Virus record (IMG/VR): IMGVR_UViG_3300025449_000055
Location: 1-23,614 of that record
Length of the DNA stretch: 23,614 nucleotides
Reading direction: 5' to 3' (one strand)
Source of the DNA: a virus
Below are positions 1 to 23,614 of the stretch, piece by piece. Position numbers and translations under genes: made by a program. The notes beneath the pieces were generated by a model that searched no databases, had not been told where the DNA came from, and was given only the letters and a program-made list of their open reading frames with translations. Positions within the stretch are counted from its first letter, which is position 1. The number at the start of each line of letters is the position of its first letter.

Positions 1-79
1 CTGGGGCTTCTTTTCTTGCCAAGAACTTGGGCAAAGTGCCAAAACTAGGTAAGTTCATCATGTTAAATAAATCGCTCAT
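1..79 (-). CDS. Partial phage protein, N-terminus only
   Basis: Only the first 26 codons are inside the window; the gene runs off the left edge. It starts MSDLFNMMNLPSFGTLPKF. Its ATG overlaps the TGA of the upstream gene as ATGA, the usual junction in this operon, which supports the start. I do not recognise the protein from this fragment and assign no function. As the most distal gene seen in the early recombination operon, it is probably another early gene. Confidence 0.6.
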   Translation of the reverse strand, partial: MSDLFNMMNLPSFGTLPKFLARKEAP

Positions 80-489
80 GTGTTTTTCTCCTTTAGTTTA
101 GTTTCTGCCATTCGATACAAATCAAGCCAGCTTTTTCCAGTCATCGTTGTAAAACGTCCAAAAAGCTCAAAGACTTCAGCATCTGTCAGACCTACCCATG
201 TGCGTTGTGGTGTGGTGTAGAGCTTTGTACCTTGTGGCAGTGGTCCATTTGTCCATTCAATGGTATAGCGACTTATGTGAACTTCTGCTACCAATGCCAC
301 AGGCTCATCTTTTGTTTCTAGTTGTTCTTTATAAGTAGATTTAGATGCCATGCTTTGCGCATCAATAGCAAGACGTAGTGCAGTAATGGCTTTGTCGTAA
401 CTATTACATTGCGCTTCATCTTTCAATGGCAAATAAGGTATAAAACCTTCCAACGCATCAAGCGCCAGTTTCAATACTTCGTCAGTCAT
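76..489 (-). CDS. Small early phage protein, unknown function
   Basis: A 137-aa soluble protein with no signal peptide or membrane segment. The N-terminal part is helical (MTDEVLKLALDALEG). The middle has the stretch GPLPQGTKLYTTPQ followed by a GLTDAEVFELF segment. That order (substrate-like 'EPVA' strand, 'LYT(T/A)PQ', then 'LTD.E') is common in accessory proteins of Gram-negative phages whose role is not known. It overlaps the preceding gene by 8 nt and the next by 4 nt, so it is probably translated by coupling within the early operon. Confidence 0.75.
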   Translation of the reverse strand: MTDEVLKLALDALEGFIPYLPLKDEAQCNSYDKAITALRLAIDAQSMASKSTYKEQLETKDEPVALVAEVHISRYTIEWTNGPLPQGTKLYTTPQRTWVGLTDAEVFELFGRFTTMTGKSWLDLYRMAETKLKEKNT

Positions 490-646
490 CCTTGTCCTCC
501 ATTTCTTTTAACATATGGTTCAACGCCATCATTTGTTTACTTTTTTCCATGCGTTGGGCATGAAGAAAGTTCATTGCATCGCTCAAGGCTTGCGTAGCCC
601 CATACAACTCAATGATCTCTTCTTTAATTTCTTCTTTGGTTTTCAT
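482..646 (-). CDS. 54-aa charged helical protein
   Basis: I translated this short gene by hand: it begins MKTKEEIKEEIIELYGATQ and ends MLKEMEDKDD. It is rich in Lys, Glu and Met and likely forms one or two amphipathic helices. The evidence for reality is context. Its ATG overlaps the upstream TGA as ATGA, GGGGACAAGA precedes the start, and its end overlaps the next gene by 8 nt, so it fills what would otherwise be the only gap in the operon. Function unknown. Confidence 0.6.
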   Translation of the reverse strand: MKTKEEIKEEIIELYGATQALSDAMNFLHAQRMEKSKQMMALNHMLKEMEDKDD

Positions 647-858
647 TCTTGTCCCCTTCCTTCTATTTCATGGACTAAACACCACATACCGACTTCAGCG
701 CATATCCTTGCACATGCCCTACGTTCTTTTTCTGCTACCAGTTTGGCAAAGGCTTCAAGACCACAATATGTTATTTCCATAACATCGTATTTATCTGGGT
801 TTCGAGAAAATCTTCCACCAGCCTGTTTAGCCATTTTTATGATTTCATCGTTAGTCAT
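643..858 (-). CDS. Small phage protein, paralogue of the 6488-6709 product
   Basis: A 71-aa protein with the pattern MTNDEIIKMAKQAG, then a central ..LEAFAKLVAEKERRACARIC, then a C-terminal RGQE. The same plan (MTKEEIIQMANQA, LEQFAKLIAEKEREECANIC, RGQE end) occurs in the plus-strand gene at 6488-6709. Proteins of this type are widespread in phages and uncharacterised. The sequence GAGGAAATAGC before the ATG is a good ribosome binding site and overlaps the stop of the SSB-like gene. The conserved Cys after the basic-acidic helix could bind metal or be structural; this is inference. Confidence 0.75.
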   Translation of the reverse strand: MTNDEIIKMAKQAGGRFSRNPDKYDVMEITYCGLEAFAKLVAEKERRACARICAEVGMWCLVHEIEGRGQE

Positions 859-867
859 GCTATTTCC

Positions 868-1143
868 TCAAAAAGGAATTGAATCGTCATCAAAAACTGG
901 CCTTGATGTTTGTCTAGTTTGCATCTGTGGCCTTGGCAAAAACTCATCTTTAGGCTTTGGGTCGTTTAAATAAGCCCAACCATTCCAACCATTTTCTACC
1001 AAAGGTATGGTGTCCAATTTGAGCATTTCACCATTCTGAGTTTCAATAACTGACCCAATTCTTGTGTATCTGTTCTTTTTCATGCCATCTGCATTGGTGT
1101 ATGAACCTGAGATAACGCTGATTTCTTTAATAACTTTAGACAT
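868..1143 (-). CDS. Probable single-stranded DNA-binding protein with SSB-type C-terminal tip
   Basis: A 91-aa protein. Residues 1-65 look like a beta-rich small domain (VISGSYTNADG, YTRIGSVIET, GEMLKLDTIPL, GWAYLNDPKP). A Pro/Gln/Arg linker follows, and the end is FDDDSIPF. The E. coli SSB tail, which recruits repair and replication proteins, ends DFDDDIPF, so the tip is nearly the same. The gene sits directly after the exonuclease and near ERF, where phages often place an SSB. The OB fold is inferred and not proven by motif, and the domain is shorter than a typical SSB. Overlaps the exonuclease gene by 8 nt. Confidence 0.6.
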   Translation of the reverse strand: MSKVIKEISVISGSYTNADGMKKNRYTRIGSVIETQNGEMLKLDTIPLVENGWNGWAYLNDPKPKDEFLPRPQMQTRQTSRPVFDDDSIPF

Positions 1144-1750
1144 TTAAATTCCTTAATGTGATTACTTTTTGATTAACTTCTTCTAAAAACTCTGTAATTT
1201 CTAGCTCTAACATTTTGACGTACTGGGCTTCAAACTCAATACGCTTAACAAATAACTGGAGGTTTTCAGGCATTCTTGGATCAAAACTCACAAAATCACA
1301 CCATTTGCGACCAGTACAAGCCATTTGCCATTGCATTTGGGGCAAGTATTTGGCAGGTACTTTTTGGCTTACCAAGGTGTCAATGTGTGTTGATGAGTTA
1401 GGGCACTTAATTTCTACCAAGCCATCTTCACCTACAAAACCATCAGGACTAGCACCACTCATGTCAATGGTTGGATGGTCAATAAAACCAACTTCCTTAA
1501 CAAATGTGCTCATCTTCAGCTCATAAGCGTTTCTAGCGTTTGGCTCTTGGTCTGTACCCCATTGCATAGCAGGGCTTGAAAAAGCCTCTCCTACGCTGTT
1601 TGTGAGCCTTTCAAGCACCAATTGGGTTGCATAGTTCTCCCTACTAGCACTTGGGCCTGATTTGGTCTTGGCTATGACGTCAGCAACCCTACTGGCAGTT
1701 ACCTTACCAAGACGCTGTAAATGCCATGCTTCTGTTCTTTGCTCAATCAT
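1136..1750 (-). CDS. YqaJ-family (lambda Exo-like) recombination exonuclease
   Basis: A 204-aa protein of the PD-(D/E)XK viral recombinase family, about the usual length. Visible family features: QRTEAWHLQRLGKVTASR at the N-terminus, WGTDQEP (residues 64-70), SPDG with the metal-binding Asp at about residue 103, VEIKCPN with the Glu113-x-Lys115 pair, and QMQWQMACTG (about 138-147). Such enzymes degrade the 5' strand of double-strand ends to leave 3' overhangs for an annealing partner. The partner here is the ERF protein encoded upstream in the same operon. It starts in an ATGA overlap with the preceding gene. Confidence 0.93.
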   Translation of the reverse strand: MIEQRTEAWHLQRLGKVTASRVADVIAKTKSGPSASRENYATQLVLERLTNSVGEAFSSPAMQWGTDQEPNARNAYELKMSTFVKEVGFIDHPTIDMSGASPDGFVGEDGLVEIKCPNSSTHIDTLVSQKVPAKYLPQMQWQMACTGRKWCDFVSFDPRMPENLQLFVKRIEFEAQYVKMLELEITEFLEEVNQKVITLRNLNV

Positions 1751-1956
1751 TTTTCTCTCGCTTTCATCATTTCATCTGCCAATGTATATGCATCTAATGC
1801 AATAACAGTTGCTGGAACATCTTCATAATCAGGACGGCTATTCATTGACTGCATAGCAAGACCAGCAAACCAATCTCTCAAATCCATTCCATAATTGGTA
1901 CAAGTAGCAACATGACCATCAATAATTTGGTCATAAGTATGTGGAAATGCTTTCAT
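1747..1956 (-). CDS. Small phage protein of the 'MxLRDWFAGxAMQ' type
   Basis: A 69-aa protein. The central GMDLRDWFAGLAMQSM and C-terminal AYTLADEMMKAREK are a pattern found in many short uncharacterised phage proteins (LRD-[WY]-FA-[AG]-x-AMQ, then AxxIADxMLxAR). No membrane segment or metal site is visible. It has ATGA overlaps with the genes on both sides and lies directly before the exonuclease. Its role is unknown. Confidence 0.78.
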   Translation of the reverse strand: MKAFPHTYDQIIDGHVATCTNYGMDLRDWFAGLAMQSMNSRPDYEDVPATVIALDAYTLADEMMKAREK

Positions 1957-2159
1957 TTGTCATTCTCCATTTCTTCGTAAAGTTCTAGCTCAGACATGAT
2001 TAAACGCATAAGGTCAAATCTATCAAGTTCCATGTGTTCAGCAACACCAACTGTGGTTTCTATTAAAGCCTCCAAAGTTGTCCACATTTCTTGGCCTAGA
2101 AACAATTGCATGATTTCTTCATGGAGCTGTTCTTTTGTTTTGTCTTTAATCTTCTTCAT
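1953..2159 (-). CDS. 68-aa acidic helical protein
   Basis: I chose the start at 2159 (MKKIKDKTKEQLHEEIMQLF) because AGAGAGGAAG lies three bases before it. The longer reading, 15 codons upstream, has no such site and would read across the neighbouring gene. The protein is acidic, with several Met and Leu heptad-like helices (ALIETTVGVAEHMELDRF) and an acidic end (ELYEEMENDK). Its start overlaps the end of the preceding small zinc-site gene by 14 nt and its end overlaps the next gene as ATGA. Function unknown. Confidence 0.68.
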   Translation of the reverse strand: MKKIKDKTKEQLHEEIMQLFLGQEMWTTLEALIETTVGVAEHMELDRFDLMRLIMSELELYEEMENDK

Positions 2160-2298
2160 TTTCTTCCTCTCTGCATAATTCACATTCAGGATGATCTGGG
2201 TCACGACAATTTGGGTATCTTCTTAACGTTTGCTGATAACGTTTATAAGACAGCTCCTCCATGTACTCAAAATAATATTCTTCTTTTAAGTCAATCAT
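2146..2298 (-). CDS. 50-aa protein with a Cys/His cluster
   Basis: Translated by hand: MIDLKEEYYFEYMEELSYKR, then a basic YQQTLRRYPN, then a Cys/His cluster and an acidic tail. The cluster is C31-x4-H36-x2-C39-x2-C42, spaced like a small zinc knuckle, although no named family matches exactly. The ATG overlaps the ERF stop codon as ATGA. No other reading explains the 150 bases between ERF and the next gene. A tiny metal-binding partner of the recombination proteins is possible but is inference. Confidence 0.6.
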   Translation of the reverse strand: MIDLKEEYYFEYMEELSYKRYQQTLRRYPNCRDPDHPECELCREEENEED

Positions 2299-2855
2299 TC
2301 GTAGGCCTTTTTAAGTTCGTCCTTAACTGCTACAACCTTGGCTTCCCAATCTTTCTCATGAAAACAAGCTGCATGAGCTATTTTGTAACTCGCAACCAAG
2401 GCTTCTTTGGTTTCAGTAGCCCTCATTTTTTCAATCAAATGGTCTATTTGTTTGGGGTCAACTTGTGATTTAAAAGGCTTAGGTGCACTTGCTTTATTGC
2501 CATCATCGTCTTCAGGAGCTATGCCACAAGCTGCCATCAAACTGTATCTGCGTGCATAAGTTAAGGCAGATGCGTAACCTTGTGGGTCTTGCTTAACTGC
2601 TGGAAAGTGAACAATGCCACATTCAAGCATTTCACCAGACTCATGGACAAATACTGTTTCAACCATTACTCCATTGTCGCAATCGTAATTCTTCTGAAGC
2701 AAGTAAATGCCATTGTCGTTAAGGCCATCAATAACTGCCTCAATGCAAGCATCAAGGGCAGCATAACGACTCTTAAAATGTGGATTAAGGCTAGACTTTA
2801 GAGCTGGTCCAAAGGCCTTTTGTGCTTTTACCAATGCTGATGCGATTTGTTTCAT
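2295..2855 (-). CDS. ERF-family single-strand annealing recombinase
   Basis: A 186-aa protein with the hallmarks of the ERF superfamily typified by P22 Erf. These are an N-terminal ALVKAQKAFG helix, NPHFKSRYAALDACIEAV (about 24-41), and the signature DPQGYASALTYARRYSL (about 90-106) followed by the acidic GIAPEDDDGN. A lower-complexity linker leads to a C-terminal helical domain (residues 135-186). ERF proteins form rings that anneal complementary single strands and help circularise or recombine phage DNA. The YqaJ exonuclease downstream would produce its substrate, and the SSB-tailed protein may assist. The start overlaps the upstream gene by 4 nt. Confidence 0.92.
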   Translation of the reverse strand: MKQIASALVKAQKAFGPALKSSLNPHFKSRYAALDACIEAVIDGLNDNGIYLLQKNYDCDNGVMVETVFVHESGEMLECGIVHFPAVKQDPQGYASALTYARRYSLMAACGIAPEDDDGNKASAPKPFKSQVDPKQIDHLIEKMRATETKEALVASYKIAHAACFHEKDWEAKVVAVKDELKKAYE

Positions 2856-3046
2856 GCTAATTCCCTTCTTAATTCTTTAATTTCTTTTTCTAAAAATTCC
2901 ATTTCGTCATGCAAGCATTCAATGTCAATGCAAAGGGAAGCTACCTGTGCTTTGTAATACCCAACTTGGAAGTTAAGTTCATCAGCAATTTTGTATTTTT
3001 CCAATGCTTCATTGCATGATTTCTGTATGTGCTCAAATCTAGTCAT
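2852..3046 (-). CDS. 64-aa coiled-coil protein
   Basis: The start at 3046 (MTRFEHIQKSCNEALEKY) is preferred because GGAG lies 8 nt upstream; a start 9 codons earlier has no ribosome site and falls inside the preceding gene. The C-terminal half (CIDIECLHDEMEFLEKEI, ending LRRELA) has regular hydrophobic spacing and is probably a short coiled coil. It starts just after the stop of the membrane-protein gene upstream and overlaps ERF by 4 nt. Function unknown. Confidence 0.7.
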   Translation of the reverse strand: MTRFEHIQKSCNEALEKYKIADELNFQVGYYKAQVASLCIDIECLHDEMEFLEKEIKELRRELA

Positions 3047-3047
3047 T

Positions 3048-3209
3048 TCATGGTCTCCAAAAGAAAAGATCAAACATTACAACCAAGGCAGCTAAAGCGT
3101 AAACAACTGTTAACACTCTTTCTGAACGAGTTAACCTTGGTTTCTCAATAGAGCATCCATATTCCATAGTGTGTGGAAAGGCTTCGTTAATTGTTCTGTG
3201 GTACTTCAT
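3048..3209 (-). CDS. 53-aa single-pass membrane protein
   Basis: Translated by hand: MKYHRTINEAFPHTMEYG at the N-terminus, a basic EKPRLTRSERV, then one hydrophobic helix (about residues 32-50, VLTVVYALAALVVMFDLFF), ending WRP. The positive charge before the helix suggests the N-terminus stays in the cytoplasm. AGGAGA lies about 9 nt before the ATG, and the ATG overlaps the preceding TGA. A small early inner-membrane protein beside recombination genes could interfere with host functions or superinfection; nothing in the sequence specifies which. Confidence 0.62.
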   Translation of the reverse strand: MKYHRTINEAFPHTMEYGCSIEKPRLTRSERVLTVVYALAALVVMFDLFFWRP

Positions 3210-3316
3210 GGCTTTAAATCTCCTGTTACTGTTAAAGCTAAGTTAATTAAATATGTTGGGTGTGGAATGCCAACCTTAACTTGGTCAAGAATAAGGTTAG
3301 CTTGTTGTTTAGACAT
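3206..3316 (-). CDS. 36-aa small protein
   Basis: A very short reading frame, MSKQQANLILDQVKVGIPHP followed by TYLINLALTVTGDLKP. Support comes from packing: it overlaps the upstream gene by 8 nt and the downstream gene as ATGA, and without it there would be a gap in an otherwise gap-free operon. It has no recognisable domain. It may be a real microprotein or a coupling leader for the membrane protein. Confidence 0.5.
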   Translation of the reverse strand: MSKQQANLILDQVKVGIPHPTYLINLALTVTGDLKP

Positions 3317-3497
3317 TTTTAAGATCAATGCGTCTAAATAAATCTGCTTGTTTGCTAGATTCGCATTTGATACATTTATAAGAATCTGTTTTAAATTCTT
3401 CCCATTTTGTAGAAAATGGTGTTCTTAATAAACTTCGTCCACAAGCTGTTTTGCTTGTGAATCCTGATCCATATTTATGAAGATGAGTAACTTTCAT
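3309..3497 (-). CDS. 62-aa protein with putative zinc-binding Cys residues, first gene of the left operon
   Basis: The layout is an N-terminal MKVTHLHKYGSG, a TACGRSLL segment, and a later YKCIKCESS pair. Many short phage proteins share this H...TACGR...CxxC plan, and the Cys and His residues could hold one zinc. AAAGGA lies 7 nt before the ATG. It is the first gene after the divergent control region, so it would be the earliest product of the leftward transcript. Role unknown. Confidence 0.68.
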   Translation of the reverse strand: MKVTHLHKYGSGFTSKTACGRSLLRTPFSTKWEEFKTDSYKCIKCESSKQADLFRRIDLKNV

Positions 3498-3544
3498 TTA
3501 ACAGTCCTTTAAAGACCACTACGATGTGTTGTGGATTGATGCTT

Positions 3545-3572
3545 ATGTTACATGAAAATTAAGCAAAGTAAA
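3545..3572 (-). promoter_or_regulatory. Candidate leftward early promoter
   Basis: On the minus strand there is TTTACT (3572-3567), a 16-bp spacer, and TAACAT (3550-3545). The match to the sigma-70 consensus is modest (4 of 6 in each box), but this is the best-placed candidate to drive the 14-gene leftward operon. It lies a few bases from the inverted repeat at 3577-3597. The transcript would have a leader of roughly 40 nt. Confidence 0.4.
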
Positions 3573-3576
3573 CACC

Positions 3577-3597
3577 TTGTGTAAAATAAATACACAA
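3577..3597. promoter_or_regulatory. Inverted repeat, candidate operator between the divergent promoters
   Basis: A perfect 7-bp inverted repeat, TTGTGTA, 7 bp of A/T, then TACACAA. It sits between the two divergent promoter-like sequences, immediately upstream of each -35 box. That is where a Cro- or CI-type helix-turn-helix dimer would bind, and two small regulators of that type are encoded just to the right. The binding protein is inferred. Confidence 0.55.
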
Positions 3598-3601
3598 AAT
3601 G

Positions 3602-3629
3602 TTGACGATTTACAAATATTTGCTAAAAT
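3602..3629 (+). promoter_or_regulatory. Rightward promoter with extended -10, giving a leaderless mRNA
   Basis: The sequence shows TTGACG (3602-3607), a 16-bp spacer, and TGC-TAAAAT with the -10 box at 3624-3629. The TG motif makes it an extended -10 element. Transcription would begin about seven bases on, at or next to the A of the ATG at 3636. A 10-bp palindrome, CAAATATTTG (3613-3622), fills the spacer and could be a second operator. This is the strongest promoter-like sequence I see in the window. Confidence 0.65.
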
Positions 3630-3635
3630 ACAACT

Positions 3636-3851
3636 ATGAACAAAAAAGATCAAATCCAAATAGACCAAGACCTAATTAAGCAATTAGGAGGGTCATCAGC
3701 TTTAGCTAAAAAGCTAAATATTAGTAAACAACGTGCTAATAACTGGATGAATAGGGGAATACCCCCAAGCATCAAATTAGCTCATCCAAATATTTTTCTT
3801 AAAAGGAAAAGTAAAAATGTTGAAAAAACCACACCTGTGCAGAGTTTGTAA
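3636..3851 (+). CDS. Small helix-turn-helix regulator (Cro-like)
   Basis: A 71-aa protein with a helix-turn-helix at about residues 18-45 (GGSSALAKKLNISKQRANNW, then MNRGIPPS). The plan matches Cro/YdaS-type regulators: 'G-x-x-x-LA-x-x-L-x-[IV]-[ST]-x-x-x-[IV]-x-x-W-x-x-x-G-IP'. There is no Shine-Dalgarno sequence before the ATG, and the promoter places the transcript start at the ATG, so it is probably made from a leaderless mRNA, as lambda CI is from PRM. It likely binds the inverted repeats just upstream and controls the early operons. Which promoter it represses cannot be told from sequence. Confidence 0.8.
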   Translation: MNKKDQIQIDQDLIKQLGGSSALAKKLNISKQRANNWMNRGIPPSIKLAHPNIFLKRKSKNVEKTTPVQSL

Positions 3852-4149
3852 CACAGATATTTCACACCGTTATTCAACGGCAAAAGTATGTTTTCCTTGT
3901 GCTGATAGCAATAGCAAACGAACTGGAGGAGGAAAAGCAATTGCTCAAGTATTTGCAGCAGTTAAAAAAGGCATCCTTCCACCTGTAAAAAGTTTAACTT
4001 GCGTTGATTGTGGTAAACCTGCAAGAGTTTATGAGCATCGAGATTACAACAAACCTTTAGAAGTTGAACCAGTTTGTAATGGTTGCAACATAAAAAGAGG
4101 GCCAGCAATCTACGTTAACCACTTGTCAACTAACAATTTTTCAGTTTAA
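3817..4149 (+). CDS. Zinc-ribbon protein with a treble-clef-like second half
   Basis: A 110-aa protein with two Cys clusters. The first is C8-x2-C11 with C25-x2-C28. The second is C62-x2-C65, then YEHRDYNKPLEVEPVC with C87-x2-C90 and a basic NIKRGPA. The second half resembles the metal-binding frame of HNH-type or transcription-related phage proteins ('HRDY..PL.V.PVC..CN..RG'), but a full catalytic HNH is not evident. AAGGAAAAG precedes the ATG. It overlaps the end of the first regulator by 35 nt in another frame. It may bind nucleic acid; substrate unknown. Confidence 0.7.
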   Translation: MLKKPHLCRVCNTDISHRYSTAKVCFPCADSNSKRTGGGKAIAQVFAAVKKGILPPVKSLTCVDCGKPARVYEHRDYNKPLEVEPVCNGCNIKRGPAIYVNHLSTNNFSV

Positions 4150-4157
4150 AATTAAGC

Positions 4158-4322
4158 ATGATTACCAAAAAAGAAGCTATACAGTTTGCAGGATCAGTTA
4201 CAGAACTAGCCAAGATATTGGGTATTTCTAAAGCTGCTATTTCTCAATGGGGTGAAATTCCACCACAAGCAAGAATATGGCAAATGCAATCTTTACATCC
4301 TGAATGGTTTCTTTACAGGTAA
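4158..4322 (+). CDS. Cro/YdaS-family helix-turn-helix regulator
   Basis: Translated by hand, 54 aa: MITKKEAIQFAGSVTELAKI, then LGISKAAISQWGEIPPQARI, then WQMQSLHPEWFLYR. The order 'KxEAIxxFG-x-x-x-x-LAxxLGIxxxAxSQWGExIPxxRxxQ' is the classic small Cro (DicC/YdaS) pattern. Such proteins bind short operators as dimers and turn off early promoters. It lies between the zinc protein and the replication gene with a weak ribosome site. The phage thus encodes two Cro-size regulators in tandem on the same strand. Confidence 0.78.
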   Translation: MITKKEAIQFAGSVTELAKILGISKAAISQWGEIPPQARIWQMQSLHPEWFLYR

Positions 4323-4335
4323 AATTGTTTAAGAC

Positions 4336-4485
4336 ATGGCTAGGGTAGCTCCCGAAAAGACGATTCGTTACCGTCCTGCCAATGTTTTTTCAGTAACGTC
4401 AACCAAGAACGTAAGGTTATATGCACTACTACAATTTCCATATTGGGGATTATCAATCCCATACCCATCACTTAACTGTGATTGA
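4336..4485 (+). CDS. Possible 49-aa protein overlapping the replication gene
   Basis: A reading frame beginning MARVAPEKTIRYRPANVFSV and continuing TSTKNVRLYALLQFPYWG. It is the only open frame covering 4336-4420, and its composition looks protein-like. However, it has no clear ribosome site and runs 65 nt into the start of the DUF1376 gene in another frame. It could be a small leader gene or chance. No function assigned. Confidence 0.3.
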   Translation: MARVAPEKTIRYRPANVFSVTSTKNVRLYALLQFPYWGLSIPYPSLNCD

Positions 4486-5203
4486 AGACATAGCTTTTCG
4501 CAGGTTGCTAGATCATTATTATCTGCATGAAGCACCAATAAAACAAAGAACAATTGCTAGACAAATTCGTATGAAAGATTACGAACAGGAAGTGCTATCT
4601 GTTTTAGATGAATTCTTTCGAGATACACCAGATGGATATATTCATCCAAGAGCAGATGAGGAAATTAAGAAATTTAGGGAACATCAAGGTATTTCTTCTT
4701 TTGGAAGTTTTATCAGAGATAACCCAAATTTGAAACATTTAGTAAACAAATCTAGGTATATTCATTACTTTAATGAGGGTAAATTAGAGGAATATTTAGA
4801 CACTTTAAGGTCACATGATGGGTACATGATGGGTACATCAAGGGTACTTGATGCAACCAATAACCAAGAACCAATAACCAATAACCATATATATATGGAT
4901 TTTGAAAAAGTTCTGAAAGCCAAAAACAAACCCTTAACTCAAACCTTGCTTAACTCTATTCAAAAAGAAGCAGATAAGGCAAAGATCAGTTTAGAAGATG
5001 CCATTAAGGAGTGTTGTTCAAGAGGTTGGACAACATTTAAAGCTGAATGGATTGCTAACAAAGCTGACATTGTTCATCAAACAGTTCCATCAAGCTCAGA
5101 ACGTGATCCTGTTCTTGTTAAGCTAGAAGAAGATGCTTTGAAGGCAGTATCAATGCCTGATGATGTTAAGGCTAAATTTAAGATGTTAAAGGGGGGCAAA
5201 TGA
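4421..5203 (+). CDS. DUF1376-type phage replication initiator
   Basis: A 260-aa protein. Residues 1-90 match the DUF1376/YdaU-type winged-helix domain found at the N-terminus of phage replication proteins: MHYYNFHIGDYQSHTHHLT, EDIAFRRLLDHYYLHEAPI, then an ADEEIKKFREHQ helix. The middle (about 130-160) is a low-complexity linker, whose DNA carries the tandem repeats described separately. The C-terminal part has KISLEDAIKECCSRGWTTFK AEWI, a DnaT/replisome-organiser-like helix set. It probably binds the phage origin and recruits host helicase. The start is supported by family conservation and AAGG four bases upstream. The stop overlaps the methyltransferase ATG. Confidence 0.85.
   Translation: MHYYNFHIGDYQSHTHHLTVIEDIAFRRLLDHYYLHEAPIKQRTIARQIRMKDYEQEVLSVLDEFFRDTPDGYIHPRADEEIKKFREHQGISSFGSFIRDNPNLKHLVNKSRYIHYFNEGKLEEYLDTLRSHDGYMMGTSRVLDATNNQEPITNNHIYMDFEKVLKAKNKPLTQTLLNSIQKEADKAKISLEDAIKECCSRGWTTFKAEWIANKADIVHQTVPSSSERDPVLVKLEEDALKAVSMPDDVKAKFKMLKGGK
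4816..4848 (+). repeat. Three 11-bp tandem repeats inside the replication gene
   Basis: TGATGGGTACA occurs twice in direct succession (4816-4826, 4827-4837), followed by a degenerate third copy TCAAGGGTACT (4838-4848). Eleven is not a multiple of three, so each copy is read in a different frame and gives different amino acids. The repetition is therefore at DNA level. I regard these as candidate iterons for the initiator encoded by the same gene. Confidence 0.7.
4855..4889 (+). repeat. Five 7-bp tandem repeats followed by an AT run
   Basis: The units are AACCAAT, AACCAAG, AACCAAT, AACCAAT and AACCATA, directly adjacent. An alternating (AT) run follows immediately. Seven is also out of phase with codons, so the peptide (TNNQEPITNNH) is only partly repetitive. 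Together with the 11-bp array six bases upstream, this gives the lambda-like plan of repeats inside the initiator gene next to an easily melted region. Confidence 0.75.
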
Positions 5204-5931
5204 ATGAGTTGGCTTTATTCGCAGGCGCTGGTGGAGGAATACTTGGGGGACATTTGCTTGGATGGCGAACAGTCTGTGCCGTTGAATGGGAACCCTACCC
5301 AGCAAGCGTATTGTGCGCCAGACAAAATGACGGACTTCTCCCGCCTTTCCCGATTTGGGATGACGTACAAACCTTTGATGGGAAACCTTGGAGAGGAATT
5401 GTTGACGTTATATCGGGAGGATTTCCTTGCCAGGACATTAGTTCAGCAGGAAAAGGCGCAGGAATTGACGGAGAACGATCAGGAATGTGGGGAGAAATGG
5501 CAAGGATCATTCGTGAAGTACGACCCAAATACGTCTTTGTGGAGAACTCACCAATGCTCACTTCTAGGGGACTTGGACGAGTTCTCGGAGACTTGGCCTC
5601 AATGGGGTTTGATGCGAAATGGGGAGTGTTGGGAGCAAAAGACGTTGGGGGAGTTCATCAGCGAAACAGAATTTGGATTGTCGCTTCCCACAATAGTCAA
5701 GTCAGATTCAAACGCAACATCAAAAAACCGTTATTTAAATTCAAGCCATTTCCGTGGGGCAAAGATGTCAGAGGGATTGAGGACTTGCGAAACAGATCCG
5801 ACCTCAGTCCATCCGTCATTTGGAGAAAAGACTATGGGCTGGCCGACTATGTGGACAGGGTTAGCGCCATTGGAAATGGACAAGTTCCTAGAGTGGCAGC
5901 AACAGCATGGAATATCCTAAGTGAAGATTGA
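5200..5931 (+). CDS. dcm: Short DNA (cytosine-5) methyltransferase
   Basis: A 243-aa protein with ordered C5-methyltransferase motifs: motif I ALFAGAGGGILGG (SAM binding), motif IV SGGFPCQDIS with the catalytic Cys at about 77, motif VI VFVENSP (about 113-118), motif VIII HQRNRIWIVAS (153-163), and motif X AIGNGQVPRVAATAW (223-237). It transfers methyl to C5 of cytosine, probably shielding phage DNA from host restriction. It is shorter than usual (typically 300-400 aa): only about 60 residues separate motifs VIII and X, so the target-recognition region is minimal and a standard motif IX is hard to see. It starts at an ATGA overlap. A long second frame is open through the gene. Confidence 0.92.
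   Translation: MNELALFAGAGGGILGGHLLGWRTVCAVEWEPYPASVLCARQNDGLLPPFPIWDDVQTFDGKPWRGIVDVISGGFPCQDISSAGKGAGIDGERSGMWGEMARIIREVRPKYVFVENSPMLTSRGLGRVLGDLASMGFDAKWGVLGAKDVGGVHQRNRIWIVASHNSQVRFKRNIKKPLFKFKPFPWGKDVRGIEDLRNRSDLSPSVIWRKDYGLADYVDRVSAIGNGQVPRVAATAWNILSED
5204..5920 (+). CDS. Overprinted protein in a second frame of the methyltransferase gene
   Basis: A 238-aa reading frame, +1 to the methyltransferase frame, that begins 4 nt after the methyltransferase start and ends 11 nt before its stop. It starts MSWLYSQALVEEYLGDICLD and ends with MGWPTMWTGLAPLEMDKFLE followed by WQQQHGIS. From memory, both ends match phage proteins listed as hypothetical beside cytosine methyltransferases ('GWPxGWTxLxPLETDKFxxW'). 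AAAGGGGGG is spaced 7 nt from this ATG, better than the 3 nt to the methyltransferase ATG, and the stop abuts the next gene's GTG (TAAGTG). It may be a real overlapping gene or a frame kept open by the constraint on the methyltransferase. Confidence 0.45.
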   Translation: MSWLYSQALVEEYLGDICLDGEQSVPLNGNPTQQAYCAPDKMTDFSRLSRFGMTYKPLMGNLGEELLTLYREDFLARTLVQQEKAQELTENDQECGEKWQGSFVKYDPNTSLWRTHQCSLLGDLDEFSETWPQWGLMRNGECWEQKTLGEFISETEFGLSLPTIVKSDSNATSKNRYLNSSHFRGAKMSEGLRTCETDPTSVHPSFGEKTMGWPTMWTGLAPLEMDKFLEWQQQHGIS

Positions 5932-6091
5932 ACTCATTGTCGAGCACTATGCCAAACTAGCAATCAAACCTGCTTGGCTTGACTATGTTCGTCAACAAGT
6001 TAAGCTAATGGAACAAGAACCTGCTTTTCATGGAATAGGCAAACTCATTGCCCTAAGAATTAAGGAACTCAATGCTCATCGTCATGTTTAA
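5921..6091 (+). CDS. 56-aa helical protein with GTG start
   Basis: Translated by hand: GTG start, then KIELIVEHYAKLAIKPAWL, DYVRQQVKLMEQEPAFHG, ending RIKELNAHRHV. It is basic and likely all helical. The GTG begins directly after the stop of the second-frame reading of the methyltransferase gene and overlaps the methyltransferase end by 11 nt. GGA lies nine bases upstream. The next gene, rusA, starts inside its last 20 bases. It fills an otherwise empty 140-base gap. Function unknown; possibly an accessory to RusA or the methyltransferase. Confidence 0.6.
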   Translation: MKIELIVEHYAKLAIKPAWLDYVRQQVKLMEQEPAFHGIGKLIALRIKELNAHRHV

Positions 6092-6491
6092 AGTTGAAGG
6101 GCTACCCAAAGGGAAGGGAAGGCCCAGATTTGCTAGACGAGGTAACTTTGTCTCTACCTACACACCTAAGTCAACGCTTGAATATGAAGATTTCATTGTT
6201 GACAAGGCTAAACGTGCGATGGGTGCATCAGAACCGTTTAAAACCGATTTAGAAGCGTTTATTTACATTTCCATGCCTGTGCCTAAGTCGTACTCAAAAA
6301 AACGCAGGGAGGCCTGTTTAATTGGCTCTGAGAGGCCTTCTAAGAAGCCAGACATTGACAACATTATAAAAGCCTATTTGGATGCCATGAATGGGGTTGT
6401 TTACGATGATGACACGCAGATTGTAGATTTACACGCAACCAAGGTTTATGGTGAACCTTATGTAGAAATAATGATTAGGGAGGCAGAATGA
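6072..6491 (+). CDS. rusA: RusA-family Holliday junction resolvase
   Basis: A 139-aa protein of normal RusA length. Family features are the N-terminal VEGLPKGKGRPRF with the GRPR core (16-19), the SMPVPKSYSKKRR segment, and the acidic site KPDIDNIIKAYLDAMNG (92-108) followed by YDDDTQIVDL. The Asp residues at about 94, 96 and 112-114 are the expected metal ligands. RusA dimers cut four-way junctions symmetrically. Here it would resolve junctions or trim branched DNA made by ERF/YqaJ recombination before packaging. AAGGA five bases upstream supports the start at 6072 over the ATG four codons later. Confidence 0.93.
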   Translation: MLIVMFKVEGLPKGKGRPRFARRGNFVSTYTPKSTLEYEDFIVDKAKRAMGASEPFKTDLEAFIYISMPVPKSYSKKRREACLIGSERPSKKPDIDNIIKAYLDAMNGVVYDDDTQIVDLHATKVYGEPYVEIMIREAE

Positions 6492-6709
6492 CTAAAGAAG
6501 AAATCATACAGATGGCTAATCAAGCAAATTTACCTTACGACTATGTTGGAGGTGAGTTAATGTGGTTAGATAAACTAGAACAGTTTGCCAAACTGATAGC
6601 AGAAAAGGAACGTGAAGAATGTGCAAATATTTGTGAATATTATGAGGATTACGCTAAAGGTCATGATAATTACCATGCAACACTAATCCGAGCAAGGGGA
6701 CAAGAATGA
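6488..6709 (+). CDS. Small phage protein, paralogue of the 643-858 product
   Basis: A 73-aa protein with MTKEEIIQMANQANLPYDY, LEQFAKLIAEKEREECANIC and a C-terminal IRARGQE. It shares the start, the central AKLxAEKER..C..IC helix and the RGQE end with the minus-strand early gene at 643-858, while the region between differs. GGGAGGCAGA before the ATG is a strong ribosome site, and the ATG overlaps the rusA stop. Function unknown. Confidence 0.78.
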   Translation: MTKEEIIQMANQANLPYDYVGGELMWLDKLEQFAKLIAEKEREECANICEYYEDYAKGHDNYHATLIRARGQE

Positions 6710-6822
6710 CTTTGTTAACCTTTGTGATTACCATCATTTCCTTAATTTGTGCTTGCATGAGTGCAGGTTTAGTAATGATTTGTATTTGGTTAGCTTACTT
6801 AATGGTGAACCATGACTCCTGA
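6706..6822 (+). CDS. 38-aa single-helix membrane protein
   Basis: Translated by hand: MTLLTFVITIISLICACMSA, then GLVMICIWLAYLMVNHDS. Nearly the whole chain is hydrophobic, enough for one long or two short membrane helices with a small C-terminal tail. AAGGGGACAAGA lies before the ATG. The start overlaps the previous TGA, and the end overlaps the next gene by 11 nt. A small membrane peptide in a middle-gene cluster could affect host membrane physiology or superinfection; this is a guess. Confidence 0.58.
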   Translation: MTLLTFVITIISLICACMSAGLVMICIWLAYLMVNHDS

Positions 6823-7141
6823 ACAAAACGCTGAATTTATCTACAATAATGCCTCTCTTTATGCCCAAGCCAAAGCAGCAAGGGTTAAGGTTGAGTTGGA
6901 GTTAAAAGCAACCAAAGCATTCTTGATGACAGAAGCCCTCCAAAACGGCTTTAAACAGGCCGTAGCGCAAGAACGTGAAGCATTGAGTAGTGAGGCCTAT
7001 GGAAAGCTGATTTATGCCCTAGCAAAGGCTGTAGAGGTCGAGGAAACGCTTAAACTACAACTCCAATCTGCTGACCTATCCATTCAAATTTGGCGCACCA
7101 GAGAAGCCTCAGAACGTCTAGCCATCAGGAGTCACGAATGA
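6812..7141 (+). CDS. 109-aa helical phage protein, unknown function
   Basis: Almost entirely predicted helix: MTPEQNAEFIYNNASLYAQA, a long Ala/Glu/Lys-rich middle with LELKATKAFLMTEALQNGF, and a C-terminal EETLKLQLQSADLSIQIWRT. The regular heptad-like leucines suggest a helical bundle or dimer. Such proteins are frequent near replication genes in phages with no known role. It overlaps the membrane-peptide gene by 11 nt, and its stop overlaps the zinc-ribbon ATG. Confidence 0.7.
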   Translation: MTPEQNAEFIYNNASLYAQAKAARVKVELELKATKAFLMTEALQNGFKQAVAQEREALSSEAYGKLIYALAKAVEVEETLKLQLQSADLSIQIWRTREASERLAIRSHE

Positions 7142-7362
7142 AATGCCCAGTTTGCGAAGCCAAAACAAGAACAATTGAGTCTAGGGTCAATGACAACAAC
7201 ACCAGAAGAAGAAGATATGAATGCCAAAACAGACACAGATTCACCACACTTGAAGGCATTTCCAAAGACTCAATATGTGAGGAACAAGAACCTACTCAGG
7301 CTAGTATCTACCCTAAACTGTCAGCTGTGTGGTTTCCATCTAGCCCAAGCAGCACACAGTAA
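7138..7362 (+). CDS. NrdR-like zinc-ribbon protein
   Basis: A 74-aa protein starting MKCPVCEAKTRTIESRVNDN, then NTRRRRYECQNRHRFTTLE. Ligands C3, C6, C29 and C29+4 (H33) form a zinc ribbon like the N-terminus of the NrdR repressor or phage Ogr-type activators; the ATP-cone of NrdR is absent. AGGAGTCACGA gives a strong ribosome site for the ATG at 7138, which is why I reject a longer upstream start. It may be a small transcription regulator, possibly for late genes. Its last 49 codons overlap the HNH-type gene in another frame. Confidence 0.68.
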   Translation: MKCPVCEAKTRTIESRVNDNNTRRRRYECQNRHRFTTLEGISKDSICEEQEPTQASIYPKLSAVWFPSSPSSTQ

Positions 7363-7603
7363 CTGGCATGGAGGCAAGGGCAGAGGCATCAAAGCTAGTG
7401 ACAACTATATTGCTGCACTATGCCAAATGTGCCATTACAGAATAGACCAAGGTATGCTGTTAAGCAAAGAAGAACGCAGAAAAGAATGGGAGCAAGCACA
7501 TATTAAGACCTTGCACCACCTTTGTCATACAGATCAATGGCCTTCAAACGTGCCATTGACTGATATTTACTTATCCTTTACGAAGGGCTGGGATTCCTGC
7601 TGA
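7217..7603 (+). CDS. HNH/DUF968-type phage nuclease-like protein
   Basis: With the start at 7217 (MNAKTDTDSPHLKAFPKTQY) the protein has 128 aa. It has C35-x2-C38, then AQAAHSNWHGGKGRGIKASD with His47, and ALCQMCHYRIDQGMLLSKEE with C69-x2-C72-His73. The 'AAHSNW.GGKG.G.KA.D...AALC..CH...DQG' order is typical of small phage HNH-like proteins of the DUF968 kind, which are thought to act in recombination or DNA processing. Alternative starts (ATG 7190, TTG 7175) are possible. It is the last gene of the rightward operon, and its 3' end overlaps the opposing late operon by 33 bases. Confidence 0.75.
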   Translation: MNAKTDTDSPHLKAFPKTQYVRNKNLLRLVSTLNCQLCGFHLAQAAHSNWHGGKGRGIKASDNYIAALCQMCHYRIDQGMLLSKEERRKEWEQAHIKTLHHLCHTDQWPSNVPLTDIYLSFTKGWDSC

Positions 7604-7795
7604 AGGCTGACTCATGCCAGCATTGTGGCTATGACTTGGGTGAGCTTGAGAAATGTCTGTTTTCTCGTGTTTTTTTAGCTCTTTCTCAATATTCATAACG
7701 TGCTCACGCTCTTTTTGCCATTCTTTTTTAACGACAAAATGCTTGTCCATCTCTTGTTTTGAGTGGCCTTTTGTAAATTTAAAATGGGTTGCCAT
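7571..7795 (-). CDS. 74-aa basic protein after the endolysin
   Basis: MATHFKFTKGHSKQEMDKHF begins a Lys/His-rich, charged helical protein; a Glu/Lys helix follows (EREHVMNIEKELKKHEKT), then a Ser/His/Pro tail ending SAGIPALRKG. The ATG lies 1 nt after the endolysin stop. It is the last gene of the late operon, and its end overlaps the end of the convergent rightward operon by 33 bases. Role unknown; no lysis feature such as a membrane helix is present. Confidence 0.6.
   Translation of the reverse strand: MATHFKFTKGHSKQEMDKHFVVKKEWQKEREHVMNIEKELKKHEKTDISQAHPSHSHNAGMSQPSAGIPALRKG
7648..7676 (+). terminator. Weak candidate Rho-independent terminator for the rightward operon
   Basis: A 6-bp perfect stem (GAGAAA / TTTCTC) with a 7-nt loop is followed closely by GTG and a run of seven T (7670-7676). 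It is 45 bases after the last rightward gene, where termination is expected before the opposing late operon. The stem is AT-rich and short, so this is tentative. Confidence 0.35.
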
Positions 7796-7796
7796 G

Positions 7797-8393
7797 TTAA
7801 GCTCCTAGTACGTCTAACGCACGTTTAGTTAAAGAAATTCTCTCATCTAGACCAATTGTTCCACCATTGATACGCTTGGTCAATCCTAACCAGTTTTGGG
7901 CTTCTGCAAGGTCATTGCATCCATGTGTCTGCCAGAACCATCCTGCACTTAAAGCAGCGTACATGGGTGTTGCGACTAACTCAGGATGGGCAACCATGTC
8001 TTGCTTGATAGATTGACCAAAGTGCCAGTAATTATCATGTCCAGTCAATTGGATACAACCTCTTCCTCTAAAACGATACCCATCTCCACTTGCTTCATCT
8101 CTGTTTCCCATTTTGTTAGAGTAAATTCTGTTTGCGATTTTCTGAGGGTTGTGGGCATAAAGGGCAATTTCTTCAGGTTTGAACTTGTGACCAAACAATC
8201 TTTGAAGGGTTTCTGGTCTGTAATTAAGGTCTTCTTCCAATGTTTTGAAGTGTTTGCACTCATGTGAACATTGTCCAATAAACGCAGCTTGCTTGTTAAC
8301 ATCATTGATGCCAAAAGTAGTAAATGTTGTGGTCAAAGGCTCTGACCATTCTGACCCAATTCCTAGGGCATGAAGTTTCTCAGGGCTTAACAT
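7797..8393 (-). CDS. GH19 chitinase-like endolysin
   Basis: A 198-aa protein of the phage GH19 lysozyme/chitinase type. Visible features are AFIGQCSHECKHFKTLEEDL (catalytic Glu candidates about 45 and 53-54), NYRPETLQRLF, ANRIYSNKMGNRD, GDGYRFRGRGCIQLTG and a C-terminal LGLTKRINGG motif. The enzyme cleaves glycan bonds in peptidoglycan to lyse the cell. It has no signal peptide or membrane anchor, so it needs a holin for release. It lies directly after the spanin pair and overlaps Rz by 14 nt. Confidence 0.93.
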   Translation of the reverse strand: MLSPEKLHALGIGSEWSEPLTTTFTTFGINDVNKQAAFIGQCSHECKHFKTLEEDLNYRPETLQRLFGHKFKPEEIALYAHNPQKIANRIYSNKMGNRDEASGDGYRFRGRGCIQLTGHDNYWHFGQSIKQDMVAHPELVATPMYAALSAGWFWQTHGCNDLAEAQNWLGLTKRINGGTIGLDERISLTKRALDVLGA

Positions 8394-8949
8394 TGACCAT
8401 TTCCCTTACTTGGTTGTACTGGGCAATGCAGGAGTTAAGGCTTGTGATGGCTGTGTCTCCTTCTGTTGCGATTTGGACAATATCTTTAAGAGCCTGTCTT
8501 GTAGATTCGCTTCCATTGGTTGTATCTCCATTGGAGGCATCTGAACTGGCTTGTACACCACAGGTATTGGGGAGCTGCAACTCACCTGAATCAATCCTAG
8601 AATCAATACTAGCTTGCTTGGTCTTAATTTCATCTTTAGCCTTCTTTAGTTGGCTGGAGGCTCTTGCGAGCTTGATGCTGAGTTCTGCTTCTTTTGCCCT
8701 AGCTTCTGCATTAAGTCTGTCAATTTCTGCTTGATCTTCAACAACCCTTCTTTGATAGCCATGATGGTCTGCGACATAGAAACCTCCTGATAAAACCAAC
8801 AATAAACCCACGACCTTGCAAATCATGGCATGAGCTTTAAGCATAGGAATAAACCCTACAAAGTAGCTTAAAACATACAGTATTGCACCACCAACAAGTG
8901 CAATCAAAGCTATCCAGTAAAACAAATCACCAAATAGCCAAGCAATCAT
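8380..8949 (-). CDS. Rz: Inner-membrane spanin (Rz-like)
   Basis: A 189-aa protein with two N-terminal hydrophobic segments (about 5-33 and 42-60) and then a long charged coiled coil (about 65-115, DQAEIDRLNAEARAKEAEL). The periplasmic C-terminal part has two Cys and the end MVNVKP. Most i-spanins have one N-terminal helix, so the extra segment is a variation. With Rz1 it forms a complex spanning the periplasm that fuses the membranes after endolysin action. The call rests on topology, position before the endolysin, and the nested Rz1 frame. Confidence 0.82.
   Translation of the reverse strand: MIAWLFGDLFYWIALIALVGGAILYVLSYFVGFIPMLKAHAMICKVVGLLLVLSGGFYVADHHGYQRRVVEDQAEIDRLNAEARAKEAELSIKLARASSQLKKAKDEIKTKQASIDSRIDSGELQLPNTCGVQASSDASNGDTTNGSESTRQALKDIVQIATEGDTAITSLNSCIAQYNQVREMVNVKP
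8406..8633 (-). CDS. Rz1: Outer-membrane spanin lipoprotein (Rz1-like), nested within Rz
   Basis: A 75-aa protein entirely inside the Rz gene in another frame. MKLRPSKLVLILGLIQVSC is a lipoprotein signal with Cys19 as lipidation site; the -3 position is Gln, not Leu, so the lipobox is non-standard. The mature part is Pro-rich (SSPIPVVYKPVQMPPMEI and later PSQALTPALPS), as in Rz1. AAGG lies six bases before the ATG. Full nesting of Rz1 within Rz is an established arrangement in lambda-like lysis cassettes, which makes this overlap real and not a shadow. Confidence 0.82.
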   Translation of the reverse strand: MKLRPSKLVLILGLIQVSCSSPIPVVYKPVQMPPMEIQPMEANLQDRLLKILSKSQQKETQPSQALTPALPSTTK

Positions 8950-9398
8950 AGTCCTGCCCTTGCTTGTGCCATTCTTTCACGCTCATGGTCAGGCTCAAGC
9001 GTTGGAGGGCTTACAGGTGCAGGAGGAGGTGTCCAATTAGGTGTATTCATCATAACCACAGGAGGAGGGGGAGGAGCTACATAGGCATCTTTGTTAGCCT
9101 TTGCCGCGTTCATCATGTTAGTGGCTTCATTGGTTAGCCCTTTGGTCAAAATGCCCCCTATGCCCCCCACAATCAATAACACAATGTCATTCAACATCTT
9201 GGTGTAGGCTTGATCGATTGGGGCCATAGCCTTGATCGGTTGCGAAACAAACGTAACCGAATAAAGCAATGCCATCACGATGAACGCTAGGATTAGGGTC
9301 ACCACGATGATTACAAACGATCTAACCCTAATTTCTATTTCATCGGCATTGAGGCGTTCCTTGGGGTTGTTGAGGAATGCTAGAAGTAGTTCCTTCAA
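8946..9398 (-). CDS. Two-helix membrane protein, holin candidate, TTG start
   Basis: A 150-aa protein starting at TTG (KELLLAFLNNPKERLNADE), supported by GGAG seven bases upstream. Two hydrophobic helices are at about 27-48 and 71-88 (NDIVLLIVGGIGGILT), with KAMAPIDQAYTKM between them. The C-terminus is soluble and Pro-rich (APPPPPVV, PNWTPPPAPVSPP) and ends in charged residues. Position before the spanins and endolysin and the two-helix topology fit a holin, but no holin family motif decides it. It overlaps the lipoprotein gene by 59 nt and the Rz gene by 4 nt. Confidence 0.6.
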   Translation of the reverse strand: MKELLLAFLNNPKERLNADEIEIRVRSFVIIVVTLILAFIVMALLYSVTFVSQPIKAMAPIDQAYTKMLNDIVLLIVGGIGGILTKGLTNEATNMMNAAKANKDAYVAPPPPPVVMMNTPNWTPPPAPVSPPTLEPDHERERMAQARAGL

Positions 9399-9600
9399 TT
9401 TTCTTCTCCAGTATGGGGGCTACAAGGTATTCAGGACAATCCTGATTGAATTCACACAAAGGCTTTTGGCAACGTTCAGACTTAAAGTTGTCAGGGTCTT
9501 GGCAAAAGTAGCGGTACTGGTCATGGCAACCTGTACAAAAAAATGGAAAAAGTATACATATCAACAATGATGTGTATAAAAAACTGCATTTTTTAATCAT
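9340..9600 (-). CDS. Small Cys-rich phage lipoprotein
   Basis: An 86-aa protein with a signal sequence (KKCSFLYTSLLICILFPFF) ending at CTGC, where Cys25 would be lipidated. The mature part begins HDQYRYFCQDPDNF and has four Cys (33, 44, 49, 55), enough for two disulfides, and then a Gln/Pro tail. The 'C-x-DQYRYxCQDPxN' plan recurs, as I recall, in small lipoproteins near virion genes of aquatic podoviruses. A role in superinfection exclusion or lysis is possible. It has ATGA overlap with the upstream gene and a 59-nt overlap with the holin candidate. Confidence 0.72.
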   Translation of the reverse strand: MIKKCSFLYTSLLICILFPFFCTGCHDQYRYFCQDPDNFKSERCQKPLCEFNQDCPEYLVAPILEKKIEGTTSSIPQQPQGTPQCR

Positions 9601-9839
9601 TTTCCATCAATCCTTTGCAAAGCTTTATCAACTCTAATCTCTAAACGTCTAATGTCTGTGTACATCCATGCCAAAAGTGGTAAAAACAACAAAACAACAA
9701 TCAAAAGCACGATTATCAATAAAATTGCGAGTGAGTCAGACTGAGAATTATTATCCAAACGTACATCATTATCAGAGCTGTAATTGCTAAAGCCACCATT
9801 CTTCCCTTGATTAGGTCTGCCTTTTGTTGACGTTGCCAT
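9597..9839 (-). CDS. 80-aa single-pass membrane protein
   Basis: The N-terminus is polar and low-complexity (ATSTKGRPNQGKNGGFSNYS). A very hydrophobic helix follows (about 38-57, LAILLIIVLLIVVLLFLPLL), then a short charged tail LEIRVDKALQRIDGK that could form a coiled coil. Its first 41 codons overlap the end of the upstream gene by 124 nt in another frame. The ribosome site is weak, so translation may depend on the upstream gene. Role unknown, perhaps lysis-related by position. Confidence 0.6.
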   Translation of the reverse strand: MATSTKGRPNQGKNGGFSNYSSDNDVRLDNNSQSDSLAILLIIVLLIVVLLFLPLLAWMYTDIRRLEIRVDKALQRIDGK

Positions 9840-10423
9840 TGTGCTTGTCTTTCTTTCAGTAGTTCTTCCCTTCTAGCTAATGCTTGTTTAAGTGCAATGT
9901 CTCCAATCGTTGCGTTTATCCTTGTGTACAAATCCTTTAGTTCATTAGGAACTGAGTAAATCATAAAATTACTAAGATCAGATGAAATCTTTTCCATTTG
10001 TAATTCTGCAATCGTGATTTGAATAGCCAAAGCCTGACCTTCCTCATCATCAACGTGCAACGATAATTCTTGCTTTTCCTTAACAAAATTCTTCAGTCCA
10101 TTGTAGGCTTGAAAGAACTTTGTCAAAGAATCTGCTACTTGGGTGTAAATCAGATTCTCATCAAACTCAGGAGGAGGTTGCTTTTTCTTCTTTTTAACAG
10201 GCTCTTTGACTTCTTCTTTGGGCTTTTCCTTTACCCCAAATAAAGAGTCTAAGAACCCAAGTAACCCCTTGGCTTTCTTTTGTACTGCCTTAACGTCTTT
10301 GACAACTCCATCAACTTCATGGGCAATGTCAGTAACGATTTGCCTACCTTCTTTATAGAGTTCACATGATTCCTTTATGATCTTGACAGCACTTGATGCT
10401 AATGCAACAAAGGCTAAAGGCAT
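9716..10423 (-). CDS. 235-aa membrane-anchored helical protein, unknown function
   Basis: Starts MPLAFVALASSAVKIIKESC and has a helical domain, then a Lys-rich stretch at about 75-85 (EPVKKKKKQPPPEF) that looks like a linker. A long helical domain follows (QVADSLTKFFQAYNGLKNFV onwards), and it ends with a membrane helix (about 208-228). It lies between fibre and lysis genes. Proteins of similar plan occur in T7- and P22-like phages at this position without known roles. The C-terminus overlaps the next gene by 124 nt. Confidence 0.65.
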   Translation of the reverse strand: MPLAFVALASSAVKIIKESCELYKEGRQIVTDIAHEVDGVVKDVKAVQKKAKGLLGFLDSLFGVKEKPKEEVKEPVKKKKKQPPPEFDENLIYTQVADSLTKFFQAYNGLKNFVKEKQELSLHVDDEEGQALAIQITIAELQMEKISSDLSNFMIYSVPNELKDLYTRINATIGDIALKQALARREELLKERQAQWQRQQKADLIKGRMVALAITALIMMYVWIIILSLTHSQFY

Positions 10424-10618
10424 TTACATACCAAAAAAGTGTTTGAAGAATGTGCCAGCTACATTAGGCCCAAGCAAAACCAACAACATTACACCATAGA
10501 TCAAATACTCGATCTTGGTCATCCTTCTTTCACCTTCTTTCAAAGACTGTGCAATCTGCTCATATCTTTGGTCACAAACAGCTACATGAACTGCTAACTT
10601 GGTTTCAGTATCCTGCAT
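10424..10618 (-). CDS. XhlA-like small membrane protein
   Basis: The true start is the ATG at 10618 (MQDTETKLAVHVAVCDQRYE), since the codon before it is TTG and GAGAGG is placed for this ATG. The 64-aa protein has a soluble helical N-terminal half (to about 38) with a coiled-coil feel, and then a hydrophobic helix (YLIYGVMLLVLLGPNVAGTF). This is the plan of haemolysin XhlA-type proteins that work with holins. Its ATG shares one base with the fibre stop (TGATG), and its stop abuts the next ATG. Confidence 0.62.
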   Translation of the reverse strand: MQDTETKLAVHVAVCDQRYEQIAQSLKEGERRMTKIEYLIYGVMLLVLLGPNVAGTFFKHFFGM

Positions 10619-11478
10619 CAAGCACCTCTCAAGAATGCAACAGACATAGTTGTAGCATTACTTGAACCAGTAACACTTGACAATGTACTACCTGAAGATT
10701 GTGCAGCAATAGCAGTAATGTAATCAGTCGTTCCATTGCAATAAACAATGGTTGAGCAAACAGGAGTTGTACCATCTGTGCCTGAAGTACCAACTGCAGA
10801 TGATGCTGCAACGTTATAGTCCTTCAGCGTATTGTTGACTGCTACACCTACACCACATTGGTAACCAGTTGTAGTAGCTGCAAACGAGCACGAGACATTG
10901 ACTTGATAGTAGCCAGCAATTTGTGGCACATAGGCATGAGTTGAGCTATTCCAGTAAGTATTGCTATCAAAGTCAACTGTATCGTATGTGACTACATAAG
11001 TTGTAGCAGTATTAAAGGACTGAGCTGTTGATTGATGGATGAAGAACACAGGAGGGCTAGAAACTCCTGTACCACCACTTGTACGACCAATGACACCAGT
11101 CAAAGATACGTTAGGTGTTGTTCCTGACGTAACTGTGATTGGGCTTGTGCCTGTTACAGATGTAACTGCAGTTGATGGGCCATAGTAACTAGACAATCCT
11201 GATACGTTGTCATAAGTACCAATCTGATTACCTGATGAATCAGTCAAGACAAACTTATAGTTATAGGCTGCTTGCAACCAAATTTCAGTCTGAGGTCTGC
11301 CATCAGTTCCAAGGGTAATTGGGTTAGTGTTAGCAATCGTGCCTAAGTTATCAGAATAAGTTGTCAATGGTGTGCTTGATCCTGCTTGATATGTATAAAG
11401 CAGACCACCATTAAGAGGTAATCCTGTTGTAGTTGTTTGTGCAACTGCGTTAAATAGGGGTGAGAGGTTTACGCTCAT
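10618..11478 (-). CDS. Short tail fibre protein with C1q-like end
   Basis: A 286-aa protein. Residues 1-95 form a common podovirus fibre N-terminal domain: LPLNGGLLYTYQAGSSTPLT, TNPITLGTDGRPQTEIWL, YKFVLTDSSGNQIGTYD. A Thr/Ser-rich shaft follows (TSVTGTSPITVTSGTTPNVS, TSGGTGVS). The C-terminal 140 residues look like a C1q/TNF-type jelly roll (IAGYYQVNVSCSF, ending SVAFLRGA), often used as a receptor-binding head. It likely binds the host surface. It follows the ejection-protein genes with an ATGA overlap. Confidence 0.75.
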   Translation of the reverse strand: MSVNLSPLFNAVAQTTTTGLPLNGGLLYTYQAGSSTPLTTYSDNLGTIANTNPITLGTDGRPQTEIWLQAAYNYKFVLTDSSGNQIGTYDNVSGLSSYYGPSTAVTSVTGTSPITVTSGTTPNVSLTGVIGRTSGGTGVSSPPVFFIHQSTAQSFNTATTYVVTYDTVDFDSNTYWNSSTHAYVPQIAGYYQVNVSCSFAATTTGYQCGVGVAVNNTLKDYNVAASSAVGTSGTDGTTPVCSTIVYCNGTTDYITAIAAQSSGSTLSSVTGSSNATTMSVAFLRGA

Positions 11479-13475
11479 TGTGAATCCTTAATTGACAATC
11501 CTGTATAGGGGTTGATAGATTTTTCAGCAGTAGCACCACTTCTAACTTGTTTCATCTTTTCTTTGGCAAATTGTACAAATGGAACAGAAGCACCACCTGT
11601 TTTTGCAGCAAGATAAGACTCACCAACATTTTGAGCTGCTTGACCTAAATAGCCTGACAAAGTATTTGAATGATTAAATACTCCAGTTTTAGGTTGAGAT
11701 ACTTTAGCACCCAAAGCATTGATTTCAGCTAAATCTTGTGAACCTTCAGGGCCATGAATATCAAATAACTTTTCTTTTTGTTTATCAAGAAATTTATTCA
11801 ATGTTGCAGGTGTGAAGTTTTTACTTTCACCAATAAATCCTGCTTTTTCTTTAGCAGAAAGAATGTGACCTGCTTTAACTGCTTCATGGGCTAAAGAATC
11901 TTGACCAACTTCATCAATCAATCTTCTAACTGCCTCTGGTGTTCCATTGGTTACAAACTTGTCATGGAATTTGGCAGCATTTAAACTTTCCATGCCTTTT
12001 TCTGCTTCTTCTGGTGTAACAGCTTCTTTGACTGCAGCTTTATAAGCAGGATTGTTTTTAATAACATTCATTCTTTCAGCATACAAAGCACGAGCTTGGT
12101 CTGCTAAAGGCTTAATGTTCTGCAAGTTATCAGGCAAAGGCAAGTTTTCTAATTGATCTCTAATGATGTGTGCAGCAGCTCTAGCAGTCCCTTTGCTGTT
12201 ATCCCTCATTTCACTTGCTAGATTACTTCTAAGGTTTTCATAATCCTCAAATGTCATGCTGCCACTTTTTACCAAATCATCAATGTCTCTTTTAATGCTA
12301 GACAAATGGTCTTCATAAGCATTCTTTTTAAGTTTAGCCTTTAATGCACTATCAATATTTTCTTTTAACTTTGTAACGTCAATAGGAAATTGACCTGCAT
12401 TTGCATCTTCTAATTTCTTGTAAGCATCTTTAATAGCAGATAAACGTTGATTATCTTTGGCAACTAAACCATCTATTTCAGCTTGACCAATACCACTTGG
12501 TGTTCTATCAGTAATGTTAGGTGCGTGTTTATCCAACAAGTTATCAAAAGCCTCAGAAAATTGCTTTGGCTGATTGTTGAAATGCTCACCTAAAGTATCT
12601 TGATGTTTGCTTCTGTTATTCCATTCTTCAGCATAACGACCTGTATCGTTAGTTCTTTGACCAGCACTTAAATTTACACCATGCTTTTCTTCTAGCTTTC
12701 TAGTTTCTAAGGCAGGTAAATTGATTTCTTCAAGAGGGATATTTCTAGTAACTGCTTGCAATTCAGGGCTTGCATCAGCAAGTGCAGCTTCAACTTTAGT
12801 TGCGTGTTCTGTTGCAGCAGCTCCACCACTTTGCAAACCACTTACAGGCTCAATGCGAACTGTGCCAACTTTGTTCTTAACTGCTTTAGTGGCAGCATTT
12901 GGCAAGTTTTTGAATTGGCTAAAAAGTTGTTGACTAGCAGGTCCAACAGCAGGTGCTGTGCCCATCAACTCTGGAAAAGGAGGAAGATTTAAATCTTGTG
13001 CCTTTTCTTGCAAGTATCCTAAATAATCCTGACCTTCTTTGGTCTGTGGTTGATAAGAAGGATGCGTTTTTAAGAATTGAGTTGCAATTCTTTCTGCTAT
13101 GGGTTGTGGTGCTTGGCCTGTGCTAATTGCTTCAGGAATACTTTGTACGATTCCTTTAACTTGCCCAACCAAAGGTAAAACTGTACCTGAAGCCAAAGAC
13201 AAACCTGCTTCATATCCACCTGCTGCTTTACGCAACAATGAATTAAACATTTGATTGTATTGACTAGGTACTTCAGTTGTTTTAGCTGGCTCTTTTGTTT
13301 TAAAAGTATTTAAAACAGCTAAATCAGGATCATTCTCATAATCGTGATACTGTAGATTAGGATTCTTACCTGACATTGTGCTTTTTTTAGGTGCAACAAT
13401 ATTAGCCTCAGAACCTACAGGAATGTAGTTTTTAAGGATAGATATATCAGGATCAGATTCGTAATCGTAAGCCAT
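11475..13475 (-). CDS. Large ejection (internal virion) protein, P22 gp16 position
   Basis: A 666-aa protein, mostly helical and charged (EDHLSSIKRDIDDLVKSGSM, AHIIRDQLENLPLPDNLQ). The N-terminus carries a near repeat: YDYESDPDISILKNY (about 3-17) and YHDYENDPDLAVLNTF (about 43-58). A hydrophobic Gly/Ala-rich segment is at about 85-110. No lysozyme motif is seen. It is the third of three consecutive large soluble proteins downstream of the tail factors, the slot of P22 gp16, which enters the host with DNA. That assignment is by order and size. Confidence 0.65.
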   Translation of the reverse strand: MAYDYESDPDISILKNYIPVGSEANIVAPKKSTMSGKNPNLQYHDYENDPDLAVLNTFKTKEPAKTTEVPSQYNQMFNSLLRKAAGGYEAGLSLASGTVLPLVGQVKGIVQSIPEAISTGQAPQPIAERIATQFLKTHPSYQPQTKEGQDYLGYLQEKAQDLNLPPFPELMGTAPAVGPASQQLFSQFKNLPNAATKAVKNKVGTVRIEPVSGLQSGGAAATEHATKVEAALADASPELQAVTRNIPLEEINLPALETRKLEEKHGVNLSAGQRTNDTGRYAEEWNNRSKHQDTLGEHFNNQPKQFSEAFDNLLDKHAPNITDRTPSGIGQAEIDGLVAKDNQRLSAIKDAYKKLEDANAGQFPIDVTKLKENIDSALKAKLKKNAYEDHLSSIKRDIDDLVKSGSMTFEDYENLRSNLASEMRDNSKGTARAAAHIIRDQLENLPLPDNLQNIKPLADQARALYAERMNVIKNNPAYKAAVKEAVTPEEAEKGMESLNAAKFHDKFVTNGTPEAVRRLIDEVGQDSLAHEAVKAGHILSAKEKAGFIGESKNFTPATLNKFLDKQKEKLFDIHGPEGSQDLAEINALGAKVSQPKTGVFNHSNTLSGYLGQAAQNVGESYLAAKTGGASVPFVQFAKEKMKQVRSGATAEKSINPYTGLSIKDSQ

Positions 13476-15001
13476 TAGAAATCACCTTTTTCCAAACGTT
13501 TCATGTTAAACATTTTAGTTTTGAATTTTTCAAATTCTGATGGACTAATACTATTTAAGATTTCACTAACTTCTTTTTGCTTAACTTTAGGTGCTAAGTT
13601 ACTAGAGTTGATGTTTTGAATCATAAATATTCTTGGGTCATAATTGTCTTTCCATGCTTCCTTAAATGCTAAGGTGTTTGCATGACCATTGACATCACCC
13701 TTTTTATTAATAAACGTGCCATAGGCTTTGGCATATTTTTCAAATGCTGTGCTTGTTGCATCAGTTCTATCAGCAATTGATTTGAGAGCACCAGCAGTAA
13801 TGTTTTCACTACCATTTGCAAGTTGGTTAACTTGTTGACCATGTACGCTATCAACACCCATGATAGATGCTTGTAATTGAGCATTTTGTGCAAGGTTTTT
13901 GACCAATTTATCTAACTGTTCATCACCAGCAATCCATTTACCAGCACTTCTCAATACTTGTTCTGGTTTGCTTCCTGCAGTTGCTGCAATGTTTTGACGA
14001 ATCAAATTGGTAGTTTGTTTAGCATCTTCAGCTAAATTTGCTTTGTCAATAACAGAATTATGATGAGCAATGCCAGAATTGTAAGCATCTTGTTGTTGTT
14101 TATTAAGTTGTGTTACACCACCAGTAGGAATGCTCATCAAGTCTTTTACCAAAGGCTCAAATCTAGCTTTTGGCTCACCCATAGCTTGTGGTGTTACACC
14201 TTTGGGCTGAACTTCATTGGTAGTTGTTGTCCCAGTTGATCCTACTTGTACAGGTTGACCTTGAGCATTCAACATATACTTTACACCATTCAATTCAAAC
14301 ATACTGCTAGGATTATTTCCTGACAATGTTTGAACTGTTCCTGCTAAAGGATTAACTTGACTAATTTGACCAGTAGCAGATGTTGCAACTGCAGGTGCTT
14401 GTTGTCCTAATAAACCACTAGCTCCTGTACCAATGCGTGTTGCATTTTGATACAAGTTAGGCAGTTGACTAGGTGCTTTGTCAATAATATTTGTGATGTG
14501 CCCAAATGATTGAAGTGCTTCATTAGGTGTCAAGCCACTTTGTACTGCAGTTTGAAAATCATTAGCATTTAGTTCATGTAATCTGTCTCTAGCTGCTTTG
14601 GCTACCTTGGGGTCTTGGCTCATAGCTAACTGAGACAAACCTAAAACTTCTCTATCAGATGCTCTTGCAGACGAAATATCAAGAACCCTTCTTAATTTTT
14701 CACCACCTAATTTTAATTGTGTGGATTCAGATTCTGCTTTAGCTTGAGCAATCTTAGATGGGTTTGTACCTTCAGCTAACTGAATGGCAAGGTCAGATTG
14801 TCTTAAAAGTTTAGGTTTTTGCTGTTCAGCAAATTCTGTTTCAGCTTGTTGTTGACGTAAAGCCAAAGGGTTAGTTTGTTGAGCTTGTTGATAAGCCTGT
14901 GCTCCACGAGCAACATTTAGCATATCAGCTATGCTCATGCCTTGTGTTGCATTGACTCTGGATGCTACGTCAGAAAAGTTTGCGTTGACTGTGGATGTCA
15001 T
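13475..15001 (-). CDS. Ejection (internal virion) protein, P22 gp20 position
   Basis: A 508-aa Gln/Ala-rich helical protein: MLNVARGAQAYQQAQQ, ALRQQQAETEFAEQQKPK, then helices with DREVLGLSQLAMSQ, and a C-terminal EVSEILNSISPSEFEKF. The region around 240-260 has a VKYMLNAQGQPVQVGS strand pair, seen in injected phage proteins. It lies between the gp7-like and gp16-like genes and overlaps the latter by one base (TAATG). No enzymatic motif is visible. Likely held in the capsid and ejected with the genome. Confidence 0.68.
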   Translation of the reverse strand: MTSTVNANFSDVASRVNATQGMSIADMLNVARGAQAYQQAQQTNPLALRQQQAETEFAEQQKPKLLRQSDLAIQLAEGTNPSKIAQAKAESESTQLKLGGEKLRRVLDISSARASDREVLGLSQLAMSQDPKVAKAARDRLHELNANDFQTAVQSGLTPNEALQSFGHITNIIDKAPSQLPNLYQNATRIGTGASGLLGQQAPAVATSATGQISQVNPLAGTVQTLSGNNPSSMFELNGVKYMLNAQGQPVQVGSTGTTTTNEVQPKGVTPQAMGEPKARFEPLVKDLMSIPTGGVTQLNKQQQDAYNSGIAHHNSVIDKANLAEDAKQTTNLIRQNIAATAGSKPEQVLRSAGKWIAGDEQLDKLVKNLAQNAQLQASIMGVDSVHGQQVNQLANGSENITAGALKSIADRTDATSTAFEKYAKAYGTFINKKGDVNGHANTLAFKEAWKDNYDPRIFMIQNINSSNLAPKVKQKEVSEILNSISPSEFEKFKTKMFNMKRLEKGDF

Positions 15002-15016
15002 GGTGTTGGCCTCACG

Positions 15017-15715
15017 TTATCCGGGGTACATAGTAGGGTCATAAGGTGTGGGTGTAGGTGCTGTTGGTGTCTTAGGAGCTAATAAACTAGCTAAGAAATT
15101 GTTTTGAGCCAAACTTTGTGCTCCACCACTAATTGCATTTGCTGAACCTACTTGTCCTGCTGCCTGTGCGTTTGCTGAACCAACACCCAAATTAGCAATG
15201 TTGGTAGCATTGCCAGTAGCAAGATTAGAAAGACCTGTAACAGCATTTTGACCAATCCCTGCTATGCTAGACAATCTATTAAAGATGTTTCCTTGCTGTG
15301 TCTGATAATTGTTAAACGCATTTTGGTAAGCACTTTGCGCTGTGTTTTGAGTGTAATCCTCAAGACCCTTAATTGCATTACCACCAATCAATCCACCAGT
15401 TGCATTGTTAGCAGCATTCAGAGCACCTTGGCCTTGTTGCAATTGAAAACCATAGTTAGGAGCTAAATTTTGGTTTAATTGTTGTGGCCCAAATGACTGA
15501 GTTAAGCTAGGCAAAGAAGACGCAAGTTGATTTAAACCTGTTTGCCCAGTTTGCAAATATGGGTTGTAATTGGGTGAAAGGTTTTGAAAGTTTTGTTGCA
15601 ACTGCTGTTGAGCAGCGTTGGCTGCATTTGCTTGTGTGTTGGCTGCAGACTTTGCTGCTTGAGAGTTAATTAAGGAACTCCCAATCGTTGCTGCTGCTAA
15701 ATATGCAAAAGGCAT
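15017..15715 (-). CDS. DNA transfer protein, P22 gp7-like
   Basis: A 232-aa Gln/Ala/Asn-rich protein with the family pattern: an N-terminal Ala-rich helix (AAATIGSSLINSQAAKSAA), ALNAANNATGGLIGGNAIKG, QSAYQNAFNNYQTQQGNIFN, RLSSIAGIGQNA, and ANAQAAGQVGSANA. It ends in a Pro/Thr-rich tail. This series is typical of gp7-type DNA transfer proteins of P22-like podoviruses; the first of the injected proteins. AGGAGTTAATC before the ATG is an excellent ribosome site. Confidence 0.85.
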   Translation of the reverse strand: MPFAYLAAATIGSSLINSQAAKSAANTQANAANAAQQQLQQNFQNLSPNYNPYLQTGQTGLNQLASSLPSLTQSFGPQQLNQNLAPNYGFQLQQGQGALNAANNATGGLIGGNAIKGLEDYTQNTAQSAYQNAFNNYQTQQGNIFNRLSSIAGIGQNAVTGLSNLATGNATNIANLGVGSANAQAAGQVGSANAISGGAQSLAQNNFLASLLAPKTPTAPTPTPYDPTMYPG

Positions 15716-15717
15716 GA

Positions 15718-16086
15718 TTAACTCCTAGAAATCAAAACTTCATCGACCTTGGAAACATCTTTTTCATCAGTCGAATGAATACAAAACCAAACACAATCTT
15801 CAAGAGCCTCAATGGAATGATGAGTCTCAGCAATGATGTTCAAACAATATGGTGCTACTACTTCTTTATTATATTCTTCAGTTTTAATTAACGCACGTCC
15901 AGAAGCAAGGATACTTAAATGAGAGAAAACGTGCTTGTGCATCCCTGCAACATAACCCTTGGGTATGACCATTTCTTTGGCATACAGGTTATCAGAGAAG
16001 TGATGCTTAACCTGTGGGTCAACATCGAATTTGCCTTCTAGGTCTTTATGGTAAGTCATAGTATGGGACTTTATATTGTTTGCCAT
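15718..16086 (-). CDS. Cupin-fold protein in the virion operon
   Basis: A 122-aa single-domain cupin. Motif 1 is MVIPKGYVAGMHKHVFSHLS with His50, His52 and His56; motif 2 includes NIIAETHHSIEALEDCVWFC with His89-His90. These are the expected metal ligands, and no other catalytic domain is present. Similar cupins occur next to tail genes in aquatic podoviruses, where the function is not known; they may be structural or act on a small molecule. It overlaps the preceding small gene by 41 nt and is followed closely by the gp7-like gene. Confidence 0.8.
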   Translation of the reverse strand: MANNIKSHTMTYHKDLEGKFDVDPQVKHHFSDNLYAKEMVIPKGYVAGMHKHVFSHLSILASGRALIKTEEYNKEVVAPYCLNIIAETHHSIEALEDCVWFCIHSTDEKDVSKVDEVLISRS

Positions 16087-16270
16087 TCACAGTAACCTGC
16101 ATATAGCCTTTGGGCTGGCTAGGTAAGGATGGAGTTGTTGATGTTGCACTAAAGTTCAATAAATTGATGAAAAACTGCTGCCAAGGTCTTGTAGGCCTCT
16201 TAGAAGCAGTATCCAAAAACTCACTTTGTGGGTAAGGATTGTTCTGTGGTGAACCATAAATACTAGGCAT
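16046..16270 (-). CDS. Small virion-operon protein, unknown function
   Basis: A 74-aa protein beginning MPSIYGSPQNNPYPQSEFLD, with RPTRPWQQFFINLLNF in the middle and GYMQVTVNGKQYKVPYYDLP at the end. The C-terminal beta pair is conserved in similar short proteins after gp10-like genes. It starts at a TAATG junction with the gp10-like gene and overlaps the cupin by 41 nt. In P22 the gp26 needle gene lies at this place, but this protein is far too short and not a coiled coil, so it is not a needle. Confidence 0.68.
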   Translation of the reverse strand: MPSIYGSPQNNPYPQSEFLDTASKRPTRPWQQFFINLLNFSATSTTPSLPSQPKGYMQVTVNGKQYKVPYYDLP

Positions 16271-18477
16271 TAGTTCTCCCCTACGCTAGATTTAAGATTG
16301 CTTGACACAATCGTAGCAAATACTGGATCACTCACCACGACCTCAAAAACCCTATCCCTTGACCATCCTAATCGCCTCCAGATGGCGCGATTCTTATATT
16401 TTCCTTGCTTACCAATGGATACCCAATGCTCATTTGACCATGTAGAGCCACCATCAGATGACCACCTCAGCATAGCTTGTGGGTTAACACCAGCAGTTGA
16501 GCTTGTAGAAACACCAGTTGTACCTGCTACAGCTAGTCCAGCAATGGCAATTCCTGCAACAGCAGTTGTTGAAGAACTTGATGTTGTTGGTGCTAAACCT
16601 ACTGCTGGCTGAAACTGAATCTGTAATTCATCAAAATACTGCCTTTGAAGGTCAGTCACCAAATGTGGTGCTCGTCTGAGCCTTCTGACTTCTTGACCAT
16701 TGTCTGTGTAATTGTTAGGGTCTAGCTTGTAAATGTTGCCATTTTGCCAATCACCAACGTACACATAGCCACCAAAAGTAGCAGAACAGTTACCACGATG
16801 CCTATGGTAGTTGTTGTAGTTATCAGTCCATAGCCATTTGTGCCACATGGTCGTGCTAATGTCGTAAACCCATGTTAAGTCTAGGCTAGGAAAGGAAATC
16901 ACATAGCACTCATGGCCTTCTAGCTGATAAGTCCATGCAATAGCATCGTCAATCTTTTGGTTAACAAGGGTATTCTCAACTGCATGGGTACTGATCCTAG
17001 TAGGAACGTAGCCATTCATCATCACGATTTGGCCTTGGCCTCGTTGGTTTCTTGAGAGGTAAGCAAAGGAGTTGCCAACACGAGAAATGCTGAACTTGGC
17101 AATGATGCCATGCTGAGTAGAGGTTCCCGGTATCCTTTGCAAAGGAAAAGGAAACGACCCCACATCCACCCACACCTCAGAACTTACCTCACCTAACAAA
17201 TACAGCTCACGATGGTCAACCACAAGAGAAACCAATTGGTCAGGAGCACCATCTTTGCTAGAGAAAGACAAAGGATTTGTTAAGGTCTGCAACAAGTTAG
17301 AAGTTGCGAATTGCTGAGTATTTGGCCTGTTATAGACAAAATAATTGTCCACCACATCAACCACATCAGCACCTGTAAACGCACCATCATTGCTTGGCAG
17401 AATGGTAAAGTTGTTAGCAGTAAAAGATTGAGAGTTACCTAAAGGACTGTAATTAGCAGTTCCTGTTTCACCTGTGCCTGAACCAGTAGCTGACAACACA
17501 GGAGCAGATGTGTAAAACGACCCATTATTGGTCATTGTGTAATCGTTGTTTAACCCAAAGACTAGGTTAATCGTAGCTCCTGTACCTTTACCACCCACAA
17601 AAGTAACTGGTGAAGTTGGAGCAGACTGATACACACCATTGACCACGACCTGATAAGTCGCAATAGCACCTGTAGAAACAGTTAAAACCTTGATTTGAGC
17701 TGCAGTAGTATACGCACCACCAAACGCAGTTAAAACGTCTCCTACGCTGTATCCTGAGCCTCCAGTAGCCAATGTTGAGGATACAACTGTAATTGAGTTC
17801 CAAGTCACAGTAGCAGTCGTGCCATAAGCAGGGCTTGCAATTGTCACAGATGGAGGGCTAGTAAAGCCACTACCTGCATTGGTCAATGTAATCCCTGTAA
17901 CAGTTCCATTGGTTACGGAATTGTTAAGAGTGTAGATTCCTAGACCATTTGAGGTATTAGGAACTGCAGTAATGATGGTGTTAGCAGGAACTCCAGTCCC
18001 TGTGATGGCTTGGCCTACATAAAGTGAGCCTGATGCAATGCCTGTGACATTGATCTGGTTGCCAGAAATAATGCCATTAAAGGTTGCTGTTTGAGTAGTG
18101 GAAATATACCAAGAGTAGCGATTAGAGCCATCAGTAATCATTACCTGAAGGCCATTGTCAGCTATGCCTACCCTGCCAGTTGTGGTAAGGAGTTGCCCTA
18201 TTTGGGTTGAGTTGCCACTTTGGTCAATGTAGTAAACATAAGAGCCAGCAACTGCAACCATGTACTTGCCACCAGAGAGGGTACGCAAGCCTCTAACTTC
18301 TGCATTGGCTAGAGTGGCGAAAGGTGTAAGACCCGGAGTTGGATAGAGGGCCACCACACCCCTTTGACCTGCCTGTTTTAATGGGTCAATTTCAGGACGA
18401 AAGTTTATACACTCACTATCATCTTGATAAATTGAGGCTGCTGTATAACTAGGCCCAACAAAACCCATTTCAGGCAT
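16270..18477 (-). CDS. Tail accessory factor, P22 gp10-like, with a large inserted region
   Basis: The start at 18477 (MPEMGFVGPSYTAASIYQDD) is favoured by GGGG seven bases upstream, giving 735 aa. The N-terminal domain has CINFRPEI and ALYPTPGLTPFATL, and the conserved core resumes at TGADVVDVVDNYFVYN and VSLVVDHRELYLLGEVSSEV, RIPGTSTQHGIIAKFS, GHECYVISFPSLDLTWVYD. These are gp10-type beta-propeller features. About 210 residues (roughly 131-343) are inserted: an ISGNQINVTGIASG domain and several GSGF/YTSxP-like repeats. gp10 sits below gp4 and plugs the tail to keep DNA inside. The C-terminus carries an extra Ser/Thr/Ala-rich stretch. Confidence 0.87.
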   Translation of the reverse strand: MPEMGFVGPSYTAASIYQDDSECINFRPEIDPLKQAGQRGVVALYPTPGLTPFATLANAEVRGLRTLSGGKYMVAVAGSYVYYIDQSGNSTQIGQLLTTTGRVGIADNGLQVMITDGSNRYSWYISTTQTATFNGIISGNQINVTGIASGSLYVGQAITGTGVPANTIITAVPNTSNGLGIYTLNNSVTNGTVTGITLTNAGSGFTSPPSVTIASPAYGTTATVTWNSITVVSSTLATGGSGYSVGDVLTAFGGAYTTAAQIKVLTVSTGAIATYQVVVNGVYQSAPTSPVTFVGGKGTGATINLVFGLNNDYTMTNNGSFYTSAPVLSATGSGTGETGTANYSPLGNSQSFTANNFTILPSNDGAFTGADVVDVVDNYFVYNRPNTQQFATSNLLQTLTNPLSFSSKDGAPDQLVSLVVDHRELYLLGEVSSEVWVDVGSFPFPLQRIPGTSTQHGIIAKFSISRVGNSFAYLSRNQRGQGQIVMMNGYVPTRISTHAVENTLVNQKIDDAIAWTYQLEGHECYVISFPSLDLTWVYDISTTMWHKWLWTDNYNNYHRHRGNCSATFGGYVYVGDWQNGNIYKLDPNNYTDNGQEVRRLRRAPHLVTDLQRQYFDELQIQFQPAVGLAPTTSSSSTTAVAGIAIAGLAVAGTTGVSTSSTAGVNPQAMLRWSSDGGSTWSNEHWVSIGKQGKYKNRAIWRRLGWSRDRVFEVVVSDPVFATIVSSNLKSSVGEN

Positions 18478-18478
18478 T

Positions 18479-20011
18479 TTATAGCCCCACTTTCGCAATA
18501 ATGTCTTGTACTGCCTGAATCAAATAAGGCATAACAAAACTATTATCAACACCTTGATAAACTGGATTACCATGCTCATCCACAGCATTGGGTTGCCCAT
18601 GAACTGCATTTGGAACTTCTGCTTGTAGCTCATCAGCAATAAAGCCAACGTCTTCAATCCCATTTGACTCCCACACAAAACTGCGAGGAAGTAAAGCCTT
18701 GATCTTGGCAATGCCTACACCTGCTGCCAAGTTTGTGATGTTATTCTTTAGCCTTCTGTCAGAAGAAGTTGCATAAGTCGTTGTAGTGCCATTTGTTGCA
18801 ATATAGCCTACAGTTGAATAACTAGAAGGAGTGCCATAACCAAAGTAAGCTAGGTTAGTTCCTGAGTTATTAACAATTGCACCCAAAGCAGTACCACTTG
18901 AGCTAGAGTTGTAAGCACCTACTGCAGTACCACCAGAGGTAGAAGTTGTACCATATACAGTTACTTGGGTTGACCAAGAGTTAACTGTGCCAAATACTGC
19001 ATTACCTGAAACATACATTGAACCCCAAGGGTAAGATGATGATCCAAGGCTAATAGAGGAACTAGAAGGCACAAAACCAGAGCTATACATGGCAACTGCA
19101 CCAGAGCTATTGGCAAGGCCTACAGTCGTTGCACTAGCAGATATGCCATAAGCACTACCCCAAGGGAAAGTGGTAGATGCTCCAATATTGACACCATTAA
19201 AGGCAGCAGCATTGGTTGAGGTATTTCCTGCAGCTACAACTGCTTGCAATGTAGGAGTAGAACCACCAGAAGGTGTAGCCCATTGACCATCATTTCTCAA
19301 GAAAGTCGTAGTGCCACCAGTAGGAGCTGGAATTGAATAAGAATTCCAATAAAAGCTACCTGCAACTGCCAATCCTGACCAACGATAACCTGAAGTTCCT
19401 AAAGCAATTGAGTTATCAGCAGCAGGAACAAAGGTATTGTTGTTAAGGATAACTGTGTTAGTTGAGCCACCATAGTTGTTCTGAATGCCAACTGCTGAGC
19501 CATTACCTGAAATACCTTGTAGGCTAGAACCAATGGCAACACCAATGTAAACACCATTGATATTTGCACCAACAGTAGCATTGTTGCCAGCAGTTAAGAC
19601 TTGTTGCAAAGTAGGAGTTGTGCCTCCAGTACCATTAGAAGCTGCTGTAATGCGTCCATAAGCATCAACTGTGATGTTTGCAGACGTATAACTCCCTGCC
19701 GTAACTGCTGTTGTGGCTAGCCCAATCGTACCAGAAGAAGTAATTGGCCCACCAGTTAATTGACCTGATGCAGTACCAACTGAAGTCACAGTACCAATCC
19801 CTGAACCACTAGGAGTAGCCCATGTGCCATCATTCCTCAAAAACGTAGTTGTCGAGCCTGTTGGAGCTGCAATTGCGTAATTGTTCCAAGTGAAATTGGT
19901 TGTGGTCAATGAGGCATTAGGGAAAACACCTGTGTAAACAGCAGTATTAACGTCATTCAGCCATGATGACCTGATTACTGTTACACCATCTGTGAAAGTT
20001 GTACTAGCCAT
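18479..20011 (-). CDS. Tail fibre with C-terminal S74 self-cleaving chaperone
   Basis: A 510-aa fibre. The N-terminal region has VIRSSWLNDVNTAVYTGVF. The shaft repeats APTGSTTTFLRNDGTWATPS (again as APTGGTTTFLRNDGQWATPS) and TPTLQQVLTAGN / TPTLQAVVAAGN. From residue 416, SSDRRLKNNITNL starts a peptidase S74 chaperone with catalytic Ser417 and Lys422, five apart as in endosialidase fibres, followed by GFIADELQAEVPNAV and FVMPYLIQAVQ. The domain trimerises the fibre and then cuts itself off. GAGAGG six bases before the ATG lies inside the end of the HNH gene. Probable receptor binding. Confidence 0.88.
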   Translation of the reverse strand: MASTTFTDGVTVIRSSWLNDVNTAVYTGVFPNASLTTTNFTWNNYAIAAPTGSTTTFLRNDGTWATPSGSGIGTVTSVGTASGQLTGGPITSSGTIGLATTAVTAGSYTSANITVDAYGRITAASNGTGGTTPTLQQVLTAGNNATVGANINGVYIGVAIGSSLQGISGNGSAVGIQNNYGGSTNTVILNNNTFVPAADNSIALGTSGYRWSGLAVAGSFYWNSYSIPAPTGGTTTFLRNDGQWATPSGGSTPTLQAVVAAGNTSTNAAAFNGVNIGASTTFPWGSAYGISASATTVGLANSSGAVAMYSSGFVPSSSSISLGSSSYPWGSMYVSGNAVFGTVNSWSTQVTVYGTTSTSGGTAVGAYNSSSSGTALGAIVNNSGTNLAYFGYGTPSSYSTVGYIATNGTTTTYATSSDRRLKNNITNLAAGVGIAKIKALLPRSFVWESNGIEDVGFIADELQAEVPNAVHGQPNAVDEHGNPVYQGVDNSFVMPYLIQAVQDIIAKVGL

Positions 20012-20513
20012 TTAAAGCCTCTCTATTTCTTGCTAACAATGTTTTCATAGTTGACAACTTCTTTCCAAATCTATTTGCTAGCTGGCTAGCAGTTAAACCA
20101 AATTCTTTTTTTAACCTCAAAATTTCAGCTTGTTCTTCATGCGTAAAAACTGCTCGATGATGATCTGGGCCTTTTCCAAAAAGATACCTTCCTTTGCTTA
20201 ATCTGTCTTGCATATTTTCCTTTTGATCGGAAACTTTCAAATGCTTAGGATTACAACAAACTGGGTTATCACAAGAGTGCATCAAAAATCCTGCTTCTCT
20301 TTTGTCTATTGGAGCACTTAAGGTTATTGTATTTGGATTAGCTAAATCAAATATAACTCGATGAGCATAATAAGATTTATTTCCAATCTGAACCCTACCA
20401 TAACCTCCACCACCCAAATAGCCTTTCCAAGGCCAACAATCATCATCTCCTTTCTTATCTACTAAACTCCACAATCTTTCTGGTGTATTCCTTGGTCTTC
20501 CTGCTTCTCTCAT
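20004..20513 (-). CDS. Free-standing HNH endonuclease
   Basis: A 169-aa protein of the HNH type often found as homing endonucleases. Motifs are DDDCWPWKGYLGGGGYGRV, then AHRVIFDLA (His51), then LMHSCDNPVCCNPKHL with His79, Asn83 and His91 and Cys81/86/87, then DQKENMQDRLSKGR. A C-terminal helix-turn-helix (FGLTASQLANRFGKKLSTMK) probably helps DNA binding. It stands between the gp4-like and fibre genes, with no homology to virion genes, so it is likely a mobile insertion. A hairpin and -10 box at its start are described separately. It overlaps the fibre start by 8 nt. Confidence 0.88.
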   Translation of the reverse strand: MREAGRPRNTPERLWSLVDKKGDDDCWPWKGYLGGGGYGRVQIGNKSYYAHRVIFDLANPNTITLSAPIDKREAGFLMHSCDNPVCCNPKHLKVSDQKENMQDRLSKGRYLFGKGPDHHRAVFTHEEQAEILRLKKEFGLTASQLANRFGKKLSTMKTLLARNREALNG

Positions 20514-20538
20514 AATAGCTCCTTGTTAAAGCTATTAT
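20512..20538 (-). promoter_or_regulatory. Hairpin that would sequester the HNH ribosome binding site
   Basis: On the minus strand a perfect 9-bp inverted repeat (ATAATAGCT at 20538-20530, AGCTATTAT at 20520-20512) flanks a 9-nt loop TTAACAAGG. The ribosome site AAGGAG is half in the loop and half in the 3' arm, and the A and U of the start codon are paired. A read-through transcript from upstream would hide this start. The stem is AT-rich, so its stability is moderate. Confidence 0.6.
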
Positions 20539-20542
20539 TATA
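20537..20542 (-). promoter_or_regulatory. Perfect -10 box for the HNH gene
   Basis: TATAAT on the minus strand overlaps the 5' arm of the hairpin. A transcript started about seven bases on (near 20530) would lack the 5' arm, leaving the ribosome site open. A good -35 is not present (TTTATA at 15-bp spacing is the best), so the promoter may need a phage factor or be weak. Confidence 0.4.
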
Positions 20543-20554
20543 CAACCTTTAAGG

Positions 20555-21523
20555 CTATATAAAGCCCCCATGAAGGATGAACCCAGCATCCCTTGTCTTT
20601 GTAGATGTCAGCACATTGTCATAACGAGCTAACTGGACAGGCCTCATGTTAGTACGCTTGATGGTGCTCTTGCCCTGTGCTGCATATTGCTGAATCATGG
20701 CTATTTGCGTTGGACTAGCCTTGCCATACATAGGCATTAAACGCTCTGCTAAACACCATCTGAGGGCCATTGAATAACCTTCTGGCAGGGCTATTGGGTC
20801 GTACATGGTTGTGCTTCTGGTGAATATGTTGTCACAGAAAACGTGCATCTCACCTTGCGCAGGATTAGGCCATAAATACAAGTTACCTAAAACCTCAGTA
20901 GGTTGATAGTACAAGGCTTTAGGCCAAGGGCCATTCAAAGTCTTTAAACCAATCATTTCGTATTCTTCAATATTGAGAACAGAAACTGGGTAATCTAAGC
21001 CACCACCTGTGATGGCAACTCCATTGGAAGTAGTGTTAACCCTGACAAAAGCAGAATTGATGGTCAAAGGACGTTTGTAATAGCCTGTGATCGTAGTAGA
21101 TGCTATTGTTTGACTAATGTTGACAGAATATGTACCTGCTTCATTAACTTGACCACCAGCACCAGTCGCAAAGCCTGTAATCATTGTTCCTGCAGCTATG
21201 CCTGTACCTGACAACATCATGTTGGTGTTAATGCCACCAGAGTTAATGGATGTGATTGTCAGGACATTACCTGAGATTGAGCCTACAAAATTAGCTTGAA
21301 CTGAACCTGTAGGGCCAATCGTGTATTGAGTAACGTTTTGTACAACAGGGAATATGATTTCAGTCTTGTAAAAGACCATCATGGACTCGTTAGACCATTG
21401 ATCTAACATATCCTGCAACATCTCGTAGGCATCAGTAGCTGCTTCAGGAGTAGGGATTTCTCCAGCCTCTAGTGCTCCAATGTCCTTGAGTGCTCTGCTA
21501 ACTATGTCGATGGGTTGTGCCAT
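20555..21523 (-). CDS. Tail adaptor, P22 gp4-like, with an inserted domain
   Basis: A 322-aa protein. MAQPIDIVSRALKDIGALEA, AYEMLQDMLDQWSNESMMVF and later ALPEGYSMALRWCLAERLMP are typical of the P22 gp4 tail accessory family. gp4 forms the ring that joins portal to tail after DNA packaging. About 74 residues (roughly 76-149) interrupt the usual 'YTIGPxG...RP' site: GSISGNVLTITSINSGG, MLSGTGIAAGTMITGF, AGTYSVNISQTIASTTITG. The same kind of domain is in the gp10-like protein. The C-terminus is basic and disordered-like. A short gap (5 nt) separates it from the upstream gene. Confidence 0.87.
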   Translation of the reverse strand: MAQPIDIVSRALKDIGALEAGEIPTPEAATDAYEMLQDMLDQWSNESMMVFYKTEIIFPVVQNVTQYTIGPTGSVQANFVGSISGNVLTITSINSGGINTNMMLSGTGIAAGTMITGFATGAGGQVNEAGTYSVNISQTIASTTITGYYKRPLTINSAFVRVNTTSNGVAITGGGLDYPVSVLNIEEYEMIGLKTLNGPWPKALYYQPTEVLGNLYLWPNPAQGEMHVFCDNIFTRSTTMYDPIALPEGYSMALRWCLAERLMPMYGKASPTQIAMIQQYAAQGKSTIKRTNMRPVQLARYDNVLTSTKTRDAGFILHGGFI

Positions 21524-21527
21524 AACT

Positions 21528-21818
21528 TCATCCCAAAGTAGGTTTAAAAGTCTTGAAAACCCAAGGCAAAGAGGTCTTTTCCTTCTGCACTAGCTGTTTT
21601 TCTAGATTAGATTGTATAAGATTTATACCATCTTGGGTAGTTTCTTGAATTATCCAATCAATGATATTTTGCTCTTTAATCTCATCAAAAGGTGTTTTGA
21701 TCTCTTTACCCACAAAAGCATGAGTTCCTTGATGCTCAACACCATTTAAAGATACAAAATACTCAGCATGGGTAATTAACCCATCTGTTTGCTCAATTGA
21801 AAGAATCTTCCAATCCAT
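21528..21818 (-). CDS. Small virion-operon protein, unknown function
   Basis: I start it at 21818 (MDWKILSIEQTDGLITHAEY), because that ATG shares a base with the upstream stop (TAATG) and GGAG lies six bases before it. The 96-aa protein has beta strands first, then FDEIKEQNIIDWIIQETTQD and a helix SNLEKQLVQKEK, and ends LPWVFKTFKPTLG. It resembles its upstream neighbour in plan (strand-rich start, 'PF..[IL]...[QN][IV][LI].WI', C-terminal 'LPW'), so the two are probably distant paralogues. Such pairs lie beside gp4-like genes in similar phages. Confidence 0.72.
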   Translation of the reverse strand: MDWKILSIEQTDGLITHAEYFVSLNGVEHQGTHAFVGKEIKTPFDEIKEQNIIDWIIQETTQDGINLIQSNLEKQLVQKEKTSLPWVFKTFKPTLG

Positions 21819-22141
21819 TAAGCACTCCAAGGCAAGGGAGGTGTGACAACGGTTGGGTTGATTTGGCTTGCAATCATGTTATCCAATGCGGTTTGTGTGC
21901 CGCTTTCAGATACACCACTTCCCCAAATCCAACCTAACACTTGTTGTTGTGTAAGTTGTGCAAAAGGTGTGAATGGTGAACCTGCTACATAAGTAACAGA
22001 ACAAGTTGAGTAAATCGTAGCATTGTGTTTGCCGTCAGTAGCATTGCAACGCCAATGGACATTAAATGCCACATCTGTTTGACCTTCTGCTTGTGGATAA
22101 CAGTCGATAGATTCCACTAACCATGTGTATGTGTTTGACAT
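21818..22141 (-). CDS. Small virion-operon protein, likely paralogue of its neighbour
   Basis: A 107-aa protein: MSNTYTWLVESIDCYPQAEG, TDVAFNVHWRCNATDGKHNA, then PFTPFAQLTQQQVLGWIWGS and a C-terminal PPLPWSA. The 'TDVVxxVHWxxxxxDG' and 'PFTPxxxLTxxQVxGW' pattern is known from small proteins of aquatic podoviruses (I recall a DUF7936 label, unverified). It starts at a TAATG junction with the fibre and ends at a TAATG junction with the next gene. Role unknown; possibly a minor virion component. Confidence 0.75.
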   Translation of the reverse strand: MSNTYTWLVESIDCYPQAEGQTDVAFNVHWRCNATDGKHNATIYSTCSVTYVAGSPFTPFAQLTQQQVLGWIWGSGVSESGTQTALDNMIASQINPTVVTPPLPWSA

Positions 22142-23614
22142 TATTTATTCTCCAAAGTTGAAATACGTTGTTTAAGGGATTGTATTTCTTTAATCATCAT
22201 AGGGACTAATTTACTGTAATCCACGCCCATCATTTCATCTGAATTATTAGGTACATTAACTGCGTAAGGTGCTACTTCTAATAACTCTTGAGCTATAACA
22301 CCATAAGTGTTGTGTGTGTTATCAGACTTCCAATTAAATGAACGAATTTTAATTTCGTCAATGTTCCCATCAGGTGCATCAACAATGTTTGTTTTTAAAC
22401 GTTGGTCAGATGTAATGTTGTATGAAGTAGTAGTTCCATTTGTGGTTATTGAACCAACAAGGCCAGTTCCAGATTTATAAAATGTTTCTAAATAAGATGT
22501 ACCACTCTCGCTTGTTTCAATACCAATACCGTTTTCAACGGTGCTTAGCGCACCTTTAACATAAATTTTTGACGCAGAAATTGTAGATGTTGCCCCAACT
22601 GTTAATCTACCAGCATTATCTAGTGTCATTGCTTGGGTAAAGGATATAGCGTTACCTGCTGTTCCTGATGGGGCTATAAACCATTGATGTGCACCAAATA
22701 CTTGGTCATAACGTGAAGAATAATTTGTTGTTTGATAACGCCAATCAGTTGTTGCTTGTGCAAAATAAGCATTGTTATTAAATCCAATAACATTAGAACT
22801 ATCTGTACGCAAAGATAATATGCTACCAATTTGCATAACTTTTTGGTTGCTATACCAACTACTAGGAGTAACTCCTAATCCTAAGTTACCAGAGGAGTCA
22901 AGGCGCATCCGTTCTGTATCGTTTGTAGCAAAAATAAGATTGTTTGACCCACTTGCATCAATACCAAAATCAGCTAAATTTCCACCAGTAATCCATTTAG
23001 CACTTCCTATGTAACCATTAATTGTTCCAGAATTTTGAAATGCAATACCACCACCATTTGTACTAGTAGTATTTACATTAACAACACGGCTTGCAGAAGA
23101 AGTTAAATCTAAAACATAATTAGGACTACTTGTACCTATACCTATGTTGCCATTCGACAAAATACGCATACGCTCAGTATCGTTTGTAAAAAATCTTTGC
23201 CCTATTCCTGCTACACCATATAAATCATAATAACCAGTACCTCCTCCACCAACAGCCGCACTTGCACCAATATAAAATTTACTTAAACTACTTTGATTGA
23301 AAGTTAAAAAAGGCGTGTTGCCTGTTGAATTTAAAACAAGGTTAGTACCACTTGCATTTGATGCAGTTAATATTGAGCCATCCCAAGTTAAATTAGACCC
23401 AGTAGCCAAAGCACTTGTACTAGACGCATACACTACTCCATTTGCAGTAAATGATGTTAGTCCTGTACCACCATAAGAAGTACCCAATGCGTTTGTAGGA
23501 GTCAGACTAGTCGAGGTCAATGCTCCTGTGCTTGGGTTGTATTGGAGTTTGGTCGAGCTAGTTCCAATGTTTGTCAGACTACCACTTGTTGCACTTGTAA
23601 AGTTAATATAACGA
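22141..23614 (-). CDS. Tail fibre with C-terminal S74 chaperone, 5' end outside the window
   Basis: The frame is open to the right edge: codons before the TTG at 23520 read RYINFTSATSGSLTNIGTSS and onward with no stop, so the gene is partial at its N-terminus. The shaft has repeated phage fibre motifs (NDTERMRILSNGNIGIGTSS, NDTERMRLDSSGNLGLGVTP). The C-terminus is an S74 chaperone: TSDQRLKTNIVDAPDG with Ser and Lys five apart, GVIAQELLEVAPYAV, GVDYSKLVPMMIKEIQSLKQ. The final KQRISTLENK is a coiled coil. It likely forms a second receptor-binding fibre with self-cleavage. TAATG links it to the next gene. Confidence 0.87.
   Translation of the reverse strand, partial: RYINFTSATSGSLTNIGTSSTKLQYNPSTGALTSTSLTPTNALGTSYGGTGLTSFTANGVVYASSTSALATGSNLTWDGSILTASNASGTNLVLNSTGNTPFLTFNQSSLSKFYIGASAAVGGGGTGYYDLYGVAGIGQRFFTNDTERMRILSNGNIGIGTSSPNYVLDLTSSASRVVNVNTTSTNGGGIAFQNSGTINGYIGSAKWITGGNLADFGIDASGSNNLIFATNDTERMRLDSSGNLGLGVTPSSWYSNQKVMQIGSILSLRTDSSNVIGFNNNAYFAQATTDWRYQTTNYSSRYDQVFGAHQWFIAPSGTAGNAISFTQAMTLDNAGRLTVGATSTISASKIYVKGALSTVENGIGIETSESGTSYLETFYKSGTGLVGSITTNGTTTSYNITSDQRLKTNIVDAPDGNIDEIKIRSFNWKSDNTHNTYGVIAQELLEVAPYAVNVPNNSDEMMGVDYSKLVPMMIKEIQSLKQRISTLENK

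Follow-up and report, generated by a model that had tools for sequence, protein, structure and literature searches.

A phage C5-cytosine methyltransferase that is probably divided between two overlapping reading frames

The best reading of a locus in a viral sequence from IMG/VR (23,614 bases; hereafter the window, meaning the whole stretch of DNA that was analysed) is that two polypeptides, encoded in overlapping reading frames, make up a single C5-cytosine methyltransferase, a reading to which we assign a probability of roughly 0.85. The first polypeptide, alpha, is read in frame 0 and comprises 243 amino acids, and the second, beta, is read in the +1 frame and comprises 238. The arrangement would be a natural split of the M.EcoHK31I kind in which the specificity half is overprinted and carries exchangeable recognition modules, and which appears to be widespread in phages and prophages. 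We also consider it likely, with somewhat less assurance, that the locus represents a large and old phage family of obligate two-frame methyltransferases. The catalytic and specificity halves would be encoded in different frames, each protein would be half ancestral and half overwritten on its partner, cassettes would be exchanged between phages as DNA that is open in both frames, and the overprinted half of beta might have an extra role.

An earlier note on this DNA, made from the letters alone, had described a long +1 open reading frame (ORF) running through a methyltransferase gene and beginning 4 nt after its start, and the particulars of that description were borne out. The run of G that precedes the start codons ends at position 5196, which places it 3 nt from the alpha ATG and 7 nt from the beta ATG, the beta stop codon (5918-5920) abuts a GTG at 5921, and the DNA encoding the frame-0 motif X (GNGQVP) reads EMDKFL in the +1 frame. 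This GTG starts a 56-amino-acid ORF on the plus strand (5921-6091) that overlaps the alpha stop codon. Coordinates of the features of the locus are compiled in Table 1.

Table 1. Features of the two-frame methyltransferase locus, in coordinates of the window.
Feature	Coordinates	Strand	Basis or remarks
Alpha, frame-0 C5-methyltransferase ORF with motifs I-VIII and X (ATG 5200 to stop 5931)	5200..5931	+	PF00145 match; hhalign to ordinary C5-methyltransferases
Beta, +1-frame ORF with target-recognition region and motif IX position (ATG 5204 to stop 5920)	5204..5920	+	phrog_1008 match; open in all homologues; constraint tests
Shared start region	5188..5206	+	Purine-rich AAGGGGGG, then ATGAATG, in which the start codons of the two frames are offset by 4 nt
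Dual-coded part, frame-0 motifs I-VIII over the N-terminal half of beta	5204..5685	+	Constraint in both frames
Target-recognition region, +1-constrained	5684..5806	+	Single module in this phage (LPTIVKSD...)
Motif IX position, +1 frame	5807..5863	+	VHPSFGEKTMGWPTMWTGL; family consensus LNPxWVEWLMGWPxGWTDL
Motif X (GNGQVP), frame 0	5872..5889	+	Frame 0 less divergent after motif IX

Alpha matched PF00145 (E = 1.8e-33) and phrog_363 (7e-61), with the PF00145 match confined to residues 4-180. Alignment of alpha to ordinary C5-methyltransferases with hhalign placed motifs I-VIII at residues 3-169 (E 2.8e-26) and motif X, weakly, at residues 219-237 (X alone E 0.4), while a model of motif IX scored at most 2.8 bits in alpha. 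Beta of this phage matched phrog_1008 (E = 4.7e-16), as did beta of other clades with values up to 3.3e-44 (the clade of Paenibacillus phage Lily). In our reading, phrog_1008, labelled 'DNA methyltransferase', is the family of the beta subunit.

The earlier note had proposed that the +1 ORF could be a widespread overprinted gene, and had named depletion of stop codons in the +1 frame and suppression of synonymous-site variation in the methyltransferase as the signs by which such a gene would be recognized; both were found. Homologous loci (80 in total, 60-100% identity) were retrieved by the methyltransferase frame alone, and the +1 frame was open over the whole gene in 80/80, such that no locus with a +1 stop was found among those retrieved in this way. 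The +2 frame of the same loci contained 9-24 stops per gene. Zero +1 stops were detected in 81/81 sequences, versus an expectation of 4.8 from synonymous codon shuffles within the gene and 9.5 from resampling of the codon usage of the window; summed over the 81 genes, the shuffles predict that 0.155 genes would be open in the +1 frame. The open +1 frame is real and far beyond chance.

Wobble entropy at conserved amino acids with fourfold codons was 0.79 bits versus 1.79 expected, and several fourfold wobble sites were invariant across 57-66 sequences. Because each frame-0 wobble position falls on the second position of a +1 codon, this suppression is left unexplained by constraint on the frame-0 protein. 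The ratio of divergence at frame-0 codon position 3 to that at position 1 was 1.35-1.5 at 5-15% divergence, versus 3.3-3.9 in flanking genes. Further, transversions at frame-0 position 1 that alter the frame-0 amino acid occurred at a rate of 0.0348 when silent in the +1 frame versus 0.0053 when not (83 independent pairs); substitutions that affect the +1 protein are rare.

The Paenibacillus phage Lily clade, in which the +1 ORF begins approximately 180 nt inside the methyltransferase gene, provided an internal control. There, the position 3/1 ratio was 0.99 in the part under the +1 ORF versus 2.39 in the rest of the same genes, and frame-0-silent changes that would create a +1 stop numbered 0/522 inside the overlap versus 40/205 outside of it. 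In this clade, the onset of constraint coincides with the start of the +1 gene. As an external control, 30 ordinary C5-methyltransferases (from the genus of G001, the Pseudomonas genome that contains locus L187) had +1 stops in the numbers predicted by their shuffles, and none of the 30 matched the beta profile. Shadow similarity, whereby the +1 translation of any conserved methyltransferase would resemble beta, was dropped based on this lack of matches. Collectively, these observations show that both frames are protein-coding.

To compare how constraint is apportioned along the gene, it was cut at motif VIII, at the motif IX position, and at motif X, and amino-acid divergence was determined for both frames in 60 independent pairs. 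Regions were delimited by regular expressions, so the comparison covers 179 loci rather than all of them, and the pairs were selected for similarity in the +1 frame. Over motifs I-VIII, frame 0 was the less divergent in 60/60 pairs (sign test p = 1.7e-18), with N/S ratios of 0.10 in frame 0 and 0.21 in the +1 frame, which indicates that both proteins are constrained there. Over the recognition region, the +1 frame was the less divergent in 56 of the 57 informative pairs and frame 0 in one (p = 8e-16), and over motif IX the corresponding numbers were 48 and 3 (p = 2e-11). After motif IX, where motif X is located, frame 0 was again the less divergent: it had the lower value in 48 of the 50 informative pairs and the +1 frame in two (p = 2e-12).

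The N/S rate ratio of the +1 frame in the recognition region was 0.08 (0.0087/0.1089). No amino-acid constraint was detectable in frame 0, either in the recognition region (N/S rates of 0.0100/0.0053) or in motif IX (0.0044/0.0036). A bias arising from the choice of pairs by +1 similarity was considered and set aside, since pairs selected by nucleotide similarity and free of gaps gave the same outcome for the recognition region and motif IX: the +1 frame was the less divergent in 17/17, with a ratio of 0.03, and frame 0 exhibited rates of 0.0029/0.0047, which on these small counts indicate no clear constraint. Changes that create a stop were not seen in either frame in the region tests, as would be expected if alpha must be read through to motif X. 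These results show that constraint passes from frame 0 to the +1 frame after motif VIII and returns to frame 0 for motif X. Unlike in PF00145 enzymes, the TRD and motif IX would be carried by a polypeptide other than the catalytic one, as the constraint at these positions is in the +1 frame.

This distribution of constraint bears on the reading that frame 0 encodes a complete, working methyltransferase, with the +1 ORF giving rise to an independent overprinted protein, for example a regulator or antagonist. Constraint on both proteins over motifs I-VIII and the matching of PF00145 by frame 0 alone would both fit such an arrangement, but a complete C5-methyltransferase must recognise DNA through its recognition region and motif IX, which is where frame-0 constraint is missing, and the PF00145 match stops at residue 180. 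We therefore regard this reading as improbable. The cytosine methyltransferase that the earlier note had placed in frame 0 is upheld for motifs I-VIII and X but not as a whole enzyme, since neither the recognition region nor motif IX shows detectable frame-0 constraint. That note had also suggested that the +1 product is a partner or an antagonist of the methyltransferase; the former is favored in that the +1 frame holds the constrained recognition region and motif IX position, and the latter found no support. Since these two regions are constrained in the +1 frame and not in frame 0, the partner, beta, is most likely the specificity subunit.

In 149 of 178 distinct sequences, the start codon of alpha precedes that of beta (ATG) by exactly 4 nt. 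Loss of the alpha start at this spacing in the other 29 might suggest translation of beta only, an interpretation that was rejected since in most of these an ATG for alpha is present 13-22 nt upstream. The beta ATG is preceded by a ribosome site in most loci, and in the Lily clade, where beta has an internal start, a ribosome site is nearby in most loci. An alternative is that programmed ribosomal frameshifting fuses frame-0 motifs I-VIII with the +1-encoded recognition region and motif IX in one polypeptide, and the collinear order of the functional halves in different frames is what such a product would require. However, motif X would be reachable only if the ribosome shifted once more, back into frame 0, the product would lack the N-terminal half of beta although this half is constrained in the +1 frame (N/S 0.21), and beta has its own conserved start in addition to the internal ribosome sites of the Lily clade, which together make frameshifting less probable still than a complete frame-0 enzyme. 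Given the separate starts and ribosome sites, and that frameshifting would take two shifts, independent initiation is the simplest route, and we infer that beta is made from its own start. Lastly, that the +1 frame is untranslated and open merely as a by-product of frame-0 composition or of DNA-level constraint has a negligible probability: high-GC homologs are sometimes open in +1 by chance (several P 0.15-0.43), but the shuffles, the wobble suppression, the contrast between +1-silent and non-silent changes, and the internal and external negative controls all reject it.

In profile comparisons, beta aligned to ordinary C5-methyltransferases only at their motif IX, and weakly (E 0.09-0.31), and few beta proteins scored above noise with a motif IX model. 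The alignment is collinear in the template, with motifs I-VIII from alpha, IX from beta, and X from alpha. The identity of motif IX in beta would thus rest mainly on position, pattern, and constraint. A simple pattern search of the recognition region identified 0-5 modules of approximately 30-45 amino acids, each with a WPTP-like beginning, and modules resembling one another occupy different places in the arrays of different loci; the phage studied here has one. Among 4,560 pairs, 3,530 were >85% identical in the catalytic part and <35% identical in the recognition region of beta, and loci can be 98% identical in the former and <25% identical in the latter. The recognition region varies in the manner usual for an exchanged specificity cassette.

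No confident fold was obtained for beta in two AlphaFold runs (pLDDT 53 and 68.5), and fold searches yielded no match in the PDB and nothing usable. Sequence matches of beta in the PDB (3nng, apolipoprotein E) were at chance level and were discarded, and no match was detected in Pfam, NCBIfam, or PADLOC. The possibilities that beta is a homing endonuclease, a defence protein, or a known domain were likewise considered, with no match found.

The functional model that these sequence-based observations suggest is as follows. Alpha would supply the SAM-binding and catalytic motifs I-VIII together with motif X, and beta would supply the variable target-recognition modules and motif IX. The active enzyme would be a complex of the two proteins, with its sequence specificity determined by beta. 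Each protein may have one half derived from an ordinary methyltransferase and another half newly written over that of its partner, with the stretch of alpha over the recognition region being a tolerated linker that need only be free of stops. In a phage, the probable role of the enzyme is to shield the viral DNA from restriction by the host, and a swap of recognition cassettes would change its specificity.

Homologs of phrog_1008 were identified in 17 of 299 sampled genomes from the phylum of G001; the 14 well-known control genomes, 10 of which carry C5-methyltransferases, contained none. Of the phrog_1008 loci examined in genomes, nearly all are in the +1 frame of a C5-methyltransferase, and a free-standing beta gene lacking the methyltransferase was not found among the loci examined. 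GenBank annotation of these loci is inconsistent. In Pseudomonas phage phPA-G, the +1 frame alone is annotated, as hypothetical, and in Paenibacillus phages Lily and Bloom both frames are annotated; beta of Lily carries the note 'g62 internal gene' and beta of Bloom is named cytosine methyltransferase. A published table gives DNA-cytosine methyltransferase for both gp62 and gp63 (PMC6070908). No publication treating the pair as one dual-frame enzyme was found among openly licensed papers, and the lone match to phrog_1008 in that literature was to phrog_10089 and was discarded.

Several loci depart from the common arrangement. In two loci with identical sequence from two metagenomes (L141, at about 2987-2997, and L145), the frames shift at an 11-nt C tract located downstream of motif VIII, such that motif X of alpha is in the +1 frame and the recognition region and motif IX of beta are in the +2 frame; this might reflect phase variation at the C run or an assembly error. 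Beta of L144 (2501-2986) stops after 161 amino acids, before the recognition region and where alpha is still open, possibly through loss of the C-terminus or an effect of the contig end. Five bacterial loci (L172, L174, L178, L205, and L212) have a single stop in the alpha frame, which in L172 is in motif IV, and an intact beta; these may be decayed prophage genes or sequencing errors. In L226, both proteins are broken by a shift inside the gene that brings the downstream portion of alpha in line with the N-terminal portion of beta. A DNA relative of the pair from Salmonella phage S9-5 is carried by four of 5,426 complete Escherichia coli genomes (H202-H205), where a cytosine methyltransferase is annotated and no separate beta is among the feature names listed.

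If our reading is true, alpha and beta form a same-strand overlapping pair of phage genes that is both very long and very widespread, and that offers an internal control on how two frames share constraint. It would also explain the inconsistent annotation of these loci and would mean that phrog_363 and phrog_1008 constitute one enzyme. Cloning or codon-optimising from the annotated frame alone would then destroy the DNA-reading subunit, and predictions of specificity for these enzymes would have to use the +1 frame.

The closest known counterpart is M.EcoHK31I, the small-subunit gene of which is reportedly nested in an alternative frame of the large-subunit gene. M.EcoHK31I is a C5-methyltransferase of two polypeptides (Lee, Kam and Shaw 1995, cited in PMC3404938), of which the large subunit comprises motifs I-VIII, motif X, and the predicted TRD and the small subunit comprises motif IX (PMC3404938). 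Alpha resembles that large subunit, by its published description, in having motifs I-VIII and X and lacking IX, and the weak alignment of beta at motif IX alone (E 0.09-0.31), if it marks a true motif IX, would parallel the location of this motif in the small subunit. In contrast, the predicted TRD of M.EcoHK31I is in its large subunit, whereas the recognition region here is constrained in beta and not in alpha; the pair described here is also spread over phages and prophages, its beta can span all of alpha, and it has up to five modules. M.AquI is another naturally split C5-methyltransferase (PMC3404938); its small subunit contains half of the variable region and motifs IX and X, whereas here motif X is in alpha and beta is encoded inside the alpha gene. 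The descriptions of phrog_363 (alpha) and phrog_1008 (beta), both labelled DNA methyltransferase, are silent on both being read from the same DNA.

An out-of-frame ORF within a phage methylase gene is also known from the ShiLan-type HNH endonucleases (PMC11855218). That system is similar to ours in its placement within the gene, but it is an inserted homing endonuclease, whereas beta lacks any HNH match and is superimposed on the conserved catalytic core. The multi-specific C5-methyltransferases of SPbeta and phi3T contain variable tandem TRDs between motifs VIII and IX, in the catalytic frame. The loci described here share the variable tandem modules between motifs VIII and IX, but differ in that the modules are read in the +1 frame.

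Follow-up and report, generated by a model that had tools for sequence, protein, structure and literature searches.

What do two tandem repeat arrays of different unit size do inside the gene of a likely replication initiator? The question is raised by a stretch of viral DNA of 23,614 nucleotides (IMG/VR record IMGVR_UViG_3300025449_000055, positions 1 to 23,614), analysed over its whole length and referred to here as the window, in which a gene with a DUF1376 domain carries an 11-bp array, a 7-bp array and an AT run, the arrays starting about 390 bp inside the gene. Judging from sequence comparisons, we think it probable that this is a phage replication origin located within the coding sequence of its own initiator, made up of iterons and an opening array and containing an exchangeable cassette. 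The features on which the argument turns are the following.

4421..5203, + strand: DUF1376 initiator-like gene, 260 aa (PF07120 and PHROG matches)
4424..4666 (residues 2-82), + strand: DUF1376 domain, predicted winged helix (AlphaFold2 and PDB structural alignments)
4673..4708, + strand: segment of ~12 residues, FREHQGISSFGS, just after DUF1376, proposed determinant of iteron type (its similarity tracks iteron sequence)
4673..4854, + strand: proposed exchangeable specificity cassette, type peptide plus iterons (identities between the window and locus L008)
4813..4853, + strand: 11-bp iteron-like array, ACATGATGGGT x3.7 (Tandem Repeats Finder score 61)
4855..4889, + strand: 7-bp array, AACCANN x5 (Tandem Repeats Finder score 59, relatives, fixed codons)
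4887..4896, + strand: AT run ATATATATAT, ten alternating A/T bases (sequence, just 3' of the 7-bp array)
4895..5065, + strand: C-terminal helical domain, O-like (phrog_678 match, AlphaFold2 helices)

The product of the gene belongs to DUF1376, PF07120 matching residues 2-82 with E = 8e-19 and 68.3 bits against a Pfam gathering cut-off of 30.1. PHROG 'primosomal protein' families match the N-terminus of the 260-aa protein, and phrog_678, 'replication initiation O-like', matches residues 159-215, also when the C-terminal fragment is searched alone (E=9e-12). In the AlphaFold2 model, a confident helical domain with a beta hairpin forms the N-terminus (pLDDT about 94-98 across most of the DUF1376 domain), a long helix from residues 76 to 100 contains the type peptide, the region over the arrays is disordered (pLDDT under 50 at residues 138-144) and confident helices return at residues 155-201 of the C-terminus. 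PDB chains aligned to the DUF1376 domain are mostly winged-helix/HTH, with weak scores (best Z 6.2), and Foldseek with the whole model against the PDB gave nothing below E = 1.

In named relatives, the DUF1376 gene adjoins a P-like or DnaC-like helicase loader or a DnaB-type helicase; in the window, the gene directly after it encodes a cytosine methylase, not a loader. This C5 cytosine methylase (PF00145, 5200-5931, +) shares its bases, in a different frame, with a 238-aa ORF (5204-5920, +), which matches other PHROG methyltransferase families and whose frame is conserved across 99% of its length in phage records (tblastn), making a fully overlapping dual-coding gene pair possible. Upstream of the DUF1376 gene lies a YdaS-like/Cro-like regulator (3636-3851, +), and this order of regulator and DUF1376 gene is the ydaS-ydaU order of the E. 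coli Rac prophage.

Both arrays are real repeats. Theirs are the top two Tandem Repeats Finder scores in the 23.6-kb window, the next best being 43; none of 300 first-order random windows matched either score, and of 5000 within-gene synonymous codon shuffles, 8 attained the 7-bp score and none (0/5000) the 11-bp score. Read by eye, the 11-bp units are ACATGATGGGT at 4813-4823 and again at 4824-4834, ACATCAAGGGT at 4835-4845 and a partial ACTTGATG at 4846-4853. The 7-bp units are AACCAAT at 4855, AACCAAG at 4862, AACCAAT at 4869 and at 4876, and AACCATA at 4883-4889, the program's own extent being 4855-4887 with 4.7 copies and the five units to 4889 being counted by eye. The preliminary description of this DNA had placed the repeats in the DUF1376 gene, and its coordinates and account of them hold; it had set the arrays six bases apart, a distance that shrinks to 1 bp if the incomplete fourth copy of the 11-bp unit is included.

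To avoid selection on the array, relatives were collected by residues 1-90 of the DUF1376 protein only, giving 79 viral and 32 bacterial-genome genes. An AACCANN array of at least three units lies at about the same place in 75 of the 79 viral genes and in 15 of the 32 from bacterial genomes, while a different 6- or 7-bp array occupies that place in the other four viral genes and in many of the bacterial-genome genes without AACCANN. These alternatives are AAACAAG, ACCCATT, ACCCACG, ACCAAC and ACAGAT, and genes with other arrays give z values of 10.8 at lag 6, 9.1 at lag 7 and 18 at lag 11. The comparison of this linker, proposed in the preliminary description, included a search for the case that would have counted against it, a conserved initiator without repeats: there is none among the viral genes (0/79), and a few of the 32 bacterial-genome copies, for instance L436 and L438, are without clear arrays. 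A 6-bp array (ACCAAC, ACAGAT or ATAAAG) stands in for the 7-bp one in L406, L413, L425, L427 and L172:5601-5620, E. coli Rac ydaU being among them, and E. coli genomes held no AACCANN array except for one weak match.

Starting from the DNA leads to the same genes. When 2.3 Gb of phage DNA was searched with 38 bp of the array, the matches were mostly DUF1376 or primosomal genes, and there are at least 120 stretches of AACCAWN x4, versus 69 in all for the control CAAACWN x4, used in place of a reversed-unit control pattern that was set aside because it overlaps real arrays. From the at least 120 sites of this pattern scan, 80 were analysed and 77 of them are on the coding strand of an ORF; among representatives of array-bearing ORFs, found via the DNA pattern scan or the protein search, 65 of 66 match DUF1376. 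Arrays have 3 to 9 AACCANN units, and an AT run 3' of them is not universal among relatives. Protein relatives keep AACCAATAACCAAGAACCAATAACC almost letter for letter while the DNA on either side differs, and different C-termini follow the same 7-bp array. In Vibrio phage 1.183.O, a 30-bp 'CRISPR spacer 1' annotation (L440:27814-27843) sits inside the DUF1376 gene linker, just upstream of the 7-bp array, and may represent misread repeats.

That the repeats are kept as DNA had been proposed from the window, and codon, phase and saturation tests in relatives agree. For the codon test, 50 non-redundant genes were taken from the protein-selected set by peptide pattern alone; this replaced a test on loci selected by DNA pattern, which is circular at the AACCA positions. 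The array codons are fixed in every one of these genes, Asn as AAC, Pro as CCA, Thr as ACC and Asn as AAC (50/50 each, with backgrounds of 0.50, 0.38, 0.28 and 0.50), and a preceding Asn is always AAT (26/26, background 0.50), adjacent asparagines being written AAT then AAC. Position 7 of the unit is occupied by T in 74-85% of cases, and in none (0 of 209) where, given the codon phase, a T there would give a TAA stop. Codon fixation and this phase rule are not predicted by selection on the peptide and thus point to DNA-level selection limited by the reading frame. Across iteron types, the 7-bp unit is 88% identical in DNA at synonymous saturation; in relatives the 7-bp array has 32% GC versus 54% for the iterons and forms, together with its 3' edge, the least stable DNA within the gene. 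What is constrained in AACCANN is the DNA itself, and the unit is nearly alike in all iteron types.

Upstream of the 7-bp array, divergent linkers have the 11-bp period in common and not the sequence. Across 70 linkers that are at most 70% alike, the identity between bases 11 apart (lag 11) is 0.464 versus 0.269 in codon-order shuffles (z 25), with further peaks at lags 22 and 33, a weaker shoulder at 12 and little else. The repeats vary widely (GTTCAACG, CCCCAATAGC, TCAGA-based, AACCC/GGGTT, CATGATG), and iterons of one type are found in both orientations. They are best read as type-specific iterons that would be bound by the DUF1376 protein itself.

The type of iteron follows the peptide directly after the domain. 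Similarity of this peptide correlates with similarity of the iterons at a partial Mantel value of 0.72 given DUF1376 identity (permutation maximum 0.077), where the permutations ignore phylogeny and the main guard is a comparison at codon saturation: among pairs with DUF1376 less than 50% identical and near saturation, iteron sharing is 0.29, versus 0.07 in unlike pairs, a fourfold difference. Sharing at synonymous saturation indicates that the pairing of peptide and iterons predates recent exchange. The partial correlation is still 0.70 when only non-overlapping stretches are compared, residues 1 to 12 of the peptide and the 34 bp closest to the array on its 5' side, and control segments give 0.08 (end of the DUF1376 domain), -0.12 (N-terminus) and 0.02 (residues after the array). 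DUF1376 identity alone was rejected as the determinant, since 258 pairs at least 75% identical there and with unlike peptides share iterons only at background.

Recombination has left joints around these elements. Between the window and L008, the DNA is 85% identical over DUF1376, 30% over the cassette, 100% over the array and 91% 3' of it, and mosaic joints flank the array when the window is compared with L008 and with a second locus, L019. We lean, by a modest margin over the opposite view, towards DUF1376 initiators holding a self-contained cassette, in which a peptide of ~12 residues would travel with the 11-bp sites that it reads 20-200 bp further on, the many matched types amounting to a natural peptide-to-DNA recognition code flanked by a domain that stays constant and a 7-bp element that is universal and usable by any type.

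From these observations we infer an origin function for the arrays. Spaced by one helical turn, several initiator molecules would occupy the 11-bp iterons, making contact via the winged-helix DUF1376 domain and the peptide next to it, and would strain and open the A/C-rich 7-bp array and the AT run. The opened 7-bp array would then be held, probably as a single strand, a role suggested by analogy only, and the C-terminal O-like domain would recruit the helicase or its loader. Peptide and iterons would form a cassette of roughly 90-180 bp, swapped by recombination between the shared DUF1376 domain and the shared 7-bp array, the latter serving as an unwinding or loading element common to all iteron types. 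The preliminary description had compared the locus to lambda O/ori, which is borne out at the level of anatomy, with a winged-helix-like N-terminus, repeats and low-stability DNA in a disordered linker, and an O-like C-terminus; its suggestion of two binding proteins, or of one with two sites, fits one array being type-specific and the other common to all types. Turning points of the GC skew lie close to the array in some, but not all, of the six named phages. In Acinetobacter phage AbP2, the detrended skew is lowest ~25 bp from the array, which is not repeated in the other phages, and gene direction confounds the measure.

The most serious competitor, which we hold to be improbable but worth keeping in mind, also makes the locus an origin and takes the 7-bp array as a second double-stranded site, not melted, for another protein such as the helicase loader, a host factor or another face of the initiator. 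The 88% identity of the unit at synonymous saturation is more uniform than melting alone needs, and a unit number ranging from 3 to 9 would also suit such a site; the array is, however, the least stable DNA, and in some genes its units drift together to other A/C-rich 6-7-mers. We give a low probability to the arrays being regulatory, that is, self-repression operators or an mRNA element for their own gene and not an origin. DNA-level conservation and constancy of strand are predicted equally well by such a role, and the protein has a regulator-like winged helix (a weak match), yet the arrays sit about 390 bp into the gene, the 13-bp unit has 0 copies near the promoter at two or fewer mismatches, and the occurrence of one type of iteron in both orientations argues against an RNA element. 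Slightly less probable still is a role for the 7-bp array as a recombination hinge, a conserved block of homology for swapping initiator halves, without any origin function: this would account for the mosaic joints flanking the array (window versus L008 and versus L019) and for the same array preceding different C-termini, but it leaves unexplained the 11-bp period, the pairing of peptide and iterons, and a codon fixation that extends far beyond recent exchange. Replication slippage in a linker that the model shows as disordered (pLDDT under 50 at residues 138-144), with nothing selected as DNA, is very hard to believe, being contradicted by the codon fixation in protein-selected genes, the phase rule, the saturation test and a lag-11 peak that spans unrelated sequences.

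In the open-access literature searched, we found neither an earlier description of 7- or 11-bp iterons in phages nor a treatment of these repeats in papers that mention DUF1376. An intragenic origin of the lambda kind is known; for the two-array layout of DUF1376 genes we found no earlier description. The layout seems widespread, and many phages seem to keep the start of copying inside the initiator gene, with a changeable 11-bp set beside a nearly invariant 7-bp run. A common domain of 'unknown function' would thereby gain a likely function, and the arrays would make replication origins easy to locate in the very many phage genomes that are uncharacterised. With dozens of matched peptide and iteron types, the recognition between initiator and origin becomes directly testable, and the 7-bp element common to all of them raises the question of which partner or origin-opening step it serves.

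Among known systems, E. coli Rac resembles the locus in having a DUF1376 protein, YdaU, followed by a DnaC-like loader. The Rac prophage has an active origin, oriJ (PMC3945230), whose exact site we did not find in the open-access literature searched. The ydaU linker has a TGTT motif at 11-bp steps by eye, with a modest lag-11 score (0.62), and a weak ATAAAG array; it differs from the locus in lacking the AACCANN array. In plasmid RK2, the Rep protein TrfA binds its iterons as duplex, whereas of the unwinding element it binds a single strand and requires the full set of four 13-mers (PMC4081077). Both systems place double-stranded iterons next to another group of repeats. In RK2 these are the 13-mers of a plasmid origin; here they are of 7 bp, lie in the initiator gene and conform to its codon frame.

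The closest comparison is with lambda and the Stx phages, where the origin within the O gene consists of iterons and then an AT-rich tract, and the O initiator binds A- and T-rich single strands as well (PMC7466680). Here, too, there are tandem iterons inside the initiator gene, their binding being predicted, with an easily melted AT-rich tract beside them (the AT run at 4887-4896, and the stability of the array in relatives), and the C-terminus matches an O-like family. Loaders lie downstream in relatives; in the window a cytosine methylase gene comes next. The N-terminus is not of the lambda O family, Pfam finding DUF1376 only, so that the locus would work like lambda O/ori and is not classed as a member. 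It further differs from lambda in its 11-bp iteron unit, in the second, conserved 7-bp array beside the iterons, and in having its iteron type track a short peptide C-terminal to the DNA-binding domain.

Follow-up and report, generated by a model that had tools for sequence, protein, structure and literature searches.

A start-site hairpin and a predicted sigma70-type promoter travel with a free-standing phage HNH endonuclease gene, probably as an expression switch

Comparison of 44 related leaders suggests that the short leader of a free-standing HNH endonuclease gene, found in the late operon of P22-like phages, works as an expression switch and moves along with the gene, a reading to which we assign a probability of about two in three on the strength of sequence comparison. 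On a long message arriving from the upstream adaptor gene, the folded leader would pair the GGAG and part of the AUG, and the endonuclease would hardly be translated; this repression is deduced from predicted folding together with compensatory change. A sigma70-type promoter with its −10 box at the margin of the 5′ arm would produce a short message starting about 15–24 nt before the AUG, which would lack most of that arm and be free for translation.

The window, by which we mean the whole stretch analysed, is a 23.6-kb virus record. Its virion genes form a minus-strand cluster running from 23.5 kb down, in the order S74 fibre, two DUF7936 genes, adaptor, HNH, S74 fibre and Hc3. The genes nearest the leader are as follows.

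20555–21523, minus strand: SU10-type adaptor gene of the late structural cluster, adjoining the HNH gene upstream in 44 of 44 leaders
20004–20513, minus strand: free-standing HNH endonuclease gene of 169 amino acids (PHROG_6254), with a zinc-binding His-Me finger core and a C-terminal helix-turn-helix-like region
18479–20011, minus strand: downstream tail-fibre gene with an S74 chaperone domain, its start overlapping the HNH stop region
16270–18498, minus strand: gene for the head-closure protein Hc3, in the virion cluster

The HNH protein matched PHROG_6254 (E 2e-22) and Pfam zf-His_Me_endon, and its core is intact, nine aligned family members all sharing the H, C and N residues. Towards its C-terminal end (149–185), the family profile resembled the 'CAP repeat' of PDB 8vd6 (E 9e-9), and this segment is possibly a DNA-binding unit common to other phage nucleases and repressors. 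The nearest complete GenBank genome carrying this HNH gene is that of Podoviridae sp. ctn9Y15, whose portal, coat and stabilization proteins are of the P22 type. A phage-encoded T7-type RNA polymerase had no match in ctn9Y15 and 21 related IMG/VR records, with Dickeya phage Katbat as a positive control, and host RNA polymerase therefore likely transcribes these phages. No tyrosine integrase was matched among 15 related records.

Two further features of the window were observed. The adaptor (20555–21523, minus strand) and the head-closure protein (16270–18498, minus strand) both match the same stretch of phrog_21413, at about residues 396–473, as if one module had been inserted in two different virion proteins. 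In addition, the plus-strand open reading frames at 5200–5931 and 5204–5920 occupy nearly the same stretch in different frames, and both match phage DNA methyltransferase families (phrog_363, E 7e-61; phrog_1008, E 5e-16), making this a candidate dual-coding stretch.

The leader of the window contains the following elements.

20514–20554, minus strand: intergenic leader of 41 nt, missing along with the gene at the empty sites of relatives
20540–20560, minus strand: second predicted hairpin, just upstream, spanning the adaptor stop codon
20537–20542, minus strand: TATAAT, a −10-like box that shares 2 nt with the 5′ arm
20529–20531, minus strand: predicted transcription start, about 7 nt past the −10 box
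20528–20538, minus strand: 5′ arm of the start-site hairpin, from the predicted fold; across the family, own arms pair better than swapped arms
20512–20522, minus strand: 3′ arm of the start-site hairpin, holding GGAG (20522–20519) and the AU of the AUG (20513, 20512)

It had been proposed that a perfect 9-bp inverted repeat buries the ribosome site and part of the AUG while a TATAAT overlaps its 5′ arm, and we confirmed this arrangement on the minus strand, with ATAATAGCT at 20538–20530 as the 5′ arm and AGCTATTAT at 20520–20512 as the 3′ arm. The predicted RNA helix extends to 11 pairs, including two U-G pairs (20538–20528 with 20522–20512, loop 20527–20523), and has an energy of −10.5 kcal/mol (z = −4.7), with none of 200 shuffles equally stable. 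When more of the flanking sequence is folded, opening the start costs only a moderate 7.4 kcal/mol (reached by 11% of upstream shuffles), and perfect 9-bp repeats with loops of 3–15 are not enriched, with two in the window against 0–3 per shuffle in ten shuffles. Because such repeats are equally common in shuffled DNA and 11% of shuffles reach this opening cost, the repeat taken alone proves little; its significance comes from its position and its conservation in relatives. No gene start in the window other than that of HNH has both a hairpin and a −10 box. A terminator reading of the hairpin was rejected, as no U tract follows the stem.

To compare the leader across relatives, related loci were gathered using the adaptor and several HNH proteins as queries, and the 65 leaders obtained were reduced to 45 groups below 85% identity, of which one was dropped for a wrong start (n = 44). 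All 44 belong to a single family at a single insertion site, after the tail-adaptor gene, and they therefore share descent; the adaptor is the upstream gene in every case, with 35–69 nt from its stop codon to the AUG. About two thirds of adaptor loci had no HNH match. At the truly empty sites (for example, L018, L024 and L027), a fibre or stabilization gene directly follows the adaptor and the leader is absent, as it is at the empty sites of cta1H496, PBR31 and P26218. Even among adaptors 95–97% identical to that of the window, the HNH gene is present in L013 and L015 and absent in L018. Since empty sites have no leader, the leader arrives together with the HNH gene. At locus L085, an apparent GIY-YIG-like gene (recognized by eye from YIYQHRALDTNNIFYVGKGKDKRHFDTN) occupies the same site from about position 3970 onward, with no obvious hairpin of this kind; the site downstream of the adaptor is a possible hot spot common to different endonuclease genes.

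The start region of the HNH gene is costly to open throughout the family, with a mean of 11.2 kcal/mol in the 44 leaders compared to 5.8 kcal/mol for 206 other starts on the same contigs (p = 5e-16), 4.8 kcal/mol for AT-rich control starts and 5.3 kcal/mol for the leaders after shuffling of their upstream part. At most 5% of upstream shuffles reached the opening cost in 33 of 45 leaders. Runs of at least nine pairs were formed by 64% of leaders with their own 5′ arm, 11% with arms swapped between leaders and 7% of control starts; as exchanging the 5′ arms destroys pairing, composition cannot explain the advantage of own arms. Between near neighbours, whose pairs are not fully independent, pairing was kept in 19 of 24 double changes compared to 12 of 32 with slid partners. 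The letters of the hairpin change between relatives while the hairpin is kept, and positions −6 to −1 each show four to six pair types. Predicted folds and compensatory changes thus both indicate pairing of the ribosome-binding site and start codon in messages derived from upstream. RNAalifold run on a plain MAFFT alignment returned no consensus structure, probably owing to differing loop lengths, and was replaced by per-leader folding and by the arm-swap and slid-partner tests. Poor folding was seen for L118, L144 and L208 and, in full context, for L126.

The promoter word is similarly constrained. The best −10 score averaged 5.7 in leaders compared to 2.8 in controls (p = 4e-19), the boxes lie mostly at −37 to −25, and the T, A, A and T of the box are nearly invariant in an unguided MAFFT alignment. 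In most leaders the first base of the −10 box is 13–19 nt from where the 5′ arm ends on its inner side (Spearman 0.60), and with this near-constant distance a start seven bases on would remove most of the arm. The predicted start falls about two bases before the loop, with half or more of the pairs lost in 39 of 44 leaders; in the window, about 7 nt after TATAAT leads to the neighbourhood of 20530, where the original prediction had placed the start. A hairpin together with a −10 box was found in 84% of leaders and about 3–4% of other gene starts, the control starts and criteria having been picked after part of the data had been seen; nine control starts qualified, three of which were mislabelled HNH starts, giving a corrected count of 6 of 203.

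A −35 box scoring 4 or more was present in 15 of 23 leaders with a gap of at least 50 nt but in only 1 of the 21 leaders whose gap is smaller (p = 3e-5), and these boxes read TTGACA or nearly so, almost all at 17 bp. Leaders are accordingly of two types, those with a long gap mostly having a full −35/−10 pair and those with a short gap a −10 box only. The promoter is not of the gp55-dependent T4 late type (TATAAATA); it has a TATAAT-type −10 box and, in relatives, a TTGACA −35 box. Among all sigma70-like sites in their genomes, the leader promoter ranks third and sixth in two relatives of 34–36 kb and 243rd in ctn9Y15. Only three sites in the window have −10 scores as high as that of its TATAAT, which is a good −10 box without a good −35 box at 16–18 bp; with the −35 counted, it ranks 445th of 1,327 sigma70-like sites. 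A promoter transcript without the 5′ arm would fit the −10 geometry and −35 boxes of the family, the −35 of the window being weak. Judged from these motifs, the case for a promoter is strong across the family as a whole and moderate in the window.

Two more scans, made as a fresh hold-out, yielded hardly any further close members apart from ctn9Y15, in which the hairpin and −10 box are present. Among distant HNH genes (bits < 150) the arrangement was present in 0 of 13. In the isolates CB1, BUCT566, Footloose and TM1 the HNH start overlaps the upstream gene or lies within 1–2 bases of it, and the Katbat HNH gene has a longer leader in which the arrangement was not found. A distant HNH gene at locus L413 (Campylobacter phage A112a) has a TATAAT at −35 and pairing of CTCACTTT with AAGGAG over the Shine–Dalgarno sequence, possibly a separate instance of the same switch logic; the taxonomy line of this record reads Hanrivervirus and its stated host is Campylobacter.

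These observations also bear on other explanations. The hairpin could act as a plain damper that insulates the gene from late read-through, with unimportant or weak −10 boxes and with translation that is leaky or coupled to the adaptor. A good −35 box is indeed missing from the window and from 20 of 21 short leaders, and the several distant phage HNH genes that overlap or abut their upstream gene suggest coupling. However, the position and quality of the −10 box are constrained in short and long leaders alike, TTGACA recurs at 17 bp wherever room allows, and 35 to 69 nt from stop codon to AUG is ill-suited to coupling, so we consider this explanation unlikely.

Alternatively, the inverted repeat, which overlaps the −10 box, could be a DNA operator at which the endonuclease represses the promoter through its own DNA-binding domain, in the way that I-TevI acts on its late promoter (PMC2988022); the helix-turn-helix-like C-terminal region of the family, with its CAP-repeat match, would be suited to this. 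Against it, 115 of 502 pairs (23%) are G-U, which favours an RNA structure over a DNA palindrome, the letters of the arms vary greatly among relatives, and in most cases the 3′ arm is fixed to the Shine–Dalgarno sequence and AUG, a placement for which an operator has no need. We regard an operator in place of the RNA switch as quite improbable, although operator action could occur on top of it. That AT-rich intergenic DNA merely yielded a functionless weak hairpin and a −10-like word, a reading in keeping with the unremarkable number of bare 9-bp repeats in the window, is the least credible explanation, the comparison making it unlikely for the family given 44 leaders with compensatory changes, the swap test and a fixed geometry.

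If the leader is the proposed switch, its place in a late operon suggests when it would operate. With less certainty, the hairpin would mainly silence the HNH gene on abundant late messages, and the short message would supply the endonuclease either early or constantly at a low level. Because the neighbours of the gene are late genes and its promoter resembles a host promoter, the timing suggested is long messages late and short ones early or constant. The boldest version of the proposal, in which host-sigma70 I-TevI logic evolved independently with reversed timing and occurs lineage-wide in the homing HNH genes of P22-like phages, its letters recoded and its geometry kept, is one that we advance tentatively and at somewhat less than even odds. 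In the literature examined, a device combining a hairpin and an internal promoter at an endonuclease gene has been described from T4-like phages only. If our reading is true, mobile endonuclease genes repeatedly need muting on the long messages of their hosts and can enter a new site together with their entire control unit. The approximately 44 leaders are a natural set of variants on the balance between hairpin strength and promoter position.

Among known systems, lambdoid morons are inserted genes with their own sigma70 promoter between late genes, and in this they resemble the HNH gene; they differ in that an RNA hairpin acting against read-through translation is not among their defining features. 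Much the same layout is seen at I-TevI in the T4 td intron (also I-TevII and I-TevIII), where a hairpin in read-through mRNA hides the start signals and a promoter borders on the 5′ arm (PMC2988022, PMC3014915). The promoter word at that border is AT-rich, and the geometry and opening cost are very similar too, the cost being 13.6 for I-TevI, 12.4 for Aeh1 mobE and 3.4 for T4 mobE in the same calculation; T4 mobE is reported to overlap nrdA and to be probably coupled to it. I-TevI differs in being an intron-encoded GIY-YIG enzyme with a T4 late promoter, long messages being made early and short ones late, and the endonuclease-specific promoters of T4 are middle or late, none being early (PMC2988022). 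Of the I-TevI-like switch originally predicted, the architecture is well supported by the family comparison, whereas the I-TevI timing is probably wrong here, given a late operon and a promoter resembling the sigma70 type. The leaders of T4 segB and gene e likewise have a hairpin over the start and a late promoter in or beside the 5′ arm (PMC2988022, PMC3014915), but they serve a GIY-YIG endonuclease or lysozyme under T4 late transcription.

The nearest precedent by gene type is mobE of Aeromonas phage Aeh1, which, as far as Gibb and Edgell's work is described in PMC2988022, is a free-standing HNH gene with a hairpin-hidden ribosome-binding site and a promoter arrangement called similar; it differs in belonging to a T4-like phage, with a late promoter, a position inside nrdA and a different HNH family (phrog_655). 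The HNH family of the window had no significant BLAST match to MobE (best E 0.3, to Aeh1 MobE) and falls in a different PHROG. The earlier suggestion that the same logic arose convergently at an unrelated HNH gene is thus plausible, and convergence with the T4 switch is likely, but its novelty is reduced by Aeh1 mobE. The switch logic itself is already known from segB and I-TevI and, at a free-standing HNH gene, from Aeh1 mobE; what differs here is the unrelated HNH family, the sigma70-type promoter, the P22-like phage and the place inside a late operon.
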